DNA of 50,025 nucleotides, taken from a virus. Positions 1 to 50,025 of the stretch are shown one piece after another. The position numbers were made by a program, and so were the translations under genes. The stretch is from the IMG/VR virus record IMGVR_UViG_3300017739_000018, positions 1 through 50,025 of that record; one strand, given 5' to 3'. Within the stretch, counting starts at the first letter, position 1, and each line of letters opens with the position of its first letter. Below the pieces are notes generated by a model, which made no database searches, was not told the DNA's origin, and worked only from the letters and a program-made list of their open reading frames with translations.

Positions 1-1250
1 AGCGAGGTATTCAAGTCTGATTTATTCGGTGTTCCTGCCGTATTAGGCGCGGCATTTTTGCCAACGTAAATTTTTCCTGTGGTTAAATCTACTGCGAATG
101 TAATTACATTTCCGGTTGACCAAATTCCAGTGGAACTACTTGAGCCTTCGCCGTTTTCGTCTCTATCCCTGTCATTTCCCTGTTGAGCGTACATCGATAT
201 AGAGTCTGTGGTCGGAGCAGTAGTATGGGGCTTAACGTCTGAGTTAATTATACCGATTAAGTTGCGGTTGCCCTGATTCGTCAAAGTGACTTCAAAATAA
301 TACTTATTATCTTTCATGGCTATTGTTGAAAAATAACACTTGTCATTTTGAACATTGACTGCTTTAAGATTTCCATCAGATAAAGTTGCGCCCATAGGAT
401 TACTAGATGGATTGAGGGTAGCGTGATTGTCTGTCGGAGAGTCAGTCATGTTATCTGTCGTAGCAAGTCCATTACTAGAATCAAAATGATTATTTTTTCC
501 AGATGTATCTGCACCGACCGTACTAGACGATGCTGATCCGACAGATGAATTTTTGAACTGAAGCCTAAATCCGTTGTTTCCGAAGGCTAGCCCAGAAGTG
601 TCTTTGGGTATCCAAATACCTTCTTTTGTTTCACCGAAAGAATCTTTATCTAAAGCTGTACCGTCGATAAAATTAACTTCGGTTAGGTAGCCGTCAAAAA
701 ACGAATCAATACTTGCTATTTTTCTAGCTCCAACCACATGCAATTTGCCCGATTGATTAATTTCAAATTCTTCATTTTGTTGAATTTCGTCTTTACTACT
801 TTGAAGAACAAAAGTTGTATCTTGAACGCCATTCACATACACCTTTATGCGATTGCTTGCGGTTCCCTGAGTTGTGTCTATTTCAAGAACAATATTGTAC
901 CAAGCACTTGGGTCTGAATATTTTGTAGTGCTTCTGTAGAACACATGACCGCCACTCGCATCACCGGGTCTGTGTTGAAATTGCAACATATCGGTATCAG
1001 TGCCAAATCCAAAATTGGTGTGGTTGCTGTTATCCGTCCCCGCGGCGAACAAACCTTTTTCAGCAGTTGAATTAACTAATCCTCGTTTAACCCAACAAGA
1101 AAATGTAAATTTTTTTCGATTAGTTGGTGTTCCTGCTGTGAAGTTTAGGTATGCACTGTCATCATCGTTAAAGCGCAAGGAGTTGCTGATTTCAAACGGA
1201 TAAAATGCTGTTGCCGCTTCTCCTGCCCCTGCCGCTTGGATTATGCTCAT
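1..1250 (-). CDS. LamG/SPRY-like tail adhesin, partial
   Basis: Partial gene: the reading frame opens at ATG 1250 and runs off the left end after about 416 codons without a stop. It starts MSIIQAAGAGEAATAFYPFE. Residues about 15-200 resemble a concanavalin A/LamG sandwich (FTFSCWVKRG, AWYNIVLEIDTTQG, IKVYVNGVQD, FFDGYLTEVNFIDG). Residues about 300-410 look SPRY-like (YYFEVTLTNQGNRNLIGI, VITFAVDLTTGKIYVGKN). Such folds bind sugars or proteins and are common at the tips of marine phage tails, so a receptor-binding role is inferred. A GGGGCG ribosome-binding site precedes the ATG, 9 bases after the previous stop. It is the last gene of this leftward tail operon visible here. Confidence 0.8.
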   Translation of the reverse strand, partial: MSIIQAAGAGEAATAFYPFEISNSLRFNDDDSAYLNFTAGTPTNRKKFTFSCWVKRGLVNSTAEKGLFAAGTDNSNHTNFGFGTDTDMLQFQHRPGDASGGHVFYRSTTKYSDPSAWYNIVLEIDTTQGTASNRIKVYVNGVQDTTFVLQSSKDEIQQNEEFEINQSGKLHVVGARKIASIDSFFDGYLTEVNFIDGTALDKDSFGETKEGIWIPKDTSGLAFGNNGFRLQFKNSSVGSASSSTVGADTSGKNNHFDSSNGLATTDNMTDSPTDNHATLNPSSNPMGATLSDGNLKAVNVQNDKCYFSTIAMKDNKYYFEVTLTNQGNRNLIGIINSDVKPHTTAPTTDSISMYAQQGNDRDRDENGEGSSSSTGIWSTGNVITFAVDLTTGKIYVGKNAAPNTAGTPNKSDLNTS

Positions 1251-1259
1251 AGTTCGCCC

Positions 1260-3572
1260 CTAAGTCAGTATGGCTGTCGCCCCGACGAGGATAGTGTTGG
1301 CTCCACTAGCCGCAGTGACGTAATACGTTAAAAAGTAAGTGCCTGTTGTACTAAGAGAGGTTAATACACTAGCGTTAATTGCAACAGGGGTATCAGCCGA
1401 GACTGAGCGATTCGAATCGTTTACAAACTTAATACAGCCAGATTGACCAGCGGCGACGTTAGAAAAGGTTAGCGTGACATCCCCTGATGTTGTGGTCGTA
1501 AAATTATTGCCTACAGCAAGATCGTAAGTCGCATCATTCTCAGCAGTAATAGTACTGCCAACAGCCCGTCCGACTACAGTCACATCATCATTCATGGTGA
1601 AGACTGTTGTACCAGTAGCAATAGACGCTACAGTGCCGTCTGCATCATTCTTAATGGTTACGTCTGTTGAAGATCCCTGTCCGGTTAAAATCAGCCCCTC
1701 TGCGGCAGTGAATCCGATTGCCGCATTGTCGCCAGCAGAGGTATCTCCAGTAGCCTCAACAGTGCCACCAGTAATTACACCCGTAGTAGTGATAGCACTA
1801 GCACCGTTGTTTATAGCACCAAAGCCGCTTGTAATAGAACCACCGTCTAACGCTCCTACTGAAGTAATGTTAGTTTGTGCCGCAGTTTGAAGAGTACCCG
1901 TTAAATTACCGTTGATATTACCAGTTACGTTTCCGACAACGTTACCCGTAAATCCATCTGATGTTACAGTGCCTAATGAGGCACCCCCGTCAGCAAAAGT
2001 AATTGTACCACCATCAGCGTCTAGCGTAACTCCACCACTAGAGTTGAGCGTAACTGTTGTACCTGCAAGTTCTGCTGTACCATCAGCGGTAATTGAAATG
2101 TTAGCGGCGGCGGCGGCAGTATCAGTTGTGGTAATTGCTAATGTGCCATTTGTACCAGCAGTAATTGTAGCGGTGTCATCGGTAGAGCCAGTAAGAGTAA
2201 TTACTTTACCATCAATGGCTACATCATCAGCAGTTACAGAGCCACCAGTGATTGCTCCTGTTGTAGTGATCGTGCTAGAACCATTGTTAATATTACCAAA
2301 GTTACTAGTTATTGATCCCCCATCAAGCGCACCAACTGATGTTACGTTTGTCTGTGCCGCAGTTTGAAGAGTGCCCGTTAAATTACCGTTAATATTACCA
2401 GTTACATTTCCAACGACATTACCAGTAAACCCGCTGGATGTTACAGTTCCTAACGACGAACCTCCATCAGAAAACGTTATAGTTCCGCCATCCGCATCAA
2501 GTACAACCCCACCACTAGAGTTGAGTGTTACTGTAGTGCCCGCAAGCTCTGCCGTTCCGTCGGCTGTTATAGTTATATTAGCGGCGGCGGCATCAGCATC
2601 TGTGGTCGCAATATCTAACGTACCATTTGTTCCTGCTGTTAGTGTTGCAGTATCGCCTGTAGAACCAGTTAAAGTAATGACTTTGCCATCTAAAGCTACA
2701 TCATCGGCGGTTACGGAACCTCCGGTAATAGCCCCGGTAGTGGTAATAGTACTTGACCCAGTGTCAATGTTTCCAAAACCACTTGTTATTGACCCAGAGT
2801 CTACGGCACCTACTGATGTAATCGCACCACCTGTGTATGTTTTTAAATCAGCGGCAGTTATTTGTTTCATTGTGCCGCTATCATTCAGGATAAGCTGATC
2901 GGCATCTACTACTGTAACACTACTAGAAGATGTATTACCGTCTAAAATATTAAGTTCAGCGGCAGTAGAAGTAATGTTGGTGCCGCCAATATCTAACGTA
3001 GTCATACTAACTTCACCAGCAACGGTAACTATACCAGAGGCTAGAGTCATCAAGTCGGTGTCACTGGTGTGTCCTATTGTTGCACCGTTGATATTGATGT
3101 TATCAATGACAGCCTGTGTTACAGCACTGTTTGTACCTAATGTGATTCCGTCTACAGAACCCCCATCTATGTTTGCTGTGTCTGCTACAAGCGCGTCTGT
3201 GGTCACAGTGCCATCAAAGAACGCATCTTTAAATTCTACAGAACTAGTGCCTAAATCCACATCGTTACTTGTAACGGGAACAATTGCTCCATCTTGAAAA
3301 CGAACCTGTTCTACAGTAGAACCCGCACCGCCCGCATCTACGAACACACCTACTCGATTATTGGTGTTGTCTACTACGACTTTATTTAGAGGTGTAGTTA
3401 CACCCGGGTCGCCTATTAGACCAATCACAGGTCCTTCAGCCGCTGTCCCATCGTGCTTATGTCCAGTAGAATTATTAAAAGCGGAAAGAACCTGATTAAA
3501 CTCATCATTTGAGTGTGCCGCTGTTATAGTGTCGCCGTCAGAATACGAGGACTGCCTAGTGTATCCCGCCAT
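1260..3572 (-). CDS. Tail fibre protein with internal repeats
   Basis: A 770-residue protein rich in Gly, Thr, Ser, Ala, Asn and Asp and almost free of Cys, Trp and Lys, typical of beta-helical phage fibres. Residues 1-60 (TITAAHSNDEFNQVLSAFNN) look like a virion-anchoring domain. The centre holds two near-identical 159-residue units and a truncated third, each with GNVVGNVTGNINGNLTGTLQ and a TADDVA(L/I)DGKVITLTGST segment. The C-terminus (TVVGRAVGSTITAENDATYD onward) looks like a compact tip. It probably forms the shaft of a trimeric fibre. The start overlaps the stop of the upstream gene by one base, indicating coupled translation. No enzymatic motif is visible. Confidence 0.8.
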   Translation of the reverse strand: MAGYTRQSSYSDGDTITAAHSNDEFNQVLSAFNNSTGHKHDGTAAEGPVIGLIGDPGVTTPLNKVVVDNTNNRVGVFVDAGGAGSTVEQVRFQDGAIVPVTSNDVDLGTSSVEFKDAFFDGTVTTDALVADTANIDGGSVDGITLGTNSAVTQAVIDNININGATIGHTSDTDLMTLASGIVTVAGEVSMTTLDIGGTNITSTAAELNILDGNTSSSSVTVVDADQLILNDSGTMKQITAADLKTYTGGAITSVGAVDSGSITSGFGNIDTGSSTITTTGAITGGSVTADDVALDGKVITLTGSTGDTATLTAGTNGTLDIATTDADAAAANITITADGTAELAGTTVTLNSSGGVVLDADGGTITFSDGGSSLGTVTSSGFTGNVVGNVTGNINGNLTGTLQTAAQTNVTSVGALDGGSITSNFGNINNGSSTITTTGAITGGSVTADDVAIDGKVITLTGSTDDTATITAGTNGTLAITTTDTAAAAANISITADGTAELAGTTVTLNSSGGVTLDADGGTITFADGGASLGTVTSDGFTGNVVGNVTGNINGNLTGTLQTAAQTNITSVGALDGGSITSGFGAINNGASAITTTGVITGGTVEATGDTSAGDNAAIGFTAAEGLILTGQGSSTDVTIKNDADGTVASIATGTTVFTMNDDVTVVGRAVGSTITAENDATYDLAVGNNFTTTTSGDVTLTFSNVAAGQSGCIKFVNDSNRSVSADTPVAINASVLTSLSTTGTYFLTYYVTAASGANTILVGATAILT
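1869..2345 (-). repeat. Fibre-shaft repeat unit 2 (477 bp)
   Basis: Second copy of a tandem, in-frame 477-bp (159-codon) unit in the fibre gene, running from VTSVGALDGGSI to GTLQTAAQTN. Protein identity to the first copy is very high, while the DNA differs at many third codon positions, so the duplication is not recent or the two have been kept alike by protein selection. Confidence 0.85.
2346..2822 (-). repeat. Fibre-shaft repeat unit 1 (477 bp)
   Basis: First copy of the 477-bp unit, running from ITSVGAVDSGSI to GTLQTAAQTN. A truncated third unit follows the second (ITSVGALDGGSITSGFGAIN to about 1750). The array sets fibre length and is a substrate for recombination that could lengthen or shorten the fibre. 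Confidence 0.85.
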
Positions 3573-5098
3573 TATCTTCTTCCTCCGGGAGTAAATTCAA
3601 TTTGATAGCCTTTTATAGAAATGGGATCAACCCCTGCGGTATCTTCTAAACGTAAACCGACTACAAAGCCGCCACCTTCAACCGTTTGTCGTGCTAGAGG
3701 TGCTCCTGACGCACCATAAGTTGCAGTGCTATACGTAGATTGTGTAGCACCGTATATTGCAAAAGCACCACCAATAGCTAAATCGTAAGGATCAGGCTGT
3801 GGAACATCTGCCGCGTCAAAGTCGTAAAGCAATCTGAATGAGGTGTTTACACCCCCTTCGTTAGTGTAGTTCCAAATCACACGTTGCATAGACTTTCGTA
3901 AACCGGGATCTCCCATCGTATGATCAGGAGAACGGTAAATAGCTTTTATATTTGTTCCGTCAAAAGTGTTACCCGATTCTTGTTGATGAACGTAGTGGTC
4001 GTATCCTGCATGTAGTATTGTCTCTACATTACTAATAAAACCAGAAGTTGCATACGTAGGCTTTAGACCTATTAAGTCAGCGTACTCAAAACCTATACCG
4101 CCTTGTTCCCCGGCTTTTATTACGCCTATTACACCAGCGGCTTTAGCGGTCGGACCATCATCGGTAGGAAAAAACAGTCGATACTGTGATTTTTCTCTAA
4201 TTACTAAAGATGAAATACGTTCTAAAGAAATACCATCTAATCTAGTTTGTATTTGTTTAGACACAGTGCCTAATTCTGTATCACCAATTTTTTCTGTACC
4301 AGCTACCGTACGTAAACCGTCTGGTGCTAGAAAGATTAAATCACCGCCAATTTCTTGGACACTAAACCCATCTGAACACCCTATCTTACGCGTGATGGGT
4401 GCAAGCTGAAAGTTAGCAACAGACTCTCCTGCCAGTTGATATATCTCATCTTTACAAAATACTATGAGCCTATCCCGAAACACTCGTAACTTAACGACAG
4501 GGCTTTCAGTTCTAAATGATCCGCCGCCACTAGCGGGCGTGAAATCTGTTGGATCAAATGGTGCGCTAAAAAAGACTTCAGACGGATTAGCAGATGCACC
4601 AGATAAAAACAAATGTGATTTAAATACTGCACAAAGAGAAGGGTTACTCGGAGCGGGAGACGCACTTATGTCTGTTACGGATGAGTCATTGTAAATAGAT
4701 GCACGATTAGCACCGTCACACCAAACTATCTTTTCTGTCCCATCAAAATTAAATACAGCAAAATCATACCGTCCAGCACTTGTTCTGCCACTGTCAATTT
4801 CAGTCCAGCTACCGGACCCGCTTGTTCCCGTAAATACTTTTTCACCACGCGATGCAACAACTTTTGTTTTATAGATTGCAATGCCTAGTATTTTTTCTGT
4901 TGAGGCAGAAGTCTGCGGGACTATGTTGGTATTAAACTTAGTAAAACCATTTAAACGACGATAGCCCCCCGCTATGTCAGGTTCAAAGTTTTGTAGCTCT
5001 AACGCCGCACCGGGTGGCAAAGAAAACGTATCTTTATTTAAAATTAAACCACCCGACAACCTAACTACATAAGGACTGATAGCAGAAGTATCTGGCAT
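3572..5098 (-). CDS. Tail structural protein, propeller-like
   Basis: A 508-residue virion protein lying between the fibre gene and the adaptor gene. It starts MPDTSAISPYVVRLSGGLIL and has recurring short beta-strand segments (KVVASRGEKVFTGTSGSGSW, FDGTEKIVWCDGANRASIYN, DLIFLAPDGLRTVAGTEKIG) suggesting a beta-propeller, as in nozzle or tubular tail proteins of podoviruses. A role in the short tail, such as a T7 gp12-like nozzle, is inferred from position and fold pattern only. Both ends overlap neighbouring genes by one base, so it is translated as part of a tight block. Confidence 0.65.
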   Translation of the reverse strand: MPDTSAISPYVVRLSGGLILNKDTFSLPPGAALELQNFEPDIAGGYRRLNGFTKFNTNIVPQTSASTEKILGIAIYKTKVVASRGEKVFTGTSGSGSWTEIDSGRTSAGRYDFAVFNFDGTEKIVWCDGANRASIYNDSSVTDISASPAPSNPSLCAVFKSHLFLSGASANPSEVFFSAPFDPTDFTPASGGGSFRTESPVVKLRVFRDRLIVFCKDEIYQLAGESVANFQLAPITRKIGCSDGFSVQEIGGDLIFLAPDGLRTVAGTEKIGDTELGTVSKQIQTRLDGISLERISSLVIREKSQYRLFFPTDDGPTAKAAGVIGVIKAGEQGGIGFEYADLIGLKPTYATSGFISNVETILHAGYDHYVHQQESGNTFDGTNIKAIYRSPDHTMGDPGLRKSMQRVIWNYTNEGGVNTSFRLLYDFDAADVPQPDPYDLAIGGAFAIYGATQSTYSTATYGASGAPLARQTVEGGGFVVGLRLEDTAGVDPISIKGYQIEFTPGGRR

Positions 5099-5757
5099 TA
5101 TACGGCTCTAAAGTAATCTTTACGGTTAATAAGTTCAACTCTCATTCGGGCTAAACCTTCTTTGTAATCTCGTTCTGTTAGTTGGGCAGACTGCAAATCT
5201 GAACGTAATACGTAAGCATAGTATTTAGCTCTGTTCACAATAACATCGTGAAAACGTTCTGGAATTATTGGGGTATCGGTGTTAGCACTTAAATCACTGT
5301 GAGTAGCGTAGTACTCGTAATTAATTGTGTATGTAGCATTTGGCTCTGGGTATAAACCCAACTTTAAATCTGGAGTGAGATAGAACCTCTCAGGTTCAGC
5401 TAAATGATCATCCCCGGGATCACTATTAAGTGCTAAATAAGATTGGTTGTACTCATCATAGCTTAAAAACTTAAGTAACTTAAGAGACTTAGTGCCGCCC
5501 GGATTAAGTATTACAGAGTCTTCATTTAGGGTTTTTAAGTCAGTCTGAAGACTATACTCTCCAGTGCCGGAGGATGTTGTTATGGTATTTGATGAATAAG
5601 TAAAAGGCCACTCAACCTCTGAATTAATAATATCTTTTTGTGCTTTATTAATCAAATCTTTTACAGCACTTTGAATGCCTCGTGTAGAAGCAACAGATGT
5701 AATTACAACCTCATTTAGTTCTAATAAAACAGCGTTTACCAATTGTAAATACGTCAT
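5098..5757 (-). CDS. Head-tail adaptor-like protein
   Basis: A 219-residue protein beginning MTYLQLVNAVLLELNEV, followed by SAVKDLINKAQKDIINSEVE and WPFTYSSNT. The pattern of LV..VL.ELNE, V.D.IN.AQ.DI and EWPF matches adaptor or tail-tube A-like proteins that sit under the portal in podoviruses (SU10-type adaptor family). The C-terminal half alternates short beta segments (YEYYATHSDL) and a helical end (ERFHDVIVNRAKYYAYVLRS). It lies between a small virion gene and the propeller-like tail gene, as expected for a connector component. Family assignment is from recalled sequence pattern, not a search. Confidence 0.7.
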   Translation of the reverse strand: MTYLQLVNAVLLELNEVVITSVASTRGIQSAVKDLINKAQKDIINSEVEWPFTYSSNTITTSSGTGEYSLQTDLKTLNEDSVILNPGGTKSLKLLKFLSYDEYNQSYLALNSDPGDDHLAEPERFYLTPDLKLGLYPEPNATYTINYEYYATHSDLSANTDTPIIPERFHDVIVNRAKYYAYVLRSDLQSAQLTERDYKEGLARMRVELINRKDYFRAV

Positions 5758-6117
5758 TTAAGTTACTCCGGGTGTAAACAACTCTTCTACAGAAACAATT
5801 ACATCAAGAGCATCAGCACTAGATGCAGTTGCTTTTAAAGTGTCTCCAGCATTAAAAATAAAAAACCCCTCTGATAATTGTAGATAAAGTTTTGTATTTA
5901 CTGTTGTAGTATTAGTAATCTTGTAAGTTGCAGAAGCAGAACTGTCTGTCCACTCCAAAGTTATGTCGGCATTACTACCAGCTATGTTTCCTACGTGAAT
6001 TAACTTTATTACGCCCGTGTAGTTTGATGGACAAGTATAAACAGTAGTTTGGTTCGTTGATGTTAACTTAACCCCTATACTTCTTATTTTAGCAGTTGTT
6101 CCATCTAAAATAGGCAT
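5758..6117 (-). CDS. Small beta-rich virion protein
   Basis: A 119-residue protein beginning MPILDGTTAKIRSIG and made largely of Thr/Ser-rich beta segments (GVKLTSTNQTTVYTCPSNYT, ATYKITNTTTVNTKLYLQLS). There is no catalytic motif. Similar short proteins lie next to tail genes in marine phages and are usually virion components. I chose ATG 6117 because it overlaps the lysozyme stop as TAATG, giving translational coupling. An in-frame GTG at 6126 is a possible longer start. Function is not known. Confidence 0.6.
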   Translation of the reverse strand: MPILDGTTAKIRSIGVKLTSTNQTTVYTCPSNYTGVIKLIHVGNIAGSNADITLEWTDSSASATYKITNTTTVNTKLYLQLSEGFFIFNAGDTLKATASSADALDVIVSVEELFTPGVT

Positions 6118-6542
6118 TAGGGCCACTCACCGATACGCATAGCTTCTGATAGTTTATGTGCTCGTTGTCCAACCTGACGCGCCCAGCGGCTATCCATCAT
6201 TTCAATACTAGCTTGAATAAAGTCTTCTTGCTCAATAGCTAACCACATGTTTTGAAACTTAAGCAAAGTTGGAATGCCTAGATTAAAGCCCATGTCTACA
6301 AGCACCCGCTGACGAACAGCATCAAGTTCAGCAACCATCGGCTTTTTACTAAGTAATTCATCTTCTACGATCTTGATATCGTTCTTAAGAAGATACCGCG
6401 CCTCGTCTTCTGTAATACCACGATCTTCAATGTTACGACCTACTCCAATAGTTAGCTTGTCGGCAGTGCATTGGTATGGCTTTAATTCAAGACCTTCATG
6501 TGTAATAAGCTGGTCCTCTAGAGATACCATATCGTATTTCAT
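6117..6542 (-). CDS. Endolysin, T4-type lysozyme (GH24)
   Basis: A 141-residue muramidase-like protein predicted to cut the peptidoglycan glycan chain at lysis. The family hallmark HEGLELKPY...LTIGVGRN is present near residues 15-37, followed by GITEDEARYLL. Relative to T4 lysozyme the catalytic Glu is kept (HEG) and the Thr before IGVG is kept, but the Asp of the E-D-T triad is Cys (PYQC). Engineered D20C T4 lysozyme is reported to keep much activity, so this is probably functional. No signal peptide is visible, so export probably depends on a holin (candidate at 48849-49223). ATG 6542 is chosen because it overlaps the upstream stop as TAATG; a longer start at 6554 is possible. Confidence 0.9.
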   Translation of the reverse strand: MKYDMVSLEDQLITHEGLELKPYQCTADKLTIGVGRNIEDRGITEDEARYLLKNDIKIVEDELLSKKPMVAELDAVRQRVLVDMGFNLGIPTLLKFQNMWLAIEQEDFIQASIEMMDSRWARQVGQRAHKLSEAMRIGEWP

Positions 6543-6793
6543 TAACATTTCCATCTACGCCGAGCCGCAAGACCCCGCTCCCCTTTCCAGTTCTTAGAAC
6601 GAGCACAAAAACTCTTACGTCGTTTAGCGGCCTTACTTCCCGGTTTTACTTTACCTGTTACGGGAGCTTTTAAGTTTGACCCTGTCTCTCTATTGTATTT
6701 AGCACGACCTTTTGCGGTGAGTCCAGCACCCTGCTTTACAGAACGCTTTTCACCCCGTTTAACAGATAGACTAACGTTTTTTCGTCTTGCCAC
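6542..6793 (-). CDS. Small basic protein with KSFCARSK motif
   Basis: An 83-residue, very basic protein (about one third Lys/Arg) starting MARRKNVSLSVKRGEKR and ending in a conserved-looking block KSFCARSKNWKGERGLAARR with two Cys. Related short proteins recur in marine phages next to lysis and capsid genes, but their function is unknown to me. It overlaps both neighbours (22 bases with the upstream gene, TAATG with the lysozyme). The charge suggests binding to DNA or RNA, which is inference only. Confidence 0.65.
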   Translation of the reverse strand: MARRKNVSLSVKRGEKRSVKQGAGLTAKGRAKYNRETGSNLKAPVTGKVKPGSKAAKRRKSFCARSKNWKGERGLAARRRWKC

Positions 6794-7034
6794 GTCCGGT
6801 CCTTACTTTTGCTCGCCTTGTATTAGCTACAACAGTTTTACCCTTGGCACCTGCCGCCTTTTTCTTACGGGCAGTTTTAGCTCTCTCGCTTTGGGACAAA
6901 CTTTGCGCTTTCTTTTTGGGTAGACAACGATCAGGGTTTTTCTTATCTTTGGATGTTCCACAAGGCCCTTTTACTTTACCGTCTGTTCCAATACGGACCC
7001 ACTCTTGTTTTAACCACTGTTTAAGCTGTCCCAT
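6771..7034 (-). CDS. Small basic protein, GPCGTSK...RCLP motif
   Basis: An 87-residue protein with an N-terminal amphipathic stretch (MGQLKQWLKQEWVRIG), a cysteine-bearing core (GPCGTSKDKKNPDRCLPKKK) and a C-terminal tail made almost wholly of Lys, Arg and Ala. It is the third gene of a four-gene block of tiny basic proteins under the promoter at 7581. The tail resembles nucleic-acid-condensing tails. No enzymatic motif is present and the function is unknown. Confidence 0.65.
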   Translation of the reverse strand: MGQLKQWLKQEWVRIGTDGKVKGPCGTSKDKKNPDRCLPKKKAQSLSQSERAKTARKKKAAGAKGKTVVANTRRAKVRTGRGKTKKR

Positions 7035-7035
7035 A

Positions 7036-7320
7036 TTATGCCTTTTTACGTGCGCGTCTAATTGCTTCTTTACCGCGTTTTGCTATTTTAGCTTGCTCTG
7101 TTTTACCAGCTACCTTAGCACGTTGCTCAACAACGGTAAGTATCTGTATTTTACGTGCAAAAGATTTACCGCTATTTTTAACACGTTTTACTGTGTTTCG
7201 TGCATCTTGCACAGTAGCGTATTTTATTGGAACTGTATCTTTAGGATTTTCGTCTGTGTACAGTCTACGACTACTACCTTTAGGTTTTTTACCTGTTCCT
7301 GCTTTGGGGTCTTTTTTCAT
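7036..7320 (-). CDS. Small basic protein, RRLYTDENPKDTV motif
   Basis: A 94-residue Lys/Arg-rich protein with a conserved-looking segment (SRRLYTDENPKDTVPIKYAT) followed by a predicted helix (VQDARNTVKRVKNSGKSFAR) and a basic end (GKEAIRRARKKA). Its ATG overlaps the stop of the upstream gene by one base and the downstream gene follows after one base, so it is clearly part of a coupled block. Function is unknown; nucleic acid binding is a guess from charge. Confidence 0.65.
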   Translation of the reverse strand: MKKDPKAGTGKKPKGSSRRLYTDENPKDTVPIKYATVQDARNTVKRVKNSGKSFARKIQILTVVEQRAKVAGKTEQAKIAKRGKEAIRRARKKA

Positions 7321-7550
7321 TACCTACCCCTACGCTTACCACCTTTGGACTTTTTAGCGTAGTTGGGGTCTTTACAGTACTTTGATGCGGCTAGGTTTGC
7401 ATATGCTGACGGGTATGTATCAAAGGTGCGTTTTGCCCAAGCTTTTCCTTCTGGACATATCTTACCTTTGCTTTTTGTTTTTGACTTGCCACCTTTAGCC
7501 ATTGCCGCTCGAGCTTTAGCAAATCGTTCTGTATAACCTAAGTGTTGCAT
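7320..7550 (-). CDS. Small basic protein, ICPEGKAWAKRTF motif
   Basis: A 76-residue protein, first of four small basic genes. The core KICPEGKAWAKRTFDTYPSA followed by YANLAASKYC is a pattern I associate with short proteins of marine viruses, without known function. The leader is only about 24 bases: promoter -10 at 7581-7586, start at 7550. The only Shine-Dalgarno candidate is the GGGGG at 7558-7564, which lies inside the ACCC/GGGT hairpin, so translation may be controlled by that structure. Confidence 0.7.
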   Translation of the reverse strand: MQHLGYTERFAKARAAMAKGGKSKTKSKGKICPEGKAWAKRTFDTYPSAYANLAASKYCKDPNYAKKSKGGKRRGR

Positions 7551-7573
7551 ATGGGTTTACCCCCGGCGGGTGT

Positions 7574-7609
7574 TGATGAGATCGTAAACTATGAAACTCT
7601 TTATGTCAA
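7574..7609 (-). promoter_or_regulatory. Sigma70-like promoter A
   Basis: The minus strand reads TTGACA (7609-7604), exactly 17 bases, then TACGAT (7586-7581). This is a consensus -35 and a 4-of-6 -10. Transcription should start near 7574. The first transcribed bases contain ATCAACACCCGCCGGGGG, shared with promoters at 18565 and 23314. The spacer and flanks also form an inverted repeat (GGGTGTTGA at 7568-7576 with TCAACACCC at 7606-7614), a possible operator. It drives the small basic genes, lysozyme and tail genes. Confidence 0.75.
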
Positions 7610-7630
7610 CACCCCGTAAGATGTTGACGT

Positions 7631-7652
7631 AAAGAAGGGGCCCAAAGGCCCC
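7631..7652 (-). terminator. Terminator after capsid genes
   Basis: Six-base perfect stem GGGGCC/GGCCCC with a TTTG loop (7637-7652), followed on the minus strand by TTCTTT. It lies just beyond the stop of the gene at 7660 and before promoter A. The uridine tract is interrupted, so it may be leaky. It would reduce read-through from capsid genes into the lysis/tail block. Confidence 0.6.
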
Positions 7653-7659
7653 GACTTAT

Positions 7660-8082
7660 TTAGGCAAATGTTGCCGCAGTTTCGGCAGTGCCGAGTTCCG
7701 CGATAACAGCAAATACACGGACTTTACCGTCGAAAGTTGCTGTATTAGCAATCAAATCGATAGTGTCAGCCGCTGTGTATAGCTTCATTGTGCCTGCGGC
7801 ATTGTTGATTTCGTGCCCAGTGGCAGTGCCATCTAGAGCCGCAACGTATAGATCATCATCAGTATCGTCACCGAGGTCAAGAACTGGAGATCCAGTTGAT
7901 GCCACCGTAAGAACTTCAACGCCTGCCGCTAACACAAGAGTATTAGCTTTCATCTCTATTACTTCAACTGAGTCAGAAGTAGTCAAGCTGGTAGACGAGA
8001 AATCTAAAACGACTTCAACAATTTGAGGTTTAATGCCGAGGGGGACTCCCGCAACGGCACCAGTAACAGTATATGTAGCCAT
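7660..8082 (-). CDS. Putative head decoration protein
   Basis: A 140-residue protein directly after the major capsid gene (13-base gap). It is rich in Ala, Thr, Val and Asp with alternating beta segments (MATYTVTGAVAGVPLGIKPQ, KVRVFAVIAELGTAETAATF) and has no Cys or Trp. Size and position fit a capsid decoration or stabilisation protein, as found after coat genes in many phages. This is inferred from context rather than from a recognised motif. Confidence 0.6.
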   Translation of the reverse strand: MATYTVTGAVAGVPLGIKPQIVEVVLDFSSTSLTTSDSVEVIEMKANTLVLAAGVEVLTVASTGSPVLDLGDDTDDDLYVAALDGTATGHEINNAAGTMKLYTAADTIDLIANTATFDGKVRVFAVIAELGTAETAATFA

Positions 8083-8095
8083 TATTTAGTCTCCC

Positions 8096-9040
8096 TTAGT
8101 CAGTTTTAACAACGCCAACAGCCAACGCTTCTGGACGTAAAACTTTACGGCCGAATACGTGCAGACCACGAACGATGTCGCTAAATGTTTCAGTTGAACG
8201 AACAACTTCTGTTTTAGCGATGTGCGATGCAGTCGCTGTAGAAGACATGTGACCCGCGAGAACTACGAAGTCGTTTGTAGTGTCCTGTGAAGTGATAGTC
8301 ACAACGTCAGTACCAGAGTTGTTTAGTGCAGTTGTTTTGTAGCAGTTCATGCCAGCGATGTTGCCCTGCATAACGAGACCGTTACGAAGAGGTGAAGTCG
8401 CATCACCAGTGACCTGCACTTCAGCAAATTTAGCACCTGCTTTAAACAAGTTTTCCCAGAAAATAGGAGGTGCTACAAACCAACGATTTTCCTCAGGAAT
8501 TGAGTTATCATCCATTGCACGTGCAATTGCCAACATTAAGTTAACAGCGGCGTCTTCGTTGCCGGAACCAGTGATGTCAATAGGAGCTGACGCAGATCCA
8601 AAAGTAGCCGCGCCACCTGTAAGACCAGCACCATCAGCCATCGCTTGAAGGACGTTAGCATCGTACTTACGTTTCAAAGAGAACGCACCAGAAGATGTAG
8701 CCAACGCCTCAAAATTGACGTGTGACTGACGTTCTTCGATGTCGTCAATCTTGAACGCGAAAGCATTCGCTTGGTCAACAACCATTGTAATCTGATCGTC
8801 AGCGAGGTCTTGTGGATTGACCACAGCACCGCGTGAGTAAGAAGATACAGTGATTGTAGGTTCTTTGATAATGCGAACAGTATCGCCGAAGTTTTCAATT
8901 TCACCAGCGTAATCAGTGTTGGTGATATCTTCGACTACCGACGCACGACGGAAAAACTTCAGGACTTTCTGAGAAAAAATCTCAGGAGTAAAGTTCCCTG
9001 AAGGCAGGTTGTTATAACCTGATGCGCTATTAAAAGCCAT
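8096..9040 (-). CDS. Major capsid protein
   Basis: A 314-residue coat protein, following the scaffold gene as in most tailed phages. It starts MAFNSASGYNNLPSGNFTPE and continues with EIFSQKVLKFFRRASVVEDI, GDTVRIIKEPTITVSSYSRG and FKIDDIEERQSHVNFEALAT, typical of the N-arm and E-loop region of HK97-fold coat proteins in marine podoviruses. The C-terminal half includes RWFVAPPIFWENLFKAGAKF and ends GLHVFGRKVLRPEALAVGVV. A strong AAGGAAGG ribosome-binding site precedes the ATG. HK97 fold is expected for the family, not shown by the sequence alone. Confidence 0.88.
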   Translation of the reverse strand: MAFNSASGYNNLPSGNFTPEIFSQKVLKFFRRASVVEDITNTDYAGEIENFGDTVRIIKEPTITVSSYSRGAVVNPQDLADDQITMVVDQANAFAFKIDDIEERQSHVNFEALATSSGAFSLKRKYDANVLQAMADGAGLTGGAATFGSASAPIDITGSGNEDAAVNLMLAIARAMDDNSIPEENRWFVAPPIFWENLFKAGAKFAEVQVTGDATSPLRNGLVMQGNIAGMNCYKTTALNNSGTDVVTITSQDTTNDFVVLAGHMSSTATASHIAKTEVVRSTETFSDIVRGLHVFGRKVLRPEALAVGVVKTD

Positions 9041-9082
9041 GTTAATACCCTTCCTTATGAGATAGTTAGGTCGCTATTAAGA

Positions 9083-9970
9083 TTATGCTCTGTAATCGAT
9101 ACGGCCTTCTACTTTCGCGGCGTCAATCTCAGCTTCGAGTTTTTCAAATTGCCACGGTTTTAGCCTACCGATTTCTGAAGCCTTCCAGATCTTCTTATCT
9201 GTTGGAGCTTCGTCAGCCACATCTTTCGCAGTTGAGCGTGTAACTGCGGCGGCTGGGTCTTCATTTTTTGCGGATTTGCGTTTTTTAGTAGTTAAACCCA
9301 TGTCTGATTTATATAGGTCTACTACCCTTGATGCCCAGACTGCATCCGTGTTGTTCTTGTAAATTCCGTCTGAGATAGATTCAGGTTGCTCGTCGAGCCA
9401 CATTAAAAACTTCTCATCAGTTTTCAAGTCATTAAAGTCCGGATGCTTTGCTAGCAGTTCTTTATACGCTGATTGAATTTTAAGATTTTTCTCTTTACCT
9501 TTTAAAGAGTCAACCTCTTCTTTTAATTCTTTTAGCTTGTTTTCTGCTTGCAAAGAAGAAACTGTTTCTACGATTGCATAAACATCCGGATACTTTGCTT
9601 TAAACTCCTCCAAGTCTTCTGGAGTTTTGGGAAGTTCTGAAGCTGACAGTCCGCTGTCTTTGCCCGCTTGTCTAGCTTCTGCAAGTTCTTGTCGTTCTTG
9701 CTTCCACTCTTCAAGTTTTGTATCGTAGTGACGTTTTAAATCGTCGTATCGTTTCTTGTAGTCTGTGTCAGAACCTTCTTTTGGTTCTGCGAAGCTAGTT
9801 TCTTGCTTAGGAGTAGCCTCTTCTTCTTGCGAGGGGTCCTGTGCTTCTACTGTTTCGTCTTCATCTTGGTAAACTTCTTCTCGATATTTTCCACGATATA
9901 ATTTATCGTTATTGATTGTTCCGAAAGAATCGTTTGCCTTATTTGCGCGATGTCCGCGTGATTTTGCCAT
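9083..9970 (-). CDS. Capsid scaffold protein
   Basis: A 295-residue, highly charged, Glu/Lys-rich protein just before the coat gene. Residues about 35-70 are acidic and disordered (EVYQDEDETVEAQDPSQEEE), residues about 70-160 are strongly coiled-coil (YKKRYDDLKRHYDTKLEEWK, ENKLKELKEEVDSLKGKEKN), and the C-terminus is a mixed-charge helix (LKPWQFEKLEAEIDAAKVEG) of the type that binds coat protein. This is the classic scaffold pattern. The AGGAG site 7 bases before the ATG follows two RNA hairpins that may tune its expression. Confidence 0.85.
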   Translation of the reverse strand: MAKSRGHRANKANDSFGTINNDKLYRGKYREEVYQDEDETVEAQDPSQEEEATPKQETSFAEPKEGSDTDYKKRYDDLKRHYDTKLEEWKQERQELAEARQAGKDSGLSASELPKTPEDLEEFKAKYPDVYAIVETVSSLQAENKLKELKEEVDSLKGKEKNLKIQSAYKELLAKHPDFNDLKTDEKFLMWLDEQPESISDGIYKNNTDAVWASRVVDLYKSDMGLTTKKRKSAKNEDPAAAVTRSTAKDVADEAPTDKKIWKASEIGRLKPWQFEKLEAEIDAAKVEGRIDYRA

Positions 9971-9986
9971 TTTAGTCTCCTATCTC

Positions 9987-10014
9987 ACGGGGCCTCATGG
10001 CTGAGGGTAGCCGT
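9987..10014 (-). ncRNA. Scaffold-leader hairpin 1
   Basis: In minus-strand RNA this 28-base element folds as ACGG, CUAC, CCUCA, loop GCCA, UGAGG, CC, CCGU: an outer 4-bp stem and an apical 5-bp stem separated by an internal loop. It ends 16 bases before the scaffold start codon and just before the AGGAG site. The outer stem and internal loop are identical to hairpin 2 while the apical stem differs by compensatory changes, which supports the fold. Confidence 0.7.
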
Positions 10015-10023
10015 AGTGTATTC

Positions 10024-10053
10024 ACGGGGCCTGCGGGATTGCAGGGTAGCCGT
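10024..10053 (-). ncRNA. Scaffold-leader hairpin 2
   Basis: Upstream partner of the previous hairpin: ACGG, CUAC, CCUGC, loop AAUCCC, GCAGG, CC, CCGU, starting immediately after the stop codon of the 707-residue virion gene. There is no uridine tract, so it is not an ordinary terminator. Possible roles are RNase processing or stabilising the scaffold/capsid mRNA, or protein binding. Confidence 0.7.
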
Positions 10054-12177
10054 TTAAGACCTTAAAAACCCAGTTGGATTACTTACTTTGTATTTGTCCG
10101 GGTTCTTTTCTGTATACTTGATGTAAGGGCGTGGAGATATGTCCCTATCATCGTAATTTGAGTATTCTGATTTGTTAAAGTAATCAAACTGTTCTCTAGC
10201 TGATCTATCTGAATTCATTAAAGCGTTTGACATCATTTCGTTATAAAATTCTTTTTCATAGCCTTTGGCAATTCTAGGGGCTATTTCGTTTAAGTACGCT
10301 GAAAATTTAAGAAGAGAGTCCCCAGTAAAAAGGGCGTTTTCTTCGTTAGGATCATCATATATACGGGCACTGTCATCTCTAAACTTTTTGAGAAGGCCGC
10401 CAAACTGCTCAATTTCTCTGTCAGACAGATTGGGGTTAAAGTCTGCATCTTTAGGCGTTTTACCACCTTTAGCCATTTTTCCGCCATCATAAGCTACCAG
10501 CATCCCTTCCGAAGGATTTTGTGGCTGTTCATCGAGTGCTTCAGCTTCGGGGCTTTGGCCGTTCTCTTCGACACGTTCTTCAACTTCCGCTTTGCCGCGA
10601 TTGTTGATCTTATTTAATCTGTCGTAGCCGATGATCTCAGCAAGCAAAGGAGGAATTACAACCTCACCCTCTGAGACTAATAAAGATACAGCATTCTCTC
10701 TGTCTATTTTATTCTCATCTCCAGAAATGTCAACACCTTGGCGTCTTGCTTCATCTATAGCCTGAAGAATCATTTTTTTAATGTCTTCTGATCCGGCGAA
10801 CTCGACTGCGGCCGCGTTAATAATAAACGTACCTTCTTCAACGTCGAGAGGAACGTCATCAGCAACGGTTTTACTCTCTGGTAAATTTTCTGGTTTTTTC
10901 TTGCCCACAAACCCGACAGGGCCGTCACCCGAAGGCTGTCCTTGGGGTTGTCCCACTTGCATACCTTCTTGAACCCGCAGGGGGCGGTCGGCGAGGTCCA
11001 GCACCGCTTGGTTGTAAGCATACATTTCTTGTAGTTCAACAGAAGATCCCGCTTTCATAGGGTTCTTCATAAATGCTTCGGGGTTTTTCTTCACAGCAAC
11101 AGGGTCAAACATAGGACGAGGTTTCGCAGACATCATCTTGTCCATCTGAGAATCGTACGCCGTTCCACCGTTTGCTTTCTTTTTAACTTCACCACCTTCT
11201 TTGAAGAGGGAATCAAATGCGCTGTCAACCATTTCATATGCACTCGGATAAATAGAAGGGCCTACTGCTCGCATAAAGAGAGGACGAAGAGACGACCTGA
11301 AAGGCCGTGTAGCGGCTAATGCAAGAGGATTTGCTCTTGTTACTGCTTGTGCGTACTCGGGGTCGCCGCCTCCTAACTCTCTTCGTGCTTCCATCGCTTC
11401 TCGTGCCGCAATTATTTGAGACTCTCTCGCTTGCGGTGATAACAAAGAAGCACTTTCTCCAAAAGCTGTAGATGCGTAAGCGTAGTCCATTGCCCCTTGT
11501 TCGCGTCCAGTAATATCCGTCGCAAGAGCTCTATCTACTTTTGCTCCTCCGGGAACAGCCATTCCAATGACATTTCCAACAAAATCAGTAAACTCAAAGT
11601 CGTCAAATACTTTTCCGATGTACCCCTCACCTGCCGGCGAAACAATATAGTCTCGAGTTACGCTCGTACCAAAACGGGATGCAACGCCTTCCGCAAGGTT
11701 AGTTCCAAGCTTTTGTAAACTGCCGCTAAGACCTTCTTCATATGATGGAATTTTTGACTGAAGTTCTGATTCGAGCTCGTCAAATCCAATCGCTCCTGCT
11801 AAGAATGCGGCCTCTTCTGCACCGACACGAGAACCTCGAGGATCAAAGTTCATAACTTCCATGTCAGCGTTAAGCACCGTGTAATCTCTTATGGAGTTAG
11901 CCCAGTTACCTCGATTAGCTTTTTCGTAGGCAACGTCTAGACGATCAAACAGGTCAGAGATGCGGTCGAGCTCATCCATTTGCTCATCTTGTCTATCCGC
12001 ACCTTCGCCAACAATTCCCATATTAATGTCAACTTCAGCACCAGAACCCCCACGACCGCCGCCTCCACCGCCATCATTTTGGTCATTACTTCCACCGGAA
12101 TAGCCCATCGCTTCATTGAAAGAATCATCAAAATCTCCTGCGGAACCCCCACCACTACCTGTATTAAAGTTAGCCAT
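10054..12177 (-). CDS. Virion-associated protein, 707 residues
   Basis: Lies between the portal block and the scaffold. Residues 1-55 are a Gly/Ser/Asp-rich disordered region (GGGSAGDFDDSFNEAMGYSG). The middle is helical and hydrophobic in part (FTDFVGNVIGMAVPGGAKVD). Residues about 440-530 have a compact segment, EEGTFIINAAAVEFAGSEDI followed by LLVSEGEVVIPPLLAEIIGY, which I have seen in large virion proteins of marine phages. The C-terminus is charged and helical. It may be an internal or head-vertex protein. No catalytic motif is visible. The stop codon abuts hairpin 2. Confidence 0.6.
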   Translation of the reverse strand: MANFNTGSGGGSAGDFDDSFNEAMGYSGGSNDQNDGGGGGGRGGSGAEVDINMGIVGEGADRQDEQMDELDRISDLFDRLDVAYEKANRGNWANSIRDYTVLNADMEVMNFDPRGSRVGAEEAAFLAGAIGFDELESELQSKIPSYEEGLSGSLQKLGTNLAEGVASRFGTSVTRDYIVSPAGEGYIGKVFDDFEFTDFVGNVIGMAVPGGAKVDRALATDITGREQGAMDYAYASTAFGESASLLSPQARESQIIAAREAMEARRELGGGDPEYAQAVTRANPLALAATRPFRSSLRPLFMRAVGPSIYPSAYEMVDSAFDSLFKEGGEVKKKANGGTAYDSQMDKMMSAKPRPMFDPVAVKKNPEAFMKNPMKAGSSVELQEMYAYNQAVLDLADRPLRVQEGMQVGQPQGQPSGDGPVGFVGKKKPENLPESKTVADDVPLDVEEGTFIINAAAVEFAGSEDIKKMILQAIDEARRQGVDISGDENKIDRENAVSLLVSEGEVVIPPLLAEIIGYDRLNKINNRGKAEVEERVEENGQSPEAEALDEQPQNPSEGMLVAYDGGKMAKGGKTPKDADFNPNLSDREIEQFGGLLKKFRDDSARIYDDPNEENALFTGDSLLKFSAYLNEIAPRIAKGYEKEFYNEMMSNALMNSDRSAREQFDYFNKSEYSNYDDRDISPRPYIKYTEKNPDKYKVSNPTGFLRS

Positions 12178-12183
12178 TTGCTA

Positions 12184-12411
12184 TTATTTCTCCGCGTCTA
12201 CCACTGCTTGGTGGTTAGATTTGAGGTTCAGGAGGGTTTCCAGTAAAACCATCTTCCCCTGCAACTGGAACATTTCCCGTTCCGATTGTGCCGTCACCAA
12301 CCCCCGAAGCGTCACTTGGTGGAGGTCCATCAGGTAATTGGTCAGGGCTTCCCATGCCTGCGGGTGGTGCACTAGCGGGCCCACCTTCTGGGCCTGTTCC
12401 TTGTTGAGCAT
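12184..12411 (-). CDS. Small gene overlapping the portal 3' end
   Basis: A 75-residue protein, MLNKEQAQKVGPLVHHPQAW onward, in a different frame from the portal C-terminus, which it overlaps by 197 bases. It has an excellent ribosome-binding site (AAGGA, 7 bases before ATG 12411) and reads as a compact helical protein (ALTNYLMDLHQVTLRGLVTA, MFQLQGKMVLLETLLNLKSN). The pattern resembles small head proteins encoded after portals in podoviruses. The portal frame here is Pro/Gly/Ser-rich and looks disordered, so the second frame appears to be the constrained one. Confidence 0.7.
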   Translation of the reverse strand: MLNKEQAQKVGPLVHHPQAWEALTNYLMDLHQVTLRGLVTAQSEREMFQLQGKMVLLETLLNLKSNHQAVVDAEK

Positions 12412-14311
12412 TTTGAAGTCCTTGTAGTACTTTTGCGTAGAGTTGTGCTTCATTTACATCATTTACCAGCTCTTCCGGATCAATGTCCTGAGAGATTGCC
12501 AATTCTTTGACAAGATTGGGTAATTTAATAAACGGTGCGAGCATTGGATTCGCAACCGTCTGGAGAAGCGTTGTAAGCCTCTGTGAGCGAACTTCTTTTT
12601 GCATGACGGCCGAGGTACCCCGAGGCTTAATACTTAGATCTCCGACGATATCAGGGGCCTTCTCGTTGTACTGCATATTCCATTGAAAGTATGCTTCACC
12701 AAGCGGTTTAAGAAGATAGTCATCAATGTTTTTGATAACAGTTTTTACGGACATCGTTCCGGCACTCATTAACATAGACAACCCAGAAGACGTTCTACCT
12801 GTACCTGTAACACCCGTTTGTCCGTGCAAAACGCTCGGGATGCCAGTTTCTTCATCTGAAAGCTGACGAGCAATTTGATACATTTGAATGTTTTCAGGTG
12901 CAGTATTAGGAAATTTAAGCCCGTTGATTGCTGTGCCTGTTACCCCCGACTGGCGTCTGAACACTTTACCGGGAAAGATTTCAAAGTTTTGTCCGGGAAC
13001 AAGAGATGCTTCGTCCACATCAAAAACAAGGTTGCCCGCTAATGCTAAGTTGTCAATCGCCATACGAACATGACCGTTCATAAGCATTTGGGCATCTTCC
13101 ATGTTTTCCGCAACGCCAACGCCCCAAATCTGGTAGGGGTTAACTTCATACGGAAAGCAGTGGTATGGAATTCGAGCGGGAGTAAAAGGATTGAGCACAC
13201 AACGTAAAACTTCAGTGCCACAGACCCACGCGTTAATTTGTACTTGATCTAACTCTGAAACAGTCTCAGGTAAATCCATCCCGACTTCACGAGCAAGTTT
13301 AGCATCTAAAACACCCCAATACTCAAACAATTCAAAACGGTTTTCTTGATAGTATGGCTCCGTATCGTCTTCTCTGATCGTATCTTCATAATACTTGTCT
13401 TCGTAGTTGGGTCCTTTTAAAAGTGTGTTTTCTATTGCCGTCGCGTTAAAGAATGGACGATTCATCAAATTACGAATTTGTTGGCGATTCATCCTATGAC
13501 GTTGAATTACATATTCACAATCTTCAAGACTTGTAGCTGAAGGGTCCGGATGGAAGTCCCAAGCTGAAACATGTTCAAGACGAGGAACTAAGTCCTCAGT
13601 AGGGTTGTACACACGTTGTCCGTCTTCGCCACGTTCCCAACTGTGAATGCGCTTGTAATGATTAAACGGTCCTTTTACAATCCCCGTACCGAGAAGGCAC
13701 GACTCAAAGATAGCGTTACGTAATACATTGACCGCGTTTGTGTCCAAAAGCTGGTCGTGAATATGCTTTTCTAACGCACGTGCCGCCTCAGCCGCTGGAG
13801 AAAACTGGGGCTCTCCTACTAGCGACGGGCCTGCTGAGAGCTGATCCGCCATTTTTTGGTACTTGCCGAAATTAACCTCAGTAGCACCGGGTTCTAAATC
13901 TAGCCCATCACCAGCAAAACCAAAAGGACTTTGTAATTCATCCGCAGGTGTTTTAAGGTGTGCAAACTCCACGATACCGTCAGGCACAGGAGTGTGTTCA
14001 ACTACGATTGGAAACTTTTTGTTCACAAACAAAATGTCTACAATTTGACCGTATGCCGCTAAAACTTTAGTCTTCGTGATTTTAATAAAGACTTTAGATC
14101 TTTCAGAGTCACGATACTGTGTAGACGAGTCGTAGATTCCACGGAAGTTTTTGTACGCTTGAAGCCACCGCTGTTCAAATGTACGACGTCCATTTTCCGA
14201 ATCTTGAAAACGATTATGGATATAGCCTGCTAGCCCCGGCATTTGTTCGTCAACATCGAGAACCTCGACCTGACCGTCATCCGGAGCTTGAAGGAAGCCC
14301 TCTTCAGCCAT
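12215..14311 (-). CDS. Portal protein
   Basis: A 698-residue protein between the small gene at 14326 and the 707-residue virion gene. It begins with an acidic region then RRTFEQRWLQAYKNFRGIYD and RSKVFIKITKTKVLAAYGQI, typical of large podovirus portals, and includes VEHVSAWDFHPDP-like text (LEHVSAWDFHPDPSATSLED), YHCFPYEVNPYQIWGVGVAE and the allosteric segment ETGIPSVLHGQTGVTGTGRT. It would form the dodecameric DNA gate at one vertex. The C-terminal 80 residues are Pro/Gly-rich and are overlapped by another gene. Confidence 0.88.
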   Translation of the reverse strand: MAEEGFLQAPDDGQVEVLDVDEQMPGLAGYIHNRFQDSENGRRTFEQRWLQAYKNFRGIYDSSTQYRDSERSKVFIKITKTKVLAAYGQIVDILFVNKKFPIVVEHTPVPDGIVEFAHLKTPADELQSPFGFAGDGLDLEPGATEVNFGKYQKMADQLSAGPSLVGEPQFSPAAEAARALEKHIHDQLLDTNAVNVLRNAIFESCLLGTGIVKGPFNHYKRIHSWERGEDGQRVYNPTEDLVPRLEHVSAWDFHPDPSATSLEDCEYVIQRHRMNRQQIRNLMNRPFFNATAIENTLLKGPNYEDKYYEDTIREDDTEPYYQENRFELFEYWGVLDAKLAREVGMDLPETVSELDQVQINAWVCGTEVLRCVLNPFTPARIPYHCFPYEVNPYQIWGVGVAENMEDAQMLMNGHVRMAIDNLALAGNLVFDVDEASLVPGQNFEIFPGKVFRRQSGVTGTAINGLKFPNTAPENIQMYQIARQLSDEETGIPSVLHGQTGVTGTGRTSSGLSMLMSAGTMSVKTVIKNIDDYLLKPLGEAYFQWNMQYNEKAPDIVGDLSIKPRGTSAVMQKEVRSQRLTTLLQTVANPMLAPFIKLPNLVKELAISQDIDPEELVNDVNEAQLYAKVLQGLQNAQQGTGPEGGPASAPPAGMGSPDQLPDGPPPSDASGVGDGTIGTGNVPVAGEDGFTGNPPEPQI

Positions 14312-14325
14312 AGTAATCTACCTTG

Positions 14326-14523
14326 TTAGCCGTATAAGGAAGTATCGTCTGCCATTGTGAACAGAGAAGCATCTACCGTTGTTTTAGTTTGAACTTTAGG
14401 TGCGTCTTCTGTTAGAACGTCAGTTTTTGCTTGCGTATCAAACTCCAGACCTTCACGATAGAGATTAGTTTCTCCAACATTAGTATCTACAGTTTGTTTA
14501 TCTGAGTTCATAATATCTTTCAT
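14326..14523 (-). CDS. Small acidic protein before portal
   Basis: A 65-residue acidic protein starting MKDIMNSDKQTVDTNVGETN and ending ASLFTMADDTSLYG. The ATG at 14523 is preceded by AGGAG with a 6-base spacer. An upstream in-frame start would extend into the recombinase-like gene and is unlikely. There are no Cys and no recognisable domain. Position between the recombinase-like protein and portal suggests a minor virion or assembly role, unproven. Confidence 0.6.
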   Translation of the reverse strand: MKDIMNSDKQTVDTNVGETNLYREGLEFDTQAKTDVLTEDAPKVQTKTTVDASLFTMADDTSLYG

Positions 14524-14533
14524 TTTATTCTCC

Positions 14534-16270
14534 TCATTGGATTCCAAACATTCGGGACATCTGTCCCTCAATGTCGTCACGTAAGCCAGCTTCTTCGGCT
14601 TGTTCTTCAATTTCTTTTGCCACAGGTTCTAGCGCGGCTCCCATTACTTCTTTACCGACTTCGACACCTGCTTGCATTATTCCGACAGGACTTTCTTCGA
14701 GTATAAATTGTCCGGCCTGTTCTAATACAGAAGGTACGACGGGTTTTCCTTCTTCAATGTTTTTTTGAGCTTCAGCGACACGGGGCATAAGTGAAGCACC
14801 TATCAACGCAGTGCCTCCAACTGTAAGAGCTCCTTGAGCCATCTTGCCGCCATCAATATTGCGGAAGAAGTCCATGAGTGAACTCATGCCTTTTTTCATG
14901 TCGTCGTCTACGGTGACTTGTTTAGGAGCAGGAGCGGTTTCCGCTTGGATGCGAGCGCGTTCTTCTTTTTCAAACTGTTTGAGTTCTAATTCACGCGTGA
15001 TTTGCTGTCGATCAATGGCATCCTGCCCTTCAAGAAACTTTTGACCCTCTTCACTCTGTAAAAACTCAATTCGCTCTTTTTGCTTTTTAAGAGCATCACT
15101 TAAATAGTTTTCAGTTTTATTCTTAGCTTCTGCAACCTGTGCTTTTGCTAACTCTCTGCGCTCTTCTTCCGTAAGAGTCGAAGTAAAGTTTGAAGCGTCC
15201 TCTCCAAAACCCGCGAACTTATCACGGACACCGATTAAAAGGCTATCGGCAATCTTGCCCAGTCCTTCGACAGGCTTGAGTCCTGCGTAGTTTCTTGAAA
15301 GAATGGAAGAGTCGGTGTGACCCATCATTGCTTCGGTAACGTCCGTCGGATAACCGAGCTCGTCTCGAACGATTACTGACATAAACGAACGAGTAGCACT
15401 TGGGCTTGTTATAACGCCTTTAGAAGGGTCTTTTGCGTCAAACAGCGGTAAAAAATCTTCAAACCCTGCCAATAACCGTGGAGAAATAGTTGCACGGTAC
15501 GCTTTATCGTACGTACTTTGAGTCACGTCAAATAGCTTGTCACTAACGGAAGACTCATAGTTACGGATTACTAAATCCGCCATTGGTGATCCAATGGGAT
15601 ACTTTACTGCGGGGCGAGTTTTTTTACCTTTAGTTACGCTTTTAACAGTGACAAAATCGTCTGTGATAGTGACGTCGGACTTTTTAATTGCGCTGTTACC
15701 AATTAATTGTTCGGGGCGTTGAAAAGTCGCTTTGTGGTACAGAGCTAAATCTGCAACTGCGTCTCCATATTGAGCCCGTATTTCAGGGACAGCTTCCGAA
15801 TATATCTTTTCAATATCGTCGTGCGGGATAGGCTTTTGCATGGGGCGTTCGCCCGCCAGATCAGTGCGCTGTGTACCTCCTGATAGACTTCCCGACCCTT
15901 TACCCCCTGTAATGAGAGGATAAACCCTAATTTCACCTACTCCACCGGGACCGGGCACTGTTAGATTAAGTAAACCGGATTCCTCAAGAATTGGTCGAAT
16001 GTTTGTTTCTAAAGCTTGGAAATTACTGTACTTGTTGGCGGTTTTGTTTACATCCTTACCTAAACGAGACCAATTGTCTTGCTTCCGCATCTCAGCGAGC
16101 GTAATATCCGCAGGTAAACCTGTTTTGTCCCACGTATTACGGAGTGCACGTAGCTGTTTAAAGTGGTTTTCAGTCGTAGTAGGCTTTGCCATCGCGTAGT
16201 CGATAGCTTCACGGACTGTAAGCGTTTGGTCTGCGGCCTTTTCTACAAATTCTTCGTACGATAGTGGCAT
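14534..16270 (-). CDS. Tyrosine-recombinase-like protein with long tail
   Basis: A 578-residue protein inside the head operon, starting one base from the terL stop. Residues about 15-105 resemble a core-binding domain. Residues about 175-335 match a tyrosine recombinase catalytic domain: Arg I at R185 (FQRPEQLIGNSAIKKSDV), a beta-hairpin Lys near 214-217 (TKGKKTRP), Arg II at R294 (SATRSF), the GH box at H318 (MMGHTDSS) and the nucleophile Y328 (SRNYAGL). The usual His of HxxR is Ser291. Residues 360-578 are coiled-coil, then a hydrophobic stretch (MAQGALTVGGTALIGASLMP), unlike standard integrases. Either integration or a virion-associated recombination role is possible. Confidence 0.75.
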   Translation of the reverse strand: MPLSYEEFVEKAADQTLTVREAIDYAMAKPTTTENHFKQLRALRNTWDKTGLPADITLAEMRKQDNWSRLGKDVNKTANKYSNFQALETNIRPILEESGLLNLTVPGPGGVGEIRVYPLITGGKGSGSLSGGTQRTDLAGERPMQKPIPHDDIEKIYSEAVPEIRAQYGDAVADLALYHKATFQRPEQLIGNSAIKKSDVTITDDFVTVKSVTKGKKTRPAVKYPIGSPMADLVIRNYESSVSDKLFDVTQSTYDKAYRATISPRLLAGFEDFLPLFDAKDPSKGVITSPSATRSFMSVIVRDELGYPTDVTEAMMGHTDSSILSRNYAGLKPVEGLGKIADSLLIGVRDKFAGFGEDASNFTSTLTEEERRELAKAQVAEAKNKTENYLSDALKKQKERIEFLQSEEGQKFLEGQDAIDRQQITRELELKQFEKEERARIQAETAPAPKQVTVDDDMKKGMSSLMDFFRNIDGGKMAQGALTVGGTALIGASLMPRVAEAQKNIEEGKPVVPSVLEQAGQFILEESPVGIMQAGVEVGKEVMGAALEPVAKEIEEQAEEAGLRDDIEGQMSRMFGIQ

Positions 16271-17974
16271 TTAGTATCCGAATGTTGAATCTTGGGGTTT
16301 AAATGTGCTATTCTTAATGTCGTTAAGTGTTTTGTGGATAGAGACGTACCCAGATGTACGGGTCATTAACATGTAGCGGAGCGCGTCGTACGCATGGTCT
16401 TCCGCTTTTGTGTCGACGTCTTCAGAATTTGTTTTTGACAGGGGGATACCCGCTAACTGTTTTATTATGTTTGTGCACGTGTTAAAAAATTTAACTGTAG
16501 GCTCTCCGGTAAATTCATTGTCACCTAATCTACGGTGTATTTCCATTTTACCGGATATTCTGTTACTATCAGATGGAGTCCAACGGCAACCGCCACGGAT
16601 CATTGTCTCTGCAATAGACGGGCCGTATCCTGTACGATTCCAACAGGATTTATCGAGCACAACGTAATGAGGATTAGGGTCCCACTCCTCTAATTCTATT
16701 ATTTTAGCGGCTAGTTGCTCTGCTGTAAAGTGTTTTACGTAAAGTTCTCGATAGACCCATATGTTGTTGTCCCAATCGATTGCACCCCAGAGTACGCACG
16801 AAGGGCTTGCATAACCGTAGTCAGCGGCACGGATTCTTGGCCAGTTGGTTGGTAGTTCGAAAGGATCAACGCAGTGCTTAATCTTGTTAAACTCTGGGAA
16901 AGCACAACCTTCTGCAACATCCCAGTCTCCGTCGAGTAGACGCTTTCGCTCCACTTCTGGTAAGGAGAGGAGCATTGCTTCGTATTGGCCGTCCCGCATA
17001 AGGTACGGGTTGTCTGTAAGTCTGGCTGGGACGAATTTTCTCCAGTACAGCGGCTGGCCTGCCTTCTCATGTCCCTCAGGGTATACATATGGCTTTCCTG
17101 ACTCGATATCGGCGGGAACGAATGGCTTACCGGGGTTTCCTTGGTCGATGTACATCTTTTTGACCCACCAGCCTCCGACACCGCCGGGGTTGGCTGTACA
17201 CCGCATTGAGAGATTTTTCGAGAGCTCTGAGTCGGTTGAACGGAGACGTGACCGTAGGTAGTCCCATACGTAGGAGGTGGGATACTGGGTAATTTCATCG
17301 ATTGCTATCCAATTGAAGGCTTGTCCCTGATATCGGGTAACGTCTTTGTCTTTGTCAAGATAACTAAACCAGATAGTGGCCCCCGACGGGAAATGCCATG
17401 TGGATTTAGACTCTCTAAAGGAGGCACCGGGAAACGCCTTGGGATAAAGTTGTTTAGATTTGGAGATGAGTTCAGTCAATTCATCCAGAGTGCGACGGAG
17501 TAATAAACCACGATGACTAGGATTATGGCAATAACGGAGAGGATCTGCCAAGAGAGCGAAACTTTTTCCTCCACCAGCCGCACCGCCGTATAATACATCT
17601 TGTTCAGGTGCTGACAGAAAGTCTTCTTGTGGTCCATCATTCGGTTTGAATACAACTTCAGATTCTCCCACAAGCTTTTTAACTGCGTCTGGTAAGGCAT
17701 TTAAGTCTCCTACATCAATTACTCGTGAATTTTTACCTTGTAGTGCCGTTTCTACTTTTGATGCGGCTTTTTCTCGCACGGATGCACGATATGCTTGTTT
17801 CTTAGCCGCTTCTCTTTTCTTTTCAGCTTCTTTTTTTGATCTTCTTATCGAAGCTTGTGTCGCTCTACGCGCTTTTTCCGCAGTAGAGAGGTGATAACGG
17901 GCTTTGGGCGCGTTCGGGTCTTTTTTTGGACGACCACGGGCACGTTTTGGAGCTTCTGCGACCTCATCCGTCAT
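16271..17974 (-). CDS. terL: Terminase large subunit
   Basis: A 567-residue packaging motor ATPase-nuclease. Walker A is GGAAGGGKS (130-138), Walker B is WIAIDE (222-227), and ATPase-coupling text RCTANPGG follows. The nuclease half contains RAADYGYASPSCVLWG (first acidic residue), VVLDKSCW and EDHAYDALRYMLM with the C-terminal acidic residues. Residues 1-75 are an unusual basic extension with an AT-hook-like RGRPKK and an Arg/Lys/Ala helix. It overlaps terS by 11 bases. The extension may aid DNA or pac-site contact, which is inference. Confidence 0.93.
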   Translation of the reverse strand: MTDEVAEAPKRARGRPKKDPNAPKARYHLSTAEKARRATQASIRRSKKEAEKKREAAKKQAYRASVREKAASKVETALQGKNSRVIDVGDLNALPDAVKKLVGESEVVFKPNDGPQEDFLSAPEQDVLYGGAAGGGKSFALLADPLRYCHNPSHRGLLLRRTLDELTELISKSKQLYPKAFPGASFRESKSTWHFPSGATIWFSYLDKDKDVTRYQGQAFNWIAIDEITQYPTSYVWDYLRSRLRSTDSELSKNLSMRCTANPGGVGGWWVKKMYIDQGNPGKPFVPADIESGKPYVYPEGHEKAGQPLYWRKFVPARLTDNPYLMRDGQYEAMLLSLPEVERKRLLDGDWDVAEGCAFPEFNKIKHCVDPFELPTNWPRIRAADYGYASPSCVLWGAIDWDNNIWVYRELYVKHFTAEQLAAKIIELEEWDPNPHYVVLDKSCWNRTGYGPSIAETMIRGGCRWTPSDSNRISGKMEIHRRLGDNEFTGEPTVKFFNTCTNIIKQLAGIPLSKTNSEDVDTKAEDHAYDALRYMLMTRTSGYVSIHKTLNDIKNSTFKPQDSTFGY

Positions 17975-18371
17975 GCTCTACAACCATTTCTTTTTTCGGG
18001 GGGAGTAATACCACCCCATGTATAGCTTGGATGTTGACATTGTGAGTCTCTTGTTTCCCCAAGCCGACTCTATTGAGCAAACTCTCGGCCGCTTGGAGAC
18101 GTATGTTATCTCCACGCTCGATTTCTGGTGCATCAATGGTCTGGACAAGCTTATTAGCGGCTTTGAGAGCACCACCTGCAAGAATATTCCGTGCTCCTTC
18201 GATAATTTCGTCGGCAAGAGACTCTTTAAGGTGTCCGATGGAACCCTGCGAGTAACCTGACACTTCACAGGCACGTGAGAAGTTACCTCCGTTCTCGAAG
18301 AGTGCGGTAAGAAAAGCTTGTTGTTTGTCGGATAACTCACGTTTTTTCCGTTGTTGAGGAAGGAGATTCAT
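17964..18371 (-). CDS. terS: Terminase small subunit
   Basis: A 135-residue protein beginning MNLLPQQRKKRELSDKQQAF. A helix-turn-helix-like region (FLTALFENGGNFSRACEVSG, then YSQGSIGHLK) is followed by an oligomerisation helix (IIEGARNILAGGALKAANKL) and AAESLLNRVGLGKQ, the usual layout of small terminases that recognise the packaging site. It overlaps terL by 11 bases. ATG 18371 is chosen; an in-frame GTG at 18380 is possible. Neither has a clear ribosome-binding site, so this gene may be weakly or leaderlessly translated. Confidence 0.85.
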   Translation of the reverse strand: MNLLPQQRKKRELSDKQQAFLTALFENGGNFSRACEVSGYSQGSIGHLKESLADEIIEGARNILAGGALKAANKLVQTIDAPEIERGDNIRLQAAESLLNRVGLGKQETHNVNIQAIHGVVLLPPKKEMVVEHDG

Positions 18372-18541
18372 GAAAATCACATATATATGTTAAAAAAAGC
18401 GTACGAAGGGGCTTGTGGTCGCGGAACTTTGTTCACATGGACTATAAAAGTTGATTTCCCTTGCCATTTTGGCCCCGGTACAGAGTTATTATGGGCAACA
18501 ACCGTTTAATTTGTCAACAAAAAAAATATTTTATGTAGCTA

Positions 18542-18570
18542 TTGACGAAATGAAATCTGAACAGTACAAT
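18542..18570 (+). promoter_or_regulatory. Sigma70-like promoter B
   Basis: TTGACG (18542-18547), 17 bases, TACAAT (18565-18570). The -10 is the left arm of a perfect inverted repeat TACAAT-GGG-ATTGTA (18565-18579), a candidate operator. Transcription should start near 18577 and read into GCCCGCCGGGGTAAACCCAT, shared with promoter A. No gene follows; a terminator lies about 50 bases on. Confidence 0.75.
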
Positions 18571-18576
18571 GGGATT

Positions 18577-18660
18577 GTAAGCCCGCCGGGGTAAACCCAT
18601 ACAATACCCGCAGGTCAACCCCAGAACCCTGACAGTACCCTCTGCTGTCGGGGTTTTTTT
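18577..18660 (+). ncRNA. Candidate small RNA, about 84 nt
   Basis: This short transcript is bounded by promoter B and an intrinsic terminator. It contains no usable reading frame. The 5' part can fold with ATTGTA (18574-18579) pairing to TACAAT (18600-18605) around a CCC/GGGG hairpin, and the 3' part is the terminator stem. It is transcribed away from terS. The 5' segment copies, in sense, the leader of the gene at 7320-7550, so it could compete for a protein or RNA that binds that leader. Function is unknown; expression is not shown. Confidence 0.55.
18627..18660 (+). terminator. Terminator of small RNA
   Basis: Nine-base stem CCCTGACAG/CTGTCGGGG (one G-T pair) with a 9-base loop, followed by seven T. 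This is a strong intrinsic terminator on the plus strand with no upstream plus-strand gene nearby, so it must serve the short transcript from promoter B. Confidence 0.85.
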
Positions 18661-19054
18661 GTATCCAGTTTGCTCATCCATTGGATTACCAACGGTAAGC
18701 CGTCGTGTGAAACACTCCGTGAAACATAATACCCAAAACTACAAAAAATATGGGGAGATTGCTAGCAATAGTGCCACCACCCCCCGTGTCCCTTGCCCTG
18801 CCACCATTGGGGTCCTTTTATTTTAACATCACTGATCTTTCGGTTTTACCCTTGGGTCGTTCCTTCGGTCTCCCGTTGGGTAACCCCCAAAGGTTTTAAT
18901 GGCTCAACGCGTAGAAATTTCGGTAAAGGCGTTGACCCTTTTCAAATCGGTTTTCAAAATGGCCCCCGTCGATGGGCGGTTATATAGCCCCAGTGGACAC
19001 CTTAAAAAACCTTTAGATGTACTGGCGGTAAGTACTTAGGTATTTTTCTGGGAC
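18661..19054. other. Non-coding control region
   Basis: No convincing gene lies in this 394-base stretch next to terS. It has short repeats (GTGAAACA twice near 18706-18725; TTGGGT twice near 18853-18880) and a diverged copy of the GTTGACC dyad motif at 18924-18943. That copy overlaps a weak promoter pattern (TTGACC, 17 bases, CAAAAT). A packaging (pac/cos) site near the terminase genes or a replication control site could be here, but nothing seen proves either. Confidence 0.4.
18924..18943 (+). promoter_or_regulatory. Diverged GTTGACC dyad copy 5
   Basis: TAAAGGCGTTGACCCTTTTC resembles the four dyad elements at 21141, 21193, 23344 and 23379, in the same orientation. TTGACC is spaced 17 bases from CAAAAT, so it could be a weak promoter or a regulator-binding site. 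Confidence 0.4.
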
Positions 19055-19080
19055 AAAAAAAGGCCCCCGTAGTGGGGGCC
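19055..19080 (-). terminator. Strong terminator of early leftward operon
   Basis: On the minus strand GGCCCCC, ACTAC, GGGGGCC is followed by seven T (complement of A at 19055-19061). It lies about 55 bases beyond the stop at 19136 and closes the DUF932/regulator operon. Confidence 0.88.
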
Positions 19081-19135
19081 AAAAAGCCGGCGGGATAATC
19101 TGAGAATGGAAACTCAGCACCGGCTCGAGGGAATA

Positions 19136-19348
19136 TTATAGACTCACGTCAGACGTACCGACTAGCGCGAGTGTTTCCAGCTTATTGAGGACGTTGGCAA
19201 GATTGCGAGCAAAAAGGATGCGCTCGTCAGACACATACGTGCTGATCTTGTTGTCGTCACCGCGAGTCGCCCAACCCACTTGATCAATCAAACGCTTTAG
19301 TTCGGCAAGTTGAGCAGGCGTAAAGTTCAAAGTTGTTTCGGTTTTCAT
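19136..19348 (-). CDS. Small hypothetical early protein
   Basis: A 70-residue, mainly helical protein (LNFTPAQLAELKRLIDQVGW, ERILFARNLANVLNKLETLA). Its ATG overlaps the upstream stop as ATGA, so it is co-translated with the winged-helix regulator. A site AAGGGGAAC lies just upstream of the ATG. The operon ends at the terminator 19055-19080. No family is recognised. It may be a partner of the regulator, judged only from coupling. Confidence 0.65.
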   Translation of the reverse strand: MKTETTLNFTPAQLAELKRLIDQVGWATRGDDNKISTYVSDERILFARNLANVLNKLETLALVGTSDVSL

Positions 19349-19764
19349 AGTGTTCCCCTTAAGGTTTTGAAGTCGTTATTTTCCCTGACCCCTTCGGCCA
19401 GTGAGAACAATGTAATACGTCCCTTTCGAGATTGCAAATTTGCGAGCCCATGATGTTTCACAATGTGGGTGTACTGTGCGATTGTTTCCGGCTTAACTCC
19501 CAAGATCCCAGCAATGTGCTGGCGGTGCATCGTGCCGTAATGCGAGAGTAGTGCAAGCATACGGTAATGTGTCGAACGTATTTTTCGATCATCGGCGGTA
19601 CGCTTCTGGTCGGCCTCAAGCAACTCATCGGCCGATATCACCTCGCCGTCCATCTCATTTTTGAGATCGTCCAGTTGAGACGAGAGAGTCTCAATCTGGC
19701 TAGCGAGGGTTGAAAGTGCTTCGCGATGGTTCGCAAGTTCAGTGCTGAATGTTTTTGTGTTCAT
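19345..19764 (-). CDS. Winged-helix regulator candidate
   Basis: A 139-residue protein. Residues 1-45 form a coiled-coil (LANHREALSTLASQIETLSS, QLDDLKNEMDGE). Residues about 60-125 look like a winged helix: RSTHYRMLALLSHYGTMHRQ, the recognition-helix candidate GILGVKPETIAQYTHIVKHH and wing GLANLQSRKGRITLFSLAEG. This is a layout for a dimeric transcription factor. ATG 19764 has AGGA 8 bases upstream; the longer open frame crosses the next gene and is not used. It is the best local candidate to bind the dyad motifs near 21141 and 23344, but there is no direct evidence. Confidence 0.65.
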   Translation of the reverse strand: MNTKTFSTELANHREALSTLASQIETLSSQLDDLKNEMDGEVISADELLEADQKRTADDRKIRSTHYRMLALLSHYGTMHRQHIAGILGVKPETIAQYTHIVKHHGLANLQSRKGRITLFSLAEGVRENNDFKTLRGTL

Positions 19765-19846
19765 AATTTTCATCCTATTAATTTCGATATAATAATAAGT
19801 AAAACCAATACCCAAAGTAATCGCCACAAATTGGCTATTAGTTCGG

Positions 19847-20851
19847 TCATGCGGCCAACTCCAGTGATTGCCATTGTGGCGACTCGAGAACGGTGCGAAC
19901 TTTTGCTTCCCGTTGAAGTCGTACTCGGTGAGGATTCGACGAACCACGACTGGTCGATAGTTCGGTGATTGTGCCGTCATCGTTCTCGCGCTCCCATGTT
20001 TCATCGACGTGAGTCGCCCAATGTGTAAGGGCATTGTAAGCACCCCACAATGTCGGGCCCAACTCCCGCTGTTCCTCTTGGAATCGATGGTTGAGATAAT
20101 CGAGCAAACGGCCGTTAACTCGTGTGTTTTTGTCGGTCGAAAGTTGCGAGGCCTCGCCTCCTTTCTTGCACACTGTATTTTCGAGAACCTCAACCCACTG
20201 GGACCGATCTAATTCGATGGTTCTCCACTTCTGCATCTGGTCGCGGTGAGCATGAAACATACCAAGGCCTAGCGTAGATTTAGCAATCATCGCAGAGACC
20301 GACAGATTAGAGGTGTGTTTTCGTTTCTGGTGGTAAGCCTTCTGACCCCCAAACACCATCGTATTACGGCAGTAATCGCGGTAAGCACCGGAGAACACCT
20401 GAAACGCCCACGACATGTCGACGCTGTTAATAATGTCGGCGCGGGCCGTGATTCCTTCCCCCCTGCCGTCAATGTCGAAAGTGAGATCGTTGAAATAAAC
20501 TGCTCGAGTGGCGCGGCGGCCTTCGTCGAAAATCCGGTCGACTACGGTGAAATTATCGTGGGGTAACGATGGGTTCTCGAGTATCGATTTCGCTTGCTCG
20601 AGGAACGCCAGTGAATGATCCACAAGCTTATAGGATTTAGAGACCGGCGGTGACGCCAGTAGCTTTTGCGTGTTGCTGTTTCGGAGTGCGTAGTATCCCT
20701 CGACAAGATTCCGGTCGCGGTCGTAAATCGCCTCCTTTTGGACAGATCCAAGTTCACTAAAAAAGTCGACGTCAAGCGGGTTGCTGTGCGTGAACTCCAA
20801 ACCGTCTTGGATACGCTGAGCGGTGCGCTCTGGGTTAACTGCAATATTCAT
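19847..20851 (-). CDS. DUF932-like phage protein
   Basis: A 334-residue protein beginning MNIAVNPERTAQRIQDGLEF. The text YYALRNSNTQKLLAS, GRGEGITARADIINSVDMSW, AFQVFSGAYRDYCRNTMVFG and AYHQKRKHTSNLSVSAMIAK fits the DUF932/phage-plasmid-like family (surrounding a conserved Cys-Arg-Asn segment), whose role in phage and plasmid biology is not settled. The start is set at ATG 20851 by a strong TAAGGAGG site; the open frame continues upstream only across the tRNA gene and is not coding there. The gene is transcribed with tRNA-Cys from the promoter at 20984. Confidence 0.75.
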   Translation of the reverse strand: MNIAVNPERTAQRIQDGLEFTHSNPLDVDFFSELGSVQKEAIYDRDRNLVEGYYALRNSNTQKLLASPPVSKSYKLVDHSLAFLEQAKSILENPSLPHDNFTVVDRIFDEGRRATRAVYFNDLTFDIDGRGEGITARADIINSVDMSWAFQVFSGAYRDYCRNTMVFGGQKAYHQKRKHTSNLSVSAMIAKSTLGLGMFHAHRDQMQKWRTIELDRSQWVEVLENTVCKKGGEASQLSTDKNTRVNGRLLDYLNHRFQEEQRELGPTLWGAYNALTHWATHVDETWERENDDGTITELSTSRGSSNPHRVRLQREAKVRTVLESPQWQSLELAA

Positions 20852-20873
20852 GGCTAAAAGCCTCCTTAGTAAT

Positions 20874-20947
20874 TGGACACAGCGAGGGGAATCGAACCCC
20901 TGTAAACAGATTTGCAGTCTGTCGCCTAACCAGTCGGCCACGCTGTG
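20874..20947 (-). tRNA. tRNA-Cys (GCA)
   Basis: Full cloverleaf on the minus strand: acceptor CACAGCG/CGCTGTG, D stem GCC/GGC with loop GACTGGTTA, anticodon stem ACAGA/TCTGT with loop CTGCAAA (anticodon GCA), T stem AGGGG/CCCCT with TTCGATT, discriminator T, and encoded CCA (20874-20876). U73 is an identity element of tRNA-Cys, so it should be chargeable. It is the only tRNA seen, 22 bases before the DUF932 gene. It may supplement host tRNA or mark a past or present attachment site. Confidence 0.95.
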
Positions 20948-20983
20948 TCGGTATCCGGTCGGCCAATCCGATCCGGTAAAGTC

Positions 20984-20992
20984 ATTATAGCA
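20984..20992 (-). promoter_or_regulatory. Extended -10 promoter for tRNA-Cys operon
   Basis: On the minus strand TGCTATAAT is a perfect -10 with extended TGn. The -35 is poor (TTGTTA with a long 19-base gap), as is usual for extended -10 promoters. The start near 20977 gives a 30-base leader to the tRNA. Dyad copies 1 and 2 lie about 150-230 bases upstream. Confidence 0.65.
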
Positions 20993-21058
20993 CGGAACAA
21001 AAGAACCATAACAAGAAACCAAGCAAAAAAGTTTCTGTCAAAGAAGTGAATCCAACGA

Positions 21059-21073
21059 CGCGATCAAATCGCG
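21059..21073. repeat. Inverted repeat CGCGAT/ATCGCG
   Basis: Perfect 6-bp arms CGCGAT and ATCGCG around CAA in the gene-free stretch 20990-21240 upstream of the tRNA promoter. It is a possible operator or a processing hairpin; no T tract follows on either strand. Confidence 0.5.
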
Positions 21074-21140
21074 GGCGAGGGACCTCGTCGGGCTTTAAAG
21101 AGAATTTAGAAACGGCACAATATTTCCCATAACCTACGCG

Positions 21141-21218
21141 CCCAAAATGAGGAGTTGACCTTTTTTGTTGCTGATTTCGATTCGCATCCATGCCCAAAAT
21201 GATGCGGTGACCTTTTTT
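21141..21218 (+). repeat. Dyad motif copies 1 and 2
   Basis: Two 26-base direct repeats (21141-21166 and 21193-21218, offset 52 bases, about five helical turns): CCCAAAATGA, then GGAGTT or TGCGGT, then GACCTTTTTT. Their right half, TGACCTTTTTT, matches copies 3 and 4 at 23344 and 23379. The region lies between the GP88-like gene and the tRNA promoter and is otherwise without genes (20990-21242). Confidence 0.75.
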
Positions 21219-21242
21219 GGTCTGCATTTGAATTCACTCCCG

Positions 21243-21911
21243 TTAGTGCGTCTTAAAAATGATGTTCTTGTCGGGCGCGTCCCAACAAAGAGCGCAAGTT
21301 GTGCAAGCTTGTGTTTTCCTTTCCTGTTCTGGGCAAACAATACCATCACTAGTTAGCTCCTCACTGTTGGCACTAAACGTCCCACAAGTGTCGGACCATC
21401 GTACAGCCCATCGTTCGGGAAAACCGTTACGGTTCGTTTGTAGCTCGTGGTAGATTTGCAGGTCATCGGACGGAGTAACATGCGTATACCCCCACACATA
21501 AAGATTCTGGTGTAATACCAAAAGTTTACGCCAGAGTTCCACATACTCTGCGCTATAGAAATCCCCAAGAACGTGCAACCGCACCAGTACTTTGCGTTTC
21601 TTTTCTCGCGCTTTAGTACAAATCTCTTTTACCTCCCTAATCAATCGCGCCTCAAGTTCTCTCCCGTGTTCCAACCGATGGGCGAACGGCATATTGTCAC
21701 CGTAACAGTCATCCCAGTGATGGCAAGAAGTTGGGCACGTCTCCCGTTCAGTTAGCGTCAAGGTATACACCTCCGCACCTTTCAACTTACCTTTTTTTAC
21801 GTGCCGTCCTGCACCTCCTATTTTCGCGCTTGATGGCTTCTTTAAGACGGAGTGCGAGTATCCCGTCAAGCTTTTTTTGCTTTTTTGGTAACGTGTTGTT
21901 GTGAGGTGCAT
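21243..21911 (-). CDS. GP88-like cysteine-rich phage protein
   Basis: A 222-residue protein with a Cys cluster ETCPTSCHHWDDCYG (about 55-70), a barrel-like segment VLVRLHVLGDFYSAEYVELW, then VWGYTHVTPSDD, and a C-terminal Cys set (GIVCPEQERKTQACTTCALC). This matches the phage GP88 family, thought to be related to radical SAM-like or metal-cluster proteins; the enzymatic role is not established. The ATG has a GGAG site at a good distance. It is the last protein gene of the early block before the tRNA. Its two Cys clusters could bind a metal or Fe-S cluster. Confidence 0.75.
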   Translation of the reverse strand: MHLTTTRYQKSKKSLTGYSHSVLKKPSSAKIGGAGRHVKKGKLKGAEVYTLTLTERETCPTSCHHWDDCYGDNMPFAHRLEHGRELEARLIREVKEICTKAREKKRKVLVRLHVLGDFYSAEYVELWRKLLVLHQNLYVWGYTHVTPSDDLQIYHELQTNRNGFPERWAVRWSDTCGTFSANSEELTSDGIVCPEQERKTQACTTCALCWDAPDKNIIFKTH

Positions 21912-22002
21912 TGTTTGTTTCTCCAGTAAGAGTAATTGGTCTTTCGTCGTTTGCTCTCCAGTCTGCTAAGGCTTCTGGATGACATATTGTTTTCGGCTTC
22001 AT
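21787..22002 (-). CDS. Small basic early protein
   Basis: A 71-residue protein, MKPKTICHPEALADWRANDE onward, ending in a Lys/Arg-rich helix (LRLKEAIKRENRRCRTARKK). Its ATG overlaps the upstream stop as ATGA and its 3' end overlaps the GP88-like gene by 125 bases in another frame. The coupling supports it as real. Function is unknown. Confidence 0.55.
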   Translation of the reverse strand: MKPKTICHPEALADWRANDERPITLTGETNNAPHNNTLPKKQKKLDGILALRLKEAIKRENRRCRTARKKR

Positions 22003-22202
22003 TTTCGTTCCCTGTATATAGCTAACATATCTTGCGCACACCGTAAATGTGACATAGCGTTATCTAGGTCGCTTGATTCGGTATCACCAGTGTCATGCAA
22101 GATGGTGATAGCTTCGGTTATTAAGTTAAAACATTGCGTCAATTGTTTATCCACTAACGCATCGACTCGTACCTTGTTTTCATTCCTACTTGTTACGATC
22201 AT
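21999..22202 (-). CDS. Small early helical protein
   Basis: A 67-residue protein (VRVDALVDKQLTQCFNLITE, LDNAMSHLRCAQDMLAIYRE), probably a helical bundle. AAGG precedes the ATG by 5 bases. It overlaps the upstream gene by 17 bases and the downstream gene by 4 (ATGA). No family is recognised. Confidence 0.6.
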   Translation of the reverse strand: MIVTSRNENKVRVDALVDKQLTQCFNLITEAITILHDTGDTESSDLDNAMSHLRCAQDMLAIYRERK

Positions 22203-22389
22203 TTTTACCTTTCCTTAATATGTATAGCTCCTGTAAAGCTTCACGGGGCGTTTCACTAAATACCGAATCACCTCCCGTCTCTGCTTTAAAATTTGTGGAA
22301 TATAAAGAGTTAAAACATTGAACATTGACACAATCACGAAACATAAAGTTAAGTAATGTTGTGTCGGAAATTTGCTTTGCGTTTTTCAC
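22186..22389 (-). CDS. Small early protein, GTG start
   Basis: A 67-residue protein beginning with GTG (MKNAKQISDTTLLNFMFRDC) and supported by a strong AAGGAGG site 9 bases upstream, which is inside the preceding gene. It ends with EALQELYILRKGKNDRNK. No domain is recognised. The overlap on both sides is typical of this early block of small genes that may target host functions. Confidence 0.6.
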   Translation of the reverse strand: MKNAKQISDTTLLNFMFRDCVNVQCFNSLYSTNFKAETGGDSVFSETPREALQELYILRKGKNDRNK

Positions 22390-22708
22390 TGTGTGGGGCC
22401 TCCTTTACTGGTTTTTGCTCAATGGTATCGTGGTACTCAATCCAAGACGCGAGATATTCGTCATCGCTAGTCACGCCATAAGCTTTATCGATAACCATAA
22501 CATCACACCAAGGATACTTGTCACATACGCAATCCAAAACCTGATCTTTTGTTTCCGCAAAAACACTTACAACAAAAAACCGGCAAGGTTCAAAGGGCGG
22601 GTACTCTGTATCCTGATCCAGTAAAATGCAACGGAACCTAAACGATACCGGCCCAATTCTATTTTCCGCAAAGTGCACCTTTTTAGTGCGGTAATTTTCT
22701 GAAATCAT
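22349..22708 (-). CDS. Hypothetical early protein, 119 residues
   Basis: Starts MISENYRTKKVHFAENRIGP at ATG 22708, which overlaps the upstream stop as ATGA. A mixed alpha/beta pattern is visible (VSFRFRCILLDQD, CRFFVVSVFAETKDQVLDCV) with a charged C-terminus. The second half resembles small phage proteins with a ferredoxin-like layout. There is no known function. Confidence 0.6.
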   Translation of the reverse strand: MISENYRTKKVHFAENRIGPVSFRFRCILLDQDTEYPPFEPCRFFVVSVFAETKDQVLDCVCDKYPWCDVMVIDKAYGVTSDDEYLASWIEYHDTIEQKPVKEAPHSEKRKANFRHNIT

Positions 22709-22965
22709 CCCAGCACCTCGCTCTGCGAATCCCAATTGAGATCATCAACAATAACCTGTTCCTTTGTCTCAATCCACACTCTCGCGCCACAAGCTAATGG
22801 CTTATCTGGAGAATACACAAGCTTGCTAGGCCCGTTAATTCTTACACCAAAACCTTTCGTATTACTCCGACTTGTCTTTACAGTAACAACCGGCCTGAGA
22901 TCGTCGGGATTCTTTGCGTTATGTCGTATGTTGTGCTGATTAATGTGTATGCGTTTAATTGTCAT
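22705..22965 (-). CDS. Hypothetical early protein, 86 residues
   Basis: Starts MTIKRIHINQHNIRHNAKNP at ATG 22965, chosen because GGAGG lies 9 bases upstream; an ATG six bases earlier is too close to that site. Beta-rich segments are present (LRPVVTVKTSRSNTKGFGVR, ARVWIETKEQVIVDDLNW). It overlaps the upstream gene by 11 bases. Unknown function. Confidence 0.6.
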   Translation of the reverse strand: MTIKRIHINQHNIRHNAKNPDDLRPVVTVKTSRSNTKGFGVRINGPSKLVYSPDKPLACGARVWIETKEQVIVDDLNWDSQSEVLG

Positions 22966-23161
22966 ATTCATTGGCCTCCACTTTAATGATCTCACCTAGA
23001 TGACAATCGTCACCATCAGTCACGTCAATTACTGCAGAAAAATCATTTTGCTTAATTTGATCGACGGCGTTCTGCAAACTACTTGCTTCCACAGTGTACG
23101 CTCGTTCAATCACAACCTCCCTAGTAACAATAAACTCTCCACAATCTTTTTTAACTCTCAC
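22955..23161 (-). CDS. First gene of early leftward operon
   Basis: A 68-residue protein starting at GTG 23161 (MRVKKDCGEFIVTREVVIER) with a GGGGGGAG site 5 bases upstream. It has the beta-alpha-beta layout VIERAYTVEASSLQNAVDQI followed by AVIDVTDGDDCHLGEIIKVE, common in small phage proteins of unknown role. It is preceded by a leader of about 145 bases from promoter C. Confidence 0.65.
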   Translation of the reverse strand: MRVKKDCGEFIVTREVVIERAYTVEASSLQNAVDQIKQNDFSAVIDVTDGDDCHLGEIIKVEANEYDN

Positions 23162-23306
23162 GGAAACTCCCCCCCGTCTTATGAATGAATCCCGACAGTA
23201 TCGAACTCTTATTGTGTGTTGTATTAGACCTTGGTCGTACGGATAGTTTTATTTACGCAAACAAAGATGTAGCGGGCTGTGGTGTGGGCGTACCCCCGGC
23301 AGGGGT

Positions 23307-23342
23307 TGATCGGACTGTATCATGAATTTTATTGGCCATCAA
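23307..23342 (-). promoter_or_regulatory. Sigma70-like promoter C
   Basis: The minus strand reads TTGATG (23342-23337), 17 bases, TACAGT (23319-23314), with TGA before the -10 (extended -10). The start is near 23307. The initially transcribed bases GATCAACCCCTGCCGGGGG nearly match those of promoter A. The -35 abuts dyad copy 3. It drives the early leftward genes 23161 to 21243. Confidence 0.75.
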
Positions 23343-23343
23343 C

Positions 23344-23399
23344 AAAAAGGAGGTTGACCTTTTTCTTTGCTGTTTTGAAAAAAGGAGGTTGACCTTTTT
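23344..23399 (+). repeat. Dyad motif copies 3 and 4
   Basis: Two copies of AAAAAGGAGGTTGACCTTTT(T) at 23344-23364 and 23379-23399, offset 35 bases. Each has arms AAAAAGG and CCTTTTT and a GGT..ACC centre, so it is a dyad suited to a dimeric protein. They sit between divergent promoters: copy 3 next to the -35 of promoter C, copy 4 containing the -35 of the rightward promoter. An operator pair or origin iterons are the main options. Confidence 0.8.
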
Positions 23400-23417
23400 T
23401 ATGGTTGACTCTAATCT
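23389..23417 (+). promoter_or_regulatory. Rightward replication-operon promoter
   Basis: TTGACC (23389-23394, inside dyad copy 4), 17 bases, TAATCT (23412-23417). The start near 23424 leaves a leader of about 22 bases before the primase ATG at 23446. Binding of a protein to copy 4 would block the -35. Confidence 0.65.
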
Positions 23418-23445
23418 TGCCCCGTACCAATTAGAGGCTATGCCC

Positions 23446-24231
23446 ATGAACATGAAAGAGTACGTCGAGTCTCTTGGCTTACATAACGACGAGTCACGTA
23501 GGATGGACTGCCCGTCATGCGGACATAAGAAGACATTTTCGGTCACCAATCAAGGTGGCACTCTCATGTGGAACTGTTTTTACGCAGATTGCTCTGTAAA
23601 AGGACGCACCAACCTCCGCATTACTCAACACAATTCAGACAATATAGTGGCTATGCTGAGTCAAAATACGCATAAAAAAACATCAGTATGTCCAGAAGTT
23701 CCATTTGAAAAACCAAAGTCTTGGTCTCGTGTGATACCTCCTCGTGGCATGGACTATATTCGTCTTGTCAATACGTCGGGACGGCACGATGACATTTACT
23801 TTGATGTTATACGAGATCGTCTTGTGTACCCAGTGTACGATACTCTGGGCGTACTCAAAGATGGTGTCGGACGTACGATGACGGGTCAAAGACCTAAGTG
23901 GTACAGATACGGTAATTATGATGGTGGTTTCCAAATTGGCACATCAGACATTATAGTTGTCGTTGAAGATGTGCCTTCCGCAATATCGATCAGTGATTGG
24001 GCGTCTGGGTACGCTCTTCTTGGTACAAGTTTACGTGATCGACACATACAAGAGCTATCTACGTATAAAAAAGTGGTGGTTGCTTTAGATAAAGATGCAA
24101 CTGATAAAGCGTTGACAATGATGCGAGCTCTTCATAGTATCGTGCCCACAGGAATGCTTATCTTAGATAAAGACTTGAAGACTCTCGGAGAACAAGAACG
24201 TGAATCAACAATTAGAACAGCAATCGCTTGA
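23446..24231 (+). CDS. DNA primase (zinc ribbon + TOPRIM)
   Basis: A 261-residue primase that would make RNA primers at the fork. The N-terminal zinc ribbon has CPSCGHKKTFSV and WNCFYADC. A TOPRIM domain follows: VVVEDVPSAISISD (acidic Glu motif) and VVVALDKDATDKAL (DxD-like). Start 23446 (MNMKEYVESLGL) is chosen because AGAGG lies 8 bases upstream and earlier starts lie before the predicted transcription start. It overlaps the helicase gene by 32 bases, so primase and helicase are made together, resembling the two halves of T7 gp4 as separate proteins. Confidence 0.85.
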   Translation: MNMKEYVESLGLHNDESRRMDCPSCGHKKTFSVTNQGGTLMWNCFYADCSVKGRTNLRITQHNSDNIVAMLSQNTHKKTSVCPEVPFEKPKSWSRVIPPRGMDYIRLVNTSGRHDDIYFDVIRDRLVYPVYDTLGVLKDGVGRTMTGQRPKWYRYGNYDGGFQIGTSDIIVVVEDVPSAISISDWASGYALLGTSLRDRHIQELSTYKKVVVALDKDATDKALTMMRALHSIVPTGMLILDKDLKTLGEQERESTIRTAIA

Positions 24232-25516
24232 AGCGAAGATCATATCGTTCTGTCTGCGGACGGAATGCTATGACCGTGTCAAAAACATCCTCGATAAAGA
24301 CATGTTTGAAGGAGAGTGGGCTCCTATATGGCAGGCTCTTGTCGAAGCTCATGCAGAATATACTGGAGACTTCACTGGAGCCGAGCTACAAGCTTATTTT
24401 GACTCAAGGCACCCCGCCCTACCTGACAGCACACGTTTGAGATACTGGGAGCATTTTGAGACACTAGCTGACAGTATCGGTAAGAACATTGATTTACAAG
24501 AACGAGTTATACGTGATTTATGGATGCGGCATCGTGCTCGTATTATCTCAGAGTTATCTGTCAACATATTTCTCGGTAAGGAGAATAACTTTGGAGAACT
24601 TAAGCGACTCATTGAATCCACAGCAGAGGATTCGATTGGCGAGAAGACGACGTACACGGAGGTGGACATGGGGCTCGAAGAGCTTCTGGACTCCCTTACG
24701 CTTGATCCCGATTTCCCCTTCGACTGGACGCCACTGTCGGGCCACGTTTCGGGATTGGATCGCGGTCATTTTGGAATCATCTTTGCTCGCCCGGAAACAG
24801 GTAAAACTACGTTTGTATCTTTCCTCGCAAAGAAGTTTCTCGAGCAAGGGTTTACCATTGCGGTGTGGGGAAACGAAGAGCCTGCTGTACGAACTAAACT
24901 ACGTATCATCCAAAGCTATTTTAAAGCTACGCGGAAAGAGCTCAGTGAACGGCGTGGTGAATACGCGGAAGTATGGCGTCGCAAGATCGGTGACCGTTTG
25001 CATGTTCTTGACTGTGTTGGAACGGCCATTCAGGAGATTGACGACTGGTGCAAGATTAACAAGCCGGATATCATATTCATCGATCAACTCGATAAAGTGA
25101 AGATTACAGGTAAATACAACCGTGGCGATGAAAAGCTCAAAGAAATTTATTTGCAAGCTAGAGAGATTGCCAAGAAGAACAAGTGTCTTGTTTGGGGTGT
25201 ATCTCAAGCCTCAGCGGAGGCTGACGGAATGCTTAACGTAGAGTACCAATATCTTGATAACTCTAAAACAGGAAAGGCCGGTGAGGCAGACCTTATTATT
25301 GGACTTGGCCGCACAGGAGACCGCAGTCCACAAAATACGAAACGATCTGTGTGTGTATCTAAAAATAAGCAGAATGGGTGGCATGGCACCATTCCTTGCG
25401 AGATCGACATGTATCGTGCGGTTTATGAGTCGCATAATACGGTTATAGAAGTGCCGGAAGAATATCGAGAGCCTGTGGCTCAACCAACCGAAGAGGACAT
25501 GAATAATGTTGAGTGA
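24200..25516 (+). CDS. DnaB-like replicative helicase
   Basis: A 438-residue ring helicase. Residues 1-150 resemble the DnaB N-terminal domain (EAKIISFCLRTECYDRVKNI, FETLADSIGKNIDLQERVIR). The RecA-like domain has Walker A ARPETGKTT (196-204), Walker B KPDIIFIDQLDK, and a later VWGVSQASAEADG segment typical of motif H3. The GTG start at 24200 has GGAG 9 bases upstream and lies inside the primase gene. It unwinds DNA ahead of the family A polymerase encoded at 28054. Confidence 0.9.
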   Translation: MNQQLEQQSLEAKIISFCLRTECYDRVKNILDKDMFEGEWAPIWQALVEAHAEYTGDFTGAELQAYFDSRHPALPDSTRLRYWEHFETLADSIGKNIDLQERVIRDLWMRHRARIISELSVNIFLGKENNFGELKRLIESTAEDSIGEKTTYTEVDMGLEELLDSLTLDPDFPFDWTPLSGHVSGLDRGHFGIIFARPETGKTTFVSFLAKKFLEQGFTIAVWGNEEPAVRTKLRIIQSYFKATRKELSERRGEYAEVWRRKIGDRLHVLDCVGTAIQEIDDWCKINKPDIIFIDQLDKVKITGKYNRGDEKLKEIYLQAREIAKKNKCLVWGVSQASAEADGMLNVEYQYLDNSKTGKAGEADLIIGLGRTGDRSPQNTKRSVCVSKNKQNGWHGTIPCEIDMYRAVYESHNTVIEVPEEYREPVAQPTEEDMNNVE

Positions 25517-25970
25517 GTACAATGCTAGTTATCACACTCGTAAAACTTACGATTCAATATTAAGTAGATGCGGCCATCAAAATCACATACCGAATCCTTC
25601 TTTTACTGATTACATTGGAAAAGGAATTACCGTTTGTGAACGGTGGATAGAGTCTTATAAAAACTTTGTGGAGGACATGGGGCTTCGTCCATCAAAACGA
25701 ATGACTCTAGACCGTATAGATAATTCAAAGGGGTACTTTAAAGAGAATTGTAGGTGGGCAAGCTGGTTTGTACAGCAGTACAATCGGGTTAAGACACCCA
25801 AGAATTATTACCATGACAAAAGTCACACGCAGAAGTGGGTTGTTTCTTTTCAGGTCGAGGGCAAGACAATTAATGTGGGAAGATTTGAAGATGAAAAAAC
25901 GGCTAAGAAAGTGGCAAAGGGCATACATCGTCTGATTGACCGCTTTATCGAAACGGAGTTAATACGATGA
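25506..25970 (+). CDS. HNH endonuclease with AP2-like tail
   Basis: A 154-residue protein. Residues 1-95 match phage HNH nucleases: YIGKGITVCERWIESYKNFV, MGLRPSKRMTLDRIDNSKGY and FKENCRWASWFVQQYNR. The C-terminus (KWVVSFQVEGKTINVGRFED, EKTAKKVAKG) looks like an AP2 DNA-binding domain. Such genes are usually free-standing homing nucleases. It sits between helicase and exonuclease, overlapping each by a few bases (11 and 4), so it is well fitted into the operon rather than a raw insertion. Confidence 0.85.
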   Translation: MLSEYNASYHTRKTYDSILSRCGHQNHIPNPSFTDYIGKGITVCERWIESYKNFVEDMGLRPSKRMTLDRIDNSKGYFKENCRWASWFVQQYNRVKTPKNYYHDKSHTQKWVVSFQVEGKTINVGRFEDEKTAKKVAKGIHRLIDRFIETELIR

Positions 25971-26521
25971 ACATTTTGACGTTTGACATTGAATGCACAC
26001 ATAGATTCAAGCCTAACGGTAAGCACACACCCTTGCCCTACTTTGGTAATCACCTTGTCAGTATTGGTTACAAGGTTACCAATGACCCGGTAAATTACAT
26101 CTTCTTTCATCATGAGGAGCGTAAGCCAACGCCAAACGGCTTTGAAACATTTCAACATGCACTGGACTTTGCAGATGTAGTTGTTGGGCACAACATCAAG
26201 TTTGACATTAACTGGATACGCGAGTGTGGTTTTAAGTATGAGGGTAATGTGTATGATACGATGGTTGCAGAGTATGTGTTGGCTAGGGCACGTAAATGGC
26301 CCCTTTCACTTGCGGCCCTTGCTAAAAGGTATGAGGTTACTCAGAAGAAAAAAGATCTTACGGAGGATTACCTTAAGAGCGGCAAGACGTTTGCACAGAT
26401 CCCGTGGGAAATAGTGCAAGAGTACGGTATTGCTGACGTAAAGGCTACATGGGAGGTAGCCCAAAAACAGGTAACGGAAAAGTATTACACAACATGGAAA
26501 GAATTGTATGGCAGAATTTAA
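25967..26521 (+). CDS. 3'-5' exonuclease (PolA proofreading type)
   Basis: A 184-residue DnaQ-fold exonuclease. ExoI is LTFDIECTH (D7, E9), ExoII is GHNIKFDINW, and ExoIII is EYGIADVKATWE (Y and D). These bind two metals for editing. In related phages this domain is usually fused to the polymerase; here it is a separate gene about 1.5 kb upstream of the polymerase. The start overlaps the HNH stop by 4 bases (ATGA). It probably proofreads for the polymerase at 28054-29601 in trans. Confidence 0.88.
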   Translation: MNILTFDIECTHRFKPNGKHTPLPYFGNHLVSIGYKVTNDPVNYIFFHHEERKPTPNGFETFQHALDFADVVVGHNIKFDINWIRECGFKYEGNVYDTMVAEYVLARARKWPLSLAALAKRYEVTQKKKDLTEDYLKSGKTFAQIPWEIVQEYGIADVKATWEVAQKQVTEKYYTTWKELYGRI

Positions 26522-26609
26522 CACTTGGTCTAAAGAGAAGATAGATGACGTTAAGGCGTTGAAGGAGATGTTGAATGCAAACGATTTATCAAGAAGTAGT
26601 CGTGACTAA
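26508..26609 (+). CDS. 33-residue small protein
   Basis: MAEFNTWSKEKIDDVKALKE plus 13 residues, ATG 26508 with GGAAAG 6 bases upstream, overlapping the exonuclease end. It is a single charged amphipathic helix. The next gene's AAGGAG site lies inside it, so it may be a translational spacer or a real micro-protein. Evidence is limited to the site and composition. Confidence 0.4.
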   Translation: MAEFNTWSKEKIDDVKALKEMLNANDLSRSSRD

Positions 26610-26829
26610 TGAACTGCCCAGAATCGGGTCAGGCTATCGATTAGTCAAGGTTCAGATCGGAACCAAGTGGGTCCACATCAGTGATCTTGATGGGGAAAAC
26701 CGTACAAAGGTTGGCATGAAAACTTGGTCAGCAATCAAGAAAGGCAATACGATAGAACCGGAGGTCGTTCTGAAGGGCCTGCGCAAAGCTGATAGAGCGT
26801 TGGGTCGAAAAGCGAGGAGAAAATTATAA
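26575..26829 (+). CDS. Hypothetical basic protein, 84 residues
   Basis: Starts MQTIYQEVVVTNELPRIGSG with a strong AAGGAG site 7 bases upstream. Beta-rich first half (YRLVKVQIGTKWVHISDLDG) and a basic helical end (LKGLRKADRALGRKARRKL). The stop and next start overlap (TAATG). It may bind nucleic acid by charge; no family is recognised. Confidence 0.65.
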   Translation: MQTIYQEVVVTNELPRIGSGYRLVKVQIGTKWVHISDLDGENRTKVGMKTWSAIKKGNTIEPEVVLKGLRKADRALGRKARRKL

Positions 26830-27143
26830 TGGCTAAAGCAAAAAGACCTCTTGTTAGTTGGACACAAGAGCAACTCGATGAACTTGTTAAGTTATACCTT
26901 GAGGGTTTAACTTTTGAAAAGATATCTTTACAGCTAGGCATGTCCCATGCTTCAACAAAGGCAAAGATTACATTTCTTCGCCAAAAAGGTGTAGACTTAC
27001 CTTATCGGGACAGACAAAGCATCGCCGAAAAAAGAAGTAAAACAATGAAAAGCGGTAAAAAGAAATCAACAGCATTTGATCGTGAGTATCGGGGATCTGT
27101 ACCATTCGGTCATTGGATAATTACCAAACCGTGGAGGTTGTGA
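26829..27143 (+). CDS. GcrA-like small DNA-binding protein
   Basis: A 104-residue protein. Residues about 10-55, SWTQEQLDELVKLYLEGLTF followed by EKISLQLGMSHASTKAKITF, match the helix-turn-helix of GcrA, the alphaproteobacterial cell-cycle regulator that works with sigma70 on methylated promoters. The basic linker after it is short and the long GcrA tail is missing. It could alter host or phage transcription; this is inferred from similarity of the N-terminal pattern only. Start and stop both overlap neighbouring genes. Confidence 0.6.
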   Translation: MAKAKRPLVSWTQEQLDELVKLYLEGLTFEKISLQLGMSHASTKAKITFLRQKGVDLPYRDRQSIAEKRSKTMKSGKKKSTAFDREYRGSVPFGHWIITKPWRL

Positions 27144-27334
27144 TGTGTGGCGGAATATATGAAGAGGATTTTGAGAATGTCCCAGAGACAGATACAAAAG
27201 TCTCCAAGAAAAAGAGACCCAGTAGTGTGGATTCTGGGAATGGGTGGATGAACGATTTAAAATTTACTACGGCAGAGGATTTTATGAAAGAACAAGATGA
27301 GTACTACTATCCGGGTAGTGACCCACAGGAGTGA
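27143..27334 (+). CDS. Hypothetical acidic protein, 63 residues
   Basis: Starts MCGGIYEEDFENVPETDTKV at ATG 27143, overlapping the previous stop (TGATG), with GGAGG 5 bases upstream. Acidic and probably disordered (DFMKEQDEYYYPGSDPQE). Function not known. Confidence 0.6.
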   Translation: MCGGIYEEDFENVPETDTKVSKKKRPSSVDSGNGWMNDLKFTTAEDFMKEQDEYYYPGSDPQE

Positions 27335-27338
27335 GACG

Positions 27339-27548
27339 ATGAATCAGATACTTTTGGTATTTGTAATTACTGGTTTTCAACCTACCGTATCGGACAGAGT
27401 TTTTGAATCATATGACGAATGCAAACAGTTCGTAAATACACTTGCAAAGCAAAGTGTGGTCAACAGTGACTATGGCTTTCAGTTTTTATCTTCAGACAGG
27501 TTGTTAGTCTCAGGTCAATGTGTCGCAAAAGAGGATTATCAAACATGA
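27339..27548 (+). CDS. Small protein with hydrophobic N-terminus
   Basis: A 69-residue protein. MNQILLVFVITGF is a short membrane or export segment, followed by a soluble domain with two Cys (SYDECKQFVNTLAKQSVVNS, LLVSGQCVAKEDYQT). AGGAG lies 7 bases upstream of the ATG. A periplasmic or membrane-anchored role is likely; nothing more can be said. The next gene starts inside its 3' end. Confidence 0.6.
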   Translation: MNQILLVFVITGFQPTVSDRVFESYDECKQFVNTLAKQSVVNSDYGFQFLSSDRLLVSGQCVAKEDYQT

Positions 27549-27868
27549 AAATATTCAAAGCATTTGAGGAGAACGGATGGGTGGCACTAACCAAGTTTGG
27601 TTACGGTTTACTTGATGGCACAAAAAATGCACTCAAGTTTGCACCTATGGAGTACAAGTATTTACTTACGATTTTGTTAGCCGCTATGTGGTGTATTGCT
27701 TTTGGCATATACACGACTGAGTTACTGTACATCGGGTACAATATTATCGGTCACTATGTGCTGATTACCTGCGTGTTTTTTACTTGGTTTGTATTTACTA
27801 CTGAAAAGAGACGTGCACCAAAGTCACCACCAAACAAAGTAAAATGGGACATAGAAAAGGAGGCGTAG
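27545..27868 (+). CDS. Two-helix membrane protein
   Basis: A 107-residue protein (MKIFKAFEENGWVALTKFGY start) with two probable membrane helices at about 42-60 (YLLTILLAAMWCIAFGIY) and 64-90 (LLYIGYNIIGHYVLITCVFF), and a basic tail. AGAGG lies about 10 bases upstream. It belongs to a run of small membrane or exported proteins between exonuclease and polymerase. Possible superinfection or host-membrane effects are a guess. Confidence 0.6.
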   Translation: MKIFKAFEENGWVALTKFGYGLLDGTKNALKFAPMEYKYLLTILLAAMWCIAFGIYTTELLYIGYNIIGHYVLITCVFFTWFVFTTEKRRAPKSPPNKVKWDIEKEA

Positions 27869-27871
27869 GAG

Positions 27872-28015
27872 ATGATTAAAGTGTATGCTTTCATTTTGTT
27901 TGTATTTAGTGCTACAGCAGGTGTTGGACACTTCATGTCAAACGAAAGCAGAAGTATTGGATTTACCAATATTTGCGGAGAACATAAATATTTTTGTATA
28001 AGGGAAAAACAATAA
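27872..28015 (+). CDS. 47-residue exported or membrane peptide
   Basis: MIKVYAFILFVFSATAGVGH is a clear signal-like or anchor segment; the rest (FTNICGEHKYFCIREKQ) has two Cys that may pair after export. A GGCGTAGGAG site sits directly before the ATG, with GGAG only a short distance from the start. Unknown function. Confidence 0.5.
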   Translation: MIKVYAFILFVFSATAGVGHFMSNESRSIGFTNICGEHKYFCIREKQ

Positions 28016-28053
28016 ACAAAAAGCCCTTAGTATATTAAAGGAGATTAAAGCCT

Positions 28054-29601
28054 ATGGCATCGAAATTATTAAACACCCTACGTCTTTCTTTGGAGATGAC
28101 GGATGTCCTTGCGAACCTCGAGAGGACAGGCATCAAGGTTGACCCAGTTGCTCTTGACGAGATTGAAAAAGAGTATCGAAATGAGATGAACGCGCTAGAA
28201 GTCAGACTACAGCGTATGGCTGAAGAAGCGATGGGAGACACACCGATCAACCTTAATAGTGCGGATGACCGCTCAATGCTGTTTTACTCACGTAAGGTGC
28301 TAGATAAAAAGCGATGGTCCTCCATCTTTAACTTGGGATCAGAGTTACGCGGTGCTACCCGCAAACCTAAGCAACGTACGAAAATGACAAAAAAATTATT
28401 CGGCTTGTACGTAAAAGACGAAACAGAAGTCTTGCACAAAACTATCGCATCGAAGTGCACTGCCTGTATGGGACAGGGACGTAAAAAAGTTATCAAGAAA
28501 GATGGTACGCAAGGTAAAGCTGTGCGTGTATGTAAATCCTGTGGCGGGGATGGAATAATATATGCGAAGACTAAACAGATTGCGGGCTTTAAAATTATCC
28601 CGAGGGATGCGTGGGACACGGCGGCCGCAGGATTCAAGACAGACCACGAAACTCTTAGGGATCGTATGGATGAGCTTTCTGGTGACGCCCGAGAGTTTGC
28701 AGAGTCATATTCCCGCTACAATGCACTTAGAACGTACCTCTCTACTTTCGTCGAAGGACTCAAGAACAATCGAGACAGAGATGACATCGTACACCCCGAT
28801 TTTATGCAGTGTGTCACAGCTACCGGACGACTCAGTTCTCGTAACCCCAATTTCCAAAATATGCCCCGTGGTTCTACATTCGCTATTCGGAGAGCAATGG
28901 TCTCTCGTTTTGACGGAGGACAAATCCTCGAAGCTGACTACGGACAGCTCGAATTCAGAGTCGCAGGATTTCTAGCTAATGACCCTCAAGCATATCACGA
29001 TGTGGAGAACAAGACTGATGTACACACAGTTACTGCTGAGATTATTGGGTGTTCCCGCCAAGATGCTAAAGCACACACCTTTAAACCTCTTTACGGGGGC
29101 ACCACAGGTACTGCTGACCAACAGCGATACTACCGGACTTTTAAAGAGAAGTATGCTGGCGTAACGGCGTGGCACGACAAGTTGCAAAAGGATGCGGTGG
29201 AAAAGGGCTTCATCACTTTACCTTCAGGCAGACAGTATGCATTCCCCGGTACGACGTGGACAGAGTGGGGTACAGCGACTAACAGGACAGCTATCTGTAA
29301 CTACCCTGTGCAGGGCTTTGCAACCGCCGATCTCTTGCCGGTCGCTCTAGTAAAGTTGCGTAAGTCCATGAGAAGTACAAGATTTTTAAAGAGTGTGATC
29401 TGTAATACCGTGCACGATAGTATAGTGCTTGACATTTTTCCGGGTGAAGAGGATACTTGTATTAATCTTGTGGTGGAGGCAATGATGTCATTACCCGAAG
29501 AGTGTCGGCGGAGATATGGTGTAGAGTATGATATGCCAATATCAGTCGAGTGTAAGATGGGGTCCAACTGGCTGGATACCCAAGTTGTTTACGCAAACTA
29601 A
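28054..29601 (+). CDS. Family A DNA polymerase with half DnaJ zinc finger
   Basis: A 515-residue polymerase lacking its own exonuclease domain. TATGRLSSRNPNFQNMP is at about 255-271, motif A EADYGQLEFR (D295), motif B RQDAKAHTFKPLYGG (K339, F343, Y347) and motif C VHDSIVLD. F343 corresponds to E. coli F762. Residues 135-167 hold CTACMGQG and CKSCGGDG, a half DnaJ-type zinc finger inserted before the polymerase core, a feature I recall for HMO-2011-type phage polymerases. AAGGAG lies 10 bases upstream. It acts with the primase, helicase and separate exonuclease. Confidence 0.93.
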   Translation: MASKLLNTLRLSLEMTDVLANLERTGIKVDPVALDEIEKEYRNEMNALEVRLQRMAEEAMGDTPINLNSADDRSMLFYSRKVLDKKRWSSIFNLGSELRGATRKPKQRTKMTKKLFGLYVKDETEVLHKTIASKCTACMGQGRKKVIKKDGTQGKAVRVCKSCGGDGIIYAKTKQIAGFKIIPRDAWDTAAAGFKTDHETLRDRMDELSGDAREFAESYSRYNALRTYLSTFVEGLKNNRDRDDIVHPDFMQCVTATGRLSSRNPNFQNMPRGSTFAIRRAMVSRFDGGQILEADYGQLEFRVAGFLANDPQAYHDVENKTDVHTVTAEIIGCSRQDAKAHTFKPLYGGTTGTADQQRYYRTFKEKYAGVTAWHDKLQKDAVEKGFITLPSGRQYAFPGTTWTEWGTATNRTAICNYPVQGFATADLLPVALVKLRKSMRSTRFLKSVICNTVHDSIVLDIFPGEEDTCINLVVEAMMSLPEECRRRYGVEYDMPISVECKMGSNWLDTQVVYAN

Positions 29602-29611
29602 GGAGAGCGTT

Positions 29612-30427
29612 ATGGGCGAAGTGAGCGTTATAGGCATGTCTCTTTCTGAGGCAATTAAAACTGGAGATCAGGAGCTTATCCTAAAAGCATCTGGACAAAC
29701 TGAGGCGGATCAGCCAAAGGCTGGTTTGGCACGTCTTAACATTAATTATGATACGGACACGGACGACGGTCATACATTAAAGAAGGGCACATGGAAAGTG
29801 TACTACGATGGCGAATTTGTATACGCGGATAGTGTACATTTTCATCCTTACCTTCGTACTTACGAGTGGTCTGTGTGGGATAACGACGAGAGTAAATTCT
29901 CAAGTCGGTCAGTTCAAGCTGAATCGCTTGATTATCAATTCCCCGACACCACAGGAGGAAACAAGTGTGGCCGCTTAACTAAGTCGGACGAAGAGGCGTT
30001 GGGTGAGGATCATCCGAAAACACTGGCATCGCGTTTAGCGACATGCAATCAGGTTTTCTATGGCATGATCAGCATGAAAGGTAAGAATGCTGGAGGAAAA
30101 ACTATCGAAGTCAAAGACTTCCCAGTCGTTTCTTACTTCAAGCGTTCTGGCTTCCGTCCCGCACGTGAGGCAGTTCAGAAGTTGGGCAAGACACCACTAC
30201 ACACGGTGACTTTTAATTTGACGACTCAGCGTCAAAAGATGGGTAGTGTTGTGTACTTTACTCCTGTGTTTACGCAAGATAAAAGTGCGAATGTTGACAT
30301 TGATACCCTTGTAATGTTTGAGGATACAGTCAAAGCATCTAACACAATGATTATGGAACAGCATAAGGAGGCTTTTAAAGCCAAAGCTAGTGAACAAGAA
30401 GTTGACTTAGCGGCGGACTTTGCCTAA
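29612..30427 (+). CDS. Putative single-stranded DNA-binding protein
   Basis: A 271-residue protein right after the polymerase (10-base gap, strong AAGGAG site). It starts MGEVSVIGMSLSEAIKTGDQ and is beta-rich (KGTWKVYYDGEFVYADSVHF, KDFPVVSYFKRSGFRPAREA, LHTVTFNLTTQRQKMGSVVY), ending in an acidic stretch (EQEVDLAADFA). Position and the acidic end fit a phage SSB that interacts with replication partners. This is not certain because no standard OB signature is clear. The stop overlaps the next ATG by one base. Confidence 0.55.
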   Translation: MGEVSVIGMSLSEAIKTGDQELILKASGQTEADQPKAGLARLNINYDTDTDDGHTLKKGTWKVYYDGEFVYADSVHFHPYLRTYEWSVWDNDESKFSSRSVQAESLDYQFPDTTGGNKCGRLTKSDEEALGEDHPKTLASRLATCNQVFYGMISMKGKNAGGKTIEVKDFPVVSYFKRSGFRPAREAVQKLGKTPLHTVTFNLTTQRQKMGSVVYFTPVFTQDKSANVDIDTLVMFEDTVKASNTMIMEQHKEAFKAKASEQEVDLAADFA

Positions 30428-31311
30428 TGATTGCTGAAGTTCTAGTTAAGGACTTCTTGCATAAAGCAGTAAGGGGGGAGGTAACACTTCCCCCTTCTGT
30501 CATGGAAGAGTTTGCAAAGGATTGCCGCGAGGCACTTGAAAAACAATTTAACCGCAATTCTGAGTGGCGATTACGTATGTCAGGATTGGGACGACCCATG
30601 TGTCAGCAGATACACGGGCGCGACGGTAAAGATGAGGAGATGGAATACAACTCAATACTGCGGTTTTTAATTGGAGATCTCGTAGAATGTGCCGTGATGG
30701 CGATACTCAAAGGAGCGGGTATCAAAATCATCGAAACACAAGGTAAGTGTGAACTAGAAATCGGTGGAGAAAGTGTGCAGGGCACACTCGATTTAATTAT
30801 GGATGATCCCGTCGATGGGGAGAAAGTGTGGGATGTTAAGTCTGCGTCTCCTTACTCCTTTGCACAGAAGTTTTCAAAAGGATACGACAACATCAAGCAG
30901 GATGATCCGTTTGGTTACGTGATGCAGGGTCATCTATACGCCGAATCAAGGGATCTTAACTTCGGTGGGTGGATTGTAGTGGACAAATCATCAGGAGAGA
31001 TACAGTTTGTGTCTGCCCCGGATGATCAGGCGGACGACAGAGCGGTGTACCTTGAAGAAGCCGCACGTACTGTTGAAGCTCTTATGTCTAATTATTCATA
31101 CAAGAAGCCGCCCATTCCCCCAGAAGATGAATGCTACACCCTAAAGGGTGAGAAGATTTATACCGGAAACAAGATACTCAATAAATCGTGTACTTTCTGT
31201 GGCTACCGTAAGCACTGCTGGCCGAAGGCAGTACAACACCCGAAGGTTACATCTCGAGCTCGGAACAAGCCGCTTGCTTGGTATCACACACTGAAGGTGA
31301 AAGAACTATGA
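30427..31311 (+). CDS. PD-(D/E)XK exonuclease, Cas4/RecB-like
   Basis: A 294-residue nuclease. The active site reads VQGTLDLIMDD (Asp) and VWDVKSASPY (DxK), with an upstream Glu helix (GDLVECAVMAILKGAG). The C-terminus has CTFCGYRKHCW, three clustered Cys plus an earlier Cys (DECYTLKGEK), like the Fe-S cluster of Cas4 and AddB nucleases. It probably processes DNA ends in recombination or host DNA breakdown. It overlaps the next gene by 4 bases. Confidence 0.8.
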   Translation: MIAEVLVKDFLHKAVRGEVTLPPSVMEEFAKDCREALEKQFNRNSEWRLRMSGLGRPMCQQIHGRDGKDEEMEYNSILRFLIGDLVECAVMAILKGAGIKIIETQGKCELEIGGESVQGTLDLIMDDPVDGEKVWDVKSASPYSFAQKFSKGYDNIKQDDPFGYVMQGHLYAESRDLNFGGWIVVDKSSGEIQFVSAPDDQADDRAVYLEEAARTVEALMSNYSYKKPPIPPEDECYTLKGEKIYTGNKILNKSCTFCGYRKHCWPKAVQHPKVTSRARNKPLAWYHTLKVKEL

Positions 31312-31631
31312 AGCCGCAGGAACTTAAAAAAATTGTAGAGTTACAGGGGCGTATCATAAAGTTACGTGAAAGAATTAAGTCAGACGTTGCTAAGCACAAC
31401 GAAATGGTTATCGACCAGCTACGTCCTCTGATGGATGACGTCCTGCACAACACAATATACCAACATGAAACTACGCTGTATAAACGTGGACGTGTGTTTT
31501 CACAGCTTGAGTGCGGAGAGCACGGTCTCGGCGTTAAGGCAGAAGGATTGGCGACACTACGTAAACTGGAGATAAAAGATGCCCCTTCTGATGACAAAGA
31601 AAGTGGACCGTCAGCTACTTTACCTGAATGA
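31308..31631 (+). CDS. Coiled-coil hypothetical protein
   Basis: A 107-residue protein; residues 1-45 are a charged helix (LKKIVELQGRIIKLRERIKS) and the middle has HETTLYKRGRVFSQLECGEH. The ATG overlaps the previous stop (ATGA). No motif is known. It may partner the nuclease next to it, suggested only by coupling. Confidence 0.6.
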   Translation: MKPQELKKIVELQGRIIKLRERIKSDVAKHNEMVIDQLRPLMDDVLHNTIYQHETTLYKRGRVFSQLECGEHGLGVKAEGLATLRKLEIKDAPSDDKESGPSATLPE

Positions 31632-31950
31632 AAGAGCCTACGCAGTCTACATCGAAGCCGCTGACAAACGAGGCGGTGATCCGTGGGTAAGGTGGGCACG
31701 TAACTTTGATCGTTGTTTGCCGCTGACTATGTGGCAACACTTTGGTCAACCTTTAGGGCACGAAACATTTGAACGGGATGGTAAAAAAGCTACGGATGAA
31801 TTAATACGTATCGCGAATACATTACGGCAGGGTCGTGTCGTAGTTTTCCCCGGCGATGAGTATACTCACGCACTTCAACAAATAGAGAGTACAACTCCCA
31901 AATTGCAAGAAAGAATTTTTCAATCAATACAGGGGTTTATTAATTTATGA
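31579..31950 (+). CDS. Hypothetical protein, 123 residues
   Basis: Starts MPLLMTKKVDRQLLYLNERA at ATG 31579 with GGAG 7 bases upstream, inside the previous gene (53-base overlap). Helical, with ADKRGGDPWVRWARNFDRCL and RIANTLRQGRVVVFPGDEYT. It precedes the endonuclease I gene with a 4-base overlap. Function unknown. Confidence 0.6.
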   Translation: MPLLMTKKVDRQLLYLNERAYAVYIEAADKRGGDPWVRWARNFDRCLPLTMWQHFGQPLGHETFERDGKKATDELIRIANTLRQGRVVVFPGDEYTHALQQIESTTPKLQERIFQSIQGFINL

Positions 31951-32333
31951 GTAGGCCACAAAGACATAAGTTTCGGTCTGACTACGAATTGGGTGTCGCA
32001 AAATTTTTGGCGGAACGTGGTGTAAAATATGAGTACGAGGCACATAAGCTTGTATATTACCCTAAGCCAAAGACTTATGTTCCTGACTTTTATTTGCCCG
32101 ACTCTAACATTTATATTGAGGCTAAAGGGTTTTTTAGTCCTGCGGATAGGCAAAAGATGTTGCTTGTAATTAAAAACAACCCCCTTCTTGACATTCGGAT
32201 GCTTTTCTTGAGAGCATCGAACAAGCTTAACCGTTCTAGTAAAACTACTTACGGTAAATGGTGTGATCGGCATAGTATTATTTGGGCGGATGGGCAGATA
32301 CCACTGGAGTGGTTGGAGAAAAAACATGACTGA
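31947..32333 (+). CDS. T7-like endonuclease I (junction resolvase)
   Basis: A 128-residue enzyme matching phage endonuclease I: FRSDYELGVAKFLAERGVKY with the catalytic Glu, YVPDFYLPDSNIYIEAKGFF with Asp and the Glu-Ala-Lys of the PD-(D/E)XK site, then DRQKMLLVIKNNPLLDIRML and SSKTTYGKWCDRHSIIWADG. It would resolve branched DNA before packaging and help degrade host DNA. The length is close to the T7 enzyme. It overlaps both neighbours. Confidence 0.93.
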   Translation: MSRPQRHKFRSDYELGVAKFLAERGVKYEYEAHKLVYYPKPKTYVPDFYLPDSNIYIEAKGFFSPADRQKMLLVIKNNPLLDIRMLFLRASNKLNRSSKTTYGKWCDRHSIIWADGQIPLEWLEKKHD

Positions 32334-32712
32334 TTTGATATTAGATGAAGAAAAATTAATGGCCCTTGAACAAGCGGGAATGCTCAAAGGACGTTACTAC
32401 ATTGTATTGGAGCCTGTAGAAGATGAAAGTGAAGACGAAGATGGCTTTGCTATACGTGCGTATGCAACTAAAGAGTTTAGAGGTGAGAATGAAGATGGCA
32501 GTTATGTGGACCCAACTTATGTCATTCTTCAAGGGTTACTGGGTGCAGTACACGAGAACTTCGACGATGTATACGAAATGGGATTGGAAAGGGTTACGCT
32601 TGAAGCGTTGGGTGAAGTCGTTCCAGAAGAAGACTTGAAGGAAGAACACAAGAAAAGAATTAAAGGAATGGAAGGTAACGTTATTAAAGCAGACTTCGGA
32701 ATCTTACAATGA
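32326..32712 (+). CDS. Hypothetical acidic protein, 128 residues
   Basis: Starts MTDLILDEEKLMALEQAGML with GGAG about 8 bases upstream. Acidic, with a beta segment (GRYYIVLEPVEDESEDEDGF) and LLGAVHENFDDVYEMGLERV. It is a common type of phage protein next to endonuclease I, but unnamed. It overlaps the resolvase by 8 bases and the next gene by 4. Confidence 0.6.
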   Translation: MTDLILDEEKLMALEQAGMLKGRYYIVLEPVEDESEDEDGFAIRAYATKEFRGENEDGSYVDPTYVILQGLLGAVHENFDDVYEMGLERVTLEALGEVVPEEDLKEEHKKRIKGMEGNVIKADFGILQ

Positions 32713-32921
32713 GTGACCCTGTTAATCCCGACCACTACAAGACAGAGACACTCGAGGCTATAGAAGTAATGCGAGCTTTTTGTTCAGATGAAGAATTTAC
32801 TGGACATTTACGTTGCACAGCAATAAAATATTTATTGCGGTTGCACAAAAAAGACACCCCTGCAATTAACGCTAGTAAATGCAAGTGGTATATCGAGAGA
32901 CTGATAAAGGAACTGCAATAG
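32709..32921 (+). CDS. DUF3310 protein
   Basis: A 70-residue protein with the family hallmark VNPDHYK near the start, ETLEAIEVMRAF, then CTAIKYLLRLHKKD and CKWYIERLIKEL. DUF3310 proteins are frequent in phages, often near nucleotide metabolism or replication genes; some have been annotated as nucleotide kinases without firm support. Here it directly precedes nrdA. Confidence 0.8.
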   Translation: MSDPVNPDHYKTETLEAIEVMRAFCSDEEFTGHLRCTAIKYLLRLHKKDTPAINASKCKWYIERLIKELQ

Positions 32922-32922
32922 T

Positions 32923-34674
32923 ATGGAAGCAATGTACTGCAACAAAATTGCTATCGATTATTCACGGGATGAAACCTTTTCGGCTCAAGCTTTAAAGCTG
33001 TTAACAGATTATTATATGTTGCCGGACGAATCCAGTCCGCAAGAATCTTTTGCCCGTGCCGCGTTGGCGTACAGTGGAGGTGATAATGCTCTGGCTCAAC
33101 GTATTTATGACTATGCTAGCAACCGCTGGTTTATGTTTGCTTCTCCGGTCTTATCTAACGCACCCCGATACGACGAATCAGTCAAGGGTCTACCTATATC
33201 TTGTTTTCTCACTTATGTTGGTGACAATTTGGATTCCCTTATTGCTCACAACTCTGAAACTGCTTGGCTATCTGTCAAAGGAGGTGGAGTCGGTGGTCAC
33301 TGGTCTGATGTACGCGGTATAAGCGATAAGGCTCCCGGACCTATTCCTTTTATGAAGGTCGTTGATTCAGGTATGACCGCGTGGAAGCAAGGACGTACCC
33401 GTAAAGGATCATACGCCGCTTACCTTGACGTGTCTCACCCAGACATCATCGAGTTTATTAACTTTAAAGTACCCACAGGCGACACGAACAGGAAGTGTTT
33501 TAACCTGTTTAACGCTGTAAACATAACCGACGAATTTATGGAGGCGGTAGAAAATGGAACAGAATGGCAGTTACGAGACCCTCATGACGGAGATGTCAGA
33601 GATTCAATCCCAGCTCGAACTTTGTGGCAAAGAATACTTGAAGCTCGCTTCAGAACTGGCTCACCTTACTTACACTTCATCGACGAATCCAACAGACAGT
33701 TACCAGATTCTCAGAAAGCACTTGGACTCACAATTAACGGGTCTAACTTATGCTCTGAAATCACTCTCCCTACATCTGAAGAACGCACGGCAGTTTGTTG
33801 CCTCAGCTCCGTCAATCTCGAAAAGTACGATGAGTGGAGAGACACCGGAATGGTTGGAGACTTGGTACGATTCTTGGACAACGTCCTTGAATTCTTTATC
33901 AAAAATGCACCAAGAGAACTTTCAAAAGCTGTTTACTCAGCTAGACGTGAAAGGTCCATTGGCTTAGGAGCAATGGGTTGGCATGGATATTTGCAGAAGA
34001 ATAATCTTTCGTGGGAAAGCATTAGCGCAAAGTTTGCGAACCAAAGAATATTTGCCGACATACATGCACAGGCTCACGAGGAAAGTGTACGTCTTGGTAA
34101 AGAGAGGGAAGAGGCACCTGACATGGTTGGTACGGGACGTCGGAACGCTCACCTTCTCGCTATCGCTCCAAACGCTAACTCTTCTATTATCTGTGGGTGT
34201 AGTGCTAGTATTGAGCCTATTAAGTCTAATGCTTATACCCATCGCACTCGTGCTGGGGCTCACCTCGTCAAAAATCCGTACCTCGAGGAGGTCTTAAATG
34301 ATCTTAAAAAAAATGACGAAGAAACATGGAAAAAAATCGTTAATGCTCAAGGGTCTGTTCGGGATTTGGAGTTCCTGTCGGAAGAACAGAGGGATGTTTT
34401 TAAAACTGCGTATGAAATCGATCAAGGAGCGGTGGTCGAACACGCAGGAGACCGACAGCCATACATCTGTCAGGCTCAGTCCGTTAATCTTTTCTTCCCA
34501 GCGGGTTCGCCAGCATCTTATGTCAACTCGGTTCACCTTAGGGCGTGGAAATCTAAGCTCAAATCTCTGTACTACCTCCGCACAGATGCGGGAGTTGAGG
34601 CAGATAAGATTGGAGTTGCGGTTGAAAGAGTCGCTTTGCAAGATGCGGAGGAGTGCTTGTCATGTCACGGGTAA
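32923..34674 (+). CDS. nrdA: Class I ribonucleotide reductase, large subunit
   Basis: A 583-residue catalytic subunit that reduces ribonucleotides for phage DNA synthesis. Seen are PISCFLTYV (redox Cys, C94), the active-site loop NGSNLCSEITLP (thiyl Cys and Glu), TAVCCLSSVNL (second redox Cys), LGAMGWHGYL, PNANSS, LYYLRTD (two radical-transfer Tyr) and the C-terminal ECLSCHG pair that takes electrons from thioredoxin or glutaredoxin. There is no N-terminal ATP cone, so feedback by dATP is probably absent. AGGA lies about 10 bases before the ATG. Confidence 0.95.
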   Translation: MEAMYCNKIAIDYSRDETFSAQALKLLTDYYMLPDESSPQESFARAALAYSGGDNALAQRIYDYASNRWFMFASPVLSNAPRYDESVKGLPISCFLTYVGDNLDSLIAHNSETAWLSVKGGGVGGHWSDVRGISDKAPGPIPFMKVVDSGMTAWKQGRTRKGSYAAYLDVSHPDIIEFINFKVPTGDTNRKCFNLFNAVNITDEFMEAVENGTEWQLRDPHDGDVRDSIPARTLWQRILEARFRTGSPYLHFIDESNRQLPDSQKALGLTINGSNLCSEITLPTSEERTAVCCLSSVNLEKYDEWRDTGMVGDLVRFLDNVLEFFIKNAPRELSKAVYSARRERSIGLGAMGWHGYLQKNNLSWESISAKFANQRIFADIHAQAHEESVRLGKEREEAPDMVGTGRRNAHLLAIAPNANSSIICGCSASIEPIKSNAYTHRTRAGAHLVKNPYLEEVLNDLKKNDEETWKKIVNAQGSVRDLEFLSEEQRDVFKTAYEIDQGAVVEHAGDRQPYICQAQSVNLFFPAGSPASYVNSVHLRAWKSKLKSLYYLRTDAGVEADKIGVAVERVALQDAEECLSCHG

Positions 34675-34677
34675 CTG

Positions 34678-34893
34678 ATGCTTGAGCTAGACAACAAGTG
34701 CAACATCTGTCATTGTGACTTCGATATAGAGACAGAGGGAGGCATACAGGGTTATCTAGGTATCCTCCCATTTAGTCTCTGCCCGATGTGTTTTAGTGGC
34801 CTGATGGATATGTACGATCAACTAAACGGAGACTTAAATGAGCACAAAAGCGGACAAAAGATGGAGGACGATGACGAGAACTCATACAGGTAA
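34678..34893 (+). CDS. Small zinc-ribbon protein
   Basis: A 71-residue protein with CNICHCDFDIETEGGIQGYL and LPFSLCPMCFSGLMDMYDQL: two CxxC pairs that should bind zinc. It follows nrdA after 3 bases. Such small zinc proteins are common in marine phages. Unknown role, perhaps protein or nucleic acid binding. Confidence 0.65.
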   Translation: MLELDNKCNICHCDFDIETEGGIQGYLGILPFSLCPMCFSGLMDMYDQLNGDLNEHKSGQKMEDDDENSYR

Positions 34894-35032
34894 GGGCAAT
34901 GCTCGTCGTCCACAAAACATAAAAAAATACAGAGAAAACTGGAACAGGATATTTGGTGATGAGAAAAATACAGAAGAAAATCTTAAAGATGTACCACCGG
35001 ATTTTGAAAACTTCGGTCAAGAGAAAATTTAG
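34838..35032 (+). CDS. Small basic phage protein, 64 residues
   Basis: MSTKADKRWRTMTRTHTGKG, then NARRPQNIKKYRENWNRIFG, a layout seen in many phages between RNR genes, of unknown function. CGGAG lies 6 bases before the ATG. It overlaps the zinc-ribbon gene by 56 bases. Confidence 0.6.
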   Translation: MSTKADKRWRTMTRTHTGKGNARRPQNIKKYRENWNRIFGDEKNTEENLKDVPPDFENFGQEKI

Positions 35033-35114
35033 CAAGGTTGATGATCTTAATTGGAAGCTATTACAGTTAGAAATTAAGTTGAAACAACTTGACGATAGGG
35101 ACAGCGACTCGTAA
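34959..35114 (+). CDS. 51-residue basic/leucine-rich peptide
   Basis: MRKIQKKILKMYHRILKTSV followed by RKFSKVDDLNWKLLQLEIKL and KQLDDRDSDS. Basic first half, then a Leu heptad helix. ATG 34959 has AGGA about 9-10 bases upstream. It overlaps the previous gene by 74 bases in another frame and its stop overlaps the -10 of promoter D. Moderate support only. Confidence 0.4.
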   Translation: MRKIQKKILKMYHRILKTSVKRKFSKVDDLNWKLLQLEIKLKQLDDRDSDS

Positions 35115-35117
35115 CAT
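35089..35117 (+). promoter_or_regulatory. Sigma70-like promoter D for nrdB
   Basis: TTGACG (35089-35094), 17 bases, TAACAT (35112-35117). The start near 35124 gives a leader of about 95 bases before nrdB with a full terminator inside it. The leader holds a small hairpin ACGG, C, GGA, UUGA, UCC, CCGU at 35145-35163. Confidence 0.6.
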
Positions 35118-35170
35118 AGGAAATGGGATATAGGTTTCTCCCAACGGCGGATTGATCCCCGTCACTTTGT

Positions 35171-35194
35171 GGCCCCTCTCCGGGGCCTTTTTTT
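35171..35194 (+). terminator. Terminator/attenuator before nrdB
   Basis: GGCCCC, TCTCC, GGGGCC stem (35171-35187) and seven T. It lies only 25 bases before the nrdB ATG, downstream of promoter D. It ends the nrdA transcript and, unless bypassed, also that from promoter D, so nrdB expression must use read-through, antitermination or another promoter. Confidence 0.88.
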
Positions 35195-35219
35195 CCAACA
35201 AATAAAACAAGGACTTACG

Positions 35220-36203
35220 ATGTCTTTATTAGAAGAATCAAAGGTGTACAAGCCATTTAAATATCCGTGGGCTGTAGAGTACGCAGTTTCTCATGAAAAA
35301 GTTCACTGGGGAGAGTGGGAGGCAAAACTGCAAGAGGATGTGGCTCAATGGCAGGGCGGCAAGCTCAACGCTCGAGAGAAACACCATATTACTCAAATAC
35401 TTAAATTGTTTACGCAATCAGATGTACAGGTTGGTACAAACTACCTCGAGCACTACATTCCCAAGTTCAAAAACAATGAGATTCGTGCGATGCTTACGTC
35501 TTTTGCGAACAGGGAGTTTGTACACCAGAGAAGCTACGCACTATTAAATGATACGCTTGGGTTACCAGAGTCAGAGTTTTCTGCTTTTCGTGAGTATCAG
35601 GCTATGGCTGACAAAGTCGAGTACATGGCGGATATTGACACGCACAGCGTGTCTGGCACGGCAAAATCTATCGCACGTAGCGTTATGAATGAAGGCATGA
35701 GTCTTTTTAGTGCGTTTGCAATGCTATTAAATTACCAGAGGTTTGGTAAAATGAGAGGCATGTGTGAGATTGTAGAGTGGTCCATCCGCGACGAGTCTAT
35801 GCATTGCGAAGGTATGGTTAAATTATTCCGGGAGTTTTGTGATGAACATCCAAGAATTGTTACAGACGATTTTAAAAAAGATATCTACGATATGTTCCGA
35901 GGTGCGGTCGCACTTGAAGACAAGGTTATCGATAATGCGTACGAAATGGGACAAGTTGAAGGCGTCAGTGCAGAAGAAATTAAACAGTACATTCGATATC
36001 TAGCGGATCGTCGTTTAATTATGCTCGGTTTGAAAGGTAACTGGAAGATTAAAAAGAACCCGCTCTCGTGGCTTGATTGGATTATCAATGGGGCGAGTCA
36101 CAAAAACTTTTTTGAGGGCACTGTGACGGACTACAATGCGAATGGGATGGTAGGTGAATGGGGCTGGCCCAAGACTGTCGAAAAAGTAGAGGAGGCCGCA
36201 TGA
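35220..36203 (+). CDS. nrdB: Class I ribonucleotide reductase, small subunit
   Basis: A 327-residue radical-generating subunit. Metal ligands are visible: QSDVQV (Asp), REFVHQRSY (Glu, His), MNEGMS (Glu), RDESMHCEG (Glu, His). The Tyr seven residues after the Glu in REFVHQRSY is in the place of the E. coli radical Y122, so a tyrosyl-radical enzyme is expected. AAGGA lies 6 bases before ATG 35220. It pairs with nrdA at 32923 but is split from it by three small genes and a terminator, which is unusual and could unbalance the subunits. Confidence 0.95.
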   Translation: MSLLEESKVYKPFKYPWAVEYAVSHEKVHWGEWEAKLQEDVAQWQGGKLNAREKHHITQILKLFTQSDVQVGTNYLEHYIPKFKNNEIRAMLTSFANREFVHQRSYALLNDTLGLPESEFSAFREYQAMADKVEYMADIDTHSVSGTAKSIARSVMNEGMSLFSAFAMLLNYQRFGKMRGMCEIVEWSIRDESMHCEGMVKLFREFCDEHPRIVTDDFKKDIYDMFRGAVALEDKVIDNAYEMGQVEGVSAEEIKQYIRYLADRRLIMLGLKGNWKIKKNPLSWLDWIINGASHKNFFEGTVTDYNANGMVGEWGWPKTVEKVEEAA

Positions 36204-36376
36204 CGGACAGGCAAGTTCAGACAATGTTGGATAGGCTAAAGATACATGCGGATGCCGCACGAACAAATCCCTTGATAGGCGATGCTGAATTGCTTGACTC
36301 AGCACGTAAAATGATCTACGATCTACGGAACAAGTTGAGATTTAGAAAACCGTATGATCGAGATCGTACCAACTAA
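36200..36376 (+). CDS. Small helical protein after nrdB
   Basis: A 58-residue protein (MTDRQVQTMLDRLKIHADAA, DAELLDSARKMIYDLRNKLR) starting inside the nrdB stop (ATGA), with GAGG upstream. Probably a two-helix hairpin. Function unknown. Confidence 0.6.
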   Translation: MTDRQVQTMLDRLKIHADAARTNPLIGDAELLDSARKMIYDLRNKLRFRKPYDRDRTN

Positions 36377-36860
36377 AAAACAAATTGAAGAAGCTAGCTT
36401 TTCTGCTGGTGAAACAATAGGGTTGCAAGGAAGCATTACTCAAGGGGCAGGAAGCCCCGCCGGGGCCCTCGGAGAGATCGTAGTACGAGATCTTTTAGGA
36501 TACAAACAGATTAACACAGCCCACTACGATCTATATACGGATAAAGGCGTTCGCATCGACGTTAAGACTAAACGGTGCACTTCCCCTCCAAAACCTTTCT
36601 ACGAATGCTCGATTACAGCTCATGGCACTAAACAGGAGTGTGATGAGTACATTTTCGTACGTGTGTTAAATAACTTGCAACGTGCGTGGATACTTGGTAG
36701 TATCGCAAAAGATGAATACTTCTCTAAAGCTGTGAGGTACAAAAAGGGCGACAAGGACGAGAGCAATAATTTTACCTTTAAATCGGACTGCTACAATTTA
36801 GCTATAGAGGAATTATGGCCGATTCAAAAGCACAGCTACTCAACTTTACAATCGAGCTAA
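36354..36860 (+). CDS. PD-(D/E)XK nuclease-like protein
   Basis: A 168-residue protein. GALGEIVVRDLLGYKQ holds a Glu helix, followed by YDLYTDKGVRIDVKTKRCTS with the D...DxK pattern of restriction-type nucleases, and YIFVRVLNNLQRAWILGSIA after it. A role in DNA cutting or repair is probable; the substrate is unknown. It overlaps both neighbouring genes. Confidence 0.7.
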   Translation: MIEIVPTKKQIEEASFSAGETIGLQGSITQGAGSPAGALGEIVVRDLLGYKQINTAHYDLYTDKGVRIDVKTKRCTSPPKPFYECSITAHGTKQECDEYIFVRVLNNLQRAWILGSIAKDEYFSKAVRYKKGDKDESNNFTFKSDCYNLAIEELWPIQKHSYSTLQSS

Positions 36861-37024
36861 ATCGTGATGGAAACATTGAATTTAATTTGGACTGCGTTGA
36901 TACAGTGGGAATGGAGCGCATTTTACGCAAGCTTGGCGATCCCGTTTATCCTCATAAGATTGGTAACATTGTGAGGCATTATTTTCGTGTCCTTCAAGAA
37001 AAACTTAAAGAGGAAAGGTCGTAA
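36815..37024 (+). CDS. Hypothetical protein, 69 residues
   Basis: MADSKAQLLNFTIELNRDGN start with GAGG 4 bases upstream, inside the nuclease gene. Mixed structure (NIEFNLDCVDTVGMERILRK, NIVRHYFRVLQEKLKEERS). Stop and next ATG overlap by one base (TAATG). No family is recognised. Confidence 0.6.
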   Translation: MADSKAQLLNFTIELNRDGNIEFNLDCVDTVGMERILRKLGDPVYPHKIGNIVRHYFRVLQEKLKEERS

Positions 37025-37695
37025 TGGCGTACCTGCTTTCTAATATTCCTTATTTTAAATGCTGGGTACGCAAAGAATTTACCGCGAATCATCAAGATTA
37101 CCACGGTGAATATCTTCATGCACTTGCAATCGCTGTAAATACTATAACTGATAGGTCACTTACTTTTCAGGTTGTGTTTACGGGTTGTGAGATTGATCTT
37201 GAAGAGGGTCTTGAAAATGTACACGGAGGTGCAATGTGGGCAAGGATGCCCATTCAAGCTCTGGTTTTTGACATGGAACTGGAGGAGTGGCCCGAAAGAA
37301 TGGAGGATCACTTAGCACAACCTTGGGATTGCGAGTCGCGTAACCATGAAGTTATCGTGATGGACCGAGTTAGTTCAAGTCCTTGGATAGCAAAAATAGA
37401 TGGTGAGTTTTATGAAGCAAGGTATTTGTTTACTGTAGATTACACAGAGAACGATATTGCAGATTCACCAGATCAACACAAACAATCTCATGTCCTGTAC
37501 CTCACAGAAGGGCAGTGGGAAGGAAATGTAGTTGCCTTGCCAAACAACCGGGTTAGAGCTACAAGTCCAGCCTTGTGGAGAACAGGAGAAGGTGCTCCTG
37601 ACTTTGCTCCTAGCCAATATGTTCATTCTGCGGAGGGGGATAGCACGTACACTGATCCCAGCATCACGTTCAATAACCTGTACGCAGAGGAATAA
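37024..37695 (+). CDS. Hypothetical protein, 223 residues
   Basis: Last gene of the rightward operon. MAYLLSNIPYFKCWVRKEFT, GEYLHALAIAVNTITDRSLT and GGAMWARMPIQALVFDMELE are text I associate with conserved phage proteins of unknown function; the C-terminus is WRTGEGAPDFAPSQYVHSAE. Soluble, acidic. Followed by the shared terminator at 37701. Confidence 0.65.
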   Translation: MAYLLSNIPYFKCWVRKEFTANHQDYHGEYLHALAIAVNTITDRSLTFQVVFTGCEIDLEEGLENVHGGAMWARMPIQALVFDMELEEWPERMEDHLAQPWDCESRNHEVIVMDRVSSSPWIAKIDGEFYEARYLFTVDYTENDIADSPDQHKQSHVLYLTEGQWEGNVVALPNNRVRATSPALWRTGEGAPDFAPSQYVHSAEGDSTYTDPSITFNNLYAEE

Positions 37696-37718
37696 AAAAA
37701 GGGGGACCTCAGCCCCCC
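37694..37718. terminator. Bidirectional terminator between convergent operons
   Basis: GGGGGACCTCAGCCCCC (37701-37717) with seven A to its left. On the minus strand it is followed by seven T, a strong stop for the leftward virion operon ending at 37737. On the plus strand the T tract is weak (AAATGTTTT), so it is a poorer stop for the rightward operon. Confidence 0.85.
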
Positions 37719-37736
37719 AAATGTTTTCTTCTTATT

Positions 37737-37955
37737 TTAAGTACTTTGAAGTCCGTATCTATTGGATTTCGTATAATCCAACATTCTCATTCGTGATCGT
37801 CCCTTGGGTTTAGGACTTCTTGCTTGTCCTATACGGTATTTTTCACGAAATGCAGGGGCTACCTGCCCATCAACTTCAGCAGATCCTTGAGCACGGCGTG
37901 GCGTATTTTCGGTTTCATCAATGAGACGAAATACTCTCCCCTCCTGATTACTCAT
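37737..37955 (-). CDS. Small basic protein, 72 residues
   Basis: MSNQEGRVFRLIDETENTPR start, Arg/Gly-rich end (SPKPKGRSRMRMLDYTKSNR). Its ATG overlaps the end of the His/Cys-rich gene by 8 bases. No domain is known. Last gene of the leftward virion block, so it may be a minor virion protein. Confidence 0.55.
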   Translation of the reverse strand: MSNQEGRVFRLIDETENTPRRAQGSAEVDGQVAPAFREKYRIGQARSPKPKGRSRMRMLDYTKSNRYGLQST

Positions 37956-38070
37956 GTTGATCTTCTACTTTCTCTTCTTCTTCATGGTGCTCGTGACAGC
38001 ACTCCCCCTCATGCTCGTGATGCTCACCGTCATGCTCGTGGCAACATGTTCCCTCGTGTTCTTTGTGCAT
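37948..38070 (-). CDS. 40-residue His/Cys/Glu-rich micro-protein
   Basis: MHKEHEGTCCHEHDGEHHEH, then EGECCHEHHEEEEKVEDQHE: two CCHEH motifs about 15 residues apart, 11 His and 4 Cys in 40 residues. A GGAG site lies 9 bases before ATG 38070 and the stop overlaps the next ATG, so it is probably expressed. The composition predicts binding of zinc, nickel or copper. No known family; storage, delivery or sequestration of metal are possible roles. Confidence 0.6.
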   Translation of the reverse strand: MHKEHEGTCCHEHDGEHHEHEGECCHEHHEEEEKVEDQHE

Positions 38071-38082
38071 GGTACTAATCTC

Positions 38083-38346
38083 CTACATGTTATCTGGCTT
38101 TTGTACTTTATTAAGTAAGCGGTCTCTTTTGCTTTTGTACTTATCTCGTGCCAATAGCTTACGAGTCCCAGCAATAGCTCCTCCAACACCTATAGCCGCA
38201 GTGGTAAGCATGGCTGGCACCAGTGCTTTTTCAATGCCCGCTCTTACTTTGTTTCCCAGAGCTATTTGTTTAGGAGTAAGCGGATTAAGTTCTGCGGATT
38301 TTTGCGATTTACGAGGGGGCTGTGTGTATTTAGATGACTCAGCCAC
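38083..38346 (-). CDS. Small basic membrane-type protein, 87 residues
   Basis: GTG start at 38346 with GGAG 6 bases upstream. A hydrophobic segment (AMLTTAAIGVGGAIAG, about 45-60) lies between basic parts (LLARDKYKSKRDRLLNKVQK). It is two bases from the repeat-rich gene upstream. May be an internal virion protein with membrane contact; inference. Confidence 0.6.
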   Translation of the reverse strand: MAESSKYTQPPRKSQKSAELNPLTPKQIALGNKVRAGIEKALVPAMLTTAAIGVGGAIAGTRKLLARDKYKSKRDRLLNKVQKPDNM

Positions 38347-38348
38347 CG

Positions 38349-38993
38349 TTATCTCCCCCGGCCCCCACGAGCCATACCTTTGGTTTTCTTACCACCGTAC
38401 ATAGCTTTAGCACGGCCTTTAGTAGCTTTACCGCCACCCATCATCTTACCCTTACCGTCTGCGGCAAAAGCTGGCACCATCTTTCCGTTTTTCTTGACCA
38501 TAGGCATCTTACCGCCTTTCGCCATCATTGCACGACCTTTGGTAGTTTTACCCCCACCCATCATCTTAGTGCGGCCTTTAGTAGTTTTACCCCCGCCCAT
38601 CATTTTAGTGCGGCCTTTAGTAGTTTTACCCTTCATTGCCATTTGTTTAGCTCCTGTTGTTCCACCATACATTTTACCCGCAGGCTCTTTATCTCCGGAT
38701 GGCATTGCACCCTCATCTCCTTTGTCACGTAAAACTTTACGTGCAAGCATCGCATCCGTACCTGTTCCTTCCGCAATCCTGCGGAGGTCTGTTATTGGCA
38801 TACGGCCAAGCTCTTCAATGCGTTGTTGCTGTGCTAATGCTTTATCCTTAGCTGTTGCACGTCCGGTAGCAAGACGGGACTGCGTGTCAGCGTTTGCCGC
38901 TGTTGCACCACCTGTTTGCATTTTTCTCTTGGGCCTCATCGACGCTCCACCGTACATCATCGGCTTTCGGGGTGAGGTTGCATATTTTTTCAC
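38349..38993 (-). CDS. Basic repeat protein (MMGGGKTTKGR)
   Basis: A 214-residue Lys/Arg/Gly/Met-rich protein. Residues about 118-212 carry tandem GRTKMMGGGKTTK units, five or more, some degraded (GKMMGGGKATKGRAKAMYGG). A middle helical part reads ELGRMPITDLRRIAEGTGTD. Similar low-complexity basic proteins occur in marine phage virion modules. It may bind packaged DNA. The ATG overlaps the stop of the giant gene (ATGA). Confidence 0.65.
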   Translation of the reverse strand: MKKYATSPRKPMMYGGASMRPKRKMQTGGATAANADTQSRLATGRATAKDKALAQQQRIEELGRMPITDLRRIAEGTGTDAMLARKVLRDKGDEGAMPSGDKEPAGKMYGGTTGAKQMAMKGKTTKGRTKMMGGGKTTKGRTKMMGGGKTTKGRAMMAKGGKMPMVKKNGKMVPAFAADGKGKMMGGGKATKGRAKAMYGGKKTKGMARGGRGR

Positions 38994-41900
38994 TGTTGTG
39001 CTCCTTGATTTTGGAATGGTGTTGTTCTGAGACCGAGTGCTCTGAAATCTTTTTCTACCTGAGTCAGTACTTCTTCATCTTCTGGAGGTGCTTCATCTAC
39101 CCCTTGTAACTTCATACGTGCCCGTGCTCGCTCTCTAGGATTTTCAATTTGTTCGATCTCCGCAAGGCGTTCATTACGCTCCGCGATTGCCGCAACGTCC
39201 GCTTGAACACCCGTTGGTGCCGCTTGTGTGCGTATTTCTGGAGCTGGTGTCTCGGGCAGACCAGTAAATCCGTAGTAATACGAAGCAAATCTATCTGTTG
39301 CCGCATTCTCGTTACGCACTTCTGCCATCACAACCTCAGACATTAAAATACGCACCCACTTCGGTTCTACCCTGTATTCTGGAACCTTGTTAGTCTCTAC
39401 AATCTCGAGAACTTTACGGGCAACTTCTCGGTCTTTGAGCATTGCCCGTAGCAGAGCACCGGAGTGCCTTCGGCTCGCACGAATAATAGATTCAGTTGCT
39501 ACCCACTGAACAGACACAACGCCACGATTGATGTTGTAAATACGCGAAAGCACCGAATCAAGTGACATAGATGACACGTGGGCGTCGATACCTGCGTTTG
39601 CTGGGGGCGGGTCAATTTTACGAACAACTTCAGCAATCAGTTCCAACGATTCAACTACGTCTTCTCCCAAATAAGTTTGAAGGCGACGACGGGTGCCACT
39701 GTCAGGGTCACCTAGCATCTTGATGATTTCATCAGAAGATACTGCATACTGCCTTTTATTTACCGTAACTCCGTCAGCACCGACACTTTCTTTGTTGCCT
39801 GTGTACTTTTGAGTTTTAACAATAATGTGATCCTGTATAGCCTTTGCAATTGTTTGGTCGACGTATTCTGACTCATATCCTTCGCTAACGAGATTTTGAC
39901 GCAACCGCTCGAACTCTTTTGAATTATCGTCCATAATAAAACGATTGTATATAGTCTCGTCCATTTGAGCTTTGTTGAACTGTCGAACTTCAGAGCCCGG
40001 ACGTTGTCTAAACAAAATTCCTTGGAGGTCTTGTACAAATTGAATCTCTTGTTTTGCAAGCTCTTCAATACCGACAGCTTCACCACGCGGGCCCCGCTTA
40101 GTCATTTCTCCAATGACTTCATCTTCAATGGTGTTAACGTAAGAATTTGCTTCATCAAATACTTCTTTTAAATCTTCTCGGTTCTTTTCAAGAGCGTTGA
40201 GGTTGATTGAGCTGAAGACTTCTTCTTCGTCGAGTAACTTAACTGGTACTCCATCTTCCATCAAAGGAACGACGTCACCTGCTTCGTTACGAGTATACAC
40301 AGGGATATTGAAAAGCGTGTCAAAGGTGTTCTTGTCGTACTCTACTTTCAAGTTAGGCTGGAAAATAATACGTCCCTTAGCATCCCTCTTGAGTACTTGA
40401 TTAAAGTCTTTAACTAAAACTCCTTGTAAGTGACGAGTAAGAATAGCTTTTAACTGCTTTTGTGTTTCTACAGCTATCTCGTCGTTTGCACCGCCCCCGC
40501 TTTTACCTAGCAAGAAATACTGGCCTGTCTTTTTATCGTACACTCCACCAATCTTACCGAGGGTACCTGCAACAGCGTTATACAGGTTGTCTGTTTTTAG
40601 GTCCATACCCGAAAGAGGAACGCCCGCTTGGTTAGACATTTTTGCGACACGTGCTAGCAATTGGTTAAGCCATTGAGTAGGCATGTTAGCTTCGTCTACA
40701 CGGTCAAACGTCTTAAGAAAATCTTGGAGGAGTTCGTCTTGCTCTACTCCTTCACGGATAGACATGGGACCTGTAGCCGCACCTTTAGTTTTGCCTGTTA
40801 AGCTAGCGTCCCACCTTTTGATTGTCTTGTCGACAGTGTACCGTTCAATGACTTCCTGCATGTAGAAATCTTGGATTGCGCGAAATTGTCCGTACACCTC
40901 ATTTGCGACAGGACGAACAGTTGTACTATCTATCCAGCCTTCCATCCAAGCACTTCGGTTTGGATTGCCATCTGCGTCTGTCTGTTTACTGACAAGTTGC
41001 CACTGATCGTACAACTGGCGGTACCCTTTATTCTTTTGCTCATCAGTGCTTTTTCTCATCGATTTGCCTAAGAATTTGTTCACTCGACGCCACTCAGCAG
41101 TGTTGACGAGAAGTGGCATGTTGTTTACCATCAGCTCTCCATCTACGCCATCAATAGCGAGTTTCTCAGGCTCTTCTTTCGCAAGTCTTTTTAGTTCCAT
41201 CCATTGTTGAATAGGAGGTAGGTCGTCTAGTTCATTCTCGGTGAGAATGCGGTTTAACTGTCCTTGTGTGCGAGTGTTCATCATTTCAAGACCACGTTTT
41301 GCCGCGCCACTGAACATGTTGGCAAGACCCTTACGGTCACTTGGAATAATTTTTGCACCGCCAAGTTTTTCTGTAGACTGAAGAACAAAGTCGGGTTTAA
41401 GAATGTCGTCAAAGTTCTCAACGTTTGCACTCATAAAGTAATCGAACTGTTGAGAGATATTAGCGTACACACCCGGATTTTGAGAGTCGAAATCTACGTA
41501 ACGCTTTGCTACTTCGCTGTCGATAACGTTTCTGTTGTAAGCGACAAGATTAGCAAAGTGACCCCCGGCGCGTCCCATTGACGCTTCTTCTGGGCGAAGG
41601 CCACGTGTGATCTGATTGAGCATTTGGAACTGCTCTTCTCGAAGCTCATCCAAACGGGCTAAACGCTGTTGCACACCTTTTTGTGGTTCAAGAACAAGAC
41701 CTACTGCGTCATCAGTCATGTCGTTCATAATGGCTTCGATACTTGTTTCATACTGCTCTTGGAATAGCCGAGTCGTAGCGGCCTGTACCTCGTCACCATC
41801 AATGTAATCTATTTCCATTCGCGCTTTGATTGCTTCCCTATTTGTTTTAACAAGAGAAGCTAAGTGTTCGCGGTCGCCCTTGAGACGCTGTGAGTTAGCA

Positions 41901-44122
41901 AGTACAAACTCGCGCATTTGATCTGCTAAGATTGACAGAGGATCATCGTCTGATAAATTTGCTTGAAGCTTAACGTCAAGTAACTTTTGTGTTGAAATTG
42001 CAAGCTGAGAAATAAGATCGTGCTGTGCTCCAATAACTTCGCGGTTTTGTATGATAGGACCTGTAATGTCGTCGAGACCAGTAGCGGCGATCTTATCGTC
42101 AAGCTGACGGGACACATCAATAAGCTCCGCCATGTTCGACATAATTGCAAGGTTGCTGACCATCAAGTCTTCATTGATATCAATACCTGTACGTTCGCTA
42201 AGTTCGACAAGACGATTCTTGTACTCAGCGTGTTTTTGTAAACTGCGGATAAACTCGTTTTGAAATTCAGACGGTTGCTCCGTTACTTTACGCAAAACTT
42301 TGGATGCTTCTCTAGAAAGTTTTAAGTCAGCACGTCCAGCTTTAATTGACTCTAAGTCACCGAAGTTCTTTATAACGTTTGATATTTCCGAAATTACAGT
42401 GCCGGTAGCTCGAATACCTGCCCCTGCCATGTCTGCGGTAGTTCCGAATTTACCGAGAGGAATTACTACGGACAATGCTCCTCCAAGTTCGATAGGGAAC
42501 TGTTCAGACTGTTTGTATCCAAAAAATTGTTGTGTGAGCTGTGTAAATGCAACAGTAGCACCTACAGTAAGTCCTGCTTCAGCGTACAAGTCACGAAAAT
42601 ACTTAGGAACTATGTTCTTATGAAGGAATGTGTTTTGTCTCTGGCGTAAACCCACAAGCACTTGTTGCTGACGCTTGACGACATCTGTCTTGCCAGTAGC
42701 GCGGGCCGCACGAAGTGTTTTGAGAGTAGCACTGATTTGCCCCCGAATGCCATCGTATTCTTGTTGAAGAAACTCTTTGCGAGCTTCACCGGGGCGACGG
42801 ACCATCATACCAAACGCGATGTCTAAGTCCTTTGCTAGCTTACGCTGTGCCTTTTCACCTACAGCCGTTTCAGTGTACTTACTAATAACTGTCGCTGGGC
42901 TCATACCTTGAGAACGTGCCTTGGCAAATGCTTCCACAAGGTCGTCGGTGCCGAAAGTATCAAGCATGTGCTTCTTTAACGCAGGAATGCGGCGAGCGGC
43001 AGTGACAGCTTTCGTTGTGCCCCACACTGCGTACAAAGCAACTTCAGGGCCGCCATAAGCTTGAATTGCTTGGTTCAGGCCACGAGGTGCAATAATCTCT
43101 TCAATAACGTCTGGGTTGTAAATGTCACCCGCCATGTTTTCGATGGTCGTTTCAACACCTATATGTTTTGCAATATCGACCATGTCGGTAAGGCTCTGAA
43201 ACTGGCGTTGAACATTCTCTTGTGCTGTTTGCCCTTCCGGTCCCTTTTTAAAATCCATGCCCCCCGCTTCAAGAGCATTCATAACTACTTCGGTAGTCAA
43301 GAAGCTTGCTCCCATAACGGCATACTGCGGAATACTTAGAGCAAATACCTTAAGGTCTTGCAGTTGCTTTGTGACTGCTTCTTCGCTGTACCGTCCCGTT
43401 GCTACTCCCCGAAGGGCAAGAGTACGTGCAACTTGGTTGGTCATCCCCATTTCGATTAACTGCTTATCTAAATCAGCAAGGTCACCCCGCCCTGCTTCTC
43501 CAGTTATCGTAGTAATTGCGCGGTAAGCAACGTCCTGTGCCGTTTCTACAATGTTGTCGGCAGGACGAGGAGTTGTGTAACGTTCGTACTCTCGTGTCGT
43601 AGTCAACGGAAAAAGCTCTGCTATTCCCCGCTCGTCCTTTACTTCCATACCGCTTTCATCAAGTAACGGCAGGTAGCCGCCTTGGTTACGAAGAAGGACA
43701 CGGTACTTTTGCTCTAGAGTAGCATTTTCAGGAAACGCTCGCTCTTCATAATCAAGAGTAAAGAACGTTTCAGCTTGGCCTAACAAACGCTCCTGCTGTG
43801 CACTGAGCTCATCTAAGGCTCCCACACCAGTTTGTATTGGATCTCCTACAGGCACTTGCTCTTCGCCTTCTACACTGCGAGAAACAAGAGGCTCACGTGT
43901 CATACCCAAGACTTCTGGTCTATACTGGAAGATTCCACGCATTTGAGACTCAGAAGCTTTAGAGTAAGGATCAACAGCAAGGCCCTCAATCTGAGCTTCT
44001 TTTTGCGGTGGAGGAGTAGGTATTGTTTCCTGTACCGCTTGTACTTGAGGAACGGGTTCGACAGCCTGTGTTTGTAGCTCGTCTTCGCGTTCTTCTTCAG
44101 TATTAAGGGAAACTTCTGCCAT
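38990..44122 (-). CDS. Giant internal virion protein, 1710 residues
   Basis: Largest gene of the window. Mostly long helices with charged linkers (SEISNVIKNFGDLESIKAGR, EFVLANSQRLKGDREHLASL), a few hydrophobic parts (VALYAVWGTTKAVTAARRIP, AEAGLTVGATVAFTQLTQQF), and a Pro/Glu-rich start and end. Size, position after other virion genes and helix content fit the inner core or ejection proteins of podoviruses, such as T7 gp16, which help DNA cross the envelope. I see no clear lytic transglycosylase motif. The role is inferred. Confidence 0.7.
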   Translation of the reverse strand: MAEVSLNTEEEREDELQTQAVEPVPQVQAVQETIPTPPPQKEAQIEGLAVDPYSKASESQMRGIFQYRPEVLGMTREPLVSRSVEGEEQVPVGDPIQTGVGALDELSAQQERLLGQAETFFTLDYEERAFPENATLEQKYRVLLRNQGGYLPLLDESGMEVKDERGIAELFPLTTTREYERYTTPRPADNIVETAQDVAYRAITTITGEAGRGDLADLDKQLIEMGMTNQVARTLALRGVATGRYSEEAVTKQLQDLKVFALSIPQYAVMGASFLTTEVVMNALEAGGMDFKKGPEGQTAQENVQRQFQSLTDMVDIAKHIGVETTIENMAGDIYNPDVIEEIIAPRGLNQAIQAYGGPEVALYAVWGTTKAVTAARRIPALKKHMLDTFGTDDLVEAFAKARSQGMSPATVISKYTETAVGEKAQRKLAKDLDIAFGMMVRRPGEARKEFLQQEYDGIRGQISATLKTLRAARATGKTDVVKRQQQVLVGLRQRQNTFLHKNIVPKYFRDLYAEAGLTVGATVAFTQLTQQFFGYKQSEQFPIELGGALSVVIPLGKFGTTADMAGAGIRATGTVISEISNVIKNFGDLESIKAGRADLKLSREASKVLRKVTEQPSEFQNEFIRSLQKHAEYKNRLVELSERTGIDINEDLMVSNLAIMSNMAELIDVSRQLDDKIAATGLDDITGPIIQNREVIGAQHDLISQLAISTQKLLDVKLQANLSDDDPLSILADQMREFVLANSQRLKGDREHLASLVKTNREAIKARMEIDYIDGDEVQAATTRLFQEQYETSIEAIMNDMTDDAVGLVLEPQKGVQQRLARLDELREEQFQMLNQITRGLRPEEASMGRAGGHFANLVAYNRNVIDSEVAKRYVDFDSQNPGVYANISQQFDYFMSANVENFDDILKPDFVLQSTEKLGGAKIIPSDRKGLANMFSGAAKRGLEMMNTRTQGQLNRILTENELDDLPPIQQWMELKRLAKEEPEKLAIDGVDGELMVNNMPLLVNTAEWRRVNKFLGKSMRKSTDEQKNKGYRQLYDQWQLVSKQTDADGNPNRSAWMEGWIDSTTVRPVANEVYGQFRAIQDFYMQEVIERYTVDKTIKRWDASLTGKTKGAATGPMSIREGVEQDELLQDFLKTFDRVDEANMPTQWLNQLLARVAKMSNQAGVPLSGMDLKTDNLYNAVAGTLGKIGGVYDKKTGQYFLLGKSGGGANDEIAVETQKQLKAILTRHLQGVLVKDFNQVLKRDAKGRIIFQPNLKVEYDKNTFDTLFNIPVYTRNEAGDVVPLMEDGVPVKLLDEEEVFSSINLNALEKNREDLKEVFDEANSYVNTIEDEVIGEMTKRGPRGEAVGIEELAKQEIQFVQDLQGILFRQRPGSEVRQFNKAQMDETIYNRFIMDDNSKEFERLRQNLVSEGYESEYVDQTIAKAIQDHIIVKTQKYTGNKESVGADGVTVNKRQYAVSSDEIIKMLGDPDSGTRRRLQTYLGEDVVESLELIAEVVRKIDPPPANAGIDAHVSSMSLDSVLSRIYNINRGVVSVQWVATESIIRASRRHSGALLRAMLKDREVARKVLEIVETNKVPEYRVEPKWVRILMSEVVMAEVRNENAATDRFASYYYGFTGLPETPAPEIRTQAAPTGVQADVAAIAERNERLAEIEQIENPRERARARMKLQGVDEAPPEDEEVLTQVEKDFRALGLRTTPFQNQGAQQ

Positions 44123-44126
44123 TTAA

Positions 44127-46343
44127 TTATCCTTTACGTATGAGACGGTATGTTCTTCCATCACGATTAGGGATTCTGCGGAATTCATCTGGATTCGATT
44201 CAGGTGTAATTTTTTTGTCATCAAGCGCGTCCTTTAAATTCCTAGGAGCACCTTTTAGTAAAGCATCGATTGTTCGAGAACGTGGGTTACTTTGATCGTA
44301 GATGTAAACTGCTTTAAAATCTTCGTCGTCAATAGCTTTAGCGTACTGGCCGTTGATAAGCGCGGTTCTTCCCATCTCTTCGCTAATGTATTTTAGGTTT
44401 TCTTCTACACCTACATCAGCAGATAAGACACCCCGTAGCCCAAGCACTAAGCGTTGGTTTTGAACGTCAGTATCAGAGATTGCACGGCCGCCTTCACCCT
44501 GTTGCACGGCCGCCGCCATTGCGAAAGCAAGTTGTTCACCGAGAAGGTCGAATACTTTTTGACCTTTAATCTCACTTTCCATATCTATTTTATCTAGACT
44601 TCCCGCTTCTTGCAACAACTTTGCGTTCTCAGCAAAGCGAGCGGCAACATCAGGTTCCATGCTGTAAGTAGCGGCAAGTTCTGTAAGCGCGTCGACAATA
44701 GTCATTGCACCACCAACAGTACGCCGAACAGATGCTATCAGACCCACTCCACCGAGCCCCTCACTTCTTAAAACAAGCATACGGTCCGCAATAACTTGTG
44801 CACGTCTTGCCGCTTGCTCCATCTTAGCCGCTTGTTTACCGTCTATCTGGTATGTATTTTTGCGGTTGTTAAACTTCGGTGCAATGTCTCCTTGAGCAGA
44901 GATGGCAACAGAACTCGGCCGTCCCGCCGGATTATCTTTTATAAGGTTACGGATGTATAGAATTTCGTCTTCAGCAGTATCAAAGTTGTTTTCTGTAAGT
45001 TTTTCCCTAACAAGTTCCTTTGTTCTTTTCGTTATTTGCAGAACTCCGTTAGACATGAATACGCCATTTTCGAGTTCTGTGCGCGTTTCTGCAATATCTT
45101 TTAAAGCAAGCAACGGGTTTTTGTGGTCTTTGACCAGCCCTAAAATAATGTGGTTAGGAACACCGTTGTAACTTGATATTTCTTGGACTTGCTTAAAAAC
45201 GTCTTTTTTCATGACAAAACGTTCTTGATCTGAATCGTACTCCGTCGACCACTTCCAATCCTCTGGGTTTGGACGAATGATACGGTTGTTTACTTGGTCA
45301 TACGTGTAATCGATCTCGCTAGGATCACCCATTAGTACTTTCATTGTGTCGATACTGTAGCCGAGCACAGGGGCAAGTACTGTTTGTGAGAACCAGTCTT
45401 GGTTTTGTTTTCCTTTAACGTGAGTTAGCAAACCATAAAAATCGATAGGGTTTTGTATTACCATGTCCTTGCCCTCAGTTTGAGCAAGTTTAGTGGCCTC
45501 TCGCAAAGCGTTTCCGCCGTTTACTTTTAAAGCGTCAACAAGAGTGTTGTAGTTTCCGTAATCACCCAACTTGTACTCCTGAATAATTTGAGGAATCAAG
45601 TCAGGATTATCTTCGAGAGTCTGCATAACTAGAGTGCTATTTGCCATAGCACGTTTCTTGGCGTCGCCTTTAGACTCGTTTACAGCAGGGATGCGGATAA
45701 GCGTTTCCTTAGTGCTACCGTCTGCTAGCGTGACCGGCATAGTAAAAAAACCGCTATTATAATCTGGATCAGCTCCAAGAGTTCCCTTTGCAATACCAGA
45801 GAGCCCCTTCGAAACGCTGTTGTTTGCTTTAATTAAGTTATCAAGTCCCGGAATAGTTCCGAGAATCGGGGGAAGAATCGTGGGAATACCCGCTTGAACA
45901 CGGCGTTGAAGCTCAATAGGCATCTCAGTAGCATCCGGAAGACGCTTTTTTCCTACGTAGTCAGGGCCTACAAACTCGCCTTTTTTATCTCCATCCTCAG
46001 CAATGTACCCAAACGTTTGAATAATTGCTTGTTCTTTTGCTTCAATCTTTGCGGTCTGCTCAAGTTCTATTCTTTCTCCTAACAAACGACGTTGAGCTTC
46101 GTTGTTTTGTTCTTGCAATGCAGTTTGAAACATCTGACGATTTTGTTCCATTTGCTCGTTGAAGAATTGCTGACGTCCCGCCGCAAACCTCGCATTCTCT
46201 TCTTGAATACCGATGATTTCTTTTTGACGCTCTTGAGCGCGTTTTTCTGCGGCAATCTGTGCTTCTTGTGCCGCCTCGGCTTCTTTACTGCGGACGTACT
46301 GTTGTGATGCTCCCCGCAAAAGGCCGAGTGTTAAAAGTCCCAT
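44127..46343 (-). CDS. Internal virion/ejection protein, 738 residues
   Basis: MGLLTLGLLRGASQQYVRSK begins with a short hydrophobic part, followed by a long Gln/Glu-rich coiled-coil (about 20-110; EENARFAAGRQQFFNEQMEQ). The remainder is mixed (NHIILGLVKDHKNPLLALKD, AFAMAAAVQQGEGGRAISDT). The layout resembles inner core proteins of podoviruses. Start and upstream stop overlap (TAATG), and the giant gene follows after 4 bases, so these two are made together. Confidence 0.7.
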   Translation of the reverse strand: MGLLTLGLLRGASQQYVRSKEAEAAQEAQIAAEKRAQERQKEIIGIQEENARFAAGRQQFFNEQMEQNRQMFQTALQEQNNEAQRRLLGERIELEQTAKIEAKEQAIIQTFGYIAEDGDKKGEFVGPDYVGKKRLPDATEMPIELQRRVQAGIPTILPPILGTIPGLDNLIKANNSVSKGLSGIAKGTLGADPDYNSGFFTMPVTLADGSTKETLIRIPAVNESKGDAKKRAMANSTLVMQTLEDNPDLIPQIIQEYKLGDYGNYNTLVDALKVNGGNALREATKLAQTEGKDMVIQNPIDFYGLLTHVKGKQNQDWFSQTVLAPVLGYSIDTMKVLMGDPSEIDYTYDQVNNRIIRPNPEDWKWSTEYDSDQERFVMKKDVFKQVQEISSYNGVPNHIILGLVKDHKNPLLALKDIAETRTELENGVFMSNGVLQITKRTKELVREKLTENNFDTAEDEILYIRNLIKDNPAGRPSSVAISAQGDIAPKFNNRKNTYQIDGKQAAKMEQAARRAQVIADRMLVLRSEGLGGVGLIASVRRTVGGAMTIVDALTELAATYSMEPDVAARFAENAKLLQEAGSLDKIDMESEIKGQKVFDLLGEQLAFAMAAAVQQGEGGRAISDTDVQNQRLVLGLRGVLSADVGVEENLKYISEEMGRTALINGQYAKAIDDEDFKAVYIYDQSNPRSRTIDALLKGAPRNLKDALDDKKITPESNPDEFRRIPNRDGRTYRLIRKG

Positions 46344-46975
46344 TACTCTTCTCCTTCAACTTCTTGCGGTGCTGGACGTTCTGCCATTCCTTCGCTCATT
46401 GGCTGTTCAACAACTTCTCCTTCAATAGGCTGTACACCTAAAAAGCTTTCTTGTTCAATTTGTTGTTGCATCATCATTTGACGTTGCTTTCGCTCTTGTG
46501 CTTGACGGGGTAATTGGTTTTGAATGTAGTTAGCGAAGTCTGGGTTGCGGTCCCGCATAATTGTTAAAATCTGTGAGTCCTTCATGCCGTAGTTAGTACG
46601 TGGGAGCCCGTTCTTAGTAGCAAAAACTTTTGCGTCAATGTCCGCCTCTGCCGCAAGTCCCATATAGTAGAACGACAGCGGGGCTTTAATTAGCTCTGCA
46701 ACGTCTACAGAAAATTTACCCTCCATAAAACCTATTCGCACTGTTGTAGTTACAAGCTCTTCAATAGACACACCCGCCGCAAGCAACTGGACCTGCATCT
46801 CTTGAATTTCAGGTTTTTCGAGGTTCTCGATGATAGCGTCAACAGCCTCAGGTGCTGTGGCAAACTGTGGCGGCCGTTCCCACGGCCACTTGCCTCTGTT
46901 ACCTGTAAGAGAATAACCGGGAGGTGCTTTTGAAAAGCGAGACTCCGGAGTAATGGTAGGTTTGCGTTTTAGCAT
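46343..46975 (-). CDS. Virion protein, 210 residues
   Basis: MLKRKPTITPESRFSKAPPG start; a helical centre (EAVDAIIENLEKPEIQEMQV, VSIEELVTTTVRIGFMEGKF), then a Gln/Met-rich stretch (RKQRQMMMQQQIEQESFLGV) and an acidic end. Coupled with the next gene by TAATG. It is probably an internal virion component by position. No motif recognised. Confidence 0.6.
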   Translation of the reverse strand: MLKRKPTITPESRFSKAPPGYSLTGNRGKWPWERPPQFATAPEAVDAIIENLEKPEIQEMQVQLLAAGVSIEELVTTTVRIGFMEGKFSVDVAELIKAPLSFYYMGLAAEADIDAKVFATKNGLPRTNYGMKDSQILTIMRDRNPDFANYIQNQLPRQAQERKQRQMMMQQQIEQESFLGVQPIEGEVVEQPMSEGMAERPAPQEVEGEE

Positions 46976-46977
46976 TT

Positions 46978-47442
46978 TTATCCTCGTGCGCGTGGCGTCA
47001 CTTTAATCGGGGTCGTACCGAGCTGTAAAAGCGGGCCTTTTGCTGGGCGTGTTCGTAACTGCTGTACTGTCTGAGCAATTACGCTACCTGCTCGAGCGTT
47101 ACTAGCCGCACGAACAGCGTTCTGTACTTTAGCGGTGTAGCCAAGATCGACGGCGGAAGCTTTATACGACCCCGAGCTAACTGCGGAACGCGAGCCACTA
47201 GATAATCGCTGACCTTTAGGAGTGCCAAATTGTGGCATTCCTTTTTCACCGTACAGCAGTGTCTTAGCTTGTACGGCAATTTCTGCGGCTGTTTTAGTTT
47301 TATCTAAAAAGTCACCTGACAACGCTCTATCAAGAAAGCTACCTTCGTACGCCTTACCTGCTGTGCTCGTAAAATCGGAAAACGTCGCATCTCCAGTTAC
47401 CACACCCCACCCGGTTGTTACCACGTCCCAAAACCCTGCCAT
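46978..47442 (-). CDS. Virion protein, 154 residues
   Basis: Starts MAGFWDVVTTGWGVVTGDAT with an amphipathic N-terminus, then helices (FLDKTKTAAEIAVQAKTLLY) and a Ser/Arg-rich part (QRLSSGSRSAVSSGSYKASA) and basic end. Small proteins with such an N-terminus occur among ejection proteins. Inferred from context only. Confidence 0.6.
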   Translation of the reverse strand: MAGFWDVVTTGWGVVTGDATFSDFTSTAGKAYEGSFLDRALSGDFLDKTKTAAEIAVQAKTLLYGEKGMPQFGTPKGQRLSSGSRSAVSSGSYKASAVDLGYTAKVQNAVRAASNARAGSVIAQTVQQLRTRPAKGPLLQLGTTPIKVTPRARG

Positions 47443-47456
47443 CTATCGCTCCTTAT

Positions 47457-48845
47457 TTAATCGCTCAAGAACCCGAGTATACTAGCTAACGCCGCACTAC
47501 CCACGGAGGCCGCTGTCTCATACTCGCTCTCAAGCCCAAACATGTCTACGTTTGCGTTTTTTTCAAACTCTAACATCGCTAATTGATGTGCACGTGATGC
47601 CGCATTCTCTGTGGACTGCATAACCCACGCACTTTCGTCGCGGTACCGTTGCCACAACGCAGACAGTGCGGATTGAGTTATTTGTAAAACATTAAGTGCA
47701 TTTTGACGCTGTGCTTCGTTCAACACCGCAGTATCGGCTTTAGCAATGTCTCGACGCCATTGAGCATTTGATTGATCAATCTGTGTTTGCATCGACGTGT
47801 CGAAACGTTCGCGGGCGTCTTCAAGTGACGCGTTAAACTGTGCAATTGAGTTAGCTTGGTCGACGTTAAACTGTCCCATTGCGGCAACACGGTTTGCATT
47901 TGCGTTGTCTACCTGTACACCAAGCTCCGCAAAAAACTCGTCCACTTGTTGCTGAGACTTTGCGTTAAACTGAGCGGCGGCGTTTTCGGCCGCCGTATCC
48001 GTAAACACAGCCTGTAGCATGCCTTGGTAGTTCAAAGTTTCCGTAGCTTGTTCGTTGTTAAGGTTTTGAAGATCAATCGCAAGAAAACTTTGAGCGTTTG
48101 TAATAGCCGCTTTCATACGGGCATCTAAATTCGCCATGTCCATCTGAGCCATAGCGGCCGCATTTTGTAGTACAGCGGCTTGTCTGTTATTTAAGTTAGC
48201 AATGTTAATCTTGGAGTACTCAGCGGCATCAGCGGCGGCGATAGGCAAGCCTGCTTCAAGAACAGCTTGTGACACTGCGGCGGCGGCCATTGAGCTTGCC
48301 CCAAGACCTCGCTGTGCCATGATAGACGACGCGACACGCACAGGACCCGCCGCCCAAGGAGGCAGAGGTTTACCTTCTTCGATTGAACTGTACAGCTCCC
48401 CTAATTGGAAACTTACAAGTTGCTCTTGCTGGACTTTTCCTTGAGCCGCTTCAGCAATCGCTTCAGAAGAAAGTGTGCCTTGTGGAGCTTCAATGGTAAC
48501 TTCCGGAGAAATATCAGAGCGTTCAAGCTGGGCCGCTGTTGCATTCGTTATTTGATCTGCGGCGGTGCTAGCTTCGTAAGAGTACTCGTCTTTTTCCGGT
48601 GTGGCAGGAGCTGTTACAAGGGTGGGGTCGTCCGCTTTTTCTGCTGTAACAGACGGGGCCTGTGCGTCAAGCCCGGTGTAAGAGACTTCGGCATCCGTTA
48701 GGTCTTGGTCTGCTATTTTTTCGGGAGCAATGGACGCGCCTTCAGGCATTTCGCCGGACAGACGATCTTCAACCGTGGACGTTAGAGACGCCGCGTCTCC
48801 GCCCTCTGCCATCTTACGTCTATGTCTACTTTGATTATATATCAT
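47457..48845 (-). CDS. Coiled-coil internal virion protein, 462 residues
   Basis: First half acidic and disordered. Residues about 185-430 are a long Ala/Gln/Asn-rich coiled-coil with recurrent N-x2-N or Q-F-N patterns (LDARMKAAITNAQSFLAIDL, QFNVDQANSIAQFNASLEDA). It ends with a short hydrophobic segment (AASVGSAALASILGFL). Such proteins are common in marine podovirus virions and may form the ejection tube. Start 48845 has GGAAG 6 bases upstream; ATG 48812 (MAEGGDAASL) is an alternative. Confidence 0.68.
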   Translation of the reverse strand: MIYNQSRHRRKMAEGGDAASLTSTVEDRLSGEMPEGASIAPEKIADQDLTDAEVSYTGLDAQAPSVTAEKADDPTLVTAPATPEKDEYSYEASTAADQITNATAAQLERSDISPEVTIEAPQGTLSSEAIAEAAQGKVQQEQLVSFQLGELYSSIEEGKPLPPWAAGPVRVASSIMAQRGLGASSMAAAAVSQAVLEAGLPIAAADAAEYSKINIANLNNRQAAVLQNAAAMAQMDMANLDARMKAAITNAQSFLAIDLQNLNNEQATETLNYQGMLQAVFTDTAAENAAAQFNAKSQQQVDEFFAELGVQVDNANANRVAAMGQFNVDQANSIAQFNASLEDARERFDTSMQTQIDQSNAQWRRDIAKADTAVLNEAQRQNALNVLQITQSALSALWQRYRDESAWVMQSTENAASRAHQLAMLEFEKNANVDMFGLESEYETAASVGSAALASILGFLSD

Positions 48846-48848
48846 ATC

Positions 48849-49223
48849 TTACTTCCGCATCTTCATAATAGTGTCGGCACCTTTGATGCCAAATGACGCG
48901 AGTACCCCTGTGTATAAGAGATACTGATAAAATTCAGGAAGTTGTTGAAGCGCAGTAAATCCTGCGTGAACACGATCAATAATTGCTGTATCATCTATTA
49001 TAACGCCGTATCCAATAAACCACAACGGAAGTGTCAGAAGAATTATTAGATATTCATCTTTCCACGAGTTAGAAGTAGCATCAGCCATCCGAGCTTCCCA
49101 GTCAGCATCAGTCTTGAGTTTCTCTAGCTTTACTTCCTGCTTAACTTTTTGCTCTTCAGCTTTGCCTTTGACCCAGCCCTTGGCTAAATCAACAACTCCA
49201 CTTAATACTGTTCCCCAAATCAT
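48849..49223 (-). CDS. Holin, GTA three-helix type
   Basis: A 124-residue protein matching the GTA_holin_3TM family: MIWGTVLSGVVDLAKGWVKG, a charged helix, SSWKDEY-like text (SNSWKDEYLIILLTLPLWFI), FTALQQLPEFYQYLL and GVLASFGIKGADTIMKMRK. Membrane helices lie near 58-76 and 95-115. It should control timing of lysis by letting lysozyme (6117-6542) reach the cell wall. The family is typical of alphaproteobacterial phages and gene transfer agents, which supports the host guess. Confidence 0.88.
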   Translation of the reverse strand: MIWGTVLSGVVDLAKGWVKGKAEEQKVKQEVKLEKLKTDADWEARMADATSNSWKDEYLIILLTLPLWFIGYGVIIDDTAIIDRVHAGFTALQQLPEFYQYLLYTGVLASFGIKGADTIMKMRK

Positions 49224-49241
49224 GTTGCTCCGCCTACTTTG

Positions 49242-49427
49242 TTATACGCCTGTTTTTTTATCGTCTGGTACAGGTATGCAAGACATTCCTCGCGGGTCTT
49301 CTTCGTTTTGCATTATTACCATTGCTTCTTTAAAACAATCCTGTGGATTCTCGTATTCTTTACGATCTACTATTTGCAAAAAACCCGGTTGCATAGCTAT
49401 TGTGATTATTCCGTATACAGTCCACAT
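49242..49427 (-). CDS. Small protein with hydrophobic N-terminus, 61 residues
   Basis: MWTVYGIITIAMQPGFLQIV start with a short hydrophobic segment, then NPQDCFKEAMVIMQNEEDPR and CIPVPDDKKTGV, two Cys. AAGGGGA lies 7 bases before the ATG. It sits between the holin and a membrane protein, so it could aid lysis, but the evidence is only position. It resembles in form the small protein at 27339-27548. Confidence 0.6.
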   Translation of the reverse strand: MWTVYGIITIAMQPGFLQIVDRKEYENPQDCFKEAMVIMQNEEDPRGMSCIPVPDDKKTGV

Positions 49428-49428
49428 C

Positions 49429-49878
49429 TTATTTCCCCTTCGTCGTTATAAGCCAATATAAGATGTAACCAAATATGCCAATAGCAGAAAGGGCGGCAAT
49501 GGTAACAATAATGCCAGTAGTCCATTCTTTAATTTGTCTGCGCTTACGAGCCTTGGCTTGTTCAATTCGTTTACGTTCATTTTCTTTCAGTTGTTTTCGG
49601 TTAGCGATAAATTTCTGGTAGTCCTCCCAAAGTCCTGAACGACCACTATAAATAAATAATTGTCGAATCTCAGATTCACGCTGTTGTATTTTCTCAAGCT
49701 CAAAGAAGGCTTCCATGTCACCGTCTTTCGCTTTCTTTTCAATTTGCTCTTTTGCGTCAGCGAGTTTGGTGAGTTGCGGCCCTAGCTCACCGACAGAGTG
49801 GATATGACCTGCAAACTCCTTGATAGCACCGATAGCATCGTTGGCTATCTTGACTGCGGCTATCGCTTCAAAAATCAT
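49429..49878 (-). CDS. Coiled-coil, C-terminal membrane protein, 149 residues
   Basis: MIFEAIAAVKIANDAIGAIK start at ATG 49878 (AGGTGG site; TAATG overlap with the gene upstream). Middle: LADAKEQIEKKAKDGDMEAF, IFYSG-like text (RQLFIYSGRSGLWEDYQKFI) and a basic helix. A membrane helix lies near 124-145 (GIIVTIAALSAIGIFGYILY). This topology is seen in phage lysis-region proteins such as i-spanins, but here the membrane part is C-terminal. Function unknown. Confidence 0.62.
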   Translation of the reverse strand: MIFEAIAAVKIANDAIGAIKEFAGHIHSVGELGPQLTKLADAKEQIEKKAKDGDMEAFFELEKIQQRESEIRQLFIYSGRSGLWEDYQKFIANRKQLKENERKRIEQAKARKRRQIKEWTTGIIVTIAALSAIGIFGYILYWLITTKGK

Positions 49879-50025
49879 TATACCACCTGCGTAATGAGTG
49901 CAACAACAGCAGAAATGACTGCAACAGTAGACATCATCACCATCGCCTCCAATCGCCACAGTCTTTTGTCAAGACCCTCCAGCTTGTCTTGCACATAACC
50001 ATAACGAATGGCACACTCAGCTTCA
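49878..50025 (-). CDS. Small membrane protein, partial
   Basis: Cut by the right end of the window, so the start is not seen. Visible text: AIRYGYVQDKLEGLDKRLWR, LEAMVMMSTVAVISAVVALI, TQVV and stop. A short coiled-coil then one membrane helix is like XhlA-type lysis accessory proteins. The stop overlaps the next ATG as TAATG. It belongs with the holin cluster. Confidence 0.6.
   Translation of the reverse strand, partial: EAECAIRYGYVQDKLEGLDKRLWRLEAMVMMSTVAVISAVVALITQVV

Follow-up and report, generated by a model that had tools for sequence, protein, structure and literature searches.

The stretch of DNA analysed here, referred to below as the window, is the 50,025-base virus record IMGVR_UViG_3300017739_000018 (positions 1 to 50,025). 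Directly behind terL, the gene of the packaging motor, it carries a gene whose product was described in a first-pass annotation as a tyrosine recombinase with a long C-terminal tail. Is this protein truly a tyrosine recombinase? And, if it is, what would such an enzyme be doing among the packaging genes of a phage?

By the sequences of its terL and portal genes, the window phage is HMO-2011-like. The closest isolates for both are HMO-2011-type phages (e.g. HTVC115P, HTVC033P, CRP-207 and HMO-2011), with 57.5% identity at best for terL and 51% for portal. From 1 to 22 kb the genes are mostly on the minus strand, including terS, terL, the recombinase gene, a small ORF, portal and the capsid protein gene, and are followed by a plus-strand primase/helicase/polymerase block (Table 1). 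As the annotation had it, the recombinase gene is embedded in the packaging and head gene cluster between terL and portal, and is close to portal, which starts at 14311 where the recombinase ORF ends at 14534. It was also right in placing the gene next to terL, but the distance of one base does not hold; the two codons abut in the junction TAAATG (terL stop TAA, 16273-16271; recombinase ATG, 16270-16268). Elsewhere in the window, two minus-strand proteins of 1710 and 738 amino acids (38990-44122 and 44127-46343) have no significant PHROG or Pfam family, and a complete tRNA-Cys (GCA; 20874-20947, minus strand) overlaps a DUF932-domain ORF (19847-21022) whose start is probably downstream of the tRNA. 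In two loci of close relatives (L001:927-1277 and L003:1924-2274) terS and terL are separated by an ORF of 116 amino acids that resembles ParB by eye; the window has none.

Table 1. Features of the recombinase gene and its surroundings in the window.
Feature	Position	Strand	Basis or remark
Tyrosine recombinase next to terL, with tail at C-terminus, 578 aa	14534..16270	-	ATG start
N-terminal, mainly helical (core-binding-like) domain, residues 1-110	15941..16270	-	pLDDT block means 77-96
Catalytic domain, residues 141-345	15236..15850	-	PHROG_1 match 146-429, family profile matches, model
Catalytic Arg I, R185	15716..15718	-	72/76 family members
Beta-hairpin Lys, K217	15620..15622	-	K58/R10 of 76; 70/76 in second alignment
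Ser291 at HxxR His position	15398..15400	-	family S/Y/A/K/T
Catalytic Arg II, R294	15389..15391	-	72/76
GH-box His, H318	15317..15319	-	family H35/R31 of 76
Nucleophile Tyr, Y328	15287..15289	-	71/76
Two long helices, coiled-coil-like, residues 368-445	14936..15169	-	model
Gly/Ala-rich hydrophobic segment, residues 481-499	14774..14830	-	
C-terminal peptide QMSRMFGIQ	14537..14563	-	corresponds to the [GSN]F[ILMVA]-type C-terminus of the family
terL	16271..17974	-	stop codon abuts recombinase ATG
terS	17964..18380	-	weak profile match and synteny
Small ORF, 65 aa from ATG, GAGGAG upstream	14326..14523	-	conserved between recombinase slot and portal
portal	12215..14311	-	profile matches
Major capsid protein	8096..9040	-	strand and gene cluster shared with recombinase
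Promoter-like site TTGACA-18-CATAAT, upstream of terS	18488..18517	-	consensus match only

Comparison of the window with locus L001 shows purifying selection on the recombinase ORF (dN 0.21, with dS saturated at about 2.5), and it is therefore not a chance ORF. Searched alone, the window protein has a weak match to PHROG_1 'integrase' (E 8.6e-4), and it found no Pfam family, no PDB chain (phmmer), no match in 50,697 phage records and essentially nothing among plasmids. Because the PHROG_1 match is weak and Pfam gave nothing, a homologous family was needed to establish its identity as a recombinase.

Direct searches returned four IMG/VR contigs (67-74% identity) with the order terS-terL-recombinase-small ORF-portal. 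The wider family was found by scanning IMG/VR with TerL alignments, which gave about 140 loci, mostly on short metagenomic contigs; once identical stretches were collapsed, 87 loci spanned the terL-portal interval. All 66 unique terL-portal loci whose TerL is at least 70% identical to that of the window carry a protein of more than 500 amino acids in this slot, which starts nearly always within about 0-6 nt of the terL stop and is followed by an ORF of about 70 amino acids and then portal. Loci at 60-70% TerL identity comprise five recombinase-type slots, seven with other proteins and four empty, and those below 60% comprise four recombinase-type slots and one without a long open frame, 'recombinase-type' in the 87-locus count meaning what was left once ten proteins known not to be recombinases had been set aside. 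A profile started from the N-terminal domain of the window protein alone recruited 75 of 97 non-redundant slot proteins, including the canonical L088; only these 97 proteins were searched, so the E-values are lenient, and the conservation of catalytic residues is independent support. No integrase match was recognised for four slot proteins (L118, L134, L148 and L149), whose membership of the family is uncertain. No such gene was present in the slot of the five cultured isolates examined or of related phage contigs binned with bacterial genomes, nor was one found when cellular genomes were scanned with the recombinase alignment. Isolate searches with three other family members returned no slot protein, two of them giving nothing; for the canonical L094 the only matches were ordinary integrases, aligned to its N-terminal part.

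Other proteins also occupy the slot. In L084, L092, L093, L095, L089 and L103 it holds a family of 338-531 amino acids ('FPxGI...LYDxGFLxDADP') without a recombinase domain, which resembles the middle and end of L090/L094. In Rhizobium phage RHph_N3_19 (L010:3935-6484) it holds a protein of 849 amino acids that has an FAD-dependent oxidoreductase domain.

Structure prediction and a comparison of relatives had been suggested as checks on the annotation, and both came out in its favour. A first AlphaFold2 model, built from five sequences, was unusable alone (pLDDT 48; best Foldseek match TopIB, E 0.077). With 28 homologues, pLDDT was mostly 85-96 over residues 1-120 and 150-310, and the best Foldseek match was lambda Int (E 1.3e-4, probability 1.00, alignment of about 340 columns), followed by variola TopIB (probability 1.00), XerH, Cre and SSV1 Int; matches in BFVD were mostly phage integrases. 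According to this model, the first 345 or so residues of the window protein are a tyrosine-recombinase fold. The Tyr segment (321-333) is poorly modelled (pLDDT below 50), so that the nucleophile Tyr rests on conservation. Against the PDB, the family profile matched a XerC-like chain (E 7e-11) and also Tn1549 Int, XerD, XerH and lambda Int, and without two canonical members it matched Int 3nkh (1.8e-9) and Tn1549 Int (1e-7). The A8 profile, whose PDB matches were dominated by coiled-coil noise, was set aside. PHROG_1 matches 43 of 76 family members and PF00589 22 of 76.

The 76 aligned members have a mean column identity of 11%, and only M1, R185, F247, R294, Y328 and G486 are columns of at least 90%. 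Among the relatives, R185 and R294 are each kept in 72 members and Y328 in 71 (93-95% invariant), and the K217 position is Lys or Arg in 68 (K58, R10; 70 of 76 in a second alignment). The annotated R185, beta-hairpin Lys (K217), R294, H318 and Y328 are all found in the window ORF, as are Ser291 in place of the HxxR His and a His-Tyr spacing of 10. These last two features were correctly observed but are not oddities in context: among relatives the spacing varies from about 8 to 18, and the HxxR His is almost never present (S23, Y11, A10, K9 and T9 of 76). The window, with Ser291, has neither His nor Lys at this position; we do not hold this to exclude membership, because the active CRP-3 integrase also lacks the His and the position is thus variable. 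In alignment A5 the GH-box His column holds Arg in about 40% of members, an unusual R-K-x-R-R-Y active site, and on that account we no longer took His318 as a strict hallmark. Two members, L088 and L090, have canonical XerC/D-like recombinases (HxFRHSYxTH...LGH...Y) followed by about 700 further residues. Of the hallmarks of the tyrosine recombinase/TopIB superfamily, the window protein has the fold, Arg I and Arg II with the Tyr, the beta-hairpin Lys and the GH-box His. The identification of the slot protein as a tyrosine recombinase is supported by fold, profile and catalytic residues. With lambda Int, XerC/D/H and Tn1549 Int it shares the fold, the N-terminal helical and catalytic domains and the R-K-R-H-Y residues. 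It differs from them in that the HxxR His is unconserved in its family, the GH-box His is often Arg, a tail of about 230 residues is present and the gene is in a packaging cluster.

The tail had been described as more than 200 extra C-terminal residues with a coiled coil and a hydrophobic segment. This agrees with what we find: residues from about 346 to 578 are extra, with two long helices in the model (368-445) and a Gly/Ala-rich stretch (about 481-499). With few exceptions, complete members contain a single hydrophobic segment rich in Gly and Ala, at about 0.75-0.9 of their length. The pattern [GSN]F[ILMVA] is present within the last 15 residues of 49 of 86 members, against 1.9 expected in shuffles, a descriptive count given that the pattern was chosen after inspection and the members are related; among other long ORFs of the same loci, 1 of 221 has such a C-terminus. 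That of the window protein, MFGIQ, does not match the pattern. Sharing of tails with other proteins of the loci was considered and rejected, the matches being only to slot proteins or their remnants. This architecture suggests that the tail is probably a virion-docking module.

Do enzyme, tail and neighbouring genes travel together? TerL identity is correlated with portal identity (rho 0.59) but not with recombinase-domain identity (rho -0.02), and of the 303 pairs with TerL at least 85% identical, 267 have recombinase domains less than 30% identical. Correlations at low identity are open to blurring by alignment noise, but noise does not account for those pairs of N-terminal parts that lack any blast hit and yet adjoin nearly identical tails. 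In 30 pairs, tails at least 50% identical (e.g. L054/L067, 82%, and L031/L046, 75%) follow N-terminal parts that are less than 40% identical or have no detectable match, and 19 pairs show the reverse, with similar N-terminal parts and differing tails. In a sister lineage, the slot protein is without a recombinase and matches the post-recombinase part of L090/L094, and L099 and L100 retain only 35 residues of such a tail. Judged from these comparisons, recombinase domains and tails shuffle independently, and the slot recombinase is a cassette that occurs between terL and portal throughout the family and is exchanged freely, a point that goes beyond the earlier annotation.

The explanation that we consider best, held tentatively and at somewhat less than an even chance, is that the recombinase is active, is made late, carries a separable tail that probably serves for docking to the virion, and is delivered with the genome. 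A catalytically competent enzyme would be made together with the packaging proteins, its late production being argued from the position directly behind terL. The tail would dock a few copies to the head interior or portal during assembly, and these would exit along with the DNA. Once in the next cell, the enzyme would act at specific sites, either of the incoming genome, which it would circularise or integrate, or of other DNA there, with its specificity renewed by N-terminal domain swaps between phages. A head- or portal-docking delivery module best fits a tail that persists without the enzyme, its hydrophobic segment and C-terminal peptide, and a gene in the head cluster; a function in specificity, whether for the incoming genome, a host site or competitor DNA, fits free exchange better than a fixed packaging step does. 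The position in the late cluster, the C-terminal peptide and a tail that can be separated from the enzyme would all accord with packaging in the virion and action on incoming DNA. The fold, active-site conservation, position, domain/tail shuffling and tail-only lineages are the sequence-based part of this explanation; that the protein is expressed late, docks, is packaged and ejected, and has a DNA target of this kind is inferred. We are confident that fold, active site, position and swapping stand without the delivery hypothesis. A more general reading, only slightly less probable, is that the terL-portal slot is a head-cargo system of tailed phages in which a docking tail with a C-terminal peptide carries exchangeable N-terminal domains into the next cell, the cargo being in most cases a tyrosine recombinase whose specificity keeps changing. 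MuF-type phage toxins and polyvalent proteins similarly have an exchangeable effector domain on a head protein near portal. The likeness is in that idea, delivery here being a proposal; the slot protein differs in that no MuF domain was found in it and its effector is an N-terminal recombinase. Poxvirus topoisomerase IB, which is like the slot protein in fold (variola TopIB, Foldseek probability 1.00), is packaged in virions; it is monomeric and has neither such a tail nor such a gene setting.

Could this instead be an ordinary lysogeny integrase that was moved to the late cluster, with an incidental or regulatory tail and with swapping that reflects the exchange of att specificity among temperate phages? 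We think this unlikely. It is the sole tyrosine recombinase found in these genomes, PF00589 having no further match in the window, nor across 19 related records (six of 50-57 kb; possibly incomplete), and free exchange suits att specificity. Subgroups I and III of the HMO-2011-type phages have an early integrase rather than this gene (PMC9038755), and CRP-3 has been shown to integrate at tRNA-Met (PMC6918029). However, the gene is neither early nor separate but abuts terL within the terS-terL-portal cluster, nearly all members have the long tail with its hydrophobic segment, and the sister lineage retains a tail without the recombinase. Nor was there a tRNA fragment usable as an att site in the window, and when one genome from each of 84,980 species was scanned with TerL, no prophage of the clade was found. 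A search for an inverted-repeat target site near terS gave one weak pair, which was rejected as a target. The CRP-3 integrase (gp02, 357 aa) matched the family neither by HMM nor by phmmer, and a relocated CRP-3-type int was rejected as the origin of the slot gene since the family profile does not recognise it. Both are tyrosine recombinases of the same phage group without the HxxR His, but gp02 is encoded upstream of the replication genes and has no long tail, whereas the slot protein is tailed and encoded in the packaging cluster.

The location between motor and portal genes, and a fold that also matches TopIB, would equally suit a packaging or maturation factor that resolves concatemers or branched DNA, or relieves motor torsion, in the producing cell. 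There is a precedent in baculovirus VLF-1, a tyrosine-recombinase nucleocapsid protein that is involved in packaging and whose conserved Tyr is needed for infectivity (PMC3649998, PMC11654684). VLF-1 is tied to nucleocapsid formation, and the slot gene, known from sequence, lies beside packaging genes; but the viruses are unrelated, and VLF-1 is a conserved core gene where the slot recombinase is a swapped cassette. We judge such a factor rather improbable, as the recombinase is not coinherited with terL or portal, unlike a VLF-1-like core gene, and is absent in some relatives. Sister lineages with empty or recombinase-less slots imply that it is not an obligatory part of packaging, and a general packaging enzyme would not need such diversity of N-terminal domains. 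Extreme exchange of recombinase domains might also be expected of a weapon, in which a delivered or intracellular recombinase acts against rival phages, satellites or host elements from an accessory-gene slot. The other slot proteins in L084/L092/L093/L095/L097/L101 and the oxidoreductase of RHph_N3_19 are in keeping with this, but no immunity partner was identified and the small downstream ORF is also present without the recombinase, and we regard it as quite improbable. Least credible is a catalytically dead form of the earlier suggestion that the recombinase was recruited as a structural protein. The absent HxxR His, a GH-box His that is often Arg, and the packaging-cluster position could be read in this way, yet, in an alignment of so low a mean identity, the two Arg, the Tyr and for the most part the Lys belong to the small set of positions that hardly vary, and the proven CRP-3 integrase likewise lacks the HxxR His (PMC6918029). 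What endures of the first-pass annotation is the tyrosine recombinase, its position in the head cluster and its fused tail, while an inert structural role is disfavoured.

According to a structural study of 2024, a role of tyrosine recombinases in packaging or in forming virions had been indicated only for baculo-like viruses (PMC11654684). Here a known enzyme class, the tyrosine recombinase, is in a new setting. Throughout a clade of uncultured phages that is related to an abundant marine group, such an enzyme is kept directly behind the gene of the packaging motor, with an active site that is constrained while the rest diverges and with domain exchange that is uncorrelated with the adjacent motor gene. 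If the recombinase is in the particle, this would explain how phages without an early integrase could recombine their DNA on entry, and would offer a source of many recombinases of differing specificity. If so, it would to our knowledge be without precedent for a tailed-phage particle to deliver a tyrosine recombinase.
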